Origin: Aureibaculum luteum
Lineage (GTDB): Bacteria > Bacteroidota > Bacteroidia > Flavobacteriales > Flavobacteriaceae
Length of the DNA: 64,000 nucleotides
Reading direction: 5' to 3'
Assembly (NCBI RefSeq): GCF_003449015.1
Contig: NZ_QRGD01000001.1
Location: forward strand, 948,639-1,012,638
Below, piece by piece: positions 1-64,000 of the stretch (position 1 is its first letter; every line of letters starts with the position of its first letter). The notes under the pieces are model-generated. The model was not told where the DNA came from. It worked only from the letters and a program-made list of their open reading frames with translations, and searched no databases. The position numbers were made by a program, and so were the translations under genes.

Positions 1-1017
1 GAGAGCATCCCTAGTTATTATATGCTAACTGATACATTAGGCTATATTAAAATTGACAAATTTGCAAATACTACTTATGATGAATTTAAAACTGCTATGA
101 ATACGTTGCAGAAAAAAAACATGAAAAGGTTGGTATTAGATCTAAGAGGAAATCCTGGTGGCTATTTGACAATTGCAACACAAATTATTGATGAATTTTT
201 AGGAAAAGATAAGCTCATTGTTTTTACAAAAAATAAAGGAGGTCAAATCGATAAAAGTTTTGCTACTGCAAAAGGTGATTTTGAAAAAGGTCAAGTGTAT
301 GTTCTCATTGATGAATCTTCTGCATCTGCAAGTGAAATAGTTGCTGGAGCCTTGCAGGATAATGATAAAGGCGTAATTGTTGGTCGTCGTTCTTTTGGTA
401 AAGGATTAGTACAACAAGAAATGGAATTAGGTGATGGCTCTGCGGTTAGATTAACGGTTTCACGTTATTATACACCAACAGGCCGATCTATTCAAAAACC
501 CTATAATAGTGAAAGTGGTGCTAGTTATTATAATGACCGATTAGAAAGATACAATAATGGCGAATTGACTAATGGTGATAGTATTAAGGTTATCGATTCT
601 TTAAAATTTGTTACCCCAAAAGGTAAAAATGTTTATGGCGGTGGTGGTATTGTGCCTGACGTTTTTGTGAGTATAGATACTACAGCCTATTTTGGAAGAT
701 TTCATTTTAGAGCCATTCAAGATTTTGTTTTTGAATATTTAGATAATCATCGTGAAACTACCAAAGATTGGGAGGTAACCAATTTTAAACAAAATTTTGA
801 TAGTGATAGCGAAATTTTAAAAGAATACCTTTCCTTATTTGATGATCAAAGTAAATTAGCTGCTGAAAGTATTCCTTATATTAAATTGTATTTAAAAGCT
901 CTTTTTGCTCGCAACCTCTACGATGAAAATGTATTTTATCAGGTAATGAATGAAAATGATGAAATGCTAAAAAAAGTAAAGGAATTGGAAATGAAAATCG
1001 ATTATATTAAGCCATAG
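1..1017 (+). CDS. S41 family carboxy-terminal processing peptidase, 5'-truncated by window edge
   Basis: This is the C-terminal part of a periplasmic tail-specific (Ctp/Tsp) serine protease. The frame is open to base 1, so the true start and the expected signal peptide and PDZ domain lie outside the window. The visible part begins in the S41 core: VLDLRGNPGG, then SSASASEIVAGAL with the nucleophilic Ser codon at 331-333, then SFGKGLVQ with the general-base Lys codon at 400-402. This is the Ser/Lys dyad of the family. After the core, a hydrophilic tail of about 150 residues has no motif I recognise. The next gene faces it on the other strand, so it ends its transcription unit. The family assignment is secure; the substrate is unknown. 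Confidence 0.93.
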   Translation, partial: ESIPSYYMLTDTLGYIKIDKFANTTYDEFKTAMNTLQKKNMKRLVLDLRGNPGGYLTIATQIIDEFLGKDKLIVFTKNKGGQIDKSFATAKGDFEKGQVYVLIDESSASASEIVAGALQDNDKGVIVGRRSFGKGLVQQEMELGDGSAVRLTVSRYYTPTGRSIQKPYNSESGASYYNDRLERYNNGELTNGDSIKVIDSLKFVTPKGKNVYGGGGIVPDVFVSIDTTAYFGRFHFRAIQDFVFEYLDNHRETTKDWEVTNFKQNFDSDSEILKEYLSLFDDQSKLAAESIPYIKLYLKALFARNLYDENVFYQVMNENDEMLKKVKELEMKIDYIKP

Positions 1018-1028
1018 TAGCATTATAA

Positions 1029-1637
1029 TTAAATCTTATCATGCACTTTGGTATGTTCACCACCATTCCATTGCGTTAAAATATCAGTTACAACTGAGGC
1101 TCCACTGCCACAGGCAATAGCAAATTGGCTTCGCCATCCCGCCAAAGTACCAGCAACATAAATACCATCAACAACTAGGTGATCATCATTTTTAAGCTGA
1201 ATGCGATTTTTTTCAGGTTTGGCTTTTTTATGAGGCTCTACAAATTGTTCTAATCCTTTTATAAAAAAAGTATTCGTATAACCTACAGCAATAACAATTT
1301 CTTTAGTATGAAATACAGACTTATTGGTAACCACTTCAAAACCATTCGGTAACCGCTGTACCTCTATTACTTTTTCATTATCAATTTGTCTAATATTTGG
1401 ATATAATTCAGAAAGTTGATTTTTACCAGTTTCTAGAATGCTTTCACCTGTTGTACCGGGATCTAATCCCAATACATTATTAAACAAGGCATCTTGTAAA
1501 TGAGATGCCTTTTGATGCAATATAATTCCTACTTTTTTACCCTTTGCAAAGCCCTTGTCTTTTGCTGAACCTAAAATCAATGCACAAGACATACCTGCCG
1601 CACCACCTCCAACTATAAGCACGTCAAATGTTTTCAT
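1029..1637 (-). CDS. Short NAD(P)/FAD-dependent oxidoreductase (thioredoxin-reductase-like)
   Basis: A 202-residue flavoprotein-like protein. It has an N-terminal dinucleotide-binding motif GGGAAG (about residues 10-15) and a C-terminal FAD-contact motif DGIYVAGTLAGW (about 159-170), as in the FAD halves of thioredoxin-reductase-like enzymes. It is about 100 residues shorter than thioredoxin reductase. The inserted NADPH domain and the redox CxxC are missing, so it cannot be a canonical TrxR. It may take electrons from a partner or act as a sulfide or ferredoxin-type reductase; the substrate is not visible. It is a single gene with a -7 box (TAATTTTG) 33 bases before its ATG, and it converges on the S41 gene. 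Confidence 0.75.
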   Translation of the reverse strand: MKTFDVLIVGGGAAGMSCALILGSAKDKGFAKGKKVGIILHQKASHLQDALFNNVLGLDPGTTGESILETGKNQLSELYPNIRQIDNEKVIEVQRLPNGFEVVTNKSVFHTKEIVIAVGYTNTFFIKGLEQFVEPHKKAKPEKNRIQLKNDDHLVVDGIYVAGTLAGWRSQFAIACGSGASVVTDILTQWNGGEHTKVHDKI

Positions 1638-1669
1638 TCTGTTATTAGTTAAGTTAATTTTTCAAGCCA

Positions 1670-1677
1670 CAAAATTA
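1670..1677 (-). promoter_or_regulatory. -7 promoter box TAATTTTG for the short FAD oxidoreductase
   Basis: On the minus strand this reads TAATTTTG, a full match to the Bacteroidota -7 consensus TAnnTTTG, 33 bases before the start at 1637. No clear TTG -33 element was seen at the usual spacing. Confidence 0.5.
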
Positions 1678-1720
1678 CATCATAAACCCTTACTTGTAGT
1701 ATTAGGTTGAAGTTCGCATT

Positions 1721-2299
1721 TTATTGAATAAATAACCCCTGAATATTGGCTGCAAATAACTTCACGGCAATTGCCAATAAAATTACGCCAAAAACTTTTC
1801 TAATTACATCTATTCCACCTTTACCTAATAATCGTTCAATTCTTTTAGATAGCTTTAAAACAATATAAACAAAAATAGTATTGATTACAATTGCTATTAC
1901 AATACTAATGGTTTGATATTCTGAACTCAAAGAAAGTATAGTTGTCATTGTACCAGCACCTGCAATTAAAGGAAAAGCCAATGGCACAACACTCGCCGTT
2001 TCAGGTGCGTCATGTTTATACAATTCAATACCTAATACCATCTCCAGAGCTAAAAAGAAAATAACAAATGCTCCTGCCACCGCAAATGAATTTACGTCAA
2101 CACCAATTAACTTTAAAATTTCTTCTCCAACAAATAGAAAAGCTATCATTATAACTACCGCTACAAGCGATGCTTTTTCAGACTGTATATGACCTACTTT
2201 TTGACGTAAATCTATAATAATTGGGATACTACCAATAATATCTATAACAGCAAATAACACCATAGTTGCTGTTAATATTTCTTTATAATCTAACTGCAT
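1721..2299 (-). CDS. MarC family integral membrane protein
   Basis: A 192-residue, very hydrophobic protein with about six membrane-spanning segments. It starts with a helix containing TATMVLFAVIDIIGSIPI and has the conserved PLAFPLIAGAGTMTTI segment (about residues 106-121) typical of the MarC/YhgN family. Its length fits the family (about 190-220). The original link of MarC to multiple antibiotic resistance in Escherichia coli was not upheld, so no transport substrate should be assumed. It stands alone with its own -7 box at 2323-2330, divergent from the DUF3109 gene. Confidence 0.88.
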   Translation of the reverse strand: MQLDYKEILTATMVLFAVIDIIGSIPIIIDLRQKVGHIQSEKASLVAVVIMIAFLFVGEEILKLIGVDVNSFAVAGAFVIFFLALEMVLGIELYKHDAPETASVVPLAFPLIAGAGTMTTILSLSSEYQTISIVIAIVINTIFVYIVLKLSKRIERLLGKGGIDVIRKVFGVILLAIAVKLFAANIQGLFIQ

Positions 2300-2322
2300 A
2301 TTCTTTATTCTTAAATTTTCGG

Positions 2323-2330
2323 CAAAAGTA
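2323..2330 (-). promoter_or_regulatory. -7 promoter box TACTTTTG for marC-like gene
   Basis: On the minus strand this reads TACTTTTG followed by C, matching TAnnTTTG. It lies 24 bases before the MarC start codon. Confidence 0.55.
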
Positions 2331-2389
2331 TATATATAAACGGATTAAACTAGTAAAATAGAAATAATTATTTTATGCATAATTATATG

Positions 2390-2397
2390 TATTTTTG
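2390..2397 (+). promoter_or_regulatory. -7 promoter box TATTTTTG for DUF3109 gene
   Basis: TATTTTTGC matches the TAnnTTTG consensus and lies 25 bases before the ATG at 2422. No convincing -33 TTG is seen. Confidence 0.5.
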
Positions 2398-2421
2398 CTC
2401 CTATAATTTTAAAAAAAGCCG

Positions 2422-2991
2422 ATGTTTCAATTAGGAAAAACTATAGTTTCAGAAGAAATTATTGAAAACGATTTTGTCTGTAACCTTTCCGCATGTAAAG
2501 GAACTTGTTGTGTTGATGGTGAAGCAGGAGCACCATTGGAAGAAGAGGAGTTAAAAATACTGATGGATATTTATCCAAAAGTTAAACCATATTTAACTAA
2601 AGAAGGTATTGAAGCTATTGAAGACCAAGGGTTATTTATTACTTCAGAGGGCGAATATGAAACACCTTTAATTCCTAGTAACGACAGCTGTGTATATATA
2701 AATTATGATGAAAAAGGCATAGCACAATGTGGTATAGAAGAGGCGTATAACCAAGGAGACATTGCATGGAAAAAACCAATTTCTTGCCACTTATACCCCG
2801 TTAGAGTCAAAGATTATTCAGAATTTGCTGCGGTAAATTATCATAAATGGGAAATTTGCGATGACGCTTGTACCTTAGGTAAAGAATTACAAGTGCCTGT
2901 TTATAAATTTGTTAAACAAGCATTAATCCGAAAATTTGGTGAAGATTGGTATGACGAGTTAGAGAAAGTTGCAGAGAAAATGAAAAGGTAA
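2422..2991 (+). CDS. DUF3109 family cysteine-rich cytoplasmic protein
   Basis: A 189-residue soluble protein with the cysteine pattern CNLSACKGTCC near residues 20-30, then further cysteines at CVYI, CGIE, SCHLYPVRV and ICDDACTLG. This pattern marks the DUF3109 family, which is conserved across Bacteroidota and related to YkgJ-type metal-binding proteins. The clustered cysteines imply an iron-sulfur or zinc site. No catalytic role is established to my knowledge. Its stop codon directly abuts the stop of the histidine kinase on the other strand (2991/2992), leaving no room for a separate terminator. Confidence 0.88.
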   Translation: MFQLGKTIVSEEIIENDFVCNLSACKGTCCVDGEAGAPLEEEELKILMDIYPKVKPYLTKEGIEAIEDQGLFITSEGEYETPLIPSNDSCVYINYDEKGIAQCGIEEAYNQGDIAWKKPISCHLYPVRVKDYSEFAAVNYHKWEICDDACTLGKELQVPVYKFVKQALIRKFGEDWYDELEKVAEKMKR

Positions 2992-4491
2992 TTAATGTAG
3001 TGGTAGTTTAATTTCAACTATTGTCCCTTTTGGTTTCTTTTTTTCATCAATTAAATCGTAAAAGGTTATTGAATAATCATTTTTATATTCTTTTGCAAAA
3101 TTACTGAGTCGTTCCTCTGTAAGTTTTATACCAACCGAGGTTGTTTTGTGTATTTTTCGGCTATTTATTTCTGCTGATTTTTTACGTCCTATTCCGTTGT
3201 CCGTTATCGTTATACTTAAATGAAAATCATCGTCTTTATTAACTTTTATTTTCAAAATTTTCTTTTCTTTAATAGATGCTAAACCATGCCAAATTGCGTT
3301 TTCTAAAAAAGGTTGTAAAATAAGTGAAGGTATTTTTATAGTGTCTAGATTTAAGGATTGATCAATGACAACCTCAAACTCAATCTCATTATTAAACCTG
3401 ATATTTTCAATGTTTATATATAATTGCATGGTTTCAATTTCATCAGCGAGTGAAATTTCTTTTTGTTGAGAGGCATTTAATATTTTTCTGATGAGTTTAG
3501 AAAATTTATTAAGATAATAAACTGCATTCTCCTTTTCATTATTAATAATATAGAGTTTGATAGAATTTAAAGAGTTAAAGATAAAATGTGGATTCATTTG
3601 ACTTCGCAAAGAAGTTATTTTTAATTCGGCGAGCTCTTTGTCATATTTTTCTTTTAACTTTTGTATTTTTTCAGTTTTTGCTTGTAGACTTAAAGATGCC
3701 AAATTTTCTTCTAATTGTAAATGTATCGTGTCTTTTAGCTTTTCATTTTCCTGAAGTTGACTTATCAATGTTGCCTGAGATTTATTTTTATCTTCTAATA
3801 TTAATTTTTGTTTATGCCCCAATCCTAGAGAAAATAATATATTTTCCAAAATAACTCCAAAATAAAAAATAGTAAAGCTTAGCTCATTACTTCCTGGTAT
3901 CAAATCAAACATATCAATTAGTGTTGCTCCCATTGACGAAAGAAATAAAAATAGCGAACCAACTATAATGTAGTACCTAAAAGGATTATCCATCTTAAAA
4001 AGCAGCATATAAGCTCTTATGGAAAGGATATTCATGTAAATGAGAAAAAATATATTTCCTTTCGTGATGAATTCGACATTACCTGTTATACGATATAAAA
4101 TTTCGAATCCAATGGTTATAAAAAAAATGATGTAAATTCCTCGAAATATAATGCGATACCATTTTAAGGAAAATGCTTTTAAATCTAAAAAAGTAAAAGC
4201 AAAAATAAAATATAACATGTTATAGGTCCAAACCAAATTAACATCAAGGGCATTTAAAATACCAACAAAAGGCTTGATTAAAATAGAAACAAACCCATCA
4301 GTTGATTCATTTAAGTGACTTAAAAAAATTAAGAAAGTGTACCCACAATAATATAAATAGGACTTGTCTTTGTGTTGAAAATATAATAAGAAATGATAAA
4401 TGGAGAGCATAAATAAAATGCCCAGCACAAAATAGAGTATACCATTTTCATTAGGATACTCAAATATATATTTTATTGATTCTTTATCCAC
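2992..4491 (-). CDS. LytS/YpdA-type sensor histidine kinase with 7TM N-terminus
   Basis: A 499-residue membrane sensor kinase. The N-terminal 230 residues form about seven membrane helices, beginning with GILYFVLGILFMLSIYH, like the 7TMR-DISM membrane module but without a large extracellular sensor domain. A coiled coil spans about 235-295. Next comes the His_kinase domain with SQMNPHFIFNSLNSIK, where His302 is the expected phosphorylated residue, and an ATPase domain with the N-box ENAIWHGL and the G-box DNGIGRKKS. It lies 9 bases downstream of the LytTR regulator gene and forms an operon with it (regulator first). The signal sensed is unknown. Confidence 0.93.
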   Translation of the reverse strand: MDKESIKYIFEYPNENGILYFVLGILFMLSIYHFLLYFQHKDKSYLYYCGYTFLIFLSHLNESTDGFVSILIKPFVGILNALDVNLVWTYNMLYFIFAFTFLDLKAFSLKWYRIIFRGIYIIFFITIGFEILYRITGNVEFITKGNIFFLIYMNILSIRAYMLLFKMDNPFRYYIIVGSLFLFLSSMGATLIDMFDLIPGSNELSFTIFYFGVILENILFSLGLGHKQKLILEDKNKSQATLISQLQENEKLKDTIHLQLEENLASLSLQAKTEKIQKLKEKYDKELAELKITSLRSQMNPHFIFNSLNSIKLYIINNEKENAVYYLNKFSKLIRKILNASQQKEISLADEIETMQLYINIENIRFNNEIEFEVVIDQSLNLDTIKIPSLILQPFLENAIWHGLASIKEKKILKIKVNKDDDFHLSITITDNGIGRKKSAEINSRKIHKTTSVGIKLTEERLSNFAKEYKNDYSITFYDLIDEKKKPKGTIVEIKLPLH

Positions 4492-4500
4492 TTAATAAGA

Positions 4501-5244
4501 CTAAATGGTTAAAACTTTAAGTAATGCATTTTTTTTAGAACGAGAAATTGGAATAGACACCCCGTTTTCTAAAACTAAATATTGTCCATCACTTTTTATA
4601 AATTCTTTAATGAAGTTTATATTTACCAAATAGGAATTATGAACTCTAAAAAAAACGTCATGATTAATTAAAGCCTCTACTTCTTTAATTTTTTTTGACA
4701 GAATTTCTTTTTTACCATCTTTGAAATAAATTTCACAATAATTACCATCAGATTTACAATAAATAATATCATCAATACCCACAAAAATGGTTTTACCTGC
4801 CAATGGTATTTGAATTTTATTGAAACTACTTTTCTGATTAATATTGGCTAATACTTTTTTCAATTCTGTACCTAATAAGTTCCTTTCTTTATTATGCTTA
4901 ATTTTTGCTACGGAATTTAAGAGATCATCAGTATCAATTGGTTTTAACAAATAATCTATAGCACTTTCTTTAAAAGCACGGATTGCATAATTATCAAAAG
5001 CAGTGGTTATTAACAAATCAAACCCTCTATACTTAAGATTGTTAAGCAATTGAAAACCATCCATTTCAGGCATTTCAATATCCAAAAAAACACAATCAGG
5101 TTTAAGGTAATTTATGGCAGAAATAGCCTCTATTGGATCAGTAAATGTTTCGCAAACTTCTATGCCTTTACAAAAATTTTCAATCTCCCATTGTAGGCTT
5201 TTAATAGCACTAAGTTCATCATCTACAATTATAGCTTTTATCAT
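4501..5244 (-). CDS. LytTR family response regulator
   Basis: A 247-residue two-component regulator. The receiver domain (residues 1-115) has acidic residues D8/D9, phospho-acceptor D55 in FLDIEMPEMDG and the conserved Lys in YLLKPI. The LytTR DNA-binding domain (about 140-245) contains YCKSDGNYCEIYF and FFRVHNSYLVNINFIKEF. It is expected to be phosphorylated by the kinase encoded just downstream. LytTR proteins bind direct repeats spaced about two helical turns apart. Three such repeats lie at 5391-5453, between this gene and the divergent DUF4412 gene, so those genes are its likely targets. Confidence 0.94.
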   Translation of the reverse strand: MIKAIIVDDELSAIKSLQWEIENFCKGIEVCETFTDPIEAISAINYLKPDCVFLDIEMPEMDGFQLLNNLKYRGFDLLITTAFDNYAIRAFKESAIDYLLKPIDTDDLLNSVAKIKHNKERNLLGTELKKVLANINQKSSFNKIQIPLAGKTIFVGIDDIIYCKSDGNYCEIYFKDGKKEILSKKIKEVEALINHDVFFRVHNSYLVNINFIKEFIKSDGQYLVLENGVSIPISRSKKNALLKVLTI

Positions 5245-5390
5245 TTGAGGTTGATTTTATGCTTAAATATAATCGACTTTCATTAGTATTTATTTTCAAT
5301 ATACATATTTGGTTCCTTTCAAAGTATAATTGGTACAAAAACCTTCATCAATGGTAAATACCATCATAATTGGCTTGGATTCCGAAATTT

Positions 5391-5453
5391 ACAAAATTAT
5401 ACTCCAATTGCACAAAATTAACTACCCACTGTACAATTTCACTCAATTTTGAT
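5391..5453 (+). promoter_or_regulatory. Three direct repeats at exact 21-bp spacing, candidate LytTR operator
   Basis: ACAAAATTA occurs at 5391-5399 and again at 5412-5420. The related ACAATTTCA follows at 5433-5441. Each unit starts exactly 21 bp after the last, two turns of B-DNA, with 12-bp spacers. This is the geometry known for LytTR regulators such as ComE. The third unit ends 13-25 bp before the -7 box at 5466-5473, the position expected of an activator site. The adjacent divergent gene encodes a LytTR regulator. Binding itself is inferred. Confidence 0.6.
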
Positions 5454-5465
5454 TCTGTCAGTGCA

Positions 5466-5473
5466 TACTTTTG
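5466..5473 (+). promoter_or_regulatory. -7 promoter box TACTTTTG for DUF4412 gene
   Basis: TACTTTTG matches TAnnTTTG and lies 24 bases before the ATG at 5498. The nearest TTTG (5448-5451) is only 14 bp upstream, too close for a normal -33 element. This would suit a promoter that depends on an activator bound at 5391-5453. Confidence 0.6.
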
Positions 5474-5497
5474 AGTTAACAAACAAAAATCATTAAA

Positions 5498-6295
5498 ATG
5501 AAAACAATAAGCCTATTCCTACTCCTTTTTTTAGTTTGTCCCAATATAGAAGCACAATTTCTTAAAAAACTTTCAAAGAAGGTAGAGCAAAAAGTAGAAA
5601 ACACGGTAATAGATAAAACAGCAAATAAAGCAGCTGATAAGGCTTCCAAATCTATGGATAAAGTCTTTGAAATCAATCCATTTGAAGGCGGTAAAGAAAA
5701 ATCAGATCCGAATTTGGTTGCCAATTCTTATGATTTCACTTGGAAATATTCAATGAAAATGTCAACAGAAAAAGGCGATATGACCTTTGACTATTACCTC
5801 AAACCCGATGCAACTTATTTTGGATTTACCTCTGCTACTATGCAAAACATGTTTACGGTTATGGATAACAGTAATAATGTAACCGTAATGTTTATGAAAT
5901 CTAAAGACAATAACATTGGTATGGTAAATTCTTTGAATGTTAATCTAGATTTAGAAGAAGCTAACGAGGAATCTGCAAAATACACTTTTGAACAACTACC
6001 AGATAAAACAATCAATGGATACCATTGCAAAGGGGTAAAAGCTTACAATGATGAGCATGAAATGATCATGTACCTCACAAACGACACAGAAGTGAGCTTT
6101 GACAACATATTTAAAACCGGTAAAACTAAAGTGCCTGTGCAACTTAAGGATTATTTCAAACCCGATGATAAAATTCTCATGATCCGAATGGATATGAAAA
6201 ACTTAAAAAACAAAAAGAAAAATGCAACAATGGAATGTATTGGCCTAGAAAAAGTTTCTAAAACAATTAAAAAATCAGATTATAAATTTATGTAA
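5498..6295 (+). CDS. Secreted DUF4412 domain protein
   Basis: A 265-residue exported protein. The signal peptide ends around NIEAQ (residue 20). It is followed by a Lys/Asp-rich amphipathic stretch (21-55) and then a beta-rich domain (about 65-225) resembling the DUF4412 family of periplasmic or outer-membrane-associated Bacteroidota proteins. The C-terminus is basic. Its function is unknown. It is the first gene of a plus-strand run of envelope proteins and sits directly behind the candidate LytTR operator, so it is the prime candidate target of the neighbouring two-component system. Confidence 0.7.
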   Translation: MKTISLFLLLFLVCPNIEAQFLKKLSKKVEQKVENTVIDKTANKAADKASKSMDKVFEINPFEGGKEKSDPNLVANSYDFTWKYSMKMSTEKGDMTFDYYLKPDATYFGFTSATMQNMFTVMDNSNNVTVMFMKSKDNNIGMVNSLNVNLDLEEANEESAKYTFEQLPDKTINGYHCKGVKAYNDEHEMIMYLTNDTEVSFDNIFKTGKTKVPVQLKDYFKPDDKILMIRMDMKNLKNKKKNATMECIGLEKVSKTIKKSDYKFM

Positions 6296-6318
6296 ACCAC
6301 AAATCATTCCTTTCTCTT

Positions 6319-6411
6319 GTGCAATTGGTTTTAGTATTCATTTCCTGTGCGAATTTTCCAAAAAGAAAAACCAAAAACAAAAGAGGATTATTTATAAAAA
6401 TTGAATCGTAA
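6319..6411 (+). pseudogene. Possible remnant of a lipoprotein leader (GTG start, 30 codons)
   Basis: From a GTG at 6319 this frame reads a hydrophobic stretch, then a lipobox-like VFISC, then a short basic tail to the TAA at 6409. It looks like a lipoprotein signal peptide without a mature domain. There is no ATG and no clear promoter. It could be chance in AT-rich DNA, a decayed gene, or a micro-lipoprotein. The similar fragment at 7835-8092 makes decay in this region more plausible. Confidence 0.2.
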
Positions 6412-6427
6412 CTAAAAATTAATAACT

Positions 6428-6814
6428 ATGAAAAATTTAAAAAAAAGCACACATCAAGCAAAGGGCAATTACTATTTCTTCAATAGAATACTACTTTTAA
6501 CAATTGCCTTTTTTACAACAATTTTAGTATTTACGGCCTGCAGTAAAGATGACATCTTAAATCCAAATGGAAATTGTGGTAATTCTTCTTGGGCACAACA
6601 AGTCGAAAAAGAAATAACAGCTTGGAACAATGCTGCTACTGCATACAGCCAAGACCCAACAACTACAAATTGTAATAATTACAAAAGTGCTGGAAAAAAT
6701 TATTTGGACGCCCTAGAAGGTATTAAAAACTGTGTTCCTGGTGCAAGTACCAACGATTTTAAAAAAGCTATCGAAGATGCTAAAAATGAATTAGACGCAA
6801 TGAATTGTCAATAA
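6428..6814 (+). CDS. Small putative lipoprotein
   Basis: A 128-residue protein with a long N-region, a membrane segment and a lipobox ending at Cys38 (VFTAC), followed by SKDD. The mature part is about 90 residues, Asn/Ala/Lys-rich and mainly helical, with four cysteines (in NGNCGN, TTNCNN, KNCVPG and MNCQ) that could form two disulfides. I recognise no domain. It lies in the run of envelope genes downstream of the LytTR operator, 132 bases after the DUF4412 gene. It is probably attached to a membrane facing the periplasm. Confidence 0.7.
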   Translation: MKNLKKSTHQAKGNYYFFNRILLLTIAFFTTILVFTACSKDDILNPNGNCGNSSWAQQVEKEITAWNNAATAYSQDPTTTNCNNYKSAGKNYLDALEGIKNCVPGASTNDFKKAIEDAKNELDAMNCQ

Positions 6815-6841
6815 AAAACAAAAACTAATAAACAGAACACC

Positions 6842-7189
6842 ATGGACTCTATTGAAAACAAACCAGTAGTTGTGAACGAAGGCAAGAACATAGCAATTAT
6901 TGCCTATATCACTATTATCGGACTAATAATCGCCTTTGTCATGAATGGTGATAAGAAAAATGCTTTTGCAACCTACCACATTAAGCAATCATTGGGTTTG
7001 GCCTTAACGGGCTTTGCATTGGGAATGATTGGAATGATTCCCATTTTAGGATGGATCGTCTCCTTTTTTGGCATTTTTGTTATTATGTTCATGTGGATAA
7101 TGGGATTAATGAATGCCATTAATGGCAATGAAAAGCCAGTACCTCTTTTAGGGGAAAAATATTTAGAATGGCTTAAAAATTTAAAATAA
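6842..7189 (+). CDS. DUF4870 / Tic20-like small membrane protein
   Basis: A 115-residue inner-membrane protein with three hydrophobic segments (about residues 17-37, 50-72, 74-95) and the pattern KKNAFATYHIKQSLGL preceding the second helix, typical of DUF4870 proteins. Some databases label these 'import component' from a distant resemblance to chloroplast Tic20; import activity in bacteria is not shown. It starts 27 bases after the preceding lipoprotein gene and is likely cotranscribed with it. Confidence 0.78.
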   Translation: MDSIENKPVVVNEGKNIAIIAYITIIGLIIAFVMNGDKKNAFATYHIKQSLGLALTGFALGMIGMIPILGWIVSFFGIFVIMFMWIMGLMNAINGNEKPVPLLGEKYLEWLKNLK

Positions 7190-7220
7190 TATACTGATAT
7201 CTATCTTGAAAAAAATATTT

Positions 7221-7811
7221 ATGAAAAACATAAAACATCCTTTAAAGCATATTAAGCATGTATTAACAGTAGGTACTTTTGCACTACTATTTATAAGTAC
7301 TGTTGCTTGCGATAAGGACAACGACCCCAATATCAATAAGACGGCTTTTCAACCTCATTCAGATCAAGGCAATAATTTAGTGTTGACCTATCCTGATGGA
7401 ACTAAAGAATATATAAATGGAGATTCTGTACTTGGTTGGGGTAGTGGTCACTTATTAGGGGGTAATTATTTTAAACAAGTAATGGGTGGTGGATCAGAAA
7501 AAGGCTTTGTAATAAGGATTAATATTCCTCCAAATACCAAAAAAGAAGAAATTATTGGTGCTGAACTAAAGTTAGATGGAGCTAGATTATACCTTCAAAA
7601 CTCCTCAGACATACCGTTACGCCCAGAATTATGGATAAGAGGAGATGGTTTTGATGTTTACGAAAATGCTACAGGTAAGATTAAGATTATTGAAACCGAT
7701 AGTTATGATATTATAGGAGAAGTTAATGCCGAAGTTACAGACATTAACTTCAAATCTGTAAAAATAAGTGGCTTTTTTTGGAAGAAAAAAGCAGATCCAT
7801 ATAGCAATTAG
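7221..7811 (+). CDS. Putative lipoprotein of unknown function
   Basis: The start chosen is the ATG at 7221 rather than the in-frame TTG at 7206. It gives a normal lipoprotein signal with the lipobox ending at Cys30 (STVAC), followed by DKDND. The mature part, about 165 residues, is rich in beta-strand-forming residues and Gly (GWGSGHLLGG, MGGGSEKGF). It has an Asp/Lys-rich middle and ends KKKADPYSN. No family is recognised. It follows the DUF4870 gene by 31 bases in the same run. Confidence 0.7.
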   Translation: MKNIKHPLKHIKHVLTVGTFALLFISTVACDKDNDPNINKTAFQPHSDQGNNLVLTYPDGTKEYINGDSVLGWGSGHLLGGNYFKQVMGGGSEKGFVIRINIPPNTKKEEIIGAELKLDGARLYLQNSSDIPLRPELWIRGDGFDVYENATGKIKIIETDSYDIIGEVNAEVTDINFKSVKISGFFWKKKADPYSN

Positions 7812-7834
7812 AAACGATTTAAAATCATATTAAA

Positions 7835-8092
7835 ATGAGGAATATTCTAATACTTAGGCTCACTGTATTTCTTTTGATTTCTTGTAAAGAATTCGAAAAT
7901 GGAGTGAAATGAAATCTTAACCTCTGGCACTGAACAAGATAAAGATTCTCAAACAGATTCTCAAGCCGCACTTCGATTTCTTTACGACAATAGATTTATG
8001 TAACCATATAAGGCAAAAGAATGGATGTTGATGCTCTTTGGAATGCCTATGGAATTGAAAATTTGAAACGTTTTAAAGAGTATAATAAATAA
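7835..8092 (+). pseudogene. Decayed lipoprotein gene with two frame changes and an internal stop
   Basis: An ATG at 7835 opens a 25-codon leader with a lipobox-like LLISC, ending at a TGA (7910-7912). A frame offset by one base then continues EILTSGTEQDKDSQ... to RFM and a TAA at about 8001. The original frame resumes with MDVDALWNAYGIENLKRFK and ends at the TAA 8090-8092, eight bases before the next gene. The three pieces together look like one small lipoprotein of about 85 residues broken by frameshifts. I cannot name the family. A sequencing error is an alternative, but two independent lesions make decay more likely. Confidence 0.5.
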
Positions 8093-8100
8093 TCTATACA

Positions 8101-8598
8101 ATGGAATTCTTGGCATCACTTAGTCGATCACAAATAGCGGGCATAATCTTACAATTGGCAATAGTACCTTTTTTATTTATGGCATTGCGGCTTTGGTGGT
8201 GGACAAAACAATCTGTTCAATGGCCCAAGGTTAAAGGTGAAGTCGCAAAAAGCCTTGATTTTTCACTTTCAAAGATAATCGATTTTTTATATACGTATGA
8301 AATCAAAGGTATTGCCTACCAAGGAACGAAACCTTTTTTTGCAAATTCTTTTAAAAATTTTAAAAGCAAGAAGACTTCAGAATTAATGGAAAAGTATACC
8401 AAAGGAACACAAGTTGTTGTTTATTATAATCCTTCAAATCATAATATATCAACCTTGGAACCTGGTAGAAAAGATGGTGTAGTTGGTACTTTGGCTATAT
8501 TGATTTCACTGTTTTTGTTAGGGTTTTTAGCGTACAGCTACCCTAATTTAATAACAGAAATCATTGATTACTTTCAACCTTTATTTACTAAATCTTAA
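8101..8598 (+). CDS. DUF3592 domain membrane protein
   Basis: A 165-residue protein with an N-terminal membrane helix (about residues 13-32) and a C-terminal one (about 127-146). Between them is a beta-rich loop with WPKVKGEV, YTYEIKGIAYQG and VVVYYNPSNHNISTLEPG, the hallmark pattern of DUF3592. The loop probably faces the periplasm. The function is unknown. It follows the decayed lipoprotein and precedes the beta-helix gene by 11 bases. Confidence 0.82.
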   Translation: MEFLASLSRSQIAGIILQLAIVPFLFMALRLWWWTKQSVQWPKVKGEVAKSLDFSLSKIIDFLYTYEIKGIAYQGTKPFFANSFKNFKSKKTSELMEKYTKGTQVVVYYNPSNHNISTLEPGRKDGVVGTLAILISLFLLGFLAYSYPNLITEIIDYFQPLFTKS

Positions 8599-8609
8599 AT
8601 TCAAATAGC

Positions 8610-11456
8610 ATGAAAAAAGCATTACTTCTACTCACGATTTTATGTACCTCGTTAATAACGTATTCGCAAACTACTTATACAGTGAATACTATAGATGATT
8701 TCCTAGATGTAAATTTAAACGATGCTATTTGTGCTGATAAAAACGGGAATTGCACTTTTAGAGCGGCTCTTCAAAATGCAAATAAAACAAGTAATAAGGA
8801 TATTGTTAACTTTAATATTTCAGGCTCTGCACCTTTTACAATTGCAATAACCGAAGATATTCTGCCAGACATATTACAACCTGTAATAATAGATGGCCGT
8901 ACGCAACCACAATATACCATCAATCATACACCTGTTATAGAAATATCTAATACTTTTCTGCAATACTCAAATGGCATTAAGCTCATTGGAAACTCTTCAG
9001 GGAGTGAATTATATGGCCTTTGTGTCGTTAATTTTGCAAGAATGACGCAATACCCATACAGTTTTGGTTATGGAATAATTAGCAGTACAGCAAATCATAT
9101 TATACAATCTAATTATATAGGTTTAAGGGCAGATGGCAAAACCGTTGGTGGCAATACAGGAGGAGGATTGTCTTTAGGGTATCTTGGCGGACATCTGGTA
9201 GGAGGAACACAACCCTTTCAAGGAAATGTTATTTCGGGCAATCCTTCCTTTGGGCTAAATATTTCAGGCTCATCATTAAATTCATTTCAATCATCCAATA
9301 ACATAATTCAGGGGAATTTAATCGGTACAGATGCTACCGGCACTTTGAACAGAGGTAATAAATTCAACGTTCAGATAGTTGATTCGTATAATAATACTTT
9401 AGGTGGTCACACTCCACAAGCTCGAAATGTTATTTCTGGAGCAAATGCAACTGACGACGCCACAGTTGGAACTGGCATAGCGATTAGCGGAACACAGTCT
9501 TATAACAATGCAATTATAGGGAATTATATTGGTACAGATATCACAGGAACAAAATCCATACCTAATGCCAGAGGAGGTGTTTTAATTTTATTTGGAGCTA
9601 ATACTAATCGAATTGGAACAGATGGTTCCGGAGAAGGAAATATAATATCTGGAAATGGACAATATGGGGTCTATCTTCAAGGAGGTACAACAGATCCTGT
9701 AATTTCAAACCTTATCAGAGGAAATTATATAGGTGTTGATGCTACTGGAAATGTAGCATTGCCAAACTCAATAGGTATCATGATGCTTACGGGAGAAAAT
9801 AATAATAATATTATTGGTGGAACAACTGCTAATTCAAAAAATGTTATTTCAGGAAACGCAAGTGATGGAATTACTATTCTTAGCGGCAAGAACAACCAAA
9901 TTATTGGAAATTATATTGGCACAAATGCTCTAGGCACACTTGCCATACCTAATTATACAGGTATTTATTTAGAAGACAGTAATAATAGTATTGGAGGACA
10001 AGCAGCAGGTAATAGAAATATTATATCTGGAAATTCTATAGGAATTGAAATTTCAGAAAGTACATCGAGTGGATCTTCGATAATAGGCAATTATATTGGT
10101 TTGAATGCTTCTGGCAATAGAGCATTGCCAAACGCAACAGGAATATCATTACATTCTTCATCAACAAATAGTACCATTGGAGGTGCAAATCCTTTAGATA
10201 AAAACATAATTTCAGGGAACAGTAACATTGGGATATTTGTTTCGGGTACATCGCACAACATTCAAAATAATTATATAGGATTGAATTCTGATGGCAATGG
10301 AATTATTAAGAATGGAAATGAAGGATTAAGACTTAATGGAACTTTAACCAATACTAAAGTTTCAGAAAACACAATATCAGGGAATGGTACAACATCAAAC
10401 ACCTCTAAAAACGTCTATTTTAATTCCGCAAATGAAGTTCATTTTTTCAGAAATAAAGTAGGTACGTTACCTGATGGCAATTCATTACTCACAAATATCG
10501 GTGTTGGTTTAACAATGAACAATTCAAACAATAATAGTATTGGAGGTACTACAGTTGCCGAAGGAAATATTATAGGAAATCATAATCTGAATGGTATATT
10601 ATTGATTTCTAATTCCAACAATAATACTTTTAGTAATAACAATATTGGTGTGGGTTCAGATGGTTCAACTAATATTGGAAATTCAATAAATGGAATTGTT
10701 ATCACAGGAAATAATACCAAGAACAAAGTTAGCAATAATACAATTACCAATAATCAAAATGGTGTTATTATAAGTACAACTTCTGGCGTACCGACCCAAG
10801 TTACTATTTCTAAAAATAGCATTTATAATAATTCAGTTTTAGGAATCGATTTGGAAGGTACCGCTTCAAATGACGTTAACGATGCTGATACTGGTGCAAA
10901 TATACTTCAAAATTCTCCCGAAATAAGTGCAATAAATTATTTAGGCAACGTGAGTGTTGAAGTCACTTACAATGTGCCAAGTGCGGTAACCAATTCCGCT
11001 TATCCGATTACTGTTGAGTTTTTCGGTGCAGATAATGGTCAAGGTAAGAAATATATTAGTACAGATATTTATACACTACCTGGAGCCAAAACTGTAACCT
11101 TGAGCCTTCCCAATGGTTTTGAACAGAACGATTACAACAATATTGTTGGTACTGCAACCGATGAAAACGGAAATACTTCAGAGTTTGGAACCTCAGTCAA
11201 CTATTCATTGGGGATTTCAAAGTTTGAAAATAATACTGCTAAAATATTCCCAAACCCAACGCGAGATCTCTTAACTATTCAATCTAATTTCAATGAAACA
11301 CTTACAATTGAAGTATTTGACGTTTATGGGAAAAATGTAATGAATCAAAAAATGATAAATACAATGAATGTTTCTTCTTTAGCCTCAGGTGTTTATTTAT
11401 TAAAAATAAAAGATGAAAATGGAGGCATTAAATCAGCAAAAATGATAAAACAATAA
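8610..11456 (+). CDS. Large secreted parallel beta-helix protein with T9SS type A sorting domain
   Basis: A 948-residue exported protein. It has a signal peptide (residues 1-19, ending around TYSQ) and a CSLREA-like opening with NGNCTFRAALQNAN (about 43-61). A long repetitive region (about 100-750) follows, in which units such as NVISGN, GNYIGTDATGT and NNIGG recur every 55-65 residues, typical of right-handed beta-helix proteins. Next comes a beta-sandwich-like segment (about 770-865). The C-terminus carries IFPNPTRDLLTIQ and SSLASGVYLLKIKD, the type A sorting domain that directs cargo through the type IX secretion system to the cell surface. It may act as an adhesin or polysaccharide-binding protein; no catalytic motif is seen. 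Confidence 0.88.
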   Translation: MKKALLLLTILCTSLITYSQTTYTVNTIDDFLDVNLNDAICADKNGNCTFRAALQNANKTSNKDIVNFNISGSAPFTIAITEDILPDILQPVIIDGRTQPQYTINHTPVIEISNTFLQYSNGIKLIGNSSGSELYGLCVVNFARMTQYPYSFGYGIISSTANHIIQSNYIGLRADGKTVGGNTGGGLSLGYLGGHLVGGTQPFQGNVISGNPSFGLNISGSSLNSFQSSNNIIQGNLIGTDATGTLNRGNKFNVQIVDSYNNTLGGHTPQARNVISGANATDDATVGTGIAISGTQSYNNAIIGNYIGTDITGTKSIPNARGGVLILFGANTNRIGTDGSGEGNIISGNGQYGVYLQGGTTDPVISNLIRGNYIGVDATGNVALPNSIGIMMLTGENNNNIIGGTTANSKNVISGNASDGITILSGKNNQIIGNYIGTNALGTLAIPNYTGIYLEDSNNSIGGQAAGNRNIISGNSIGIEISESTSSGSSIIGNYIGLNASGNRALPNATGISLHSSSTNSTIGGANPLDKNIISGNSNIGIFVSGTSHNIQNNYIGLNSDGNGIIKNGNEGLRLNGTLTNTKVSENTISGNGTTSNTSKNVYFNSANEVHFFRNKVGTLPDGNSLLTNIGVGLTMNNSNNNSIGGTTVAEGNIIGNHNLNGILLISNSNNNTFSNNNIGVGSDGSTNIGNSINGIVITGNNTKNKVSNNTITNNQNGVIISTTSGVPTQVTISKNSIYNNSVLGIDLEGTASNDVNDADTGANILQNSPEISAINYLGNVSVEVTYNVPSAVTNSAYPITVEFFGADNGQGKKYISTDIYTLPGAKTVTLSLPNGFEQNDYNNIVGTATDENGNTSEFGTSVNYSLGISKFENNTAKIFPNPTRDLLTIQSNFNETLTIEVFDVYGKNVMNQKMINTMNVSSLASGVYLLKIKDENGGIKSAKMIKQ

Positions 11457-11467
11457 ATCCTAATATC

Positions 11468-12391
11468 ATGTACAAAATACTATTTATTCTAATGTTATTA
11501 TCAATTCAAGTAATTTATGGTCAAACACCCGAAGAGCAAAAATTGATCGATAAGTCTCTAAAATCACTCGACAGTATTATGAACACCCCAGAAATGAAAG
11601 CCATGGAGAAGCTTACGGAAGCCAGAGAAAAAAAACAGAAATCAAATACTGAACCAGAGAAAAAAAACACCCCTAAAGTTAAACCCAAATTTGATAAATA
11701 CTGGGTAAATACACTTTCCAGCAATAATGATATGAAACTTAAAGGCTGGAACAATGGAGTAGCCGATCTTGGTTTTAACTATAATTATGATTCAAGAAAA
11801 GATAAAGTGGAATATGTTAAAGTTGGGAATATTAAAGCAGACGGAACAATTATATTGAATCCAAAACATGAAATTCCTGTTTTGAAACCCTTAAACAACT
11901 TTAAAAACAGCAATGTTTTTTATGATATTCACAATCCAGATTCTTATCAATACACAAATGAAAATACCGGTTTTAAACTGAATTCTTATGTATTAGTATA
12001 TCAAAACGAACAAAAAATTGGTGTTTTAACGGTTGGAAATTCTGCAAAAGTTACCCGAAATCTATTAACACCAGGAGATTTGTATTTTGGTGATGAAGGG
12101 TATATGCTATCATGGGTTTATGTTGAAGAGGCTTGTGCAATAAGGGCTAATGAAAATTGGAAAGGAGATTTGGGTAATACAGGTACTCCATTAATTGTTG
12201 AAACCAATGTTGTTTATAATCTAAGTTTTAAGCCAGGCTGGAATTTGATTAAAACCGAGATTATCGGGGCATATCAATTTCCAAATGCTCCAGAAGAAGA
12301 TAGGTCTCGTTATAAAAAACATGAACATACTATAATTACTAAAATACCTAATGATGCGACCTATTTCTTTAGGTCAGCGGAACACTACTAA
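11468..12391 (+). CDS. Secreted protein of unknown function
   Basis: A 307-residue exported protein. The signal peptide ends near VIYGQ (residue 19). A charged, coiled-coil-prone stretch rich in Glu/Lys follows (21-75). The beta-rich C-terminal part has aromatic motifs such as YMLSWVYVEEACAIRANENW and FKPGWNLIKTEIIGAY. The latter recurs in Bacteroidota hypothetical proteins, but I know no function. It follows the beta-helix gene by 11 bases and is almost certainly cotranscribed with it, so it may be an accessory or partner of that surface protein. Confidence 0.65.
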   Translation: MYKILFILMLLSIQVIYGQTPEEQKLIDKSLKSLDSIMNTPEMKAMEKLTEAREKKQKSNTEPEKKNTPKVKPKFDKYWVNTLSSNNDMKLKGWNNGVADLGFNYNYDSRKDKVEYVKVGNIKADGTIILNPKHEIPVLKPLNNFKNSNVFYDIHNPDSYQYTNENTGFKLNSYVLVYQNEQKIGVLTVGNSAKVTRNLLTPGDLYFGDEGYMLSWVYVEEACAIRANENWKGDLGNTGTPLIVETNVVYNLSFKPGWNLIKTEIIGAYQFPNAPEEDRSRYKKHEHTIITKIPNDATYFFRSAEHY

Positions 12392-12411
12392 AATTTTTAA
12401 ATAGACATAAA

Positions 12412-12972
12412 ATGAAAGTTACAAGAATCAATTTATTAATCGTATGGATTGCATTACTCACATTAAGTTGCAACAAAAAAGAAAATAAAAGTGAAGAATC
12501 TACACGTTTGAATTCAGAAAAAGTTGTTGCAATAAATTCACCTTACGAGCTCATTTCAAGGGAAGATGTTAAAAATATTTTTAATGTAGTGGAATTTCCA
12601 ATTGACGTACAGGATAAGGTTTTGACGCAACCTACCTGCATCTATAAATGGGAAGACAGTAAAGTTTTTAGAATGAAAAAAATTGTTAATCAAGAAGTAA
12701 AGTTCGCAATGCCTAGTGAAGTGCTTATTGTAATGGTAAAAAAGTGTACAGAAAGTATGTTTAAAAGATCTACTTCGGTCTATAAACAACCACATTTAAT
12801 TGAAAACTTAGGTGATATGGCTGTTTGGGATGTGAGGATGTCTCAAATGACTTTTCTTTCAAATCACTTTATATTTCATGTCCATGTTAAAGTTTCTAAC
12901 GAAAATCAAATCAATCTGAAAAAGGCCACGGAAGTTTCTAATTTAATAATTGAAAAACTTAGTGCCTTTTGA
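12412..12972 (+). CDS. Putative lipoprotein of unknown function
   Basis: A 186-residue protein with a lipoprotein signal and lipobox LTLSC (Cys20). The mature domain contains PYELISREDVKNIF and TCIYKWEDSK, a pattern seen in small periplasmic lipoproteins that compare a measured value with a buffer; no named family can be assigned safely. It is the last gene of the 5.5-13 kb run, 20 bases after the previous gene. The 283-base region after it contains no gene and holds the next promoter. Confidence 0.65.
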   Translation: MKVTRINLLIVWIALLTLSCNKKENKSEESTRLNSEKVVAINSPYELISREDVKNIFNVVEFPIDVQDKVLTQPTCIYKWEDSKVFRMKKIVNQEVKFAMPSEVLIVMVKKCTESMFKRSTSVYKQPHLIENLGDMAVWDVRMSQMTFLSNHFIFHVHVKVSNENQINLKKATEVSNLIIEKLSAF

Positions 12973-13129
12973 ACGACTATAATTCTCTGAAATTCAGTAA
13001 ATAAAAAAGTAAAACATTTGCTAATAATAAATTAAATATAATGTCAAATCGTAAGAGCTAAATCATAAAAGATCAGAAGAATTGAAAACCTAAAATAAAG
13101 TGTAACAAAACATTATTTAATACAAAAGT

Positions 13130-13144
13130 ACTAGTAACACTAGT
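13130..13144. repeat. Tandem palindrome ACTAGT-N3-ACTAGT
   Basis: Two copies of the self-complementary hexamer ACTAGT (13130-13135 and 13139-13144) are separated by AAC. They lie 57 bp before the -33 element of the OmpX-like gene. This may be an operator. The rest of the 283-base gap 12973-13255 shows only AT-rich sequence and the promoter at 13201-13228. Confidence 0.3.
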
Positions 13145-13200
13145 CTCAGCTTAAAGAAAGTTCAAGGTTAATGATTGAAAAAATTTTGAAAATTTTAAGA

Positions 13201-13228
13201 TTGTTACTTTGGTAAATTTATATATTTG
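13201..13228 (+). promoter_or_regulatory. Complete Bacteroidota promoter TTG-N17-TATATTTG
   Basis: A -33 TTG (13201-13203), a 17-base spacer and the -7 box TATATTTG (13221-13228), a full match to the TTG / TAnnTTTG consensus. It lies 28 bases before the ATG at 13256. This is the best promoter in the window. Confidence 0.75.
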
Positions 13229-13255
13229 CAGTACAAAACAGAAAAATTCTAAACT

Positions 13256-13768
13256 ATGAAAATTATTAAAAAGTTAGTTCTTACAATAGCCTTAATTGGC
13301 GGTATTAGTTCAATGAATGCACAAGTATCCGCTGGTGGTGGTGTTGCTTATAATGAAGGTATAGATGCCCCAGGTCTCTTCGCAAAAGTTGAATTTGAGA
13401 TTATGGAAAATATTGCCATTTCTCCGAGTGTATCTTATTTTTCAGGAAGTCAAGCAAAAATAGTAGGTAATTCTTACAAAAATAATCTGTTTGCTGTTGA
13501 TGTTAACGGACATTATAAAATTGAGGTAATGATGGACGAGTTAGATGTATATCCTTTGGCTGGTTTAAACTATTCTAGTTATAAAAATGGGATCGAAACT
13601 TTAAACGAAGGCTACGGTCAAAACAGTGGTAATGCATTAGGTTTGAACATCGGTGGTGGTGGTAGATGGAAATTCGCAGATCAACTCAGTGTATTTGCAG
13701 AATTGAAATATACGGTAAGTAGTTTAAGCCAAGTAGTTTTAGGTGCTGGAGTTTTATATGAATTTTAA
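13256..13768 (+). CDS. OmpX-like outer-membrane beta-barrel protein
   Basis: A 170-residue exported protein with a signal peptide ending at SSMNAQ (residue 23). The mature part is about 147 residues with alternating Gly/aromatic strands (GGGVAYNEG, SPSVSYFSG, GLNYSSYKNG, LNIGGGGRWKF, AELKYTVSS), ending in the aromatic YEF. The size and pattern fit an eight-stranded outer-membrane barrel of the OmpX/OmpA-like group. It is monocistronic, with a strong promoter at 13201-13228 and a strong terminator at 13792-13825. It is probably a well-expressed structural membrane protein. Confidence 0.82.
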   Translation: MKIIKKLVLTIALIGGISSMNAQVSAGGGVAYNEGIDAPGLFAKVEFEIMENIAISPSVSYFSGSQAKIVGNSYKNNLFAVDVNGHYKIEVMMDELDVYPLAGLNYSSYKNGIETLNEGYGQNSGNALGLNIGGGGRWKFADQLSVFAELKYTVSSLSQVVLGAGVLYEF

Positions 13769-13791
13769 AAATATTTCATTTCATATTATAT

Positions 13792-13825
13792 AAAAAAAGA
13801 GCCAATTTAAATTGGCTCTTTTTTT
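13792..13825 (+). terminator. Rho-independent terminator after the OmpX-like gene
   Basis: Perfect 17-bp arms (13792-13808 and 13809-13825) meet at a near loop-less centre around CCAATTTAAATTGG. They have an A-run on one side and a T-run on the other, so the structure is strong in both orientations. Confidence 0.9.
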
Positions 13826-14108
13826 ATTTTAGAAAGTACCGTTTAAGCAGAATTTTAGAAAACCTAGTAAACTTCAAGGCTCACAGTATTTATATTATTT
13901 TAAACAACTGTATATCAGTATTTTATATGTTAAATAAATGTTAAGCAATTAGCATTTACACTCCTCTTTGTTAAAAACTTCTCGAGTTTTGTTTATAATT
14001 TTGACTTTGTTTCTTCACCAAAAAAAACAATCTTTGTAAGATACCGTTTGTGCCAACAGTTTCCAATAGCGTACTACCAACACTATAATATTCAAAAAAT
14101 ATTTAACA
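13826..14108 (+). promoter_or_regulatory. Leader region of the nrdB-nrdA operon
   Basis: A gene-free stretch of 283 bases upstream of nrdB. It contains a -7 box TAATTTTG (13996-14003), which would leave a 5' leader of about 100 nt. The only upstream TTG (13968-13970) is 25 bp away, longer than usual. An imperfect palindrome ACTGTATATCAGT lies at 13907-13919. No riboswitch fold or second gene is seen. Confidence 0.45.
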
Positions 14109-15080
14109 ATGCAACAAGAAGAACCTATTTTACAGCCTAATGATAACAGATTTGTAATTTTTCCAATTCAACATCCAGATTTATGGGAATGGTATAAATT
14201 ACAACAAGCAAGTATATGGACAGCTGAAGAAATTGATTTAGAAAAAGATGTGCATGACTGGAATAATAAGCTTACTGAAGACGAGAGATATTTTATAAAA
14301 CACGTTTTGGCATTCTTTGCTGCTTCTGATGGAATCGTTAACGAAAACTTAGCAGAAAACTTTGTGTCTGAAGTACAATACACGGAAGCTAAATTCTTTT
14401 ATGGCTTTCAGATAATGATGGAAAACATCCATTCTGAGGTGTATTCATTACTTATAGATACCTATGTAAAAGATGAAAAAGAAAAAGATCAATTATTTAG
14501 AGCCATTGAGGTTTTTCCAGCCATTAGAGACAAAGCACAATGGGCGTTAAAATGGATTGATAGTCCAAGTTTTGCTGAACGCCTTATCGCTTTTGCCGCT
14601 GTTGAGGGAATCTTCTTTTCTGGAAGTTTTTGCTCTATATTTTGGATGAAAAAAAGAGGACTTTTACCTGGTCTTACCTTCTCTAACGAATTAATTTCAA
14701 GAGATGAAGGTATGCATTGTGATTTTGCTGTGCACTTGCATAACAATCATATGGTAAATAAAGTGCCAAAAGAAAGAATTACAGAAATACTTTGTGATGC
14801 TCTTGATATTGAAAGAAGCTTTATTACCGAATCTCTTCCTGCTAGTCTTATCGGAATGAATTCAAAATTAATGACGGAATACTTAGAGTTTGTTACGGAC
14901 AGACTTTTAGTAGAATTTGGATGTGAAAAAGTATACAATTCGGCAAATCCATTTGATTTTATGGAAATGATTTCTCTAGAAGGTAAAACCAATTTCTTTG
15001 AGAAAAAAGTATCTGAATACCAAAAAGCTGGTGTAAAATCTGGAGGAACTGGAAGTATCAGTTTTGATGCCGATTTTTAA
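14109..15080 (+). CDS. nrdB: Ribonucleoside-diphosphate reductase, small (beta) subunit
   Basis: A 323-residue class Ia R2 subunit, which holds the diiron-tyrosyl radical used to reduce ribonucleotides to deoxyribonucleotides. Ligands are visible: D74 in [11 protein letters not shown]105 and H108 in MENIHSEVY, and the radical Tyr112. Later ligands lie in [13 protein letters not shown] and [15 protein letters not shown]. The sequence and its ending ([17 protein letters not shown] ... FDADF) are closer to animal R2 than to Escherichia coli NrdB. It precedes nrdA by 47 bases in one operon. Confidence 0.97.
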
Positions 15081-15127
15081 CCAAATAAACTTTTTACCAA
15101 TTAATAACTAAATACCCAAAAATAACT

Positions 15128-17587
15128 ATGTATGTACTAAAAAGAGACGGAAAGAAAGAGCCTGTTATGTTTGACAAAATTACCGCAAGGGTAAAAAAAA
15201 TGTGTTACGGATTAAACAAATTGGTTGATCCTGTAAAAGTTGCCATGCGTGTTATTGAAGGTCTTTACGACGGAGTTTCTACTTCTGAGTTAGACAATTT
15301 AGCAGCTGAAATTGCAGCTACAATGACCATTCAACATCCTGACTATGCTAAATTAGCTGCTAGGATAGCCGTTTCTAACTTACATAAAAATACCAAAAAG
15401 TCATTTTCTGAAACAATGACAGACTTATACCTTTACGTCAATCCACGTACCGGTAAAAAAGGACCAATGGTTGCTGATGATGTCTATAAAGTCATACAAG
15501 ACAATGCTGAAAAGTTAGATTCTACTATAATCTATAATCGCGATTTTAACTACGACTTTTTTGGGTTTAAGACGTTAGAAAGATCTTACTTATTAAAAGT
15601 TAATGGAAAAATAATTGAACGTCCTCAACATATGTTAATGCGAGTATCTGTTGGTATCCACTTAGATGATATTGATGCCGCAATTGAAACGTATGAGCTA
15701 ATGAGTAAAAAATATTTTACGCATGCTACTCCAACGTTATTTAATGCAGGTACACCAAAACCTCAAATGTCGTCTTGTTTTTTACTTCAAATTCAAGAAG
15801 ATAGTATTGATGGTATTTATGATACACTAAAACAAACGGCTAGTATCTCTCAATCTGCAGGTGGTATTGGTTTGTCTTTACATAATGTTAGAGCCACAGG
15901 TTCATATATTAGAGGTACAAATGGTACTTCTAATGGCATTGTACCCATGCTTCGTGTTTTTAATGATACTGCAAGATATGTAGATCAAGGTGGAGGGAAA
16001 AGAAAAGGATCTTTTGCCATGTATTTAGAACCTTGGCATGCCGATATTTTTGATTTTTTAGATTTAAAAAAGAACCACGGTAAAGAAGAAATGCGTGCTC
16101 GCGATTTATTCTATGCGATGTGGATTCCAGATTTGTTCATGAAACGTGTGGAAGAAGATGGTGAATGGACTTTAATGTGCCCTAATGAATGTCCCCATTT
16201 ATTTGATACTTATGGTGATGAATTTGAGAAGCTTTATGAAGGTTATGAAAAAGTAGGTAAAGGAAGAAAAACAATACAGGCTCGCGATTTATGGGAGAAA
16301 ATATTAGAATCTCAAATTGAGACTGGTACGCCATATATGTTATATAAAGATGCGGTTAATAGAAAATCAAATCAAAAAAATTTAGGAGTTATCCGCTCTT
16401 CGAACTTATGTACTGAGATCATGGAATACACAGCAAAAGATGAAGTTGCTGTATGTAATTTGGCTTCTATTGCCATGCCAATGTTTATTAGTGAAAATGC
16501 AGAAGGGCAGAAATATTTTAACCATAAAAAGTTATTTGACGTTACCAAAAAAGCAGCTAAAAATCTGGACACTGTTATTGATAGAAATTATTATCCTGTA
16601 AAAGAAGCGGAGAATTCAAATTTTCGTCATAGACCTATTGGATTGGGTATTCAAGGATTAGCAGATGCTTTTATTATGTTAAGGATGCCGTTTACATCTG
16701 ATGAAGCAAAACAACTAAATCAAGATATCTTTGAAACACTGTATTTTGCTGCAGTAACTTCATCTATGGAAATTGCTAAAGCGAAAGGACCCTATTCCAC
16801 ATTTAAAGGCTCTCCAATGTCAGAAGGTGAATTCCAATTTAACATGTGGAATATTTCTGAAGATGATCTTAGTGGTAATTGGGACTGGAAAAAATTACGT
16901 AAAAACGTTGTAAAACACGGTGTACGTAACTCACTATTAGTTGCTCCAATGCCAACAGCATCTACTTCTCAAATATTAGGAAACAACGAAGCTTTTGAAC
17001 CTTATACTTCTAATATTTATACACGTAGAGTACTTTCTGGTGAATTTATTGTTGTGAACAAACACTTACTGGAAGATTTGGTTGAACTTAATCTTTGGGA
17101 CAATGAAATGAAAGAAAGTATTATGAGAGCGAATGGTTCCGTACAACATATTGAAGCAATTCCTCAAGAGTTGAAAGATTTATATAAAACCGTGTGGGAG
17201 TTAAGTATGAAAGATATTATAGATATGGCTCGTCAAAGAGGTTATTTTATAGACCAATCACAATCGTTAAATCTTTTCTTAAAAGATCCAGATTATGGTA
17301 AATTGACTTCAATGCATTATTACGCTTGGAAGTCTGGTTTAAAAACAGGTATGTATTACCTTAGAACCAAATCTGCCGTGAATGCTACTCAGTTTACATT
17401 GAGTAATAGTAAAAAAGAGGAAATTAAAAAAACGCAAATTGCAGCTGTTGAAGCACCCGTAAATGTTGAAAAAGAGCCATCTCCTTTAATAACAGATGAC
17501 ACTTCAATGACAGCTGAAGAATATAAAGCAATGATTGCTTTGGCTAAAGAAAATGAAGGTGATGATTGTTTAATGTGTGGGTCTTAA
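15128..17587 (+). CDS. nrdA: Ribonucleoside-diphosphate reductase, large (alpha) subunit
   Basis: An 819-residue class Ia R1 subunit carrying the catalytic and allosteric sites. It has an N-terminal ATP-cone (about residues 1-90, [18 protein letters not shown]), active-site motifs [15 protein letters not shown] and [11 protein letters not shown], and a C-terminal redox pair in the ending DDCLMCGS, almost identical to the animal R1 tail. The intact ATP-cone implies regulation of overall activity by dATP. The gene order B-A and the shared promoter region are consistent with one operon, closed by the terminator at 17639-17676. Confidence 0.97.
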
Positions 17588-17638
17588 TAACAATTGACCA
17601 CATATGAACTAATTAGAAATAGTAACTATAACTTTTAT

Positions 17639-17676
17639 AAAATCTCGAAACGTTGCCTGTTTCGAGATTTTTTATT
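17639..17676 (+). terminator. Rho-independent terminator after nrdA
   Basis: AAAATCTCGAAA and TTTCGAGATTTT form a 12-bp stem with a short loop, followed by a T-rich tract. It closes the nrdBA operon. Confidence 0.88.
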
Positions 17677-17737
17677 TTTACGAAATAAGAGACTTAATGA
17701 TGCGTTAAAACAATAACTGATTTTTAGTTCAACAGAA

Positions 17738-18253
17738 ATGGAGGTATTAAACTACAAAAAATTTAGAGTAACTGACGAGATGTTTGCCAGTAAAGGCAAA
17801 AGATTTCTTAATTATTTAATTGATCTAGCCTTCTTTTATGCATTATTTATGCTGTTAGGTGTTCTTTTATACATAATAGCTGAGATAACTGCCAGTGAAG
17901 GGCTTATTGACTTCCTTATTGAATTAGAAAACGTTAACCCGATTATTGACCGTTTACTAACTGCAGTTCTATTAGTTATATATTATACTATTTTAGAAAG
18001 CCTATCTCAGAAAACTATTGGTAAATTAATTACGAGAACCAAGGTTGTTCTTGAAAATGGAGAACGACCACCTTTCGAAGTATTTGTTAAACGTTCTTTA
18101 TGTAGGATTATACCTTTTGATCCCTTTTCTTTTTTAGGTAAAAAGGGCTGGCATGATTCCATTTCTAATACCTACGTTGTAGATGATAAGGTATTTCATG
18201 AGCAAAAAACACAACATAAAAATTACCTAGAACTAGGAACGGTACATGAGTAA
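17738..18253 (+). CDS. RDD family membrane protein
   Basis: A 171-residue protein with the RDD signature near the N-terminus (KGKRFLNYLIDLAFFYALF; the usual Arg-Asp pair is R25 and D30) and about three membrane helices (about 24-48, 70-90 and a shorter third segment). The middle part YTILESLSQKTIGKLITRTKVV is typical of the family. Some RDD proteins have been linked to ion exchange, but the substrate here is unknown. It stands between the nrd terminator and the Na/Pi transporter, in the same direction, with 100 bases before the latter. Confidence 0.85.
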   Translation: MEVLNYKKFRVTDEMFASKGKRFLNYLIDLAFFYALFMLLGVLLYIIAEITASEGLIDFLIELENVNPIIDRLLTAVLLVIYYTILESLSQKTIGKLITRTKVVLENGERPPFEVFVKRSLCRIIPFDPFSFLGKKGWHDSISNTYVVDDKVFHEQKTQHKNYLELGTVHE

Positions 18254-18353
18254 ACTTGCTTTTTAAAATATTCCCGTTTTTTTTTATTGTTTTTTTCTTT
18301 AAATTTAGCTACTACTATTAATAGTCCTAATCAATAATAGACGATTTAATTAT

Positions 18354-20117
18354 ATGTATAAAAAATCACTTCTTTTCGTTTTATTATTAGCCTTAGCAGT
18401 TACTTTATATTTTAGTCCCAATTTTGAAACCATAGCCGCAGGTGTTGCTATTTTATTATTTGGTATGATAATGTTAGAAGAGGGCTTTAAAGTTTTCACA
18501 AAAGGCCCGCTTCAACAAATTCTAAAAAAAACTACTGACAAACTTTATAAAAGTATAACAACAGGTGCAGTACTAACCACGCTTATTCAATCGAGTTCTT
18601 TAGTTTCAGTCATAACCATTTCTTTTATTAGTGCTGGTTTAATAAGTTTATCATCTGGTATTGGTCTAATATTTGGAGCAAATATAGGAAGCACAACAAC
18701 CGCTTGGTTGGTGGCAGGTTTCGGTCTTAAAATTAAAATTTCTGCATTGGCAATGCCCATGCTTATCTTTGGTTTAATCTTTTCTTTACAGAAAATAAAT
18801 ACACTTAAAGGAATAGGTAACGTACTTATTGGTTTAGGTTTTTTCTTTTTAGGAATTTTTTTTATGAAAGAAGGTTTTGATGTTTTTAGTAACGACATTG
18901 ATTTAACAAAGTATGCTGTTTCTGGTTTTTTAGGTCTGATTTTGTACACAGGTATCGGAATAATTATAACAGTTCTTTTGCAGTCGAGTGCTGCATCTTT
19001 GGTCTTAGTTTTAACTGCATTAGCTGCAGGGCAAATAGAATATGAAAATGCTCTTGCACTAGCTATTGGTGCCAATGTAGGCACTACGATTACAGCTATT
19101 CTCGGATCAATAAGCTCAAACATTGCTGGTAAAAGATTGGCTATAGCACATTTAATATTTAATGTTATAACGGCAACTTTAGCTTTAGCATTTATATATC
19201 CTTTAGGAAATTTAGTAAATTATTTGGCAAATTCATTTGGCATATCAGCAACAGACTATACCCTTAAACTTGCCTTATTTCACACCATATTCAATGTGAT
19301 TGGTGTGCTTATAATGATACCATTTATAAAGAAGCTAGAGCTGTTTTTAGTAAAATATTTTCAAGAAAAACCTAATAGTGATGCAGCAAAACCTCAATAT
19401 TTGAATGAAGCCGTTTTAGCATTTCCAGGGTCAGTTATCAAAGCATTAACGGACGAATCTAAGGACTTATATAAGAATGCCATTTTTGAAATTGTAGCAC
19501 ATGGAATCAATATTCATAGAGAAGATATAAAGTCTCATGAGAAACCTAAAAATATAATTAAAAAATCAACCAAAGACTTAGATATAGCCATTGATGAAGT
19601 ATACCATGCCAAAGTTAAATATATATACGGAGAGATAATACGTTATGCGGCAACCGCTCAAAGTAAATTAAAGCTAACAGAATCTCAAAATACCACTATT
19701 TCAGAAATAAAAATTGCCAACAGAAAAATGGTAGAAATAATAAAAGATGTTAGAGAATTGAACAGAAATGTAAACATGTCTACAACATTAAATAATGAAT
19801 ATTTGATTAAAGAATATAATCTTTATCGAAAAAAGGTATTAAAAGTTCTTAGGGTTATTTATAGATTTAGAAAAGGAGATGACACTAAAAACTATAGTAA
19901 AAAAATGAATAAGCTAAAAGCTGCTGCAAAAGAGAATAAAGCAAAAGGTAACCATTCAATAGACAGTTTAATAAGAAAAGGATTGATTACTCCTGAAATG
20001 GCATCATCACTATTTAATGATTACTCATACGTAAATGATATTATTAAAAAGCTAATTGAAGTGGCTGAGCTATTATATAGCAACAAAGATTCTTTATTAG
20101 AAAACAATCCAGAATAA
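18354..20117 (+). CDS. Na+/phosphate cotransporter family protein with PhoU-like tail
   Basis: A 587-residue protein of the NptA/YjbB group. The membrane part (residues 1-335) contains two copies of the Na/Pi-cotransporter repeat, each with the QSSS motif (TTLIQSSSLVSVI and VLLQSSAASLVLVL) and paired GANIGST/GANVGTT motifs that line the transport path. The cytoplasmic C-terminus (about 350-587) is all-helical and resembles PhoU. It is predicted to move phosphate across the inner membrane coupled to sodium; direction is not certain in bacterial members. It converges on the PiT transporter gene across a shared terminator. Confidence 0.9.
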   Translation: MYKKSLLFVLLLALAVTLYFSPNFETIAAGVAILLFGMIMLEEGFKVFTKGPLQQILKKTTDKLYKSITTGAVLTTLIQSSSLVSVITISFISAGLISLSSGIGLIFGANIGSTTTAWLVAGFGLKIKISALAMPMLIFGLIFSLQKINTLKGIGNVLIGLGFFFLGIFFMKEGFDVFSNDIDLTKYAVSGFLGLILYTGIGIIITVLLQSSAASLVLVLTALAAGQIEYENALALAIGANVGTTITAILGSISSNIAGKRLAIAHLIFNVITATLALAFIYPLGNLVNYLANSFGISATDYTLKLALFHTIFNVIGVLIMIPFIKKLELFLVKYFQEKPNSDAAKPQYLNEAVLAFPGSVIKALTDESKDLYKNAIFEIVAHGINIHREDIKSHEKPKNIIKKSTKDLDIAIDEVYHAKVKYIYGEIIRYAATAQSKLKLTESQNTTISEIKIANRKMVEIIKDVRELNRNVNMSTTLNNEYLIKEYNLYRKKVLKVLRVIYRFRKGDDTKNYSKKMNKLKAAAKENKAKGNHSIDSLIRKGLITPEMASSLFNDYSYVNDIIKKLIEVAELLYSNKDSLLENNPE

Positions 20118-20156
20118 AAAATGGTCTGAGAAATTAAAATTCTCAGACCATTTTTT
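20116..20156. terminator. Bidirectional terminator between Na/Pi and PiT genes
   Basis: Stem ATGGTCTGAGAA / TTCTCAGACCAT with an A-run before it and a T-run after it. It is flanked by convergent stop codons, so it can serve both strands. Confidence 0.92.
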
Positions 20157-20177
20157 ATTTACTGTTAATTAAAGCTT

Positions 20178-22445
20178 TTAACTTTCTGTATTCATCAATT
20201 TAATATTGCGATCGTGCTCACTGTAATAGAGCTCCAATATGTTTATACCCGCCTTAATTAAATCTTTCGTTTCTAATAAAATACTAAAATACAACGTAGT
20301 GTTTTTCGGACTCGATTCTATCGTTCTTGTACGTTCTACTTGTTGATGAATAGCATTTTCGACATGGTCTAATAAAGCTTGTTTGTCATTTATTAAGTCT
20401 GGTACAATTTTATCAAAAGAACGAGAATCAAATACCTCTCTTGTTTTATCAAATAAAGAAACGAGTTGGTCGTTAATCTCAATCAATTCATCCGCTTGTT
20501 TTTTCTTTAATGGTCTATGATTATTATTGATATGTTTATGACTGACTTTAGAAATAAAACTAGCCGATTGTGCCATATCTTGTAAATTACCAATAACATC
20601 AATATAAAATTTACTAGCCCCTAAATAAGAGTCATCTAAATTTTTAATAAAGTAAAACATATTATTCTGTAAGCCCTCAATTTCATTTTCCAACTTAATT
20701 ACAGTACTTTTTGCTTTCTTAAGACTCGACAAATCTTCATTTATCAATCCGTCAATAGTACTTTTATTTATTTTACTTATTCTTTTTAATGCTTTTGAAA
20801 TATTGTCTGCACTCTCTTCAATAACACCATGAATGGAGTTACTTTCAGCTTTACTCAAACTGTCTTCCGCTTTAATTTCTCTTCCTTTTTTAATATGTTT
20901 AATATAATTTCTGGCCAACAATAAAACGGCAACTAATAAAAGTATTGCTATCATAGTTACACCTCCCAAATGGATTAAATAAGCTATGGTACCAGCAGCA
21001 ATAAAAGCACTTATTGCAGTACCAAACCAACCTCCAATTACATTTAGAACACCAGCAACTCTATAAACAGCACTTTCGCTTCCCCAAGCTCTATCTGCCA
21101 AAGAAGTACCCATAGCAACCATAAAAGTAACATAGGTAGTTGACAATGGTAATTTCATTGAAGTAGCTAATGATATTAAAATACTTGCTACCATTAAATT
21201 AACTGCAGCACGCACCATATCAAATGCAGGCAACTCATGCTCTTTACCTTTAACTAGTTTAATAACAGGCTTTTCAAATTGTTTTTCTACATGATTTTGA
21301 ATAGGTGCTGGTATCACTGAATTCGTATATTTTGAAACAAGAATAGAGGCTCTTACTAAGCTTCTAGATATAAAATTAGGGTTAAAACGTTCTTGGGTTT
21401 CTCCTTGACTCGATAAATCTAAAGATGTTTTAACGACACTCTTGGCTTTGCTAGAAAACCAAAGTGTTAAAACCATAATAAGGCCCGCACCTAACAACAA
21501 AAATGTTGGAGTTTGCACTTTTTCAGCCAATGATGACATCGGGAAATCTATCGCAGCAATACCTGAAGCCGCCCATGTTTCATAAGATTGCCAAGCGGCA
21601 ATAGGTACTCCAATAAAATTAACTAAATCATTACCAGCAAATGCTAATGCTAAAGCAAAAGTACCCACTAAAATAATCAGTTTATAAATATTTTGCTTAA
21701 AGACTTTTACAAAAATATAAGATAACAACGTCCATAAAGCAAAACTCCCTAACAATATAAATATGGTTTTACCTTCAATAAGGTGTTCTATTTCTTTATA
21801 ATAGTCTGTTCCTTTTAGACCTTTAATAAATATAAAATAAGTAATTGCAGCCAAGGCAAAACCTCCAAAAATAGCACCTACCCATTTGGCTTTACGTTCA
21901 AAGTTAAAAGACAACAAGACTCTGGAAACATATTGGACCAGGGCTCCAATAGAAAATGCAATTACCACTGAGAGCAGAATACCTATGATAATTTCAGTAG
22001 CTTTATCAGTGTTTATATATTTACCCAATTCTGAAATAGAATCGCCATTAGCCGCTATTTTAATAAGTGCCATTGCTACTGCAGCACCTAATAATTCAAA
22101 CACAATAGATACGGTAGTTGATGTTGGCATCCCTAACGTGTTAAAAAAATCGAGCAATAATATATCAGTAATCATTACTGCCATAAAAATGATCATGATT
22201 TCATTGAAATAAAACTCGCTTGGAACAAATATTCCTTTTCGAGCAACCTCCATCATACCACTAGAAAAAACAGCTCCAAATGCGACACCTAAGCTAGCAA
22301 CTATCATAATCGTTCTGAAGGATATGGCTTTAGAACCAATAGCCGAATTCAAAAAGTTAACAGCATCATTACTGACACCCACTACTAAGTCTGCAATTGC
22401 CAAAATAGCAAGTGCAACAATCATCATAATGTAAGGATTTTCCAT
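20178..22445 (-). CDS. Inorganic phosphate transporter, PiT/PHO4 family, with C-terminal PhoU-like domain
   Basis: A 755-residue low-affinity phosphate permease. The two PHO4 signature regions are visible: GVSNDAVNFLNSAIGSKA near residue 23 and the related FAGNDLVNFIGVPIAAW near 268. Membrane helices extend to about residue 510. A cytoplasmic helical domain (about 530-755) resembles PhoU and is longer than in Escherichia coli PitA. It is the second gene after the porin on the same strand, 70 bases downstream, so the pair likely forms an outer-to-inner membrane phosphate route. The Pho-like repeats at 23840-23877 would control both. Confidence 0.93.
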   Translation of the reverse strand: MENPYIMMIVALAILAIADLVVGVSNDAVNFLNSAIGSKAISFRTIMIVASLGVAFGAVFSSGMMEVARKGIFVPSEFYFNEIMIIFMAVMITDILLLDFFNTLGMPTSTTVSIVFELLGAAVAMALIKIAANGDSISELGKYINTDKATEIIIGILLSVVIAFSIGALVQYVSRVLLSFNFERKAKWVGAIFGGFALAAITYFIFIKGLKGTDYYKEIEHLIEGKTIFILLGSFALWTLLSYIFVKVFKQNIYKLIILVGTFALALAFAGNDLVNFIGVPIAAWQSYETWAASGIAAIDFPMSSLAEKVQTPTFLLLGAGLIMVLTLWFSSKAKSVVKTSLDLSSQGETQERFNPNFISRSLVRASILVSKYTNSVIPAPIQNHVEKQFEKPVIKLVKGKEHELPAFDMVRAAVNLMVASILISLATSMKLPLSTTYVTFMVAMGTSLADRAWGSESAVYRVAGVLNVIGGWFGTAISAFIAAGTIAYLIHLGGVTMIAILLLVAVLLLARNYIKHIKKGREIKAEDSLSKAESNSIHGVIEESADNISKALKRISKINKSTIDGLINEDLSSLKKAKSTVIKLENEIEGLQNNMFYFIKNLDDSYLGASKFYIDVIGNLQDMAQSASFISKVSHKHINNNHRPLKKKQADELIEINDQLVSLFDKTREVFDSRSFDKIVPDLINDKQALLDHVENAIHQQVERTRTIESSPKNTTLYFSILLETKDLIKAGINILELYYSEHDRNIKLMNTES

Positions 22446-22515
22446 ATCTAATATTTAGTGTGCAAAAGTGTATATTTTTATTTACGTGTATATTAACTAA
22501 TAGTTATATTTTATT

Positions 22516-23724
22516 TTAAAAATCAATCTGAAATCTTGCCTGAAAAACGTTTACATTACCTGCGTTTTTTATATCCGCATTTACATAGTTAAACATTATT
22601 CTAGTTGCTGGATTTAAGTACCAATTTAAGCCCAATGTGATACTCGCTTGTTCACCGCCATAAATATCTTTACTATTCAAATCAGAATTTGAATATCGTA
22701 AGGCAACTTCCCAAGCACCCAAACCACCTTCTTTACCGGTAAAATTATTCTTTGGCTTAACTCTATCAAAACCTTTATACGAACTTTTATAAACTTTCTG
22801 TTCACCAGTTAAAAAGTAACTTACTAGGCCATAATAACTAGAAAAGTTATAATTGGTATCACCTTTTAATGCTGTTCTTAAATACTCTGTTTGAAAAGAT
22901 AATGGACCTGTTGCAAATACACCTTCAAAATTAACCATATTTAGGTTCTTTACATTTTCAATTAATTCAGTGTCAATATACTTCTTATTACTTAAATGTG
23001 CTTCTGGTCTTGCAGAAATTCTATATTGATTTAAACCAGGCTTTCTAAAACTATACCCTAAACCTACATGTAATAATTGGTTGTCTGTTTTTATTGGAAG
23101 TCCTGTTAATCTGCCTGTAAAAACATATCCGTCATTAGCCATTAAATCATTTCCATTTCCTCCTGCATTTCGAAAAAGACCGGCTTGTACACTAAGTCTA
23201 TCTTTCAAAAAATCATTCAATAAAAGGATTCCATTGTTACGCGTAGGAGAAAAATCATTAAGTACAGCACGTTCCATAAACGTAATATATTTACTGCCTG
23301 TAAGCGATTCAAATCGTAATGGTTCTTTTAAATTTCCTACTCTTATGGTACCTACTACTGGTATATCTCTGATACCTAAATAAACATCTTTAAATGCTAC
23401 TTCTCCACTTTCAAATCCTAAATCTAGAATAAATTCAATATTTTTATAAAGTAGACCGGATAAAAAGATTCTAGTACGTCTAAATTCTGTTGCACTTGTA
23501 GTTAATAATTGTCCGTAAACATCATCTAAAGTTTCATTTTGAGATAAAAAAGCATGATCAACCATTATTCTACCTCCAAATTTTAATTGAAAATTATCAT
23601 CAGCACTTTTCAATTTAAATCCATTGTCCCATTTAAAACTAAAAGGATTAGATTCTTTTTCTTGTGCAAAAGCAGTTAAGGAAACTAAACAAATAAGGGA
23701 TAATAATAGATTCTTTGATTTCAT
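22516..23724 (-). CDS. Phosphate-selective porin O/P family outer-membrane protein
   Basis: A 402-residue exported barrel protein with signal peptide to LTAFAQ (residue 21). The mature part opens with FKWDNGFKLKSADDNFQLKFGGRIMVDHAF, typical of the OprO/OprP group, and ends in the aromatic QARFQIDF as outer-membrane barrels do. Members form trimeric channels selective for phosphate or polyphosphate; selectivity here is inferred from the family and from the PiT gene downstream. It is the first gene of the porin-PiT operon. Confidence 0.88.
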   Translation of the reverse strand: MKSKNLLLSLICLVSLTAFAQEKESNPFSFKWDNGFKLKSADDNFQLKFGGRIMVDHAFLSQNETLDDVYGQLLTTSATEFRRTRIFLSGLLYKNIEFILDLGFESGEVAFKDVYLGIRDIPVVGTIRVGNLKEPLRFESLTGSKYITFMERAVLNDFSPTRNNGILLLNDFLKDRLSVQAGLFRNAGGNGNDLMANDGYVFTGRLTGLPIKTDNQLLHVGLGYSFRKPGLNQYRISARPEAHLSNKKYIDTELIENVKNLNMVNFEGVFATGPLSFQTEYLRTALKGDTNYNFSSYYGLVSYFLTGEQKVYKSSYKGFDRVKPKNNFTGKEGGLGAWEVALRYSNSDLNSKDIYGGEQASITLGLNWYLNPATRIMFNYVNADIKNAGNVNVFQARFQIDF

Positions 23725-23839
23725 CTATCGGATAGATTCGTAGTGGTTAATTGTTCGCAAGTTATTTTAATTAATGTAAAAAATAAAATTTTACTGCTTT
23801 TATTTACATTGCTAATAATCAGAGCATTACATTTTCAAT

Positions 23840-23877
23840 GTTAATTTAAAGTTAACAAAATGTTGTGTAATTGTAAA
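23840..23877 (-). promoter_or_regulatory. Four TTAAC-like repeats, 11-bp period, upstream of porin-PiT operon
   Basis: On the minus strand the units TTTAC, ACAAC, TTAAC and TTAAC start exactly 11 bp apart (plus-strand positions 23873-23877, 23862-23866, 23851-23855, 23840-23844). The 11-bp direct-repeat period is the hallmark of PhoB/PhoP boxes. The array points towards the porin start at 23724. A second array of the same design precedes the beta-helix lipoprotein gene. The -7 box behind this copy is poor (TAATGCTC at about 23822-23829). Confidence 0.5.
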
Positions 23878-23923
23878 ACAATTTATACTTTAATACCGTT
23901 AATGTTAAGTAAATACTAAAATT

Positions 23924-24283
23924 ATGAAAAAAATAGCTGTTCTATTAATTGTCTTTTGTGTGAGTTTTTCTTTTGCTCAACAAAAAGATAATAAAGTGAA
24001 ATTAGAAAAAAAGGGAGATGTAACAGAAGCTACTTTTTACTATGACAATGGGGAAATTGATCAACAAGGCTTTTTTAAAGAAGGTAAACTACATGGAACA
24101 TGGACTAGCTATAATTTAACTGGTGAAAAAATTGCCATAGGTAATTATGAGTCAGGTAAAAAAGTAGGAAAATGGATATTTAAAACGAATGATGTTTTAA
24201 AAGAAGTTGATTATTCAAACGATCAAATAGAAAAAGTCAATTCTTGGTCTCGTGATACGGAAATAGCATCAAAAAACGAGTAA
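23924..24283 (+). CDS. Small secreted MORN-repeat (YwqK-like) protein
   Basis: A 119-residue exported protein; the signal peptide ends at SFSFAQ (about residue 19). The mature part has three MORN-like repeats: YDNGEIDQQGFFKEGKLHG, YNLTGEKIAIGNYESGKKVG and the WIFKTNDVLKEVDYSN segment. Databases often call such proteins 'YwqK antitoxin', but secreted Bacteroidota members have no known toxin partner, and none is encoded next to it. It is divergent from the porin and converges on the TonB receptor. The function is unknown. Confidence 0.75.
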   Translation: MKKIAVLLIVFCVSFSFAQQKDNKVKLEKKGDVTEATFYYDNGEIDQQGFFKEGKLHGTWTSYNLTGEKIAIGNYESGKKVGKWIFKTNDVLKEVDYSNDQIEKVNSWSRDTEIASKNE

Positions 24284-24303
24284 AATAATTTACAAAATAA
24301 ATG

Positions 24304-24331
24304 AAAAAAGGAGCCCTAGAGCTCCTTTTTT
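24304..24331. terminator. Terminator between the MORN gene and the TonB receptor gene
   Basis: AAAAAAGGAGC and GCTCCTTTTTT form an 11-bp stem with a 6-base loop and U-runs in either orientation. It can serve both convergent genes. Confidence 0.9.
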
Positions 24332-24342
24332 CATTTTAGAAT

Positions 24343-27147
24343 TTAAAATTTTATACTATATCCTAATGAAATAGAAGTACCAGGGTTTCTGCTAGAAAAT
24401 AGTTGATCTGCTGCATTATAGGACTCATAAATACTTTCTTTTTTAGAGCCTAATAGATTTGTAATCTTAAAGCTTAGATTCGACTTTCTGTCTTTACCTA
24501 TTGATTTGTTAAATGTAAAATTTAAACTATTAAAAGGCTTTGTAAACACATCTGGATTTGCACCTCCAACAACTTCTAACGTCTTTCCTTGTACATTATA
24601 AAAGATTCCTGTTTGCAAACCTATTTTATCATTATCATAATCTAAACCAGCATTAATTAAATATGGTGATTGACCTTGAAGCTCTCTAGTATCGTCAACC
24701 TCTTCTCCTGGTCTTGCGGTATTTGTACGCAAAGCAAACTCGTCAGTACCCATTTTTAATTTTGATTGTATAACTGAGGCATTTAAGTTAAACCTAAAAT
24801 TTTCCAGGCTCGAAGATAAAAAACTTAAGTTTTTTCTATATTCTATTTCTGCTCCTATCACATCAGCTTCACCTAAATTTTGCGGTGTAAAATTATCTAA
24901 CGCGGATTGGAAGTAAGTTAACTCAATTGGATCTTTAAACGATTTGTAAAATCCACTAACGGCAAACAATTCAGAATTCTCTCCATAAACTTCATAACGT
25001 AAATCAATATTATTAATATAAGTCGGTTTCAAATCTATGTTTCCTATATAAGTGATATCAGAAAGAGCGTCAAAAATTTCCGCATTTGATGCTTCTTTAA
25101 ACGAAGGACGAGCTGTAGTTCTTGCATAAGATAATCGTATGTTTTTATTATCTTTTAAGGCATAGATAAAGTTAACCGATGGAAATAAATCAAATTTATT
25201 AATAATAGATGCATTATTTAATACAGTACCACAACTGTTTTCACCTGTATAGTTTATCATAAAATTTTCTACTCTTACACCAACTATCGTTTTTAGCTTA
25301 TCACCTAAATTAAATTCATTAGAAATATAACCAGCCATATTTATTTGATTAGATTCAAAAATATTAACAGGATCTACAACTGAAGTATTTCTTATAAAAG
25401 AGCCTTCTTGATCACTGGTTGTCCATAAATTTTCATCTGCTAAGATAGCATCAGCATCACCATTAAAACCAGTTGGACCAGTAATACCAATTCTGAAAGT
25501 ATAAATGTTATAAGTTCTTTGTTTATAAGAACCGTATGCACCCACTTTTAGTTTAGCATCTTTTTGTAATAAACTATATTTTCTAGTTATATCTAACTTA
25601 CCTACATGATTTTCTTCTTCTAAGTTTCTCCAAATTCTTCTTGGTTCACTATTTTGTGGAATACTAAAACTACCATCTTCTTCAATTCTAAATGAAGTTG
25701 CACGTACATCCTTATCGTAAATTGTAGATAATGTTGAAGCCAACTTCCATTCGGTTTTCCATGAGGCATCATTATTTGTATGCGTACCCGACAGCAAACC
25801 GTTGGTAATTGATCTTTCTGTATACACTAAGCTATTCTTTATTGCCAAAGCAAAATCTCCTTCATTTAGTTCTTGGTCAAATAAACCTGCACTTGATTCA
25901 CCATTTTGAATACGCATTACATTAATTTTATACTTAGAACGATCTGTTTTATATGACAAACCCACCAAACCACTAAGTACTACATTTTGTTCCCCTAAAT
26001 TACCTTTTTGACCTTTACTTAAAGGCATTTCTATATTGGATGTATTTGGGTCCTTTCTATAAAAATTATTCTGAGCATTCTCATAAAAATTTGTTTCATT
26101 TTTATAAGATACAGAAGCAATATAACCCAATCTATGATCCTTCTTTCCAATAGTGTATTGATTACCTGCTGTTAACCCAATACTATAGTCCATTGTGCTA
26201 TTTGATTCAAGAGCCGCTAAATTTGGATTAAACCTTTTTGTGATTTCTGTTAATACGGCACTATTATCAAAAGTATTTGGTATTGGCTGATAAGGACTTA
26301 TTGGTAAGGCCCTTGTACCATCATCATAACCTAGGAAATCAGTATTACCACCATCATAATTTAAAAAATTACTTTTAAAGTGCATATCAGGATTATATGA
26401 ACCACTTAATGATAGGCTAAACTCTTTTTTAGAAGGAAATTCTTTGGTAACAATATCAACAATACCACCTGTAAAATCTGCAGGCAGATCTGCTGTTGCT
26501 GATTTTACTACGATTATGTTGTCGATAATATTTGTTGGAAAAATATCCATTTGTATCGTATTTCTATCAGGGTCTAATCCCGGAACATCCACACCATTTA
26601 AAATAGTTTTGGTGTACCTATCACCTAAACCACGAACATAAACGTATTTACCTCCCTGAATAGACACCCCCGGAACACTTTTAACGGCATTTGCCAAGTC
26701 ACTGGCACCTAATTTTTTAAAATTTTGAGATGAAATACCATCTAGTAAATTAACCGACCTCCTTTGAATATTTAATACTGAAGATTCTGTATTACGAGCC
26801 GTTTCTGCAGTAATAATTACCTCATCAAGAGTCCCTGAAGCTTCGTTCAAAGTTATATCTAAAACAGTAACATCATCTGGCTTTACAACCACTTCAGTAA
26901 CTTCGGTAGTTTCAAATCCTAAAAATTTAAAAACAACGAGATATGTTCCTGCTTCTAATTCCATTGAATACATTCCTTCAAAATCTGATGTTGTTCCTTT
27001 ATCAGAATCTTTAATTAGAACTGTTGCAAAGGGTAAAACATCGTTTATTTCACCATCTTTAATTGTACCTGATAACGTACCCTTCTGGGCATTTAACAAA
27101 TTAATAATTAAAGTAAAAGTTATGAATAGTATAAATTTAATTTTCAT
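24343..27147 (-). CDS. TonB-dependent outer-membrane receptor with carboxypeptidase-like regulatory domain
   Basis: A 934-residue receptor. It has a signal peptide (1-20), a carboxypeptidase-regulatory-like beta-sandwich (about 22-105), a plug domain (about 115-235) with LGASDLANAVKSVPGVSI and GLGDRYTKTILNGVDVP, and a 22-strand barrel to the terminal SLGYSIKF. It imports a ligand using energy from TonB-ExbBD. It follows the beta-helix lipoprotein gene on the same strand with 114 bases between them, and a hairpin lies in that gap. Position in the phosphate region suggests a phosphorus-containing ligand, but the sequence alone does not show the substrate. Confidence 0.94.
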   Translation of the reverse strand: MKIKFILFITFTLIINLLNAQKGTLSGTIKDGEINDVLPFATVLIKDSDKGTTSDFEGMYSMELEAGTYLVVFKFLGFETTEVTEVVVKPDDVTVLDITLNEASGTLDEVIITAETARNTESSVLNIQRRSVNLLDGISSQNFKKLGASDLANAVKSVPGVSIQGGKYVYVRGLGDRYTKTILNGVDVPGLDPDRNTIQMDIFPTNIIDNIIVVKSATADLPADFTGGIVDIVTKEFPSKKEFSLSLSGSYNPDMHFKSNFLNYDGGNTDFLGYDDGTRALPISPYQPIPNTFDNSAVLTEITKRFNPNLAALESNSTMDYSIGLTAGNQYTIGKKDHRLGYIASVSYKNETNFYENAQNNFYRKDPNTSNIEMPLSKGQKGNLGEQNVVLSGLVGLSYKTDRSKYKINVMRIQNGESSAGLFDQELNEGDFALAIKNSLVYTERSITNGLLSGTHTNNDASWKTEWKLASTLSTIYDKDVRATSFRIEEDGSFSIPQNSEPRRIWRNLEEENHVGKLDITRKYSLLQKDAKLKVGAYGSYKQRTYNIYTFRIGITGPTGFNGDADAILADENLWTTSDQEGSFIRNTSVVDPVNIFESNQINMAGYISNEFNLGDKLKTIVGVRVENFMINYTGENSCGTVLNNASIINKFDLFPSVNFIYALKDNKNIRLSYARTTARPSFKEASNAEIFDALSDITYIGNIDLKPTYINNIDLRYEVYGENSELFAVSGFYKSFKDPIELTYFQSALDNFTPQNLGEADVIGAEIEYRKNLSFLSSSLENFRFNLNASVIQSKLKMGTDEFALRTNTARPGEEVDDTRELQGQSPYLINAGLDYDNDKIGLQTGIFYNVQGKTLEVVGGANPDVFTKPFNSLNFTFNKSIGKDRKSNLSFKITNLLGSKKESIYESYNAADQLFSSRNPGTSISLGYSIKF

Positions 27148-27205
27148 GTTATTTTATATTATAAAGCATTTGAAGATGTTCTCTTTCTTGTAAACACTTT
27201 AAATA

Positions 27206-27237
27206 TCAATTGCTCATACCATAGTATGAGCAATTGA
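27206..27237. repeat. Perfect hairpin between lipoprotein and TonB receptor genes
   Basis: Arms 27206-27218 and 27225-27237 are perfectly complementary (13 bp, extendable to 14) around a short loop. No T-run follows on either strand, so it is not a standard terminator. It lies between two genes of one minus-strand operon and may stabilise or punctuate the message. Confidence 0.6.
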
Positions 27238-27261
27238 ATAATTCAAATTATTAATTTTAGT

Positions 27262-28488
27262 TTATTCTAAAGCATTTTTAATGTCTGCCATTGTCCAAGT
27301 AAATCCAGACATATCAGCACCAGTAGATTTTGAACTTGATGTAACATCTGAAGAGAAAGTAGCTGCATCTGCTCCAAAAGTTGAACCCACATCTGATTTA
27401 TCAGCAAAAATTGATGCTGATGCACTAACACCTTCTGGTAAAACAATTTGCCAGTTAGTAAAAGATAATTTACCATCCGTATAATTTGCCGCAACACCAT
27501 CATTATCTAATTCAACATCTGAATCCCCCTTAAAACCATAAGCAAAAACATTTTTTGTAGTTCCCATTGCACTACTTCTGTAATCAGCATACTCACCTCT
27601 CTCTGTAGTCTCATTACCTATTAAAGTAAGACCATCAATAGTAAATTGACCTTCTAAGCTACCTTCTGGACCATCAATTTCCAATGCGTGATCAGAAGCG
27701 GTTCCTAAAATAACTATTGAGTTCGTGATTGTTCCAGAATAAGCTTGGTCAATATCTAAACCATCATCACCTGCAGCCCAAACTACCAAGTTAGAAGCAT
27801 TAACTGAACCTCCAAAAAATTCAATACCATCATCCACATTTGCGACAACTTCAATATTGTCAATAACGGTTCCACTACCAACTGCACCTAATGTTAAACC
27901 ATTGATTTCATTATCAGGACTCAATTCTGCACCACCATGACGGATAGAAATATATTTTAAAATTCCTGAATTATCAGCAGCATCATTGCCTCCAAAAAGA
28001 CCATTTGTATCTGTTGCAGGAACACCTTCAATTTGTACTTCAGTAACATCTCCTTTAAAAGAACCTGGAGCATATCCTAATATGATAAGTCCACCCCAAA
28101 GACCTCTATCATTTTCAGATAAATTTGTCCCAGTTGTTTGTCCAAATGTTATATTATCTGCTGATGAAGTAAAAATAATTGGTGCAGAAGCCGTTCCTTG
28201 AGCATCAATTTTAGCTCCTCTAGCAATAATCAACGCAGAAGCTTGTGTACCTGTACCAGCATAAGCTTTAATAATTGTTCCAGGCTCAATGGTTAATTTC
28301 GCTCCATTAGCAACGATAACTCTACCACTAATTTCCCAAATTTTGTCTTGAGTTAAAGTTTTGTCAGTTGATATAGTACCTTCTAGTACTGTATCAACAG
28401 GTACTTCAATAATAACCTCTGGATCATCATTTCCAGTACATGATGCTAATAAAACCACGATACTTAATGAGTAAAATACTTTCTTCAT
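27262..28488 (-). CDS. Beta-helix surface lipoprotein paired with the TonB receptor
   Basis: A 408-residue lipoprotein with lipobox LLASC (Cys17) followed by TGNDD. It contains GRVIVANGAKLTIEPGTII (about residues 51-69), ASAPIIFTSS, RGLWGGLIILGYAP and recurring DNIEVV / VDDGIEFFGG / DDGLDIDQAYSG units, consistent with a right-handed beta-helix. This family is common next to TonB receptors in marine Flavobacteriia, and databases often mislabel it as a multidrug transporter, which its sequence does not support. It is not SusD-like. It probably binds a ligand at the cell surface and passes it to the receptor encoded downstream. Its promoter carries the clearest Pho-like repeat array. Confidence 0.82.
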   Translation of the reverse strand: MKKVFYSLSIVVLLASCTGNDDPEVIIEVPVDTVLEGTISTDKTLTQDKIWEISGRVIVANGAKLTIEPGTIIKAYAGTGTQASALIIARGAKIDAQGTASAPIIFTSSADNITFGQTTGTNLSENDRGLWGGLIILGYAPGSFKGDVTEVQIEGVPATDTNGLFGGNDAADNSGILKYISIRHGGAELSPDNEINGLTLGAVGSGTVIDNIEVVANVDDGIEFFGGSVNASNLVVWAAGDDGLDIDQAYSGTITNSIVILGTASDHALEIDGPEGSLEGQFTIDGLTLIGNETTERGEYADYRSSAMGTTKNVFAYGFKGDSDVELDNDGVAANYTDGKLSFTNWQIVLPEGVSASASIFADKSDVGSTFGADAATFSSDVTSSSKSTGADMSGFTWTMADIKNALE

Positions 28489-28535
28489 TTTTTTCTTAAT
28501 TTTTAGTTTACTTTTTTTGTTTAAATTTTACGTTG

Positions 28536-28543
28536 CAAATAAA
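28536..28543 (-). promoter_or_regulatory. -7-like box TTTATTTG of the lipoprotein-receptor operon
   Basis: On the minus strand TTTATTTG differs from TAnnTTTG at one defined position. It is preceded at 10 bp by the last Pho-like repeat and lies 48 bases before the start codon. Confidence 0.45.
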
Positions 28544-28553
28544 TAACACCAAT

Positions 28554-28591
28554 GTAAAGTTTAGGTTAACTGAAAATTAAAGATTTGTTAT
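28554..28591 (-). promoter_or_regulatory. Four TTAAC-like repeats, 11-bp period, candidate Pho box
   Basis: On the minus strand the units ATAAC, TTAAT, TTAAC and TTTAC start exactly 11 bp apart (plus-strand 28587-28591, 28576-28580, 28565-28569, 28554-28558). They end 10 bp before the -7-like box, the same geometry as a PhoB box overlapping the -35 region. The rest of the 304-base gap 28489-28792 holds an A/T-rich leader and the inverted repeat at 28721-28766; no gene is seen. Confidence 0.55.
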
Positions 28592-28720
28592 GTTTAGTTT
28601 ACCTTAATGTTATGCCATACTTGTTTTTTAAAATAAATGAAGAGAAACAAAGGCAACTTAAAAGATTTGAAAAGGGAAAAAGGCAGGTAATAAAATGAGA
28701 TAGATTACAAACAACATAGA

Positions 28721-28766
28721 AATAGCAACGTTTTTAAGATTATATATTCTTAAAAACGTTGCTATT
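28721..28766. terminator. Perfect 19-bp inverted repeat after pgi
   Basis: Arms 28721-28739 and 28748-28766 match perfectly with an 8-base loop. It starts 26 bases beyond the pgi stop on the minus strand and includes an internal T-run, so it is probably the pgi terminator. It is longer and less G/C-rich than the other terminators in this window. Confidence 0.65.
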
Positions 28767-28792
28767 GATTATCTAAATAACTAGTTGAAATT

Positions 28793-30361
28793 TTATGCCA
28801 AAAACTTTTTAGCTAATTCTTTTCCTAGTTCAACACCAAATTGATCAAAACTAAAGATGTTCCAAATATAGCCTTGTACAAAAGTTTTGTGCTCATAGGT
28901 TGCTATAAGCTTACCTAAATTTTTTGGAGTGAGTTTATCCATTAAAAAGGAATTTGACGGTTTATTGCCCTCAAACACTTTAAATGGTAATAACTTCGAA
29001 ATTTTTTCTTGTTGTCCAGCAGTTTTTAGCTCTAAATGCACCTCTTCTTTAGCTTTACCTAAATACAAAGCTTCCGCTTGAGCATAAAAATTTGACATCA
29101 ATTTATTATGATGATCTTCATTTCCGTATAACGATTCCCTAAAACCGATAAAATCGACTGGAATTAGCTTTGTTCCTTGATGTACCAATTGCATAAAAGC
29201 ATGTTGTACATTGGTACCTGTATTTCCCCAAATGATATTTCCTGTTTGATAATCAACTGGATTGCCATCACGATCAACCGATTTACCATTACTTTCCATT
29301 GATCCTTGTTGTAAATAAGGTACAAATTGCGTTAAATATTGAGAGTAAGGAATAACAACTTCAGATTCTGTTTCAAAAAAGTTATTATACCAAATACTTA
29401 CTAAAGCTAACGTTACTGGAATATTCTGATCAAATGACGTTGTTTTAAAATGTTCGTCCATTTCATAAGCACCTGTTAATAGTTGATCAAAATTATCAAA
29501 TCCTAATGCTAAACTAATAGATAAACCAACGGCACTCCACAAAGAATAACGACCACCAACCCAGTCCCACATGGTAAATATATTATTCTCAGCAATTCCA
29601 AAAGCGGCAACTTTAGATAAGTTAGTTGAAACCGCTACAAAATTATGTTGAATATCATTTTGAGTTGCACCTTTTGATAAAAACCATTTTTTTACCGTTT
29701 CTGCATTGGTCAAGGTTTCTTGCGTAGTAAATGTTTTAGAAACAATAACAAACAATGTCGTTTCTGGGTCTAATTCTTTAATAGTTTCCATAACATGGTC
29801 ACCATCAATATTAGATATAAAGTGTGTTTTTAAATGATTTTTATAATATTGTAGTGCATCTACAACCATTCTTGGACCCAAATCAGAACCTCCAATACCA
29901 ATATTTACTACATCAGTAATCGCTTTGCCTGAATATCCTTTATGGTTTCCTGAAATTACTTTTTCAGAAAATATTTTCATTTTTTGAAGTGTATCATTTA
30001 CCTCATCCATCACATTTTCACCTTCAAACATTACAGCATTACCTGATTTATTACGAAGGGCAGTATGTAAAACAGCTCTGTTTTCCGTTTCATTTATTAT
30101 GTCACCTGCAAACATTTTATCAATACCATCTTGTAAATCAACTTCATTTGCCAACGCAACTAAAGATTTTAAAACTTCATCATTAATTCTATTTTTAGAA
30201 AAATTTAAACTTAAATCATCTTGTTTTAAGCTATATTTTTCTAATCTTTCTGAATCTTGCATAAAGAGTTTTTTCATATCAGTATTTTTAATTCCTTGAT
30301 ATAATTCTTGTAAACTCTTCCAAGCGATAGTTTCCGTAGGGTTTTGATTTTTTAATGCCAT
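28793..30361 (-). CDS. pgi: Glucose-6-phosphate isomerase
   Basis: A 522-residue enzyme interconverting glucose-6-phosphate and fructose-6-phosphate in glycolysis and gluconeogenesis. Family motifs are present: DVVNIGIGGSDLGPRMV (phosphate loop), FVIVSKTFTTQETLTNA, VGGRYSLWSAVGLSI (the catalytic-Arg segment) and, near the C-terminus, QFGVELGKELA. Length is normal. It stands alone with a -7 box at 30385-30392 and a strong hairpin after it. The product could be drawn to GlmS, encoded about 11 kb away, through fructose-6-phosphate. Confidence 0.97.
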   Translation of the reverse strand: MALKNQNPTETIAWKSLQELYQGIKNTDMKKLFMQDSERLEKYSLKQDDLSLNFSKNRINDEVLKSLVALANEVDLQDGIDKMFAGDIINETENRAVLHTALRNKSGNAVMFEGENVMDEVNDTLQKMKIFSEKVISGNHKGYSGKAITDVVNIGIGGSDLGPRMVVDALQYYKNHLKTHFISNIDGDHVMETIKELDPETTLFVIVSKTFTTQETLTNAETVKKWFLSKGATQNDIQHNFVAVSTNLSKVAAFGIAENNIFTMWDWVGGRYSLWSAVGLSISLALGFDNFDQLLTGAYEMDEHFKTTSFDQNIPVTLALVSIWYNNFFETESEVVIPYSQYLTQFVPYLQQGSMESNGKSVDRDGNPVDYQTGNIIWGNTGTNVQHAFMQLVHQGTKLIPVDFIGFRESLYGNEDHHNKLMSNFYAQAEALYLGKAKEEVHLELKTAGQQEKISKLLPFKVFEGNKPSNSFLMDKLTPKNLGKLIATYEHKTFVQGYIWNIFSFDQFGVELGKELAKKFLA

Positions 30362-30384
30362 TTTTATTCTAGATTTTAGTATTA

Positions 30385-30392
30385 CAAATTTA
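30385..30392 (-). promoter_or_regulatory. -7 promoter box TAAATTTG for pgi
   Basis: On the minus strand TAAATTTG matches TAnnTTTG and lies 24 bases before the pgi ATG. Confidence 0.55.
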
Positions 30393-30477
30393 ATGAAATA
30401 TCAAATGTGTTAAGGCACAATTCCTATTAATTATAGAATTGGACTAATCTAATAGCAATAATGAAGTGTATGAAGCT

Positions 30478-31707
30478 TTAATCAATGGTTAAACCATCAA
30501 GTTGTTGCCTATATGGTTTAATAAAAGTTAAATAACCTGCTTTAAGACTATCTTTAATTGGCTCTGCAGAGGGTAATTTTTCCTTTAATGGATCTACCTG
30601 TACTCCATTTTTCCAAAAACGGTAACATACATGAGGGCCAGAAGTATTACCAGTCATACCAACATACCCTATAACATCTCCTTGTTTAACAAAGTCGCCT
30701 CTTTTTACAGCACGTTTACTCATATGTAAGTATTGAGTAGTATATACTGAATTATGCTTAACCTTAACATAATTTCCGTTACCACCTCTTCTAGCAGATT
30801 CTATAACCGTACCATTTGCAGTACTCATAATTGGCGTACCAACTCCTGCAGCAAAATCAGTACCTCTATGTGGCTTTATTTTACCATAATATCTAATAAA
30901 CCGCTTTAAGTTATATCGAGATGATATTCTACTGAAACTTAAAGGAGCCTTAAGAAACTGTCTTCTTAACGAGTTAGCTGTATCGTCATAATAATCAGAT
31001 ATATTTTTAGTAGAATCTGTGACAAAATTAAAAGCATAAAAAGGTTGGTTTTTATGTTCAAAGTATGCTGCTTTTATTTCTCCTAAACCAGCATATATAG
31101 TATCGTCAATAAATTTTTCTTCGTATATAACTTTAAAATTATCGCCTTTTTGAAGGTGGAAAAAATCGACCGTCCAAGCATAAACATCAGACAATTCATT
31201 AACCAAAGCATAATCTAACCCTTTGTCTTGCATTACCAACGAAAGAGCATATAAACTATCAGAAATAGCTCCAGAAGCTTCTTTTACTACTGTTTTAATT
31301 TTCTTTTCATGAAATTCATAAAAGATAGAATCTGTAAAATCAATAATCACATATTCAGTTATTCTGGGTTGGTATACAAATACCTGAGCTTTTTCAGTAG
31401 TATCTTTATTGGCTAATATAACATAAGGTTTACCTACAATTAATTTAGCTACATTAAATGTATCTTTAACTGACTCCACAATATTGTAAACTTCACTATA
31501 ATCTACATGATGATTATTTAGAATTTCACCAAAGCTATCACCGTTTCTAATGGTATCTTCAATTACTTTATAGTCATCTAAAGTATAACCAAATTTTTGA
31601 ATCAGTTCGGGAATTTCAATTTTAGTTGAGATAACTTCTTCTTCAATTTTATCACTTTTACATGAAAAAAAGAATACAATTAAGAGGAGAAAAATTAGGT
31701 TTTTCAC
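30478..31707 (-). CDS. M23 family peptidoglycan metallopeptidase, lipoprotein
   Basis: A 409-residue lipoprotein (lipobox FFFSC, Cys16) with an N-terminal region that binds or positions the enzyme, including a LysM-like stretch around GDSFGEILNNHHVDYSEVY (about residues 52-70), and a C-terminal LytM domain (about 275-400). Zinc-site motifs are HRGTDF and QYLHMS. The usual GPHLH is GPHVC here, so a Cys stands at the zinc-ligand position. Cys variants with this GPHVCYRF motif occur in related M23 proteins and probably remain active. It likely cuts peptide cross-links during wall growth. Confidence 0.9.
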   Translation of the reverse strand: MKNLIFLLLIVFFFSCKSDKIEEEVISTKIEIPELIQKFGYTLDDYKVIEDTIRNGDSFGEILNNHHVDYSEVYNIVESVKDTFNVAKLIVGKPYVILANKDTTEKAQVFVYQPRITEYVIIDFTDSIFYEFHEKKIKTVVKEASGAISDSLYALSLVMQDKGLDYALVNELSDVYAWTVDFFHLQKGDNFKVIYEEKFIDDTIYAGLGEIKAAYFEHKNQPFYAFNFVTDSTKNISDYYDDTANSLRRQFLKAPLSFSRISSRYNLKRFIRYYGKIKPHRGTDFAAGVGTPIMSTANGTVIESARRGGNGNYVKVKHNSVYTTQYLHMSKRAVKRGDFVKQGDVIGYVGMTGNTSGPHVCYRFWKNGVQVDPLKEKLPSAEPIKDSLKAGYLTFIKPYRQQLDGLTID

Positions 31708-31739
31708 TGTATTTTATTGGCTTTTTTTTAAGAATGCCA

Positions 31740-31747
31740 CAAATCTA
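31740..31747 (-). promoter_or_regulatory. -7 promoter box TAGATTTG for M23 peptidase gene
   Basis: On the minus strand TAGATTTG matches TAnnTTTG and lies 33 bases before the start codon. Confidence 0.55.
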
Positions 31748-31816
31748 CTATTTTACCTACTATGAATAAAGTTAAAGTAACAAAAATTTGTATCTGGGAT
31801 TTTGAAACTACAGGTT

Positions 31817-32593
31817 TTAATCAAAAATCATTGGAAAGGAATTTGCCAAACCCTTATAAAGATCTAAGTCTGCTCTTAATGATCCGACAGCTAAATCTGC
31901 CTTAATTCGAAGTGGTATTTTATTTTTATCATTGCTAACCCAAACGGTTATACTTTCCTTAGCTTTAAAAACACGACCTGCCTGTACCAGTGGTCTAAAC
32001 TTTGCACTGGCTACTTTACCAAATTTCGTTTTTATAGTTTCAGTACCTAAATAACGTAACCTAAAAGGATAATTCTTTTCATCAAAAAACATGGTTAATT
32101 TAACTTCATCACCAGGTTTCATTTTTGAAATGTCTTGATTTCTTAAATAATACAACGTAGAAAGCATATCATGTACACCTTGATCTGTACTAAACATTTC
32201 TTCTGTCTTTTTTTCATGATCTTTTACAGTAGCTTTATTACTATTTTGATGGAAATGTATTTCTTTATCTTTAGTATAGCCACCTTCATCTATCTTTCTA
32301 ATGAATTTATATGGAAGTAAATTATTCTTATAAAAATAGGTTTGATAATCGTCATTAACTTTAAAAAACCACCCCGTAACTCCAGTAGTTTTTCCTTTCC
32401 CTTTGATATGAAAAGAAGGTTTTCCATTATTAGTACTTTCCTTAATTTCTAAGGTTGCACTACCTGCATTAAACCAATTACTATAACTGATTCTATATTT
32501 TAATAATTCTCCCTTTTTAAACGCAGGTTTCACATTCTGTGCTTGTAGAACAAAAGAAAAGATAAGTAAAAGAAAAAGTGTCTTTTTATACAT
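31817..32593 (-). CDS. DUF3108 domain exported protein
   Basis: A 258-residue exported protein with a signal peptide ending at FVLQAQ (residue 19). The rest matches the DUF3108 pattern: FKKGELLKYRISYSNWFNAGSATLEI near the mature N-terminus, GWFFKVNDDYQTYF, and a conserved end with WVSNDKNKIPLRIKADLAVGSLRADL. Members are predicted periplasmic beta-barrel or lipid-binding folds of unknown role. It is followed by the M23 peptidase gene on the same strand, a frequent pairing in flavobacteria, so an envelope role is likely. Confidence 0.88.
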   Translation of the reverse strand: MYKKTLFLLLIFSFVLQAQNVKPAFKKGELLKYRISYSNWFNAGSATLEIKESTNNGKPSFHIKGKGKTTGVTGWFFKVNDDYQTYFYKNNLLPYKFIRKIDEGGYTKDKEIHFHQNSNKATVKDHEKKTEEMFSTDQGVHDMLSTLYYLRNQDISKMKPGDEVKLTMFFDEKNYPFRLRYLGTETIKTKFGKVASAKFRPLVQAGRVFKAKESITVWVSNDKNKIPLRIKADLAVGSLRADLDLYKGLANSFPMIFD

Positions 32594-32695
32594 GTTTAAT
32601 CTATTTGTATGATAAAATACAATTATTGTTCCAAAAAAGAAAACCCTTAAAAATAATACATTTTAAGAGTTTAACTAATTTCATTGTCAATTTTA

Positions 32696-32767
32696 TTATA
32701 GTAGCTTGTTAATTACTTTCAAAATCTCATCATCACCTATAATTTCTAAAGGTCGCTTTGTTCTTTT
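32696..32767 (-). pseudogene. Possible C-terminal remnant of an ankyrin-like protein
   Basis: On the minus strand an open stretch without a start codon encodes KRTKRPLEIIGDDEILKVIN then KLL and a stop. The pattern (T-x-x-PLEI ... EI-x-x-VINKLL) resembles the last repeat of an ankyrin protein. It lies in the 188-base gap between DUF3108 and lipocalin genes. With only 24 codons this may be chance. Confidence 0.2.
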
Positions 32768-32781
32768 TTATTAAATGTAAT

Positions 32782-33174
32782 TTATTGTCGCTCAAAAACA
32801 CCGCTACTTTCAGTTTCTTCTCCGCTATTTGAAACCATAATTAATATATCACCGTCAAATTTAGGAGTTACCACATCACCATCAATATTATATAGGCTAT
32901 TGCCAAAGTTTACCCAAGTACCTTCATCAATTTTACCCATTGAAATACACGCATTATCAACGTTCGAACCAAAATGTTCTACATCAAAGAGTCCATCCGT
33001 CTTAAAATCAAGTAAAACTGCGTCTTCACAATCTATTGTATTCACAATTCCATGAGCCCTAATCTCAATCAACTTCCATTTTCCAAGTAATTCATCTTGA
33101 TTGGTAGCTTCTTCATTATTGTCACAAGCCATAAAAGTTATGGCAACAGTAAGTAATAAAATAAAGGTTTTCAT
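32782..33174 (-). CDS. Small lipocalin-like lipoprotein
   Basis: A 130-residue lipoprotein (lipobox TFMAC, Cys17). The mature part contains LLGKWKLIEIRAHG, the G-x-W strand that opens lipocalin-like domains of Bacteroidota, then AVLLDFKTDGLFDVE and GTWVNFGNSLYNIDG, a typical strand layout. These small lipoproteins face the periplasm or surface; the ligand is unknown. It lies between the tryptophan dioxygenase and DUF3108 genes on the same strand. Confidence 0.78.
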   Translation of the reverse strand: MKTFILLLTVAITFMACDNNEEATNQDELLGKWKLIEIRAHGIVNTIDCEDAVLLDFKTDGLFDVEHFGSNVDNACISMGKIDEGTWVNFGNSLYNIDGDVVTPKFDGDILIMVSNSGEETESSGVFERQ

Positions 33175-33213
33175 TAGTACTTAATCATTAGGTTGACTAC
33201 CTTAACGAGAAAA

Positions 33214-34155
33214 CTAAGTCAATATTTTATAAGCTTCTAAATTTGTTACTCCCCAATTCTCAAATTCTTCTTTACTCCATAAATCAGGAAAAAATATTCT
33301 TTTTTGATATTTTGGGTGCATGTATTTACGCCAATCACTACCTCCTGTAGCCTCATCTTGGGTACCTATGTATTTACCTGCAGCCTCATAATGTGACATT
33401 ACCCATTTAATATTAATACAATAATCTAAATGACGCATCGCATTAATTAAATCAATATTTTCTTTATCTTTTTCAGGTAACGATTTAAACTTTGACCATA
33501 AATTAATCGTATTATATTCCTTCATGATACTCAGGAATTCCGTTTTATACTTTTTTTCAAATTGTTCTAATAAAAACGATTTTTTACCTGTTTTATAATC
33601 TTTACCAGCCGCTTGCCAATACAAATGTTCAAAAGCATTTTCAAAAGCAGTATTGCGATCAATTTTTGATCTAAACCTATAATCAATCAAATTGATTAAT
33701 TCAGTACTACAAAATTCAATCAATCGATATTGGGCACTTTGAAACCCACTAGCAGGTGTTAATGTATCTCTAAATTTTGCATATTGCTCACGTTCCATAC
33801 CATCTCCCATAATAGTAAAAGAGGCCGTTAGCATGTCAAAGTAACGACTTATTCGCATTAACCTTTCTGTAAAAAATTTAGTAGTCAAATTTTCATGATG
33901 AGCTACCTGTTCAATTTCCCAACGTATCATTTTAAAGATAAGTTCGTTAATTTGATGGTACATTATAAAGACCATTTCATCTTTAAAACCGGTTCGCTGT
34001 ACTTGTAAATTTAACAAGGCATCAGTTTGAATATAATCCCAATAAGTAATGGGTTTACTATACAACAATCCATCCAATTGTGTTTCTAAATCTTGATCAA
34101 TGACGTCGTATTTTTCTTTTAATAGTTTTATCCTCTGTTCAATGTTCTTGTCCAT
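33214..34155 (-). CDS. Tryptophan 2,3-dioxygenase family protein
   Basis: A 313-residue heme enzyme that opens the indole ring of tryptophan to N-formylkynurenine. Visible motifs are KDEMVFIMYHQINEL (H67, the distal His by homology) and WVMSHYEAAGKYIG followed by ATGGSDW, matching the proximal-His and TGG(S/T) region. The ATG at 34155 is chosen. The longer frame to 34176 starts with a TTG that is part of the -7 promoter box at 34174-34181. Some flavobacterial members have not been tested, so activity is inferred. Confidence 0.88.
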   Translation of the reverse strand: MDKNIEQRIKLLKEKYDVIDQDLETQLDGLLYSKPITYWDYIQTDALLNLQVQRTGFKDEMVFIMYHQINELIFKMIRWEIEQVAHHENLTTKFFTERLMRISRYFDMLTASFTIMGDGMEREQYAKFRDTLTPASGFQSAQYRLIEFCSTELINLIDYRFRSKIDRNTAFENAFEHLYWQAAGKDYKTGKKSFLLEQFEKKYKTEFLSIMKEYNTINLWSKFKSLPEKDKENIDLINAMRHLDYCINIKWVMSHYEAAGKYIGTQDEATGGSDWRKYMHPKYQKRIFFPDLWSKEEFENWGVTNLEAYKILT

Positions 34156-34173
34156 TCCGTATAATTTGATACA

Positions 34174-34181
34174 CAAAGATA
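34174..34181 (-). promoter_or_regulatory. -7 promoter box TATCTTTG for the tryptophan dioxygenase gene
   Basis: On the minus strand TATCTTTG matches TAnnTTTG and lies 18 bases before the ATG at 34155. It sits just behind the tilS stop codon (34184), so the dioxygenase has its own promoter. It decides the start codon, because the upstream in-frame TTG lies inside it. Confidence 0.65.
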
Positions 34182-34183
34182 GT

Positions 34184-35500
34184 TTAAATCAATTCTAACT
34201 TTAAAATAGTTTTTGTGCTGTCAGTTACTTTAAATCTTTCATCTAACCTAGCATCAATAACCCAAACAATTTTATCATCTGAAATTAATACCCAAGTATT
34301 TTCTTTGTCAAACAAAGAGTATTTCTGGTCTTTAAAAAATTTACTTAATTTCTTTTTACCCTGCATCCCAAAAGGGTAAAAATAATCACCATTTTGCCAT
34401 TTCCTTAGGGTTATTGGCCATATAAGTTGATCAGCATCTACAAATATTGTATTTGATTCTTTTACAGGGTAAAAGTTATCAGATGTGGTGATTTTAAGTT
34501 GAAACAATTCTGTTTGAATACTACTTGGAAAGCTCTTTAAGGTATAAATTTCATTTCCCGGTTCAGCTAATTTTGGCGATACAATTAAAAAATCTCTATC
34601 CTTAAGAATACGATGTGAGTTACTCAGAACAAATTTACCAGCTTGTGCCTCCAACAAATTATAAATATCATTCCAGGCAGTAAAATTGTAGCCCTTTAAA
34701 AGCTCATAAAGGAGGGCTTTACTACTTGCTAATTTTTTAAGCTCATTAATATCCAGAGTTAGAATACCATTAGTATCAGAATGCACAACTTTGTGCTTTA
34801 TGTTTTCTACAGATGCTGCAACTATTTGTTGTGTATCTTGTAGATGATGAATAGTGGTTGAAAAAGTATCTAAAAACCTTGGATTGATTGATTTTAATGC
34901 AGGAATCACATCGTGTCTTAATTTATTTCTTAGATATTTAGTTTCTGCATTTGAAGTGTCTTCTCTCCATTTTAAATTTTGTTTTCGAGCATATTGCTCA
35001 ATTTGATTTCTACTAAAAGGCAACAAAGGCCTTACAATAGCTCCATTTTTTTCTGGAATACCTGTCAACCCATCTAAACCTGTACCTCTACTTAAATTGA
35101 TTAAAAAAGTTTCCAAATTATCGTCGGCATGATGTCCTGTTAGGATATAATCTAGATCGTTATCAATTAATAAGTTTTTAAACCAATCATATCTTAATTC
35201 TCTAGCTGCCAATTGAATGGATAGCTTTTCTGCTTTTGCAATAGCTTTGGTTTCAAATTTCTTTGTAAACACCGGAATTTGAATTCTATTTGCTATTGCA
35301 TTTACAAAAACCTCATCCTGATTAGCATCAGCCCCTCTTAATTGAAAATTACAATGGGCTAATGAAATGTCAAAGTCCAATTCATTTAACAGTTCAGCAA
35401 GTACAACGCTATCTACACCACCTGAAATGGCAATTAGTAGCTTCTTATCTCTTAGATAAGAAAAATTAGTGGCGATATGTTCAGAAAACTGGTCTAACAA
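34184..35500 (-). CDS. tilS: tRNA(Ile)-lysidine synthetase
   Basis: A 438-residue enzyme that converts C34 of the tRNA-Ile CAU anticodon to lysidine, so that it reads AUA. The PP-loop ATPase motif AISGGVDSVVLAELL is at residues 24-38 (SGGVDS at 26-31). LTGHHADDNLETFLINL and the conserved RPLLPFSRNQIEQYA follow. C-terminal domains include the AxRxxG-like WQNGDYFYPFGMQGKKKLSKFF. The start is a TTG at 35500, which fits the family N-terminus (LDQF near the first residues). The gene is essential in almost all bacteria. Confidence 0.95.
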   Translation of the reverse strand: MLDQFSEHIATNFSYLRDKKLLIAISGGVDSVVLAELLNELDFDISLAHCNFQLRGADANQDEVFVNAIANRIQIPVFTKKFETKAIAKAEKLSIQLAARELRYDWFKNLLIDNDLDYILTGHHADDNLETFLINLSRGTGLDGLTGIPEKNGAIVRPLLPFSRNQIEQYARKQNLKWREDTSNAETKYLRNKLRHDVIPALKSINPRFLDTFSTTIHHLQDTQQIVAASVENIKHKVVHSDTNGILTLDINELKKLASSKALLYELLKGYNFTAWNDIYNLLEAQAGKFVLSNSHRILKDRDFLIVSPKLAEPGNEIYTLKSFPSSIQTELFQLKITTSDNFYPVKESNTIFVDADQLIWPITLRKWQNGDYFYPFGMQGKKKLSKFFKDQKYSLFDKENTWVLISDDKIVWVIDARLDERFKVTDSTKTILKLELI

Positions 35501-35528
35501 AACAAGGTAAAGATAATGGTTCTAAAGC

Positions 35529-35573
35529 AAAAAAACCGTCTCTTCCGAAGTATCGGGATGAGGCGGTTTTTTT
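35529..35573 (-). terminator. Terminator after hppA, with nested palindrome
   Basis: The A-run and ACCGTCTC pair with GAGGCGGT and a T-run, allowing one G-T pair. A second palindrome TTCCGA-AGTA-TCGGGA (35543-35558) is nested in the loop. It lies 21 bases after the hppA stop on the minus strand. Confidence 0.8.
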
Positions 35574-35593
35574 ATATTTATTTAATCTATTAT

Positions 35594-37975
35594 TTAGTCT
35601 TCGTAATGATTGGCAACTAATAAATCAACATCGTCACCTTCTACAGTTTCAACAGTAACGTCTTTTACGCCATCTACTTCTGTAGTAGTAATAACAGTAG
35701 CATTTTTTTCACCGTTTTCCTTTTTAACCAAAACTTTCATTTCTTTATTTACATCATCAGCAACTGAAATTACAGTCTCTTGATGAGCTGGTGTACCTTC
35801 GTTTGTATATGCTGTAACTGTTTCAGCAGAAATTGCAATACTAGGAGCAATAACTAAAGCCACCACTGACATTAATTTTAATAAAATATTTAATGAAGGT
35901 CCTGAAGTATCTTTAAAAGGATCACCAACGGTATCACCTACAACTGCAGCTTTATGAGCATCAGTTCCTTTTTCACCTTGTTCTTCTATTGTTTTCTTCG
36001 CATTATCCCAAGCACCACCAGCATTTGATTGGAAAATTGCCATCAACACACCACAAGTAGTTACACCTGCCAACAAACCACCAAGCATTTCAGCACCACC
36101 TATAAAACCAACAGCTACAGGAACAACTATTGCTAAGAGTCCTGGTAATACCATTTCTCTAATTGAAGCTTTTGTTGAAATATCAATACATTTTCCATAA
36201 TCTGCTACACCATCAGCAGCATCAAAAATTGCTCTATCTTCTTTAGAAGCTTTAGTCATATCAGAATCATACTTACGCATAATTCCTAATGCAGCTTTTA
36301 ATTCTGGTATGTCTCTAAACTGACGTCTAACTTCTTCAATCATCGCCATAGCTGCACGACCAACAGCATTCATTGACAAGGCTGAGAATACAAATGGCAA
36401 CATACCACCTACTAAAAGACCTGCCATAATTTTAGGCTGAGATACATCAATTGCTATAACACCTGCTGTCTTCATAAAAGCTGCGAATAAAGCTAAGGCA
36501 GTTAATGCTGCTGAAGCGATAGCAAAACCTTTACCAACAGCCGCAGTTGTATTACCCACTGCATCTAATTTATCTGTACGTTGACGAACTTCACTTGGCA
36601 ATTCTGCCATTTCAGCGATACCACCTGCATTATCACAAATAGGACCGTAAGCATCTACTGCTAATTGAATCCCCGTATTTGCCAACATACCAACCGCAGC
36701 AATAGCGATTCCATATAACCCCGCAAAATGATGTGATACCATAATAGCTGCAGCAATTAAAAGAATAGGAATCATTGTTGACATCATACCCACGCCTAAA
36801 CCAGCAATAATATTTGTAGCTGCTCCTGTTTCAGATTGTTTCACAATGGACATTACAGGTTTTTTACCCGTAGCTGTGTAATACTCCGTTATTTTACCAA
36901 CACCCAAACCAGCAACTAAACCAGCAATTGTTGCCCAGAATACACCCATTGCTCCGAATGGCAATTCTGCATGAGATTCAGGAATTAATGCATTTATAAT
37001 AAAATAAGATGCCACCACCATTAATCCTGCCGAACCAAATTCGCCAATATTTAATGCTGTTTGTGGGTTTCCACCATCTTTTACTTTTACAAAAAATGTT
37101 CCTAATATTGACATTATGATACCTACAGCTCCAAGTACTAAAGGCAAGTAAACAGCTCCCAAGCCATCAAAATTAGGTGTTAGAATATAAGCTCCTAATA
37201 CCATTGTTCCTATAATTGAACCGACATAAGATTCGAATAAATCAGCTCCCATACCAGCAACGTCTCCAACATTATCACCAACATTATCGGCAATAGTTGC
37301 AGGATTTAACGGATGATCTTCTGGAATACCAGCTTCCACTTTACCAACTAAATCTGCACCAACATCGGCTGCTTTTGTATAAATACCTCCACCTACACGA
37401 GCAAACAATGCAATTGAAGATGCTCCTAATGAAAATCCTGAAAGTACATTTAATACCATCGATAGATTTTCAGCTTTTAAGTCGACTGATAAACCTGTTG
37501 ATGGCCACATAAATTGATATGCCATAAATAAACCACTTAATCCCAAAATACCTAAACCTACAACGCCTAATCCCATTACAGCACCACCAGCAAAGGCTAC
37601 TTCTAAGGCTCGCCCTAATGATGTCCTTGCAGCTTCAGTAGTTCTAACATTTGCTTTGGTTGCTACTTTCATTCCTATAAATCCTGCTAAGGCAGAACAT
37701 ATAGCTCCAATAATGAATGATACTGCTACCATGCCATTAGACCCTACTTCATTTGTTCCTTTAAAGAACAGTAAGACAGCAACTGCAGCAACAAAAATTG
37801 CTAAAACCTTGTATTCGGCTTTTAAAAATGCCATGGCACCATCAGCAATATTCTTAGCGATACGTGACATTTTTTCATTACCAACTTCTTGCTTTGAAAC
37901 CCATCCGCTTTTTAGAAAAACGAAAATTAAAGCTACAACACCAAATAGTGGTAAAAATTTTATTATTAATTCCAT
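35594..37975 (-). CDS. hppA: Membrane-bound (ion-pumping) pyrophosphatase
   Basis: A 793-residue integral protein that uses PPi hydrolysis to pump H+ or Na+. The catalytic motifs [19 protein letters not shown] and [20 protein letters not shown] are present near residues 200-240, and [19 protein letters not shown] near the C-terminal part of the membrane domain. [10 protein letters not shown] has Ala at the position that marks K+-dependent enzymes; H+ versus Na+ preference is not decided by this alone. After the last helix there is an unusual hydrophilic tail of about 75 residues (from TVTAYTNEG). Its gene is followed by tilS across a terminator and preceded by the soluble pyrophosphatase gene. 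Confidence 0.96.
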
Positions 37976-38036
37976 AGAGTATAAATTAGGTTAGTTTAAA
38001 TTTCAGACGCTTTTGAGTTTCAAACGTCCATAAAAA

Positions 38037-38044
38037 CAAAAGTA
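38037..38044 (-). promoter_or_regulatory. -7 promoter box TACTTTTG for hppA
   Basis: On the minus strand TACTTTTG matches TAnnTTTG and lies 62 bases before the hppA start, just behind the ppa terminator. Confidence 0.55.
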
Positions 38045-38060
38045 GTAAAACTGTATATAT

Positions 38061-38092
38061 AAAAAAAACTACGCCATAAAATAACGTAGTTT
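38061..38092 (-). terminator. Rho-independent terminator after ppa
   Basis: AAACTACG (38066-38073) and CGTAGTTT (38085-38092) pair across an 11-base loop. On the minus strand a T-run follows. It lies 29 bases after the ppa stop. Confidence 0.8.
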
Positions 38093-38120
38093 AAACAATT
38101 TATAAATAACTATTTAGAAA

Positions 38121-38651
38121 TTAAATAGTAAAAGTTCTATTTTTTTTATGTTCGCTATCATTATATCTTTGAACACATTCATTATAAATGTTCACCGCTT
38201 CTTCAGCATTTCCCCAACCACCTGTATCAACTTTCTTCTTTTCTAAATCTTTATATACTTGAAAGAAGTGTTCAATTTCTTTTAATCTATGTGGATTTAA
38301 ATCGCTAACGTCACTATTATTACTCCAAATAGGATCTGAAACCGGTACGCAAATGATTTTTTCATCAGGTCCTTTTTCATCTGTCATGTGAAAAACTCCG
38401 ATTGGTCTTACTTCCATAACAACCATTGGATAGGTTGGCTCGTGTCCTAAAACTAGCACATCTAAAGGATCACTATCTAAAGCCAACGTTTCTGGAATAA
38501 ACCCATAATCACCTGGATACATCATCGACGAGAAGAGCATACGATCAAATCGTATCTTATTTAAGGCAAAATCGTATTCATATTTATTTCTACTACCCTT
38601 TGGTATTTCAATCAATACATCAAATGTAACGTCTTTCTTTTTTGAACTCAT
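38121..38651 (-). CDS. ppa: Soluble inorganic pyrophosphatase (family I)
   Basis: A 176-residue cytoplasmic enzyme hydrolysing PPi to two Pi. Family I motifs are seen: KYEYDFALNKIRFDR, SMMYPGDYGFIPETLALDSDPLDVLVL (with the signature DSDPLDVLV, residues about 79-87), and the Asp-rich VSDPIWSNNSD. The length is normal. It has its own promoter and terminator and is not an operon with hppA, although the two lie side by side. The gene encodes a housekeeping enzyme that pulls biosynthetic reactions forward. Confidence 0.96.
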   Translation of the reverse strand: MSSKKKDVTFDVLIEIPKGSRNKYEYDFALNKIRFDRMLFSSMMYPGDYGFIPETLALDSDPLDVLVLGHEPTYPMVVMEVRPIGVFHMTDEKGPDEKIICVPVSDPIWSNNSDVSDLNPHRLKEIEHFFQVYKDLEKKKVDTGGWGNAEEAVNIYNECVQRYNDSEHKKNRTFTI

Positions 38652-38672
38652 TTCTCTTTATTTAATTTTAGG

Positions 38673-38680
38673 CAAAAGTA
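38673..38680 (-). promoter_or_regulatory. -7 promoter box TACTTTTG for ppa
   Basis: On the minus strand TACTTTTG followed by C matches TAnnTTTG and lies 22 bases before the ppa start. Confidence 0.55.
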
Positions 38681-38820
38681 ATAAAAAGAATAGAATTTTT
38701 TGCATCATGACAATATAGATATGACGTAAAATAAAGAGCTACTTTAACGCGTGAAATAAAGTACTTTGCACTTTAAAAATAATTATAACAATTTAATGTC
38801 TAGGGAATCAAAATATTTTT

Positions 38821-38828
38821 TACTTTTG
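38821..38828 (+). promoter_or_regulatory. -7 promoter box TACTTTTG for tRNA-Leu
   Basis: TACTTTTGC matches TAnnTTTG and lies 43 bases upstream of the tRNA gene. The rest of the 38652-38870 region contains the ppa promoter and AT-rich sequence with no further gene. Confidence 0.55.
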
Positions 38829-38870
38829 CACCCTCATATCCAACATGATATGTTAATGTTTGTTTACAAT

Positions 38871-38952
38871 GCCTTGGTGGTGGAACTGGTAGACACGCTG
38901 GATTCAAAATCCAGTTCTTTCGGGAGTGTGGGTTCGATTCCCACCCAAGGTA
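38871..38952 (+). tRNA. tRNA-Leu (anticodon CAA)
   Basis: An 82-nt sequence folds as a class II tRNA. The acceptor GCCTTGG pairs with CCAAGGT (G1-U72 wobble). The D-loop includes ACTGGTAGACACG. The anticodon stem CTGGA/TCCAG holds loop TTCAAAA with anticodon CAA, reading UUG. A long variable arm contains TTCTTTCGGGAGT. The T-stem GTGGG/CCCAC encloses TTCGATT. CCA is not encoded, as the 3' flank after the discriminator A is CTA. Confidence 0.96.
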
Positions 38953-39028
38953 CTAAAAGAGTTATGAATTGTGAGTTCTGAATACGAGTGTCTAAATCTC
39001 ATAAATAAAGTCTAACATAGAGTTCCCT

Positions 39029-39970
39029 ATGAAACAAAAAATACCTAAACCTAAACTTTTCGCTTGTTCGCAGTCTGTTGAATTAGCTACAGAAATTGCT
39101 GCAGCCTATGGTTGTAAATTAGGTAAATCTAAAAAAAGCGTCTTTAGTGATGGTGAATTTCAGGTTTCTTTTGAAGAGTCTATAAGAGGGCGTCGTATTT
39201 TTATTATTGGTTCTACATTTCCTAATTCTGATAATTTAATGGAAATGTTATTAATGATTGATGCAGCTAAACGGGCATCAGCTAGACATATAACTGCAGT
39301 TATACCATATTTTGGATGGGCTAGACAAGATCGTAAAGACAAACCAAGAGTACCAATTGCAGCTAAATTAGTTGCTAAATTATTAGAATCTGCTGGTGCA
39401 ACTCGAATTATCACAATGGACTTGCATGCAGATCAAATTCAAGGTTTCTTTGAAAAACCAGTTGATCATCTTTTTGCTTCAACCATCTTTTTACCCGCAA
39501 TTAAAGCTCTTAATTTAGATAACATTACCGTTGCATCTCCAGACATGGGAGGTTCAAAAAGAGCGTACGCTTATTCTAAATTTTTGAAAAGCGAAGTAGT
39601 AATTTGTTACAAGGAACGTAAAAAAGCCAATGTAATTTCTCATATGGAGCTTATTGGAAATGTAGAAGGTAAAAATGTAATTCTAGTTGATGATATGATT
39701 GATACTGCCGGAACTTTAACTAAGGCTGCGGATTTAATGATGGAAAAAGGAGCTAAAAGTGTACGTGCAATTTGTACTCACCCAGTATTATCAGGTCAAG
39801 CATATGAACGAATTGAAAACTCTAAACTAGAGGAACTTATAATTACAAACACAATACCATTAAAAAGACACATTGATAAGATTAAAGTAGTATCTTGTGC
39901 CCCTTTATTTGCTGATATTATGCACAAAGTGCAAAATAACAATTCTATCAGTGGACAATTTTTAATGTAA
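39029..39970 (+). CDS. prs: Ribose-phosphate pyrophosphokinase
   Basis: A 313-residue enzyme making PRPP from ribose-5-phosphate and ATP, the activated sugar for purine, pyrimidine, histidine and tryptophan synthesis. Visible motifs: FSDGEFQVSFEESIRGR, YFGWARQDRKDKPR (ATP-binding flexible region), MDLHADQIQGFF and the PRPP-binding loop VILVDDMIDTAGTL. Length is normal. It lies 76 bases after tRNA-Leu and 32 bases before rplY; prs-rplY(ctc)-pth is a widespread bacterial order. Confidence 0.97.
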   Translation: MKQKIPKPKLFACSQSVELATEIAAAYGCKLGKSKKSVFSDGEFQVSFEESIRGRRIFIIGSTFPNSDNLMEMLLMIDAAKRASARHITAVIPYFGWARQDRKDKPRVPIAAKLVAKLLESAGATRIITMDLHADQIQGFFEKPVDHLFASTIFLPAIKALNLDNITVASPDMGGSKRAYAYSKFLKSEVVICYKERKKANVISHMELIGNVEGKNVILVDDMIDTAGTLTKAADLMMEKGAKSVRAICTHPVLSGQAYERIENSKLEELIITNTIPLKRHIDKIKVVSCAPLFADIMHKVQNNNSISGQFLM

Positions 39971-40002
39971 TATAAATCAGAAACAATTAAATAAATAAAT
40001 AA

Positions 40003-40644
40003 ATGAAATCGATTACAATCAAAGGATCCAAAAGAGAAATCGTAGGCAAGGTAGCAACCAAAGCTTTACGTAATGCTGGAAAGGTGCCTTGCGTATTATA
40101 CGGAGGAGAAAAACCTGTTCACTTTTCAGCAGATGAATTAGAGTTCAGACATTTAGTTTATACTCCAAATGTATATACTGCATCGATTGAACTAGAAGGC
40201 GGAGAAAAATTTAACGCCATTGTTCAAGATATTCAATTTCACCCAGTTACGGATAAAATTATTCATATTGACTTTTATCAATTATTTGATGACAAAGCAG
40301 TATCATTAAACATTCCTGTAAAATTAGAAGGTAGTGCCCCTGGTGTTATCAATGGTGGTGTATTGCGTTTTCCAAATCGTAGATTAAGAGTAAAAGCAAT
40401 TCCTGCTAATTTACCTGATTTTATAAATATTGACATTTCTAAACTTAAAATTGGAGATAAAGTGTTTGTAGAATCTCTTATGAGTGAAGAATTTGAAATT
40501 TTACACCCAGAAGACATGGTTGTTGTGCAAGTAAGAACTGCACGTGCAGCTATTGTAGTTGATGAAGAAGAAGAAGGTGAAGAAGGCGAAGAAGGAGCAA
40601 CTGCTGAAGGTGGTGATGCACCAGCTGCAGAAGGAGAAGCTTAA
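40003..40644 (+). CDS. rplY: 50S ribosomal protein L25/Ctc
   Basis: A 213-residue 5S-rRNA-binding ribosomal protein of the long (Ctc/TL5) type. An N-terminal L25 beta-barrel (residues about 4-90, with [19 protein letters not shown]) is followed by the C-terminal TL5 domain (95-185) and a strongly acidic tail rich in Glu/Gly/Ala (about 186-213), which is common in Bacteroidota. It is cotranscribed with prs and closed by the terminator at 40668-40699. It is also known as a general-stress protein in some species. Confidence 0.95.
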
Positions 40645-40667
40645 AAAGCAACTTTTTATAAATAGTT

Positions 40668-40699
40668 AAAAAAAGCCTCGCTATCGCGAGGCTTTTTTT
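40668..40699 (+). terminator. Rho-independent terminator after rplY
   Basis: AAAAAAAGCCTCGC and GCGAGGCTTTTTTT form a 14-bp stem with the tetraloop TATC. This is a textbook terminator. Its end overlaps the -7 box for pth. Confidence 0.95.
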
Positions 40700-40706
40700 A
40701 TTTTTG
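40699..40706 (+). promoter_or_regulatory. -7 promoter box TATTTTTG for pth, overlapping the rplY terminator tail
   Basis: TATTTTTG matches TAnnTTTG, begins within the T-run of the rplY terminator and lies 20 bases before the pth ATG at 40726. Confidence 0.45.
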
Positions 40707-40725
40707 TCATTTAAATACAACTAAA

Positions 40726-41352
40726 ATGGGATTGTTATCCTTTATAAAATCATTTTTTAGTACAAAAAATAATATCTCACCCGATATGAAAAAATTCTTA
40801 ATAGTAGGACTAGGTAATATTGGTTCAGAATACGAAAATACTCGTCATAACATTGGATTTAAAATTTTAGATAGATTAGCTTCTAAAGAAAGTATTACGT
40901 TTGAAAATAAGAAACTAGGAGCCATTAGTCAATTCAGGTTTAAAGGAAGGACCTTTATCTTATTAAAACCTTCTACTTATATGAATTTGAGCGGAAAAGC
41001 TGTAAAATACTGGATGACGAAAGAAAACATTGCTCTCGAAAATGTACTGATCATATGTGATGATTTAAACATTTCCTTTGGAACAATTAGAGTAAAAGGT
41101 AAAGGTAGTGCTGGCGGACATAATGGACTAAAAGATATTAATGTACAACTAAACACGCAAAACTACCCGCGGTTTAGATTTGGTGTTGGTGATGAATTTA
41201 GCAAAGGCAGACAAATTGATTATGTATTAGGTAAATGGACTCCAGAAGAAGAAACCAAACTGATAGAAAGATTAGATAAATCATGTGAACTGATCAAATC
41301 TTATGGTACTGCAGGTTTAAATAATACAATGAGTGATTTTAATGGAAAATAA
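40726..41352 (+). CDS. pth: Peptidyl-tRNA hydrolase
   Basis: A 208-residue enzyme releasing tRNA from prematurely ended peptides. Motifs: LIVGLGNIGSEYENTRHNIGF (catalytic His in RHNIGF), TYMNLSGKAV (Asn), ICDDLNISFGTIRVKGKGSAGGHNGLKDI (catalytic Asp and His). The ATG at 40726 adds an N-terminal 20-residue basic extension before the usual start (MKKFLIVGLGN, Met codon at 40786), as seen in other flavobacterial Pth. The shorter form cannot be excluded. It converges on glmS across a shared terminator. Confidence 0.95.
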   Translation: MGLLSFIKSFFSTKNNISPDMKKFLIVGLGNIGSEYENTRHNIGFKILDRLASKESITFENKKLGAISQFRFKGRTFILLKPSTYMNLSGKAVKYWMTKENIALENVLIICDDLNISFGTIRVKGKGSAGGHNGLKDINVQLNTQNYPRFRFGVGDEFSKGRQIDYVLGKWTPEEETKLIERLDKSCELIKSYGTAGLNNTMSDFNGK

Positions 41353-41392
41353 AAAAACTCCAAAAAGACATATGTTCTTTTGGAGTTTTTTT
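41351..41392. terminator. Bidirectional terminator between pth and glmS
   Basis: AAAAAAACTCCAAAA and TTTTGGAGTTTTTTT form the stem around a loop including ACATATGT. A- and T-runs on both sides suit both convergent genes. Confidence 0.92.
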
Positions 41393-41409
41393 CTAATTAT
41401 CTTTCCTGT

Positions 41410-43254
41410 TTACTCAACAGTAACCGATTTTGCAAGGTTTCTAGGCTGATCAACATTACAGTTACGCATTACCGCAATATGATACGATAAAAGTTGTAAT
41501 GGAATAGTAGTCAACAATGGCGAAAATGCTTCTTCAGTATCAGGAATTTCAATGATATGATCTGCAATTCCTTTAACTGTGGTATCTCCTTCAGTTACCA
41601 CCGCAATAATTTTACCACTACGAGATTTTATTTCTTGAATGTTACTTACAGTCTTTTCGTAATGCCCTCTGTTTATAGCAATTACAATTACAGGCATTCT
41701 ATCGTCAATTAGGGCAATAGGTCCATGTTTCATTTCGGCAGCAGGATAACCTTCTGCGTGTATATAAGAAATTTCTTTTAATTTCAAGGCACCTTCTAAG
41801 GCTACAGGAAAGTTATAACCTCTACCTAAGTACAAACAGTTAGTAGACAGTAAATATTCTTTAGCAATTTCTTTTACATGATCATTTACCTTTAATGCTT
41901 GTTCTACTTTTCCAGGAATTAATTCTAACTCTTGTAAATGTAATCTATAATCAGAACTAGACATTGTTCCTTTTGCTCTCGCTAAACGTAAAGCAATTAA
42001 TGATAGAACCGTTATTTGGGTAGTAAATGCTTTGGTTGATGCTACACCAATTTCTGGTCCTGCATGCGTATACGCACCAGCATGAGATTCTCTTGCAATA
42101 GATGATCCTACGACATTACAAACTCCAAAAACAAACGCTCCTTTTTCTTTTGCTAACTTGATAGCAGCCAAGGTATCTGCAGTCTCACCAGATTGTGAAA
42201 TTGCAATGACAACATCTTTATCAGTTATTATTGGGTTTCTATATCTGAATTCAGAGGCATATTCAACTTCAACAGGTATTCTAGAAAATTCTTCAAAAAT
42301 ATATTCAGCAACTAAACCTGCATGCCATGAAGTACCACATGCTACAATGATAATACGATCTGCGTTTAAGAACTTTTTCATATTATCTTCAACACCGGCC
42401 ATTTTAATAATACCTTCGTCTCGTAATAATCGTCCTCTATAGGTATCTTTTATAGCTCTAGGTTGTTCATAAATTTCCTTCAGCATAAAATGCTCATAGC
42501 CACCTTTCTCTATTTGTTCAAGGTTCATTTGTAACTCTTGAATATCTGCATCAACTAATGAATCATCTTTTATTTTTCTAATTTTGACATCTTTACCAAC
42601 TCTAATGATTGCCATCTCCTCATCATCCAAATAAATAGCATCTTTGGTATATTCTATAAAAGGTGAGGCATCTGAAGCTATAAAGAACTCCTTTTTATCT
42701 TTACCCACACCAATAGCAATAGGACTTCCTAAACGTGCAACAACGATTTCATCTGGATTTCTTCTATCAAACACTGCAATGGCATATGCACCAACCACTT
42801 CATTTAAGGCTATTTGAACCGCTTTACCAAGTTTTACTTTATTGTTCTTCTGAACTTCTTCTATCAGATTTATCAAAACTTCAGTATCAGTATCACTATG
42901 AAAAGTATAGCCTCTGTTTATTAATTCTTTTTTAATAGTATCATAATTTTCAATGATACCATTATGCACAATTACTAAATTTCCTGATTGTGACGTATGT
43001 GGATGTGAATTTATATCATTTGGTACACCGTGCGTCGCCCATCGTGTATGACCGATTCCTAAATGACCTTCTTTATTAGTAACTTTTTCAATAAGGTCAC
43101 TTACCTTACCCTTTGTTTTTGCTAAATTTATTTGTTTACCGTCATATAGGACAAGACCTGCACTATCATAACCCCTATATTCTAATCGTTGTAAACCATT
43201 AATAATAATAGGATAAGCATCTCTATACCCTATATAACCTGTAATTCCACACAT
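41410..43254 (-). CDS. glmS: Glutamine-fructose-6-phosphate aminotransferase (isomerizing)
   Basis: A 614-residue enzyme making glucosamine-6-phosphate from fructose-6-phosphate and glutamine, the entry to peptidoglycan and LPS synthesis. The N-terminal glutaminase starts with the nucleophile Cys2 (MCGITGYIG) and has RLEYRGYDSAG and GIGHTRWATHG. Two SIS domains follow, with ACGTSWHAG and ISQSGETADTLAA. It ends with the conserved NLAKSVTVE tail. It is the third gene of the minus-strand operon led by the glycogen-synthase-like gene, 21 bases downstream of DUF4270. No glmS ribozyme is seen, which is normal outside Firmicutes. Confidence 0.97.
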   Translation of the reverse strand: MCGITGYIGYRDAYPIIINGLQRLEYRGYDSAGLVLYDGKQINLAKTKGKVSDLIEKVTNKEGHLGIGHTRWATHGVPNDINSHPHTSQSGNLVIVHNGIIENYDTIKKELINRGYTFHSDTDTEVLINLIEEVQKNNKVKLGKAVQIALNEVVGAYAIAVFDRRNPDEIVVARLGSPIAIGVGKDKKEFFIASDASPFIEYTKDAIYLDDEEMAIIRVGKDVKIRKIKDDSLVDADIQELQMNLEQIEKGGYEHFMLKEIYEQPRAIKDTYRGRLLRDEGIIKMAGVEDNMKKFLNADRIIIVACGTSWHAGLVAEYIFEEFSRIPVEVEYASEFRYRNPIITDKDVVIAISQSGETADTLAAIKLAKEKGAFVFGVCNVVGSSIARESHAGAYTHAGPEIGVASTKAFTTQITVLSLIALRLARAKGTMSSSDYRLHLQELELIPGKVEQALKVNDHVKEIAKEYLLSTNCLYLGRGYNFPVALEGALKLKEISYIHAEGYPAAEMKHGPIALIDDRMPVIVIAINRGHYEKTVSNIQEIKSRSGKIIAVVTEGDTTVKGIADHIIEIPDTEEAFSPLLTTIPLQLLSYHIAVMRNCNVDQPRNLAKSVTVE

Positions 43255-43275
43255 CGTAATTATTCTTTTTAATTA

Positions 43276-44853
43276 TTATTCGTTAATAATTGTGTAAAAT
43301 ATTTCAAGTTTTAATCTTTGTTCGTCAGTATCAATAAGGTTATTGCCTTTTAGAACTACTCCTTTCGGGTTCCAACTATAATCTTTAATAATAGTATCAA
43401 TAGCACTTGTTGGAAAATCGCTTGAGTGAGCCACTTTTATTGCTAGCTTATTTAGTTCTAAAGGCTCATCTGATTTTAAAACTTCTGAAATATAATCCGT
43501 TATAGTAAACTCATATTTTAACGGTTTATTGTCATCATCTCTTTGCAAAACACCATCAAATTGTCTTATCGAAGCTTCTGACATGGCATCAAGAATTTGG
43601 CTTTTGTAATCATAATTGTACAAATACAATTGTTGTGGTATTATAGTATCGCCTTGATTTTTAATATATAATGAAAGGGTTGCTCCATTAATTAACCAGT
43701 TTTTATTCCTAATTTCGTCTAATTCGGTATCATCAAGTCCTTTAAACAATTCAACAACTGCCTCAGAACCAGCAGCACCCTGAATATATAAGCTTTCCTC
43801 GCCATTACTAGTATCAGGGCTCATCAATTTAGTATCGATGTCAGAAATAGCTTGTGAATAATCTCGATTATAAATTTCAGTTATAATACCACTTAGTGGG
43901 AAAATTGCTGTTTGCTTCGTTTTTACTGGAACATCTTCATCATCTGTATCTCCATCACCATTTAAATCGCCCGTTGTTGTAGTTTCATCTGTTAACACAA
44001 TATTACTATAATAAAAAGTCATCGAGGCATTTGACATAGCTAGCGTCATTAAAGATCCATCTGTACCATCCGCTTCAATAATTAATCCTCTAAAATAATT
44101 TAAAAAATTATCACTTGAATCAAATGCACCTGAATTTTGCTGATCAATAAATCTTGTTCTAAAAAAAGTAGTATCTAAAGGTATTTTTATTGATGGTGAT
44201 ATGGTTGCCGATTTTATGGTATCTGTATCATCAACCGTATTTACATCTCCATCTAAGAAATTTCTTTTAACATATAAAACCGTATCATTTGCATTCGGCT
44301 TAAAAAGACCTGAATAAAGTAGGTCTTTTTTTGTGTAGGAGGCATTAGAATAGTATTTTTTATTTTCCGTTGGGTCTAATGGATCTAAATTGTTCAGATA
44401 AGTTCCATTTTCATAAACCGAAAGCATAAATTCTTCATCCTCTTTTCCAAAAATTGAATCCAATTCAAAAACAGGTCTACCATTATCACCATCCTCTAAT
44501 TGCGTAGAATAATAAGGAATATTTAAAATTACAGCATCGATTGACATATTATCAGTAAATGAAACAGAACCAAGACCAACTTGACTAATAACAGATGCTT
44601 TTAAAAGTCCAAAATTATCATCTTTAATTACACCTAAAAGATGAGGATTAACACTGCTAATTTGAGATCTAGTAACATTTTGATTATAAGCCACAACTTC
44701 AAAAGTTTCACTTTCCGTTGTAAACAAATCATTATCTACCAAACCAACACCAACATTTTGAAAGTCTTTTTCACAAGAAATTACACCCAATAATACAATA
44801 GAAAATATAGCTATATATTTAATGCTGTTCACAATTTTTTTAGTCATAAACAA
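43276..44853 (-). CDS. DUF4270 outer-membrane lipoprotein
   Basis: A 525-residue lipoprotein (lipobox GVISC, Cys27) with the DUF4270 layout: an N-terminal segment around LGVIKDDNFGLLKASVISQVG (less than 20 residues are repeated), a middle region with many short strands, and SIDAVILNIPYYSTQ. It ends near KLEIFYTIINE. The family is Bacteroidota-specific and its function is unknown to me. It lies exactly 21 bases from each neighbour, between the glycogen-synthase-like gene and glmS. This trio recurs in flavobacterial genomes and suggests a surface-polysaccharide or envelope link. Confidence 0.88.
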   Translation of the reverse strand: MFMTKKIVNSIKYIAIFSIVLLGVISCEKDFQNVGVGLVDNDLFTTESETFEVVAYNQNVTRSQISSVNPHLLGVIKDDNFGLLKASVISQVGLGSVSFTDNMSIDAVILNIPYYSTQLEDGDNGRPVFELDSIFGKEDEEFMLSVYENGTYLNNLDPLDPTENKKYYSNASYTKKDLLYSGLFKPNANDTVLYVKRNFLDGDVNTVDDTDTIKSATISPSIKIPLDTTFFRTRFIDQQNSGAFDSSDNFLNYFRGLIIEADGTDGSLMTLAMSNASMTFYYSNIVLTDETTTTGDLNGDGDTDDEDVPVKTKQTAIFPLSGIITEIYNRDYSQAISDIDTKLMSPDTSNGEESLYIQGAAGSEAVVELFKGLDDTELDEIRNKNWLINGATLSLYIKNQGDTIIPQQLYLYNYDYKSQILDAMSEASIRQFDGVLQRDDDNKPLKYEFTITDYISEVLKSDEPLELNKLAIKVAHSSDFPTSAIDTIIKDYSWNPKGVVLKGNNLIDTDEQRLKLEIFYTIINE

Positions 44854-44874
44854 TAAATTATTTTTAAAATTATT

Positions 44875-45681
44875 TTATAAAACTTCGGTAAGGTAAAAGT
44901 TGGAATATATATCTGAAGGTTCTTCTCCAGCTTGGTGCCCAAGTAGAGGAATTTCTTTTTGATTAATAAACTCTGCTATTTCTTCAGGAATAGTCTCGCT
45001 TCCCTTGATAACAGCATCAGAGTTTTCAATTGCTATTTTCATCAGATTATTATAACTTGTTGTAGAAATGGACTGTAGTTTTTCGTCATTTATACCATCA
45101 AATCTAATTTTATCTTTAAGTTTATCACCGATGGTTCCTTTAAAGCCACTATCGTAAACAGAAGTAACTATTTTACTATTGATATATAAAGGGTCATTTT
45201 TATAGTATTCTCTCAAATACAAAGGTAATAATGAAGCCATCCACCCATGTACATGAATAATATCAGGAGTCCAATTTAATTTTTTGACAGTCTCTATAAC
45301 ACCTTTTGCAAAAAATATAGCACGTTCATCATTATCTTCAAATAATTTTCCATCCTCATCTGAATATACAGCCTTACGCTTAAAATACTCATCATTATCA
45401 ATAAAATAAACTTGCATTCTTTCTTTTGGTATAGAAGCAACTTTAATTATCAACGGCATATCCATATCGTTGATAATCAAATTCATACCCGACAATCGAA
45501 TAACTTCATGCAATTGGTGTCTTCTTTCATTGATAACACCAAATCTTGGCATAAAAATTCTAATTTGAGCACCTTTACTGTGCATTAGTCTTGCCAACTC
45601 AAAGGAAGTGCTTGCTGTATCTGTTTCTGGTAAATAAGGAATTACCTCCGATGATACATACAATATTCTCTTATCTTTCAT
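44875..45681 (-). CDS. Glycogen/starch-synthase-like protein, N-terminal GT5 domain only
   Basis: A 268-residue protein resembling only the first half of GT-B glycogen synthase (GlgA, about 480 residues). It contains YVSSEVIPYLPETDT, AQIRIFMPRFGVINERR and PDIIHVHGWMASLLPLYL (the HxHxW region). The KxGGL ADP-glucose loop expected near residues 15-20 is replaced by LPETD, and the whole C-terminal nucleotide-sugar domain is missing. It is unlikely to be an ordinary glycogen synthase. It is the first gene of the operon with DUF4270 and glmS, divergent from panC. Confidence 0.85.
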   Translation of the reverse strand: MKDKRILYVSSEVIPYLPETDTASTSFELARLMHSKGAQIRIFMPRFGVINERRHQLHEVIRLSGMNLIINDMDMPLIIKVASIPKERMQVYFIDNDEYFKRKAVYSDEDGKLFEDNDERAIFFAKGVIETVKKLNWTPDIIHVHGWMASLLPLYLREYYKNDPLYINSKIVTSVYDSGFKGTIGDKLKDKIRFDGINDEKLQSISTTSYNNLMKIAIENSDAVIKGSETIPEEIAEFINQKEIPLLGHQAGEEPSDIYSNFYLTEVL

Positions 45682-45707
45682 AAAATCCGTCTGTATTTAA
45701 GAATAAG

Positions 45708-45715
45708 CAAAATTA
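45708..45715 (-). promoter_or_regulatory. -7 promoter box TAATTTTG for the glycogen-synthase-like operon
   Basis: On the minus strand TAATTTTGC matches TAnnTTTG and lies 27 bases before the start codon. Confidence 0.5.
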
Positions 45716-45787
45716 CGAATTTTTGCTTAGATTTAGGCTTAAAATCTTAAGTTTACGCCCTTTTAACACTAATTAACATTAAAATAG

Positions 45788-46627
45788 ATGGATGTTTTTT
45801 ATAAAAATAAAACTATCGAAGCGTTTTTAAACTCGCTTGATACTAATATTTCTGTAGGGTTTGTACCTACAATGGGAGCTTTGCACAAAGGTCATATATC
45901 ACTAATTGAACAGGCAAAATCTGAGAACAACATAGTGGTGGTTAGCATTTTCGTTAACCCAACACAGTTTGACAAAGAAGAGGATTTGATAAAATATCCT
46001 AAAGATTTAAAAAAAGATCTGGAGCTATTAAACAGTATAAATTGTGATATAGTTTATGCTCCAGATGCCTTAGAAATTTATAACAATAAAATTAAATCTA
46101 AGTCTTTTAATTTTGATGGGTTAGAGCATCAAATGGAAGGTAAACACAGAAAAGGACACTTTGATGGCGTTGGAACTATAGTAAAAAAGTTGTTCGAAAT
46201 AGTAAAACCAAAAAGGGCTTATTTTGGAGAAAAAGATTTTCAACAATTACAAATTATAAAAAAACTGGTTGAAAAGCATCATTTACCCGTTCAAATTATT
46301 CCGTGTGCTATTTATAGGGAAGATGATGGATTAGCTATGAGCTCAAGAAATACTAGACTTACGAGCACACAAAGAGAAGAAGCTCCATTTATATTTCAAA
46401 CATTAAAAACGGCTAAAGAAAAGTTTAAATTAGAATCTATTTCTACAGTAATAAAATGGGTTGAAAAACAGTTCAACGCTAATAGTATTCTAAAGTTAGA
46501 ATATTTTGAAATTGCCAATGAAACTACTTTAATATCCGCAAATCGCAAACGAAAGGGTAATAATTACCGAGCATATATTGCTGTATTTGCAGGTGAGATT
46601 AGATTAATTGACAATTTAGCGTTATAA
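45788..46627 (+). CDS. panC: Pantothenate synthetase
   Basis: A 279-residue enzyme joining pantoate and beta-alanine with ATP to make pantothenate, the precursor of coenzyme A. Motifs: GFVPTMGALHKGHISLIEQA (HxGH nucleotidyl-transferase signature), VSIFVNPTQF, HFDGVGTIVKKLF, YFGEKDFQQL and MSSRNTRL. Length is normal. It is followed by panD, whose product beta-alanine is a PanC substrate. The two are likely in one transcription region, but panD also has its own -7 box. Confidence 0.97.
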   Translation: MDVFYKNKTIEAFLNSLDTNISVGFVPTMGALHKGHISLIEQAKSENNIVVVSIFVNPTQFDKEEDLIKYPKDLKKDLELLNSINCDIVYAPDALEIYNNKIKSKSFNFDGLEHQMEGKHRKGHFDGVGTIVKKLFEIVKPKRAYFGEKDFQQLQIIKKLVEKHHLPVQIIPCAIYREDDGLAMSSRNTRLTSTQREEAPFIFQTLKTAKEKFKLESISTVIKWVEKQFNANSILKLEYFEIANETTLISANRKRKGNNYRAYIAVFAGEIRLIDNLAL

Positions 46628-46644
46628 AAGACCTTAAAATTAAT

Positions 46645-46652
46645 TATCTTTG
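46645..46652 (+). promoter_or_regulatory. -7 promoter box TATCTTTG for panD
   Basis: TATCTTTG matches TAnnTTTG. The TTG at 46650 that extends the panD frame is inside this box, so it cannot be the start. The GTG at 46674 follows 21 bases later. Confidence 0.6.
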
Positions 46653-46673
46653 CACAAAATTAAAAAAACGCTT

Positions 46674-47027
46674 GTGGATATTGTCGCATTAAAATCAAAA
46701 ATACATAGGGTAACCGTAACTGGTGCCGATTTAAATTATATTGGAAGCATAACCATTGATGAAAATTTAATGGATGCCGCAAATATGATTCAAGGAGAAA
46801 AAGTACAAATTGTTAACGTTAATAATGGTGAAAGAATTGAAACTTACATTATTAAAGGCGAAAGAGGGAAGGGTGAAATTGTATTGAACGGACCTGCAGC
46901 CAGAAGAGTTGCTAAAGGAGATATTGTTATTATTATTGGATATGGTATAATGGATTTTGAAGAAGCAAAAACCTTTGAACCGACTGTAATATTTCCTGAT
47001 GAAAAAACAAATACGTTATTAAGTTAA
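46674..47027 (+). CDS. panD: Aspartate 1-decarboxylase
   Basis: A 117-residue proenzyme that decarboxylates aspartate to beta-alanine using a pyruvoyl group formed by self-cleavage. The GTG at 46674 is chosen because it gives [20 protein letters not shown] and places the cleavage site at Gly24-Ser25 (YIG-SIT), exactly as in Escherichia coli PanD. The frame extends back to a TTG at 46650, but that TTG is part of a promoter. The conserved LNGPAARR and [13 protein letters not shown] segments follow. It is paired with panC. Confidence 0.95.
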
Positions 47028-47037
47028 ACTGACCTTA

Positions 47038-48006
47038 TTGAACAAAAAACTTAGAAAATCATTATTTTTAATACTCCCAATTGCCTTGGGAGTTTTTTTA
47101 GTTTGGTATTTTTTATCAAAACTAACACCAGAAGATAAAACTGCTATAATTAACTCATTTAAGGAAGCTAATTATTGGTGGGTATTGCTGTCTTTAGTTT
47201 TAGGGGCTTTAAGTCATTTATCAAGAGCATATCGTTGGCAATTCATGTTAAAACCGTTGGGTTATAAGCCAAAATTTGCCAATAGTGTAATGACCGTCCT
47301 TGTTGCATATTTAGTGAATCTTGGTATACCACGTGCTGGTGAAATTGCTCGTGCAACGGGGATTTCAAAGTACGAAAACATCCCATTTGAAAAAGCTTTT
47401 GGAACTATCGTTGCTGAACGTATTGCAGACGCTATTATGTTAATGGGAATTATAGGGTTAGCCTTTTTTCTACAAGCTGAATTACTATCAGAATATTTAT
47501 TTAAAGAGGAAGGCAGTGGCATGCAAAAATATATTGTATTTGCCGTAATTGCAGTATTGACAATTAGTTTTTACTTTATCATCAAAAAATCAAAAAACCC
47601 ATTTTTTATTAAAATAAAGCAATTTATTAACGGGTTAGTAGAAGGTGCTATCAGTATTTTTAAAATGGACAACAAATGGTCTTTCATTTTCCATACCTTA
47701 TTTATTTGGTTAATGTATGTTTTAATGTTTTATGCAGTGAGTTTTGCCTTACCAGAAACCTCAAACTTACCTTTTGAAGCTATTATCGTTGGTTTTGTGG
47801 TTGGCGGAATAAGCATGGCAGTAACTAATGGAGGTTTTGGAACCTACCCAATTGCCGTTGCTAGTGTGCTTATTTTGTATGATATACCTGACAATCCAGC
47901 AAGAGCTTTTGCATGGATAATGTGGACAGCCCAAACATTAATGATATTGTTATTTGGTGCTTTATCTTTCTTAATTTTACCTATTTACAATAGAAATAGA
48001 ACCTAA
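47038..48006 (+). CDS. Lysylphosphatidylglycerol synthase TM-like (UPF0104/YbhN) membrane protein
   Basis: A 322-residue polytopic protein with about eight membrane helices and the motif SHLSRAYRWQFML (about residues 60-72) plus GIPRAGEIARATGISKYENIPFEKAFGTIVAERI, characteristic of the lysylphosphatidylglycerol synthase TM / UPF0104 family. The soluble synthetase domain of MprF is absent, so it may act as a lipid flippase or scaffold; the substrate is unknown. The start is TTG at 47038, and no ATG exists until residue 69 or so. Its last base pairs overlap the next gene start (TAATG). Confidence 0.85.
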   Translation: MNKKLRKSLFLILPIALGVFLVWYFLSKLTPEDKTAIINSFKEANYWWVLLSLVLGALSHLSRAYRWQFMLKPLGYKPKFANSVMTVLVAYLVNLGIPRAGEIARATGISKYENIPFEKAFGTIVAERIADAIMLMGIIGLAFFLQAELLSEYLFKEEGSGMQKYIVFAVIAVLTISFYFIIKKSKNPFFIKIKQFINGLVEGAISIFKMDNKWSFIFHTLFIWLMYVLMFYAVSFALPETSNLPFEAIIVGFVVGGISMAVTNGGFGTYPIAVASVLILYDIPDNPARAFAWIMWTAQTLMILLFGALSFLILPIYNRNRT

Positions 48007-48959
48007 TGAAAACTTATTACAGTAACGGAAAACTACTGCTTACTGGCGAATACCTTGTCCTTGACGGAGCAAAAGCCTTGGCCTTACCTACAAAATTTGG
48101 GCAGAACATTACTATCAAAAAAATTAATGAAGACAAACTTATTTGGGAAAGTTATAATGACCAAAATGAGTTATGGCTTCAAGTTGAATTTGATTTACCT
48201 AGATTGCGAATTATCTCGGCAACTTTTGAATCTAGTAAAGAGGGTGGTGGCGATTTATTAGCTGAAAAACTTCGAGAAATAATAATAAGTGCTAAATCGC
48301 AATCCCGAATACTCGGGACAAACTTTCTCACAGAAAAACAGGGATATTATTTAAAATCAACACTTGATTTTCCAAGAAATTGGGGATTAGGTTCTTCATC
48401 TACCTTAATCAATAACATTGCTCAATGGGCAAATGTTGATGCTTTTAAATTGCAATTTTCTAATTTTGGTGGTAGCGGATACGATATTGCTTGTGCCCAA
48501 AACGACGAACCAATTTTGTATCAGAAAATAAATAAAAAACCAATAGTTGAAACAATAGCTTATAACCCAACATTTAAAGAACAACTCTATTTTGTGCACC
48601 TCAACAAAAAACAAAATAGTAGAGAAGGTATTGCTTCGTACAGAAATTTTAAGGGTAACATAAATGAATTGACCCGTGAAATTTCTGATTTAACCAATGA
48701 AATTAGTACTGTTGAATCTTTATCAATTTTTGAAAAAATAATCAGTGAACATGAACGGATTATTTCGACAATAATTCAACAAAAACCTGTTCAAGAACAA
48801 TTCTTTTCTGATTATTTTGGTCAAACGAAAAGCCTTGGTGCTTGGGGAGGCGATTTTATTTTAGCTACAGGTAATGTTGATACGCCTGAATATTTCAAAC
48901 AAAAAGGTTTTGGAACAGTAATTTCATATACCGACATGATATTATGCGACAAAAAATAG
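48006..48959 (+). CDS. GYDIA family GHMP kinase, candidate phosphomevalonate kinase
   Basis: A 317-residue GHMP kinase. Motif 1 is SNGKLLLTGEYLVLDGAKAL (2-6 residues from the start). Motif 2, the ATP loop, is RNWGLGSSSTLINNIAQWA. It then has GGSGYDIACAQN, the name-giving GYDIA motif. It ends with GAWGGDFILATG, motif 3. The family has no proven substrate to my knowledge. It overlaps the flanking genes by 1 and 16 bases. A palindrome (48303-48318) encodes the linker before motif 2. Because no classical phosphomevalonate kinase is seen among the other mevalonate genes here, it is a candidate for that step. Confidence 0.87.
   Translation: MKTYYSNGKLLLTGEYLVLDGAKALALPTKFGQNITIKKINEDKLIWESYNDQNELWLQVEFDLPRLRIISATFESSKEGGGDLLAEKLREIIISAKSQSRILGTNFLTEKQGYYLKSTLDFPRNWGLGSSSTLINNIAQWANVDAFKLQFSNFGGSGYDIACAQNDEPILYQKINKKPIVETIAYNPTFKEQLYFVHLNKKQNSREGIASYRNFKGNINELTREISDLTNEISTVESLSIFEKIISEHERIISTIIQQKPVQEQFFSDYFGQTKSLGAWGGDFILATGNVDTPEYFKQKGFGTVISYTDMILCDKK
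48303..48318. repeat. REP-like palindrome TCCCGAATACTCGGGA inside the GYDIA kinase gene
   Basis: A 7-bp palindrome of the TCCCGA-N4-TCGGGA type lies in frame within the kinase gene, in the variable linker before the ATP loop. The same palindrome type occurs in intergenic DNA at 35543-35558 and 61731-61746. It is probably an inserted or drifted REP-like element tolerated in the coding sequence. Confidence 0.45.
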
Positions 48960-50158
48960 TAATTATTGGTGGTGGAGCTGCAGGATTTTTTGCTGCAATA
49001 ACCTGTGCAGAAAACAATCCAGATGCTAAAATTATTATTTTAGAACGCGGTAAGGAGGTACTTCAAAAAGTAAAAATATCTGGCGGTGGAAGATGTAATG
49101 TAACACATGCCTGTTTTGATCCAAAAGAACTTTGTGAGTTCTACCCAAGGGGAAATAAAGAGTTACTTGGGCCTTTCCATCAATTTATGACTGGCGACAC
49201 AATGCAGTGGTTTGAGGACAGAGGGGTGGAATTAAAAATTGAAGCTGATAATCGCGTTTTTCCTGTATCCAATTCTTCACAAAGCATTATGGATGTATTG
49301 CTTAAGTCAACTACAAAACTGGGAATAGTTACTAAATTAAATCATAAAGTCGAATCTTTTAAAAAGGCCGGAGATCAATGGAGCATAATAACTAATAAAG
49401 GTGATTTTATCGCTGATAAATTATTGATAGCTTCAGGCAGTAACACTAAAATATGGGAAATGTTGGAAAAACTTGGACATACCATTATTCAGCCCGTACC
49501 GTCACTATTTACTTTTAAAATAAATGACAAACGTATCAAAGAAATTCCAGGGGTATCTGTAGTAAATGCAACAGTTTCAATAGTAAATTCAGAGTTTCAA
49601 ACAAATGGACCATTATTAATTACCCATTGGGGAATGAGTGGACCGGCAATTTTAAAACTTTCTGCATTTGGAGCTCGTTTTTTAGCCGAGAAAGACTACC
49701 AATATAATGTAGAAGTGAATTGGCTATCAAAACCAACTCAACATGTTCTGGAAAGCTTAAAGAGTATTAGAAAAGATAATCAAAAGAAACAGATAATTCT
49801 TAAATCTGCTTTTCAAGAAATACCAAAACGCCTTTGGGAAAACTTAGTGTTGGCTTCTGAAATTGACAGTAATTCTAAATGGGCAGATGTATCGAACAAA
49901 CAGCTCGAAAACCTCAGCAATCAACTTACACAAGGACTGTTTAATGCTAATGGAAAAAGCACCTTTAAAGAGGAGTTTGTAACCGCTGGAGGAATAAACT
50001 TAAAAGAGGTTAATTTTAAACGTTTTGAAAGTAAACTCCACAGTAATTTATTTTTTGCTGGTGAAGTGCTAAATATTGACGCCGTTACAGGCGGATTTAA
50101 TTTCCAAAATGCTTGGACGGGTGGTCATATTGTTGGGAATACAATGGCAGAAAAATGA
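48944..50158 (+). CDS. HI0933/BaiN-type NAD(P)/FAD-dependent oxidoreductase
   Basis: A 404-residue flavoprotein. The Rossmann motif IVIIGGGAAGFFAAI is at residues 4-18. It also has KVKISGGGRCNVTH (about 42-55), typical of the HI0933 family, and the C-terminal TGGFNFQNAWTGGHIVGN, which closes the FAD site. The family is widespread and mostly uncharacterised; one member, BaiN, acts on bile-acid intermediates in gut clostridia, which need not hold here. It overlaps the GYDIA kinase gene by 16 bases and so is likely cotranslated with it. Confidence 0.9.
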   Translation: MRQKIVIIGGGAAGFFAAITCAENNPDAKIIILERGKEVLQKVKISGGGRCNVTHACFDPKELCEFYPRGNKELLGPFHQFMTGDTMQWFEDRGVELKIEADNRVFPVSNSSQSIMDVLLKSTTKLGIVTKLNHKVESFKKAGDQWSIITNKGDFIADKLLIASGSNTKIWEMLEKLGHTIIQPVPSLFTFKINDKRIKEIPGVSVVNATVSIVNSEFQTNGPLLITHWGMSGPAILKLSAFGARFLAEKDYQYNVEVNWLSKPTQHVLESLKSIRKDNQKKQIILKSAFQEIPKRLWENLVLASEIDSNSKWADVSNKQLENLSNQLTQGLFNANGKSTFKEEFVTAGGINLKEVNFKRFESKLHSNLFFAGEVLNIDAVTGGFNFQNAWTGGHIVGNTMAEK

Positions 50159-50183
50159 TACATTTGATAAAATAATTTTCTGA

Positions 50184-50792
50184 ATGAACCTTTTCGATGA
50201 CCTTATTGATCCTAATTTAAATCTTCTTCCAAAAGAAGGGACCGTAAATTATTATGGACGGTTATTAACTCCTAAAAAAGCAACCCAATACTACGAAAGT
50301 CTACTAAAAACCATTCAGTGGAAAAATGATGTGGCTATAATTTTTGGAAAACGTATAGAAACGAAGCGAAAAGTAGCATGGTACGCTGAAAAACCCTTTG
50401 AATACACCTATTCTAACAATACGAAATTAGCATTACCCTGGACCAAAGAACTCATTGAACTGAAACAGTTAATTGAACAAAAAACAGGAGAAATTTTTAA
50501 TTCTTGTTTATTGAATTTATACCATAACGGATCAGAAGGTATGGCTTGGCACAGTGATGGCGAAAAAGATTTAAAGAAAAATGGTGCGATTGGTTCATTA
50601 AGTTTTGGTGCTGAACGTAAGTTTGCTTTTAAACATAAAGAAACAAAAGAAGTAGTCTCTTTGGTGTTAGAACATGGTAGCTTGTTAGTAATGAAAGATG
50701 AAACACAAACGCATTGGTTACATAGATTACCACCAACAAAGAAATTTTTTAAACCAAGGGTAAACTTGACGTTTAGAACAATTGAGAAATAA
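50184..50792 (+). CDS. AlkB-like Fe(II)/2-oxoglutarate-dependent dioxygenase
   Basis: A 202-residue enzyme of the AlkB family, which removes alkyl groups from damaged bases by oxidative dealkylation. The iron-ligand motif HxD is in GMAWHSDGEKDL, a second His is in THWLHRLPP, and the 2-oxoglutarate-binding Arg is in PRVNLTFRTI. The size and layout resemble human ALKBH2/3-type and plant-like members more than Escherichia coli AlkB. No adaptive-response gene lies nearby. It ends before a convergent small gene. Confidence 0.9.
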   Translation: MNLFDDLIDPNLNLLPKEGTVNYYGRLLTPKKATQYYESLLKTIQWKNDVAIIFGKRIETKRKVAWYAEKPFEYTYSNNTKLALPWTKELIELKQLIEQKTGEIFNSCLLNLYHNGSEGMAWHSDGEKDLKKNGAIGSLSFGAERKFAFKHKETKEVVSLVLEHGSLLVMKDETQTHWLHRLPPTKKFFKPRVNLTFRTIEK

Positions 50793-50796
50793 ACGT

Positions 50797-51033
50797 TTAA
50801 CTTGCTACTTCTCCTCTATGTGGCTTTAACGCATCACGGTAGGTAAGCATATCTTTTTCATCCACAACAATAAAGGCAATGGCAAAGTAGTCTGAATGTT
50901 CAGTAACATCAACTTCATGATATGACAGCTTTTCCTTGACCGCAAATTCCTTTAAATGAATGGCATGGTGCTTTGCCGTTGGTAAAGCTTCGGGACCTCT
51001 AAAATCCCAAATAAGTTTTATTTTTCTGTTCAA
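50797..51033 (-). CDS. Small conserved hypothetical protein
   Basis: A 78-residue basic-to-neutral protein with RKIKLIWDFRGPEALPTAKH, then a conserved His and Val pattern HHAIHLKEF and the ending DALKPHRGEV. Similar short proteins occur in other flavobacteria; no function is known to me. The start at 51033 (TTG) is preferred to the TTG at 51054, because the latter lies inside the -7 box at 51052-51059. An ATG is not available. It converges on the AlkB gene, with the stop codons 4 bases apart, and follows the serine hydrolase gene on the same strand. Confidence 0.65.
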   Translation of the reverse strand: MNRKIKLIWDFRGPEALPTAKHHAIHLKEFAVKEKLSYHEVDVTEHSDYFAIAFIVVDEKDMLTYRDALKPHRGEVAS

Positions 51034-51051
51034 TGTAACTATTTTAAGAAG

Positions 51052-51059
51052 CAAAAATA
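51052..51059 (-). promoter_or_regulatory. -7 promoter box TATTTTTG for the small conserved gene
   Basis: On the minus strand TATTTTTG matches TAnnTTTG and lies directly behind the serine hydrolase stop (51064). The extended TTG start at 51054 lies inside it. Confidence 0.5.
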
Positions 51060-51063
51060 ACCA

Positions 51064-52377
51064 TTATTCTTTTTGCAGCTTGTGCACTTTACCTCCAAAA
51101 TTAAGAACCATAGCCTTTTCATCTAAATTAAAACTAAATTTAATTCCCATGGAGTCATAAGTAAAACTATCTTTTTCGCTCGCAATTAATTTAAAAATGG
51201 GTTGCCCTGTGGCTTGAGCAAATAATGTATTTCCTTTTTTAGTAAAAGTTACTTTTGCAGGAAACGTTTCTCCACTATAAACACCCAAATACACCTCTAA
51301 ATCCTCAGACTTTAATGCAATTTTAGATTTACTTTCAAGGCTAGGGTCATCACCAAAATAGGTTTCTAAAATAGAGATCAAAATTGGTGTTATTGAAGTG
51401 TTTGCCGCATTAAAAGAAAAGGCAATCGAAACATTTTTACTCGGTATATAAGCAGTCATGGATCGAAAACCATCAATTCCTCCATCATGACCATATACCT
51501 CTAAACCTTTAAAAACAAGTTTAGACAATCCCATACCCATATTTTCTTTTACAGATTTCATTTGTTCTAGAGCGTCTTTTGAAACTAAATTTCCTGAAAA
51601 TAAGTTATCATAAAAAACATTTAGTTCTCTTGGTGTTGACACAATTGACCCAGCCCCCATTGGCCCAGTTAAATCAGTTTCTAAGGTGATTGGCTTCCAT
51701 TCTGAATCTTCTTGATAATAGGAAACCGCTTCATTCTCACTCGGCTTAATAACTTTTCCATAAATTGTTCTATCCAATTTAATTGGATTAGAAATTCTAT
51801 CGCTTAAAATTTCTGAGAAGGTTTTTTTATCAATATCCTCAGCTATATAAGAAAGTAAAATATAGTTTGTATTTGAATATGCTGTTTTTTCATTGGGTTC
51901 AAAATTTACACCGTTTTTAATGAACTTTTCAAGCATTTCTTTACGCGTTCTCGGTTCACTTATCCACTTTATAAAGCCATCTTCATTGGTTACATTATGT
52001 AAACCACTTCTATGATACAAAAGATGTTCTATTGTTATTATCTCGGCATTTTCAATTTCACGAAAATAAGTACTTAAATTCGAATTAAGATTTAGTTTCT
52101 TTTCATCAATCAATTGCATTATTATTGTAGCTGTAAATGTTTTGGTAATAGAACCTATTCTATATTTAGTTAACGCATCAGCTTTTGTTTTTGAATCGAG
52201 ATTAGAAAAACCTATAGATTTATGGTAAACTTCCGTTCCATCCTTAAAGATAGAAACCGAACCCATTGCCTTATTACTTTCTTCAATACCATTGAATAAG
52301 CTGTCTAGTTTAGTTGATTGAGATTGTAAACAAAGACTTATAAAAAAAACGATTAAAATTGTAATATACCTTATCAT
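51064..52377 (-). CDS. Class C beta-lactamase-fold serine hydrolase
   Basis: A 437-residue exported serine hydrolase. The signal peptide (about 1-19) precedes a beta-lactamase/penicillin-binding-protein fold with the nucleophile Ser76 and Lys79 in RIGSITKTF, AYSNTNYILL (YxN motif) and HDGGIDGF (the HxG motif). A C-terminal beta-domain (about 340-437) resembles those attached to D-aminopeptidases and esterases. Substrates of this group vary (peptides, esters, beta-lactams), so antibiotic resistance should not be inferred. It lies 3 bases downstream of an ExbB-like gene and is likely cotranscribed with it. Confidence 0.9.
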   Translation of the reverse strand: MIRYITILIVFFISLCLQSQSTKLDSLFNGIEESNKAMGSVSIFKDGTEVYHKSIGFSNLDSKTKADALTKYRIGSITKTFTATIIMQLIDEKKLNLNSNLSTYFREIENAEIITIEHLLYHRSGLHNVTNEDGFIKWISEPRTRKEMLEKFIKNGVNFEPNEKTAYSNTNYILLSYIAEDIDKKTFSEILSDRISNPIKLDRTIYGKVIKPSENEAVSYYQEDSEWKPITLETDLTGPMGAGSIVSTPRELNVFYDNLFSGNLVSKDALEQMKSVKENMGMGLSKLVFKGLEVYGHDGGIDGFRSMTAYIPSKNVSIAFSFNAANTSITPILISILETYFGDDPSLESKSKIALKSEDLEVYLGVYSGETFPAKVTFTKKGNTLFAQATGQPIFKLIASEKDSFTYDSMGIKFSFNLDEKAMVLNFGGKVHKLQKE

Positions 52378-52380
52378 AAT

Positions 52381-52728
52381 TTATTTTTTTATCCAAGTTA
52401 AAGCGATAATTCCCAGCCTACCTATTAAAAAAACAACCATACCAAAAACAGGAGGTAACAAACTTACTTTTAAACCTCCGGCCAAAACACCAGGTGAAAT
52501 CTGATTTGCAATTTGAATAGAATCAAATCCACCAATCATACCGATAAGTTGACCTAAAAACCCCCAAACTAAAGCAAATAATGTTATGGAACTTATTAAC
52601 TTAATGGTCTTATCAGAAGATTCCTTTTTGAGGAAACCTTGAATAATTAAAACAATAACCAAAAATAAAATTAGAAGTAAAGGATACATAAAAGTTGGCC
52701 CTCCTTCATTCAGTCTATCAAATAACAT
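52381..52728 (-). CDS. Short MotA/TolQ/ExbB-like membrane protein
   Basis: A 115-residue membrane protein with three hydrophobic segments (about 13-32, 43-66, 86-110). GGLKVSLLPPVFGMVVFLIG near the C-terminus resembles the last helices of ExbB/TolQ proton channels, in which ALxTTxxGL is typical; LLPPVFG departs from it. It is about half the length of ExbB, and no ExbD-like partner is next to it. It may be a reduced channel subunit. It precedes the serine hydrolase gene. Confidence 0.65.
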   Translation of the reverse strand: MLFDRLNEGGPTFMYPLLLILFLVIVLIIQGFLKKESSDKTIKLISSITLFALVWGFLGQLIGMIGGFDSIQIANQISPGVLAGGLKVSLLPPVFGMVVFLIGRLGIIALTWIKK

Positions 52729-52814
52729 AATTTTTTAAATTTTAAGATTAATAATAGTAAATGTAACTATTGTTTTCATTACGTTTATGAATTAGCGATA
52801 GAACAACAAATAAG

Positions 52815-52887
52815 GGTGATTATTAACCATATTAACCTTCTTTGGTTCTTTTTTGTGTAAAAAACAAGGTTAAATTGGTAATTCACC
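52815..52887. repeat. Imperfect dyad spanning the leader of the LytS-like gene
   Basis: GGTGA (52815-52819) pairs with TCACC (52883-52887), AACCTT with AAGGTT and TTTTTT with AAAAAA around a central GTGT, so the region from 52815 to 52887 can form a long imperfect hairpin ending at the base before the ATG at 52889. It could act as an operator or as an RNA structure that covers the ribosome-binding region. Confidence 0.4.
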
Positions 52888-52888
52888 T

Positions 52889-53992
52889 ATGAAATTATAC
52901 TTATTCAAATTAATTAAGCAACTTGCAATGGTGAATTTACATTTTTTTCATAAAAGCAAATTTGTGCCCATACATTTCATTATATGGATTATTGTATGGT
53001 TTTTCTTTGTTTATTTCTTTAGCTACAATTCTGATAATACAAGCTATGTTACTTGGTTTTCAAGTTTTTTGTTACCCATAACTATGGCTACTACGTATTT
53101 TATGGTGTATTATTTAATTCCCAAATATTTATTAACTAAAAAATATGTTCTCTTCAGTCTTTATAGTTTATACACCGCTATTTTTTCCACGTACCTGATT
53201 GTGCTGGCTATTTTCGGGAGCTTTATTTTCTTATCAAATATGGAAATAAAAAAAATGCCACCAATGAGCAGAAACTTTGTGTTTGTTTTAATTCTAGTGT
53301 ATTTAGTGGTTGCCATTTTTAGTTTTATAAGCTTGCTAAACCATAACCTTAAAACCATTTCTAAAAACAAAGCCTTAGAAAACAAAATTTTGGAAACCCA
53401 ATTGCAGATTAAAAATCAAGAATTGCAATATTTAAAAAAGCAAATTCACCCACATTTTCTATTTAATACACTGAATACCATTTACGGGTTTGCCTTAAAA
53501 CAATCTGAAGATACACCTGGTATTATATTAAAATTATCAAATTTATTAGATTATATTTTATACCAAGTAAACAAACCTAAAGTTAGTTTAAAAGAAGAGA
53601 TTGCCCATATTGAAGAATATATAGAACTCGAAAAAATACGTTTTCAAGACACATTAAAAGTGAGTTTCAGTTCTAATGAAATTCCTGAAACCATTCAAAT
53701 TGCTCCGATGCTTCTAATTCCATTCGTAGAAAATGCATTTAAACATGGTCATTTAATAAATGGGTTTATAAACATAGAAATTGTAATACGGTTTTCAAAT
53801 GACAACCTTGATTTTACAATAAAAAATACCACTATTCAAAAGGAAGCCATAAAAGAAAATGAAGGTATTGGACTTAAAAACATAAAGAAAAGATTGGATA
53901 TTTTGTATATTGATAATTATACATTAGATATTTCTGAATTTGAGGGTTGGTATAATGTTAACCTCAACGTTTTAAACTTAAAAACAAACTAA
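52889..53992 (+). CDS. LytS/YpdA-type sensor histidine kinase
   Basis: A 367-residue membrane kinase with four N-terminal membrane helices (about residues 25-150) and then a linker coiled coil (150-180). The His_kinase domain has KKQIHPHFLFNTLNTIYGF with His189 the expected phosphorylation site. The ATPase domain has the N-box FVENAFKHGHL and a glycine-rich G-box ENEGIGLKNIKKRL. It is smaller than the other LytS-like kinase in this window and has no extended sensory module. Its gene is followed, 1 base later, by a LytTR regulator, so they form a pair. Confidence 0.93.
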   Translation: MKLYLFKLIKQLAMVNLHFFHKSKFVPIHFIIWIIVWFFFVYFFSYNSDNTSYVTWFSSFLLPITMATTYFMVYYLIPKYLLTKKYVLFSLYSLYTAIFSTYLIVLAIFGSFIFLSNMEIKKMPPMSRNFVFVLILVYLVVAIFSFISLLNHNLKTISKNKALENKILETQLQIKNQELQYLKKQIHPHFLFNTLNTIYGFALKQSEDTPGIILKLSNLLDYILYQVNKPKVSLKEEIAHIEEYIELEKIRFQDTLKVSFSSNEIPETIQIAPMLLIPFVENAFKHGHLINGFINIEIVIRFSNDNLDFTIKNTTIQKEAIKENEGIGLKNIKKRLDILYIDNYTLDISEFEGWYNVNLNVLNLKTN

Positions 53993-53993
53993 A

Positions 53994-54707
53994 TTGGTGA
54001 AACAGATTAACTGCATAATTGTTGATGACGAACCTATAGCCCGTGAAATTTTAGCTACGCATTTGCAAAAAATTGATATTATAAAGGTTTCCAAATTATG
54101 TAAAAATGCTGTGGAAGCTTTTAATGCTATTAGTTCAGATAAAATTGATTTGATCTTTTTAGATATTAATATGCCCGAAATATCGGGATTAGCTTTTGCG
54201 AAATCGATCAATAAAAATATAAAGGTAATTTTCACAACCGCCTATCGCGAATATGCCATTGATGGGTTTGACTTACAGGCTGTTGATTATTTATTAAAAC
54301 CCATATCTTTTGAACGTTTATTGAAAGCTATCAATAAATTTACCAATGAAAATATTGAAATTATAGGGAAGCCAATTGTTGAAACACATGAAAAAAATGA
54401 TTTTATCTTTGTGCGTGCTGATAGAAAAATGGTAAAAATTAATTTTTCTGAAATACTATATATTGAAAGTTTAAGCGATTATATTCAAATTCATTTAACT
54501 GATAAAACCATTACTACCCGAGAAACCATTAGCAATATTGAAGCGAAACTTCCGCAACATCAATTTTTAAGAACACATCGCTCATTTATAATCTCAATAA
54601 ATAAAATAGCTTTGTTTACCAATGAATTTGTAGAACTTGGCAACAAAGCCATCCCTATAAGCAGAACCTACAAAAACGATGTGCTTAAAAAATTAGAAAG
54701 TCTCTAA
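53994..54707 (+). CDS. LytTR family response regulator
   Basis: A 237-residue regulator. The receiver domain has D11/D12, the phospho-acceptor D57 in FLDINMPEISG and Lys in YLLKPI. The LytTR domain (about 130-237) has FVRADRKMVKINFSEILYI and FLRTHRSFIISINKIALF. It is expected to be the partner of the preceding kinase. The first usable starts are TTG 53994 and GTG 53997, differing by one residue. Its target is not evident; no 21-bp repeats of the 5391 type were seen near it. Confidence 0.94.
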   Translation: MVKQINCIIVDDEPIAREILATHLQKIDIIKVSKLCKNAVEAFNAISSDKIDLIFLDINMPEISGLAFAKSINKNIKVIFTTAYREYAIDGFDLQAVDYLLKPISFERLLKAINKFTNENIEIIGKPIVETHEKNDFIFVRADRKMVKINFSEILYIESLSDYIQIHLTDKTITTRETISNIEAKLPQHQFLRTHRSFIISINKIALFTNEFVELGNKAIPISRTYKNDVLKKLESL

Positions 54708-54766
54708 AACAACACTGAGCATCGTAATTCTAAGTAATTAATAACATTCAGAAAATTGCATTACAA

Positions 54767-54774
54767 TACATTTG
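54767..54774 (+). promoter_or_regulatory. -7 promoter box TACATTTG for the EamA transporter gene
   Basis: TACATTTG matches TAnnTTTG. The frame's TTG at 54772 lies inside it, and the next ATG at 54778 follows after only 3 bases, so transcription may start at or very near the start codon. Confidence 0.5.
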
Positions 54775-54777
54775 CTC

Positions 54778-55695
54778 ATGCTATTTTCAAAAATCAAAAA
54801 CTCTGCTGTACTTATTGCCATTGTTGGAATTGTTTTATTTTCCGCAAAAGCCATTATGGTTAAATTGGCCTATCAATACAATGTAAGTTCATTACATTTA
54901 CTATTGTTTAGGATGCTTTTTTCACTTCCTTTCTATTTGATAATTCTATACTTTGATAAACCAAAATCAACACAAAATATTAAGAAACAAGATTATCTGT
55001 GGCTGCTCTTTTTTGGATTTATCGGCTATTATTTGGCCAGCTATTTCGATTTTTTAGGCTTACAATACATCAAGGCTGGTTTGGAAAGAATTATCTTGTT
55101 TGTTTACCCAACTTTAGTGCTTTTAATCTCAAGAATTTTCCTAAAAGAAAGAATTTCACCAAAACAGATTATCGCCATATTAATCACCTATTTTGGCGTA
55201 ATTATAACATTTAGTGGAGAATTGCAATATAACGGTGACCATATTCTCCTTGGCGGATTTTTAATCTTTTTAAGTGCTCTAACCTATGCCTCGTATCTCG
55301 TTGGTAGCGGTTGGTTAATACCAAAATTTGGTGTATTACGTTTTACATCATACGCCATGATAATATCATCAGTTTGTGTCATTATTCATTATCTAATATT
55401 CGACAGAACTAGTGTTTTTCAATACTCATATCAAGTATATCTACTTGGTTTTATGATGGCTATTTTATCAACATTAATTCCATCGTTTTTAGTCTCATTA
55501 GCCATTAAAAAAATAGGAGCTTCTAATTTTTCAATCATTGGCAGTATTGGTCCAGTATCTACGATAATTTTAGCTTACATTTTTCTTGATGAACGATTAA
55601 CCTTAATGCAATTATTAGGAGCAGTTATCGTAATTATCGGTATTACCTTGGTTTCTTTTAATAAGTCAAAAAAAACTAAAAAACTTGTTGGCTAA
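54778..55695 (+). CDS. EamA/DMT family transporter
   Basis: A 305-residue protein with ten predicted membrane helices in two EamA halves. The first half carries KAIMVKLAYQYNVSSLHLLLFR and the second RFTSYAMIISSVCVIIHYL; it ends with AVIVIIGITLVSFNKSK before a basic tail. Members export amino acids, nucleosides or other metabolites, but this one's substrate is not known. The ATG at 54778 is preferred to the TTG at 54772, which lies inside the -7 box. With that promoter the mRNA would be nearly leaderless. Confidence 0.88.
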   Translation: MLFSKIKNSAVLIAIVGIVLFSAKAIMVKLAYQYNVSSLHLLLFRMLFSLPFYLIILYFDKPKSTQNIKKQDYLWLLFFGFIGYYLASYFDFLGLQYIKAGLERIILFVYPTLVLLISRIFLKERISPKQIIAILITYFGVIITFSGELQYNGDHILLGGFLIFLSALTYASYLVGSGWLIPKFGVLRFTSYAMIISSVCVIIHYLIFDRTSVFQYSYQVYLLGFMMAILSTLIPSFLVSLAIKKIGASNFSIIGSIGPVSTIILAYIFLDERLTLMQLLGAVIVIIGITLVSFNKSKKTKKLVG

Positions 55696-55699
55696 CATT

Positions 55700-55707
55700 T
55701 ATATTTG
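55700..55707 (+). promoter_or_regulatory. -7 promoter box TATATTTG for mvaD
   Basis: TATATTTG followed by C matches TAnnTTTG. The frame's TTG at 55705 lies inside it, so it cannot be the start. Confidence 0.55.
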
Positions 55708-55722
55708 CATAAAATCACAATT

Positions 55723-56808
55723 TTGGAACAGAACGATTTAATTTACAAACCAACTCACAGCAAAATATTAGAAGATGGCTCTTTCACTTGGAAAGCTCCC
55801 AGTAATATTGCCTTAATAAAATATTGGGGAAAAAGAGAGCCGCAACTTCCTGAAAATGCTTCGATTAGTTTTACCTTAGATGCTTGTTCAACATTAACTA
55901 CTATTAATTTTAGCAAGGGTTTACCTAATGAAAATATTGATTTCGACATCTATTTTGAAGATGAAAAAAAAGATGATTTTAAACCAAAAATAGAAAAGTT
56001 CTTTGAGCGTATAAAACAATATGTCCCTTATATTTCAGACTATAATTTTGTAATAAAAACGCGTAATACATTTCCTCACAGTAGTGGTATTGCCTCTTCG
56101 GCCAGCGGAATGGCGGCATTAACTTTATGTATTTTGAGCATGGAAAAAGCTCTAAATCCAGATATTTCTGACGAACTTTTTTATAAAAAAGCCTCTTTTT
56201 TAGCACGTTTAGGTTCCGGTAGTGCAGCAAGAAGTATTGAAGGCCCCTTAGTAGTTTGGGGTGAACACCATAAAATTGAAAATAGTTCTGACTTATTTGG
56301 TATAAAATTTTCAGGAACTGTTCATGAAAATTTCAAGAACTACCACGATACTATTTTGTTAGTAGATAAAGGAGAAAAACAAGTGTCAAGTACCGTTGGT
56401 CATAACTTAATGAACAATCATTCTTTTGCTCAACAACGATTTGTTCAAGCGAATGAAAACATGATTAAAATCTCAGAAACTTTAAAAACGGGCGACTTAA
56501 AATCGTTTATAAGTATTGTTGAAAGTGAAGCACTTACGCTCCATTCTATGATGATGACCAGTCATCCTTATTTTATTTTAATGAAGCCAAACACGTTAGA
56601 AATAATAAATAAGATTTGGGCATTCAGAGAAAAGACAAACTCAAACATTTGCTTTACATTAGATGCTGGTGCCAATGTTCACATCTTATTTCCTGAAAAA
56701 GAGAAGGAAAGTGTTAACGATTTTATTATCAGTGAATTAATTCAATTTTGTCAAAATAATCATTATATTTGTGACAGGGTCGGATTTGGAGCGAGGCAAA
56801 TTCAATAG
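55723..56808 (+). CDS. mvaD: Diphosphomevalonate decarboxylase
   Basis: A 361-residue GHMP enzyme that converts mevalonate-5-diphosphate to isopentenyl diphosphate, the last step of the mevalonate pathway. Motifs: SNIALIKYWGKREPQLPENAS (GHMP motif 1 with the K-Y-W-G-K signature), FPHSSGIASSASGMAAL (ATP loop), GSGSAARSIEGPLVVW and CFTLDAGANVHILF. The TTG at 55723 is taken as start because the TTG at 55705 lies in the -7 box; the family's usual N-terminus is near here. It opens the mevalonate cluster with mevalonate kinase and a prenyltransferase. Confidence 0.93.
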   Translation: MEQNDLIYKPTHSKILEDGSFTWKAPSNIALIKYWGKREPQLPENASISFTLDACSTLTTINFSKGLPNENIDFDIYFEDEKKDDFKPKIEKFFERIKQYVPYISDYNFVIKTRNTFPHSSGIASSASGMAALTLCILSMEKALNPDISDELFYKKASFLARLGSGSAARSIEGPLVVWGEHHKIENSSDLFGIKFSGTVHENFKNYHDTILLVDKGEKQVSSTVGHNLMNNHSFAQQRFVQANENMIKISETLKTGDLKSFISIVESEALTLHSMMMTSHPYFILMKPNTLEIINKIWAFREKTNSNICFTLDAGANVHILFPEKEKESVNDFIISELIQFCQNNHYICDRVGFGARQIQ

Positions 56809-56964
56809 ATTTCCTATCCTTTTATAATTTGTTCTTTTGATTTTTTGACCGATACAACGTTATAATAAATTCAAACTGAAATAGCAAAACTATATACAAA
56901 TAGAGCTTAATCATGCAAAAGCTAAGTATATCGTTTTGGATTTTATTAACTTAAAATTTCGGTC

Positions 56965-57537
56965 ATGAAAAACTTAACTACATTATTTTGCCTACTTACA
57001 TTCCTTTTTTCTACATTTTTATTTGCTCAAAAAGACACCCTATGGTACGATTCCAATTGGGGAGAAACAGCACGAGCCCAAGCCTCATATTACAGACCCG
57101 CACCTGATAAAAAAGATAATGGCTATTGGTGGAAAGACTATTATATCGATGGTACTAAACAAATGGAAGCCTTATCATTAAAAGAAAATGAAGAAGTCCT
57201 TCACGGAAAAGTAATTTGGTACCACCCTAATGGAAAAATAATGCAAACCGTTCATTATAAAAACAACGTACCGCATGGTTTACGCAAAAATTATTATAAA
57301 AGTGGACCGTTAAAAAGTGAATATTCTTATGTTAATGGTAAAATTGATGGTGCTTATGTAGCATATCATGAAAACGCTCAACTTTCAGAATCTGGCAACT
57401 ATAAACTCGGAGAAAGAATTGGTGATTGGAAAGAACATTATAAAAGTGGAAAGTTAAAAGCCGAAGGTAAATATGCCAATGGAAAAAAATCAGAAACATG
57501 GCAAGTATATTATTATGATGGCACAATAGAAGATTAA
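56965..57537 (+). CDS. YwqK-like MORN-repeat secreted protein
   Basis: A 190-residue exported protein with a signal peptide to FLFAQ (about residue 21). The mature part has at least four MORN-like units: VLHGKVIWYHPNGKIMQTVHYKN, VPHGLRKNYYKSGPLKSEYSY, IDGAYVAYHENAQLSESGNYK and GDWKEHYKSGKLKAEGKYANG (spans under 20 residues each). Databases label these 'YwqK antitoxin', but no toxin partner is visible. It sits between two mevalonate genes in an arrangement common in flavobacteria. The role is unknown. Confidence 0.82.
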   Translation: MKNLTTLFCLLTFLFSTFLFAQKDTLWYDSNWGETARAQASYYRPAPDKKDNGYWWKDYYIDGTKQMEALSLKENEEVLHGKVIWYHPNGKIMQTVHYKNNVPHGLRKNYYKSGPLKSEYSYVNGKIDGAYVAYHENAQLSESGNYKLGERIGDWKEHYKSGKLKAEGKYANGKKSETWQVYYYDGTIED

Positions 57538-57618
57538 ACAATGACGTTTGTTTTGATAATAAACGTTATATAACAGCGTTTAAGAACCATAGAAGCATTC
57601 TTATTAGTGAGATTATAT

Positions 57619-57626
57619 TATATTTG
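57619..57626 (+). promoter_or_regulatory. -7 promoter box TATATTTG for mevalonate kinase
   Basis: TATATTTGC matches TAnnTTTG and lies 32 bases before the ATG at 57659. Confidence 0.5.
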
Positions 57627-57658
57627 CAACCAAATACTATGTTAATATTCATAAATTG

Positions 57659-58585
57659 ATGAAAGGACCTTTATTTTATGCTAAAATTTTACTCTTTGGT
57701 GAGTACGGAATTATAAAAGATTCCAAAGGTTTGGCGATACCATATAATTTTTTTAAAGGTGCCTTAAAAACATCAAATAATTTATCGGATACTGCTAAAA
57801 AATCCAATGAAAATTTATTGAAATATTATAACTATTTATCGGATACTGATAACAATATTGTACATTTTAGATTGGATGAATTAAAACGAGATATACAAAA
57901 TGGTATGTATTTCGATTCTAGTATACCTCAAGGTTATGGTGTTGGAAGTTCAGGTGCGTTAGTAGCTGCTATCTACGACAAATATGCCGATGACAAAATT
58001 ACCGTATTAGAAAATTTAACCAGAGATAAATTATTGAAATTAAAAGGAATTTTTGGAATGATGGAATCTTTCTTTCATGGTAAAAGTTCTGGATTAGATC
58101 CTTTAAACAGCTATTTAAGTTTACCTATTCTTATCAACTCTAAAGATAATTTAGAACCAACCGGAATACCATCACAAAAAGAAGGTAAAGGTGCTGTGTT
58201 TTTATTAGATTCTGAACAAATTGGTGAAACTGAACCTATGGTTAGCCTTTTTATGAATAAAATGAAAAATGAAGGCTTTAGAAAAATGATCAATGAAGAT
58301 TTTGCAAAATATACTGATGCTTGTATTGATGATTTTTTACATGGAAATGCAAAATCACTTTTTGGAAATGTAAAACAACTCTCTAAAGTGGTGTTGGCTA
58401 ATTTTAAACCAATGATTCCCAAAGCATTCCATAAACTTTGGCAACATGGTATTGATAGCAATGCCTATTATTTAAAATTATGTGGTTCAGGTGGAGGTGG
58501 CTATATTTTAGGTTTTACACCTGACTATGCAAAAGCTCAAGAAATTCTAAAAAATTATAAATTAGAATTAGTTTACAGATTTTAA
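57659..58585 (+). CDS. mvk: Mevalonate kinase
   Basis: A 308-residue GHMP kinase. Motif 1 is KILLFGEYGIIKDSKGLAIP, motif 2 the ATP loop PQGYGVGSSGALVAAIYD, motif 3 LKLCGSGGGGYILGF. Together with mvaD it supplies isopentenyl diphosphate from mevalonate; the substrate assignment rests on this context. The ATG at 57659 is used; the TTG three bases earlier adds only one residue. It is followed by the UbiA-like prenyltransferase gene after 9 bases, forming an operon. Confidence 0.9.
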   Translation: MKGPLFYAKILLFGEYGIIKDSKGLAIPYNFFKGALKTSNNLSDTAKKSNENLLKYYNYLSDTDNNIVHFRLDELKRDIQNGMYFDSSIPQGYGVGSSGALVAAIYDKYADDKITVLENLTRDKLLKLKGIFGMMESFFHGKSSGLDPLNSYLSLPILINSKDNLEPTGIPSQKEGKGAVFLLDSEQIGETEPMVSLFMNKMKNEGFRKMINEDFAKYTDACIDDFLHGNAKSLFGNVKQLSKVVLANFKPMIPKAFHKLWQHGIDSNAYYLKLCGSGGGGYILGFTPDYAKAQEILKNYKLELVYRF

Positions 58586-58594
58586 TTATGGGTT

Positions 58595-59533
58595 ATGGAC
58601 TTACTTAAAGCCGCGGAAGAGAACACACCCAAAAAACCAAAAAAATACCCTTTTTATTATAAATTTTTCAGTTTACTATCTGTAGTAAGAGGTTATAATA
58701 TTGTAATTATCGTAATTGCTCAATATTTAGCGTCTATATTTATTTTTGCTCCTGAAAAATCTTTACGTGGTGTCATACTTAATTTAGATTTGTATCTAAT
58801 AGTTTTAGCGACTATATGTGTAATTGCAGCGGGTTATATAATCAATAACTTTTACGATGTAGATAAAGATAAAATAAATAAACCTCAAAAAACAAAGCTA
58901 GATAGCATTGTTAATCAACAAACCAAATTATATATTTACTTTACACTTAACTTTTTAGGTTTTGCTTTTGCTTTTTTTGTATCATGGAAAGCAGCTATAT
59001 TTTTTGCAGTTTATATTTTTGCAATCTGGTTTTATTCTCACAAACTACGTCATTATCCATTAATAAAATTATTTTCTGCCGCCATTTTAGCCCTACTACC
59101 CTTTTTTGTGATTTTTGTTTATTATAGGAACTTTTCTACTATCATTTTCACCCATGCTTGTTTCCTGTTTTTTATATTACTAATCAGAGAACTTATCAAA
59201 GATTTAGAAACCATGCAGGGTGATATTGTTTCAAACTATATGACATTACCCATAAAATATGGCGAACGGTTTACAAAAACACTTATTACACTCATTGTAT
59301 TTTTAACCATACCTCCTATTTCATTCTTATTAAAATATCCTGAAATAGGTTTAATGAAGTATTATTTTTATTTCTCGGCATTAGTCTTATTAGTCTTTCT
59401 AATCTTATTATGGCGATCAAATACCAAAAAAAATTACATGCTCTTGCATACCATTCTTAAATTATTAATTATTGCTGGTGTGTTTAGTTTAGCATTTATA
59501 GATACTTCTGTAATAATAAAAAGATTATTATGA
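58595..59533 (+). CDS. UbiA-type prenyltransferase (geranylgeranylglycerol-phosphate GGTase-like)
   Basis: A 312-residue intramembrane prenyltransferase with about eight helices. The first Asp-rich motif appears as NNFYDVDKDKINKP (about residues 88-101), and the second as IRELIKDLETMQGDI (about 196-210). Flavobacterial members in this position are annotated as geranylgeranylglycerol-phosphate geranylgeranyltransferase, an archaeal ether-lipid enzyme. The real acceptor in this bacterium is unknown. It follows mevalonate kinase by 9 bases and probably uses a downstream prenyl diphosphate. Confidence 0.83.
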   Translation: MDLLKAAEENTPKKPKKYPFYYKFFSLLSVVRGYNIVIIVIAQYLASIFIFAPEKSLRGVILNLDLYLIVLATICVIAAGYIINNFYDVDKDKINKPQKTKLDSIVNQQTKLYIYFTLNFLGFAFAFFVSWKAAIFFAVYIFAIWFYSHKLRHYPLIKLFSAAILALLPFFVIFVYYRNFSTIIFTHACFLFFILLIRELIKDLETMQGDIVSNYMTLPIKYGERFTKTLITLIVFLTIPPISFLLKYPEIGLMKYYFYFSALVLLVFLILLWRSNTKKNYMLLHTILKLLIIAGVFSLAFIDTSVIIKRLL

Positions 59534-59609
59534 AATGCCTAACTAAAATTTGGATAACACCAATATCATAGTCTTGGCATTCCATCTGACCACTAAAAAA
59601 TAATAACAG

Positions 59610-60563
59610 ATGAATTCACATTTACTAAAAGTTGCTTTGGCTCAAATTTCACCTGTTTGGTTAGATAAAGACAAAACTCTTGAAAAAATAGCTTCAAATA
59701 TTAAAACGGCTGCGAATCAAAATTGTGAATTAGTTGTTTTTGGAGAGGCTCTATTGCCAGGTTATCCTTTTTGGCTGGCACTAACAGGCGGTGCAGAGTG
59801 GAATACTAAAACAAATAAAGAACTCCATGCACATTATGCAAATAATTCCATTCAAATTGAAGCTGGAGAGCTAGACAGTATTTGCAAATTGGCACAAGAA
59901 AATGCCATAGCCATATATTTAGGTATAATTGAAAGAGCCAAAAATAGGGGAGGTCATAGTTTATATTGCTCGCTTGTTTATATCAATCAGAAAGGAGAAA
60001 TACAGTCGGTACATAGAAAACTTCAACCAACCTATGATGAGCGTTTAACTTGGGCTCCTGGAGATGGAAACGGATTACGAGTACATCCACTTAAAAAATT
60101 TACCGTGGGTGGTTTAAATTGTTGGGAGAATTGGATGCCATTACCAAGAACTGCTTTGTATGGTATGGGAGAAGATCTACATATTGCAGTTTGGCCTGGC
60201 AGTGACCATAACACCAAAGACATAACTCGATTTATAGCAAGAGAATCACGTTCGTTTGTAATCTCTGTATCTAGCTTAATGGCTAAAAGTGATTTTCCTA
60301 AAAACACACCACATTTAGAAAAAATACTTAAAAATGCTCCAGAAGTTTTAGCCAATGGAGGTTCGTGTATTGCTGGTCCGGATGGTGAATGGTTGTTAGA
60401 ACCTGTTTTACATAAAGAAGGGCTACTTATTGAAACATTAGATTTTAATCGTGTATTAGAAGAACGTCAGAATTTCGATCCTGTTGGGCATTATTCACGG
60501 CCAGATGTTACTAAACTTATGGTAAACAGAGAGCGACAACAAATAATTGAGATTAAAGAGTAG
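59610..60563 (+). CDS. Nitrilase-type carbon-nitrogen hydrolase
   Basis: A 317-residue enzyme with the complete catalytic triad of the nitrilase superfamily: Glu46 in VVFGEALLPGYPFW, Lys137 in VHRKLQPTYDE and Cys171 in GGLNCWENWMP. The CWEN motif and the insertion RTALYGMGED are typical of true nitrilases (nitrile to acid plus ammonia) rather than of amidases. The substrate is not known. It lies between the UbiA gene and the pseudouridine synthase gene, where the flavobacterial order I know has no nitrilase. A MITE-like element starts 5 bases after it. Confidence 0.88.
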   Translation: MNSHLLKVALAQISPVWLDKDKTLEKIASNIKTAANQNCELVVFGEALLPGYPFWLALTGGAEWNTKTNKELHAHYANNSIQIEAGELDSICKLAQENAIAIYLGIIERAKNRGGHSLYCSLVYINQKGEIQSVHRKLQPTYDERLTWAPGDGNGLRVHPLKKFTVGGLNCWENWMPLPRTALYGMGEDLHIAVWPGSDHNTKDITRFIARESRSFVISVSSLMAKSDFPKNTPHLEKILKNAPEVLANGGSCIAGPDGEWLLEPVLHKEGLLIETLDFNRVLEERQNFDPVGHYSRPDVTKLMVNRERQQIIEIKE

Positions 60564-60567
60564 ATAA

Positions 60568-60729
60568 ATACCAATTTAATTTTATAATGTCGCATTGAAA
60601 TTGTTTAATTTTCGCAATATTTTCGTTAAAATAATTAACTAGAACAAAAGCTATACTAAAATATCTTGCCTCAATCTTGCAAAAATTAATTCAATTCAAT
60701 TATACGACATTATAAAATTAAATTGGTAT
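60568..60729. mobile_element. MITE-like element with 25-bp perfect terminal inverted repeats
   Basis: Arms 60568-60592 and 60705-60729 are exact reverse complements over 25 bp. The 112-bp interior is AT-rich, has further imperfect complementarity and no gene, so the whole 162 bp could fold into one long hairpin. This matches a miniature inverted-repeat transposable element. Flanks AA/AA or TA/TA could be target duplications, but the inverted repeat blurs which. No other copy was found in the window. It lies just behind the nitrilase gene. Confidence 0.65.
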
Positions 60730-60754
60730 AACTTCCCTAAATGTATTAATTTTG
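60723..60754 (+). promoter_or_regulatory. Promoter TTG-N21-TAATTTTG for the pseudouridine synthase gene
   Basis: The -7 box TAATTTTG (60747-60754) is a full match. The best -33 TTG (60723-60725) lies inside the right arm of the MITE-like element, with a 21-base spacer. The start codon is at 60799. Confidence 0.5.
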
Positions 60755-60798
60755 CCGTTCAAACTTCTAACTATAAGAAGTTCTAAAAAATATATAAA

Positions 60799-61692
60799 AT
60801 GGCAAAACAAAACTCGTCGAGAGGACGACAAGCCAAAACGTCTTCTCCGAATTCAGATTCAAAAAAGAAATCAACTACAGTAAGAAAGTCTTTTAATAAA
60901 GGTAAAACTTTTACAAAAGGTAAAGCAAATCCATATAGAAAGGACATCAGAAAAGACAGCCCAAAACAACGTCTTGAAGAGCCTACCGAAATCAGATTGA
61001 ATAAATACATTTCCAATTCTGGAATTTGTTCTCGTAGAGAGGCTGACACCTACATTAAAGCTGGAAGTGCTACTGTTAACGGTAAAGTAATTACCGAAAT
61101 GGGCTATAAAGTAAAACCGACAGATGATGTTCGTTTTGATGACGTATCAATTAATCCGGAACCAAAACGCTATGTTTTACTTAATAAACCAAAGAATTAC
61201 ATTACCACTATGGATGATGAACGTGGTAGACATACTGTAATGGAATTGGTTGGTAAAGCTACAAAAGAACGCATTTACCCAGTAGGAAGATTGGATAGAA
61301 ATACTACGGGTTTATTACTTTTCACTAACGATGGTGAAATGGCTAAAAAGCTAACACACCCAAAGCATAATATTAAAAAATTATATCATGCATCACTGGA
61401 TAAAAAATTAGCCTTAACCGATTTACAAAAAATTTCTGAGAACTTTGTACTAGAAGGTAAAATGGTTTTTGTAGATGCCATTTCTTATATAGAAAATGAA
61501 TCAAAAACAGAAATCGGTATTGAAATTCACTCTGGAAGAAACCGAATTGTTAGAAAAATATTTGAACATTTTGGATATAAAGTGACTAAATTAGACCGTG
61601 TTATTTTTGCTGGTATGACCAAGAAAAACTTACCAAGAGGACATTGGAAGCACTTAACACAGCAAGAAGTTAATAATTTGAAGATGATATAG
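60799..61692 (+). CDS. rluB: RsuA/RluB-family pseudouridine synthase
   Basis: A 297-residue RNA-modifying enzyme. The N-terminal 65 residues are basic and disordered. An S4 RNA-binding domain (about 67-125, EIRLNKYISNSGICSRREAD) follows, then the catalytic domain with GRLDRNTTGLLLFTNDGE, where Asp166 is the catalytic residue, and the motif HSGRNRIVRKIFEHFGY. This layout fits RluB/RluE-type enzymes acting on 23S rRNA. The symbol is a family match; the exact site is unknown. Its promoter may use part of the upstream MITE-like element. Confidence 0.92.
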   Translation: MAKQNSSRGRQAKTSSPNSDSKKKSTTVRKSFNKGKTFTKGKANPYRKDIRKDSPKQRLEEPTEIRLNKYISNSGICSRREADTYIKAGSATVNGKVITEMGYKVKPTDDVRFDDVSINPEPKRYVLLNKPKNYITTMDDERGRHTVMELVGKATKERIYPVGRLDRNTTGLLLFTNDGEMAKKLTHPKHNIKKLYHASLDKKLALTDLQKISENFVLEGKMVFVDAISYIENESKTEIGIEIHSGRNRIVRKIFEHFGYKVTKLDRVIFAGMTKKNLPRGHWKHLTQQEVNNLKMI

Positions 61693-61730
61693 CGTAAGTT
61701 ATCATGTTCTAAGTTCTTAATAAAAATGTC

Positions 61731-61749
61731 TCCCGACGATTCGGGATGA
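61731..61749. repeat. REP-like palindrome TCCCGACGATTCGGGATGA
   Basis: Palindrome TCCCGA-CGAT-TCGGGA, flanked by GTC and TGAG. The same extended form (GTCTC-TTCCGA-N4-TCGGGA-TGAG) occurs at 35538-35561 within the hppA terminator. It lies in the 137-base gap between the pseudouridine synthase gene and lpxB, which contains nothing else recognisable. Confidence 0.5.
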
Positions 61750-61829
61750 GTGAATTTTGAGGATGAAATCTGCAAAATTTGTATCTAAAATCACTCGTAC
61801 AAACAGTACATTAGAATAAAATATATAAA

Positions 61830-62936
61830 GTGAAATATTACATCATTGTTGGAGAAGCCTCAGGAGATTTACATGCTTCAAACCTAATGAAAGCATTGCA
61901 GAAAAAAGATGTAAATGCTGAGTTTAGGTTCTGGGGAGGAGACTTGATGGAATCCGTTGGTGGTACTTTAGTTAAGCATTATAAAGACCGGGCTTTTATG
62001 GGTTTTTCTGAAGTTATTTTCAATCTTCGTAAAATTTTAGGGCTCATTTCTTTCTGCAAAAAAGATATTGCACAATACCAACCAAATCATATTATTTTTG
62101 TTGATAATTCTGGTTTCAATTTGCGTATCGCAAAATGGGCAAAAAAAGAAGGTTTTAAAACCAACTATTATATTTCACCTCAAGTTTGGGCATCAAGAGC
62201 AAGTCGCGTAAAAGACATTAAGCGTGATATAGATAACCTGTTTGTCATCTTACCTTTTGAAGAGGCTTTTTACGAAAAATATAATTATACAGTAAATTTT
62301 GTAGGCCATCCTTTGATTGATGCTATTTCAGATAGAACACAAGTAAGTGAAAAAGCATTTCGGAAAGAATACAACCTAAACGAAAAACCTATTATAGCCC
62401 TATTACCTGGAAGTCGCAAGCAAGAAATAACCAAAATGCTTTCAGTTATGCTTAAAATGGTTGATAAATTTAAGGACTATCAATTTGTAATTGCAGGTGC
62501 ACCAAGTCAAGATTTTGAATTTTATAAACCTTTTATAAAGGAATCTGACGTTAAGTTTATTTCAAACAAAACGTATGATTTGTTATCCGTTTCATACGCT
62601 GCGTTAGTTACATCTGGTACTGCCACATTAGAAACCGCTTTGTTTAAAATACCACAAGTGGTGTGCTATAAAGCGAGTAATATATCCTATCAAATAGCTA
62701 AACGAATTATCACGTTAAAATTCATATCACTGGTCAATCTAATCATGGATCGTGAAGTAGTTACTGAACTTATTCAGCACGACTTTAACCCGAAAAGATT
62801 AGAGAAAGAACTCACTAAAATATTGGACAATAAATACAGGGAAAAGCTCTTTTTAGACTATTTTGAATTAGAAAAAAAATTAGGTGGTAAAGGTGCAAGT
62901 GATAAAGCTGCAGGGTTGATTTATAACTCTAAATAG
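61830..62936 (+). CDS. lpxB: Lipid-A-disaccharide synthase
   Basis: A 368-residue glycosyltransferase (GT19) that joins UDP-2,3-diacylglucosamine to lipid X to make the disaccharide core of lipid A. Motifs: IIVGEASGDLHASNLM at residues 4-19, FWGGDLMESVGG, YYISPQVWASRASR, VGHPLIDAI, LLPGSRKQEI and LVTSGTATLETALF. The start is a GTG at 61830, the family's usual position. This is a housekeeping outer-membrane gene. Its end overlaps the end of the convergent MATE gene by 8 bases. Confidence 0.96.
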   Translation: MKYYIIVGEASGDLHASNLMKALQKKDVNAEFRFWGGDLMESVGGTLVKHYKDRAFMGFSEVIFNLRKILGLISFCKKDIAQYQPNHIIFVDNSGFNLRIAKWAKKEGFKTNYYISPQVWASRASRVKDIKRDIDNLFVILPFEEAFYEKYNYTVNFVGHPLIDAISDRTQVSEKAFRKEYNLNEKPIIALLPGSRKQEITKMLSVMLKMVDKFKDYQFVIAGAPSQDFEFYKPFIKESDVKFISNKTYDLLSVSYAALVTSGTATLETALFKIPQVVCYKASNISYQIAKRIITLKFISLVNLIMDREVVTELIQHDFNPKRLEKELTKILDNKYREKLFLDYFELEKKLGGKGASDKAAGLIYNSK

Positions 62937-64000
62937 TAGTATTGTCCAAATACTTCTTCCTAAAAACAATCACCAATATAATTGTTCTTAAAAACATCCA
63001 AACGGTAAAGGCTATCCATATTGCATATAGTTTTAATCCGTAATGATCTCCAATTAATAACACCGGTATAAACCCTATGAATGTCGCGATTAATAGTGTA
63101 TTTCTTAACGTTACTGCCTCTGCCAAGCCTTTAAACAATCCGTCAAAAACAAAGGCAATGGCATTTAAGGGTTGCATTAATAAAACAATCCAAAATATAG
63201 CATAAAAGGAATCTAAAACTTCAACATCTTTAGAAAAAGCTTTTCCAATGGGAACATAAAATATAAAACAAATTGTGGATAATATAAATGCAATAACAAT
63301 GGCATATTTACTCAAATCGACACTTAATTTCCATAAACTTCTATAATCCTTTTCTCCTAACAATCTACCCGAAACGATGTTACCAACACTTGCATACCCA
63401 TCAATAAAAAAGGAGAAAAAAAGCCATATTTGAAATGCGATAGTTTGTGCTGCTATATAATTATTACCATAAGCAGTGGCGTAAGAATTAGCAAAATAAA
63501 TGGCAATATTTAAAGATAATGCTCTTATAAATAAGTTTAAACTCAACAATAGCAATCGTTTGATTTCCTTATTAAATGGCCATTGAAATTTTAGTTTGAA
63601 AGGAGTTTTTTTAATGAACAAATACAAAGCCATTACCGCCATAACAACTTGAGAAATAAGACTGGCATAAGCGGCACCTTCAATATGCATTGCTGGAATA
63701 AAACCCTCAATACCAAATACCAAAACAAAGTCTAAACCAACATTCAAAAGCAAGCCAGTAATACTAATTATCATAGGCCAAAACGTGTTTTGCAAACCTC
63801 TAAAAACACCAAAAATTGAAAACACTAATAACGTTAATGGTAGCCCAACCGCTCTAATCTTATAATAAGAAACTGTATAATTCAAAATAAGTCCCTCTGC
63901 ATTATAGAGTTTAAAAATAAATTCAACAAAAGCAATGGATACGAAATACAGAATAGCACTTAATGCTAAATTAATAACAATAATTTGGGTTGGTAAAGAT
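62929..64000 (-). CDS. MATE family efflux transporter, 5'-truncated by window edge
   Basis: A polytopic membrane protein. The reading frame stays open to the right-hand edge, so the start and the first helices lie outside the window; the TTG at 63885 is internal. The visible part of 357 residues has about nine helices. It includes SYYKIRAVGLPLTLLVF, the P-rich turn and basic loop RGLQNTFWP typical of MATE (DinF-like) exporters. Substrates are usually cationic drugs or metabolites, here not known. It overlaps lpxB by 8 bases tail to tail. Confidence 0.9.
   Translation of the reverse strand, partial: SLPTQIIVINLALSAILYFVSIAFVEFIFKLYNAEGLILNYTVSYYKIRAVGLPLTLLVFSIFGVFRGLQNTFWPMIISITGLLLNVGLDFVLVFGIEGFIPAMHIEGAAYASLISQVVMAVMALYLFIKKTPFKLKFQWPFNKEIKRLLLLSLNLFIRALSLNIAIYFANSYATAYGNNYIAAQTIAFQIWLFFSFFIDGYASVGNIVSGRLLGEKDYRSLWKLSVDLSKYAIVIAFILSTICFIFYVPIGKAFSKDVEVLDSFYAIFWIVLLMQPLNAIAFVFDGLFKGLAEAVTLRNTLLIATFIGFIPVLLIGDHYGLKLYAIWIAFTVWMFLRTIILVIVFRKKYLDNTTI

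Follow-up and report, generated by a model that had tools for sequence, protein, structure and literature searches.

The 253 bp gap at 5245-5497 of the window (the whole 64-kb stretch of DNA that was analysed, which is part of the 5.1 Mb genome G000) parts a minus-strand regulator and kinase gene pair from eight genes that run along the plus strand (5498-12972), and it carries a conserved operator region of the LytTR type that is probably autoregulated. The repeats, their spacing, their fixed distance from promoter boxes, their conservation and their co-occurrence with the regulator can be seen directly in the DNA. On these sequence grounds we consider it very probable that the locus is an autoregulated LytTR two-component switch that would activate the divergent run from 5498. 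For one LytTR regulator of the Flavobacteriaceae the region thus offers a concrete grammar of operator and promoter, and such a switch would tie the DUF4412 family of exported proteins to one sensor system.

A LytTR regulator and kinase lie opposite a run of eight genes

The minus-strand gene at 4501-5244 encodes a LytTR response regulator of 247 aa, in which both the Response_reg and the LytTR domain score above the Pfam cut-off. It is accompanied by a minus-strand gene at 2992-4491 that encodes a 499 aa sensor of the 7TMR-DISM / His_kinase type, with a PF06580 score of 77.1 bits against a Pfam cut-off of 25.2. The pair has the composition of a LytTR two-component system, namely a receiver and LytTR regulator with a His_kinase-family partner, and its presence bears out the claim of an earlier reading of this DNA (the original prediction) that a LytTR gene lies on the other side of the repeats.

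The products of the plus-strand run look exported or membrane-bound, with leaders and membrane segments assigned by eye. Target 1 (5498-6295) is a secreted DUF4412 protein of 265 aa. The others comprise three putative lipoproteins (target 2, 6428-6814, which has no family; target 4, 7224-7811; and target 8, 12412-12972, the probable end of the run), two putative membrane proteins (target 3, 6842-7189, with a weak DUF4870 match below the cut-off, and target 5, 8101-8598, a DUF3592 protein), one T9SS-exported protein with a Por_Secre_tail (target 6, 8610-11456) and one other putative secreted protein, again with no family (target 7, 11468-12391). For target 4 the ATG at 7224 is preferred as the start, the open reading frame as listed beginning with TTG at 7206. 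When the DUF4412 protein was modelled alone the pLDDT was 35.9, which is too low for use; a PDB sequence search with it returned two matches (E 0.08), and no paper on the family was found in the open literature searched.

A single transcript spanning 5498-12972 is plausible. A scan for terminator-like sites detected none on the plus strand from 5473 to 12972, which is weak evidence because it gave three sites in all against 4.4 in shuffles. The inner strict -7 boxes (TAnnTTTG) at 7274 and 9029 lie within genes and have no TTG, and the next strict box, which a TTG precedes at 17 bases, lies at 13221, ahead of the next gene. The stretch 13221-13768, after the run, encodes a 170 aa protein of putative outer-membrane type (judged by eye), and this gene probably forms a unit of its own, since it has its own strict -7 box preceded by a TTG at 17 bases. 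Within the run the gap at 7812-8100, between targets 4 and 5, is long; by eye, it holds coding-like debris and a short open reading frame resembling a lipoprotein leader, and may be what is left of a lost gene.

Two inverted arrays of three half-sites occupy the gap

It can be seen that ACAAAATTA begins at 5391 and again at 5412, and ACAATTTCA at 5433, with a step of 21 bp. These positions and steps are as originally predicted; the proposed repeat unit, in contrast, is shifted by 9 bases, its ACA being the right end of the half-site only. Comparison with 43 relatives gave ACCATTTATACA as the half-site consensus, and the columns common to the relatives are those of the series beginning at 5382, 5403 and 5424, ACAAAATTA consisting of the last three half-site bases plus spacer. 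On the plus strand, half-site 1 (CCGAAATTTACA, 5382-5393) is placed 21 bp before half-site 2 (TCCAATTGCACA, 5403-5414), and half-site 3 (ACCCACTGTACA, 5424-5435) lies 30 bases before the -7 box of the target promoter.

The 64-kb window contains two evenly spaced triples, the 5391/5412/5433 set being one of them, when a triple is taken as two exact 9-mers with at least three letters and a third agreeing at 6 or more of 9 positions, at a step of 10-59; exact 9-mer pairs at the same steps number 60. The best target-side pair of the window has 8 mismatches from the consensus and by itself gave p = 0.12 against shuffles, and our case therefore depends on the conservation, the fixed distance and the co-occurrence.

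On the minus strand, 5302-5355 is covered by a second operator, again of three half-sites but inverted, which points to the regulator gene. Its half-sites are ACCATTGATGAA (5344-5355), ACCAATTATACT (5323-5334) and ACCAAATATGTA (5302-5313), the last of which lies 30 bases before the -7 box of the regulator promoter. The regulator-side pair was matched by none of 100 shuffles, and 26 bp separate the two arrays. Having missed this half of the control region as well as shifting the repeat unit, the original prediction is partly supported, its reading being right in kind.

The arrays are conserved in relatives

For comparison, 44 regions upstream of the regulator were assembled, 19 of them closer (56-100% identity, the window included) and 25 more distant (46-53%). 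Left out were L037 and L064, whose upstream DNA is that of L062 and L154, respectively, L044-L061, which are further matches and for the most part other paralogues, and the greater part of the 123 family matches (30 loci given). Among these sequences, which are kin and not independent of one another, motif-free self-similarity peaked at step 21 in both the 19 closer regions (z 4.8) and the 25 distant ones (z 9.5), with step 42 second-highest in the closer set. The distant set shows ACCATTTATACA plainly, and L158 and L165 carry two mismatch-free copies of it.

Because the consensus was taken from the same regions, the counts of adjacent sites are partly circular and are offered as description, not as an independent test: consensus-like pairs at step 21 (up to 4 mismatches per half-site) were present on the target side in 9/19 closer and 19/25 distant regions and on the regulator side in 10/19 and 18/25, and with 100 shuffles for each side p was 0.05 or lower in 62 of the 88 sides (closer-target 9/19, closer-regulator 17/19, distant-target 20/25, distant-regulator 16/25) and above 0.05 in the other 26. 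The nearest relative, which has an identical regulator, differs from the window at 2 of 72 half-site positions, 0 of 16 box positions and 21 of 165 other positions (p = 0.005); it is altered at 5418, which falls in the spacer within the second ACAAAATTA copy.

The arrays stand at a fixed distance from -7 boxes that lack a -33 element

The -33 element is a TTG found 17-23 bases upstream of the -7 box. No TTG is present 17-23 bases before the target-promoter box, TACTTTTG at 5466-5473 on the plus strand, and the predicted -7 box without a -33 element was thus confirmed. The regulator-promoter box, TATATTTA at 5264-5271 on the minus strand, is not a full TAnnTTTG. Each array of the window stops exactly 30 bases ahead of its box. 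If the -7 box is placed at -12 to -5, as in the accessible part of PMC9723704, transcription would start near 5478 and near 5259, giving leaders of 20 and 15 bases, respectively.

Across the 44 regions, the best pair on each side was picked blind to promoters, and 78 of the 88 sides were scored, the 10 with more than 9 mismatches being omitted. Strict TAnnTTTG boxes were found 32 times at offsets of 29, 30, 50 and 51 bases on these 78 sides, against once at the other 77 offsets; offsets 50-51 equal 29-30 plus one further half-site. Broken down by group, strict boxes were found on 9/16 closer-target, 6/19 closer-regulator, 2/23 distant-target and 15/20 distant-regulator sides. When the box was relaxed, 60 of the 78 sides had one at the four offsets (11/16, 17/19, 12/23 and 20/20 in the same group order), the remaining 18 having none at these distances, and the other 77 offsets gave 36. 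With 60/78 sides so arranged, the operator has a fixed place relative to the core promoter, as expected of a LytTR operator. A -33 element has not been selected, since a TTG lay 17-23 bases upstream in 10 of the 60 sides, compared with 9.0 expected from shuffles.

The operator looks local in its own genome

A genome search for the spaced repeat pair had been proposed as a check on the original prediction. The exact pair was found once, and with up to 2 mismatches there were 9 matches against 20 for a reversed control; this pattern by itself therefore gives no sign of a wider regulon. When the own genome was searched with the IUPAC pair (up to 3 mismatches), 28 matches were obtained against 20 for the control; the only ones with fewer than 3 mismatches were the two overlapping target-side pairs of the window, and its regulator-side pair was among the 3-mismatch matches.

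The own genome has 23 LytTR matches. Testing the other 22 loci with the strict box at 29-30 bases only, we found no operator and box as good as those of the window (8 mismatches). Five of the 22 reached p of 0.05 or lower, with 10-11 mismatches, where one would be expected, and weaker kin sites are therefore possible. A motif-free test of 12 other LytTR upstream regions showed no peak at step 21 (z -0.19); 10 of the 23 loci had been omitted from this test as they failed the start-codon rule, and L015 is the window's own locus. Taken with the conservation of step 21 and the box distance, these own-genome searches agree with the original proposal that a LytTR-type direct-repeat operator goes with this regulator, which we regard as probable. 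The accompanying idea of a self-contained circuit holds in that the system looks local in its own genome; it had overlooked the second, inverted operator, and remote sites are found in relatives.

Sites and regulator occur together across the Flavobacteriaceae

A search of 299 Flavobacteriaceae genomes with the consensus pair, in which up to 3 mismatches were allowed, gave 75 sites in 55 genomes, against 11 control matches. The regulator (E 1e-60 or better) was present in 53 of the 55 site-bearing genomes compared with 114 of the 299 overall, and 40 of the 75 sites lay upstream of it at no more than 500 bp; of these 40, 37 faced the divergent gene. As the consensus was derived partly from regulator-adjacent loci, the 35 remote sites, which were not used for it, are the fairer test. 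The regulator was found in 29 of the 31 genomes with remote sites, giving p 1e-11 against all 299 genomes and p = 0.03 against the control-match genomes, 7/11 of which have the regulator.

We inspected 34 of the 35 remote sites, the L263 site being masked by a better adjacent site. A relaxed -7 box was located at 29, 30, 50 or 51 bases from 19 of the 34, and two sites were within a long open reading frame, in a test made on part of the 34. The remote sites of L200, L206 and L262 precede a gene for a protein of 444-447 aa; the L200 and L206 proteins match target 1 over 58-60 N-terminal residues only, outside the DUF4412 stretch, and the L262 protein gave no match to target 1. Many remote sites are without a clear target, and, with control matches obtained in the same search, some may be due to chance.

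The geometry resembles that of known LytTR operators

LytTR sites are described in the accessible part of PMC4847170 as two repeats of 9-11 bases that are 11-13 bases apart, and the present step of 21, made up of a 9-base core and 12 bases, has this spacing. In the accessible part of PMC6193735, the Streptococcus mutans HdrRM and BrsRM systems have ACCNNTTAT-like repeats mostly 12 bp apart (a 21-bp step), upstream of the regulator's own promoter, both as here. The LRS tables of that paper, as far as accessible, give ACCACTTAT-12 bp-ACCGCTTAT, mostly 10 bp from the -35, and the ACCATTTAT part of our half-site resembles these repeats. Of the 20 rows shown of Table 3 (PMC6193735), 17 give a distance from repeat to -10 of 32 or 33 bases when the listed lengths are summed, and the remaining three give 34. 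In the present region 32-33 bases separate the end of the 9-base core from the -7 box, as in those 17 rows, and so the geometry is the known one, minus the -33 element.

The HdrRM and BrsRM regulators have a membrane partner and are set apart from two-component systems in the same source, whereas the present regulator has a receiver domain and a kinase; for this reason we do not assign it to the LytTR Regulatory System (LRS, PMC6193735). The region also differs from the operators described there in its second, divergent operator, in having three half-sites and in lacking a -35/-33 element. In the two Bacteroides entries in the accessible part of PMC6193735, repeats of 11 bases stand 11 bp apart and precede TATCTTTG.

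The Escherichia coli LytS/LytTR two-component systems BtsSR and YpdAB have a receiver-LytTR regulator, as here, and differ in the kinase, which here is of the 7TMR-DISM type. BtsR is the nearest NCBIfam full-length model to the regulator (E 2.3e-39); at 135.2 bits against a cut-off of 246, the regulator is not a BtsR equivalog. YpdB binds a direct repeat of GGCATTTCAT (PMC4847170, accessible part). Flavobacterial sigma-A promoters share their TAnnTTTG -7 box (PMC9723704, accessible part) with this region, but the -33 element is not seen here and a LytTR array lies upstream of its place. No worked-out binding site for LytTR regulators of the Flavobacteriaceae was found in the open literature searched; Flavobacterium LytTR regulators are mentioned in PMC5395568 and PMC10197871, and no binding site was found in the accessible parts of these two papers or of PMC3875573. 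Likewise, these searches turned up no description of the present system.

A switch that activates both promoters is the favoured explanation

In the mechanism that we favour, the 7TMR-DISM kinase would sense a signal, and the phosphorylated LytTR regulator would bind direct half-sites of the consensus at 21-bp spacing, in the array of three directed at the target run and in the inverted array of three directed at the regulator and kinase genes. As each array stops 30 bases short of a sigma-A -7 box that has no -33 element, the bound regulator would replace the -33 contact and recruit RNA polymerase, raising expression of the exported-protein run from the DUF4412 gene on together with the level of the regulator itself. 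Binding, phosphorylation, activation, the signal and the extent of the operon are all features that we infer from the arrangement of the DNA.

A potential explanation that would retain LytTR binding at the arrays is that the regulator acts mainly as a repressor or as a DNA-bending switch. LytTR proteins of both signs exist, the abstract of PMC2714321 describing activation by PlnC and repression by PlnD through the same repeats, and two arrays lying 26 bp apart could interact. However, the constant position of the arrays, 29-30 bases upstream of the core promoter, and the lack of selection for a -33 element fit activation, and in the window the arrays are clear of the -7 boxes. We therefore think mainly repression or bending unlikely, and a pure repressor role was set aside.

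It is considerably less probable that the operator belongs to some other DNA-binding protein and that the LytTR gene is merely its neighbour. The regulator is encoded in 29/31 remote-site genomes, and ACCATTTAT in the half-site is similar to published LytTR repeats; set against this are the 7/11 control-match genomes that also carry the regulator, the 12-base length of the half-site compared with the 9-11 usual for LytTR sites (PMC4847170, accessible part), and the fact that the operator is assigned to the regulator by sequence. Conservation of the step, the distance and the substitution pattern in relatives led us to set aside chance A+T-rich repeats, which we find scarcely credible even though the ACAAAATTA-type 9-mer pair is without genome-wide excess and 60 exact 9-mer pairs exist in the window.

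Targets vary between lineages

Extending the activating switch to the whole family is possible, but we hold this wider reading with less than even confidence. It proposes that a LytTR regulon extends across the Flavobacteriaceae and has a promoter grammar of its own, in which two inverted 21-bp arrays (of three half-sites each in the window's lineage) would replace the missing -33 at 29-30 bases from the -7 box of both divergent promoters, and would thereby couple autoactivation to exported proteins. These would include DUF4412 proteins and longer proteins with the N-terminal segment of the latter, and some of their genes keep operator-like pairs even at a distance from the regulator.

All 15 loci of relatives that were examined have a kinase match downstream of the regulator, which in L239 extends over just 218 aa; nine of the 15 have a match to target 1, in two cases limited to 51 and 58 aa. 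L296, with a regulator of 49% identity, has the gene order of the window's surroundings (DUF3109, kinase, regulator, DUF4412 gene, NrdB, NrdA), and an operator-like pair with 6 mismatches precedes its DUF4412 gene. In L298 the DUF4412 gene lies in a DUF3109-MarC-CtpA neighbourhood with the regulator on a different contig, and an operator-like pair is located 82 bp before the gene, with none of 100 shuffles as good. Operator-like pairs at p 0.02 or better were found for 7 of 29 DUF4412 homologues and not for the other 22, and none of the 7 had a relaxed -7 box at the expected distance. The own genome encodes a second DUF4412-type protein (G000:C7:7163-7975, L295), which shares 37% identity with target 1. 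Its gene lacks a convincing operator, and a further partial match lies upstream of it.

In L153, L155-L157, L159-L160, L162-L165 and L167-L169 a peptide of 40-70 aa of the M(K/R)KC type replaces DUF4412 as first target in the divergent slot. The short peptides in this slot have a similar M(K/R)KC-type hydrophobic start and are found in many distant relatives. The content of the regulon is only partly constant, and its targets vary between lineages. The sensor side also varies: at L229 (3-4356), L230 (1-4155) and L232 (12864-15870), two or three tandem kinases of the 7TMR-DISM type adjoin a single LytTR regulator, which suggests that in these relatives several sensors feed one regulator.
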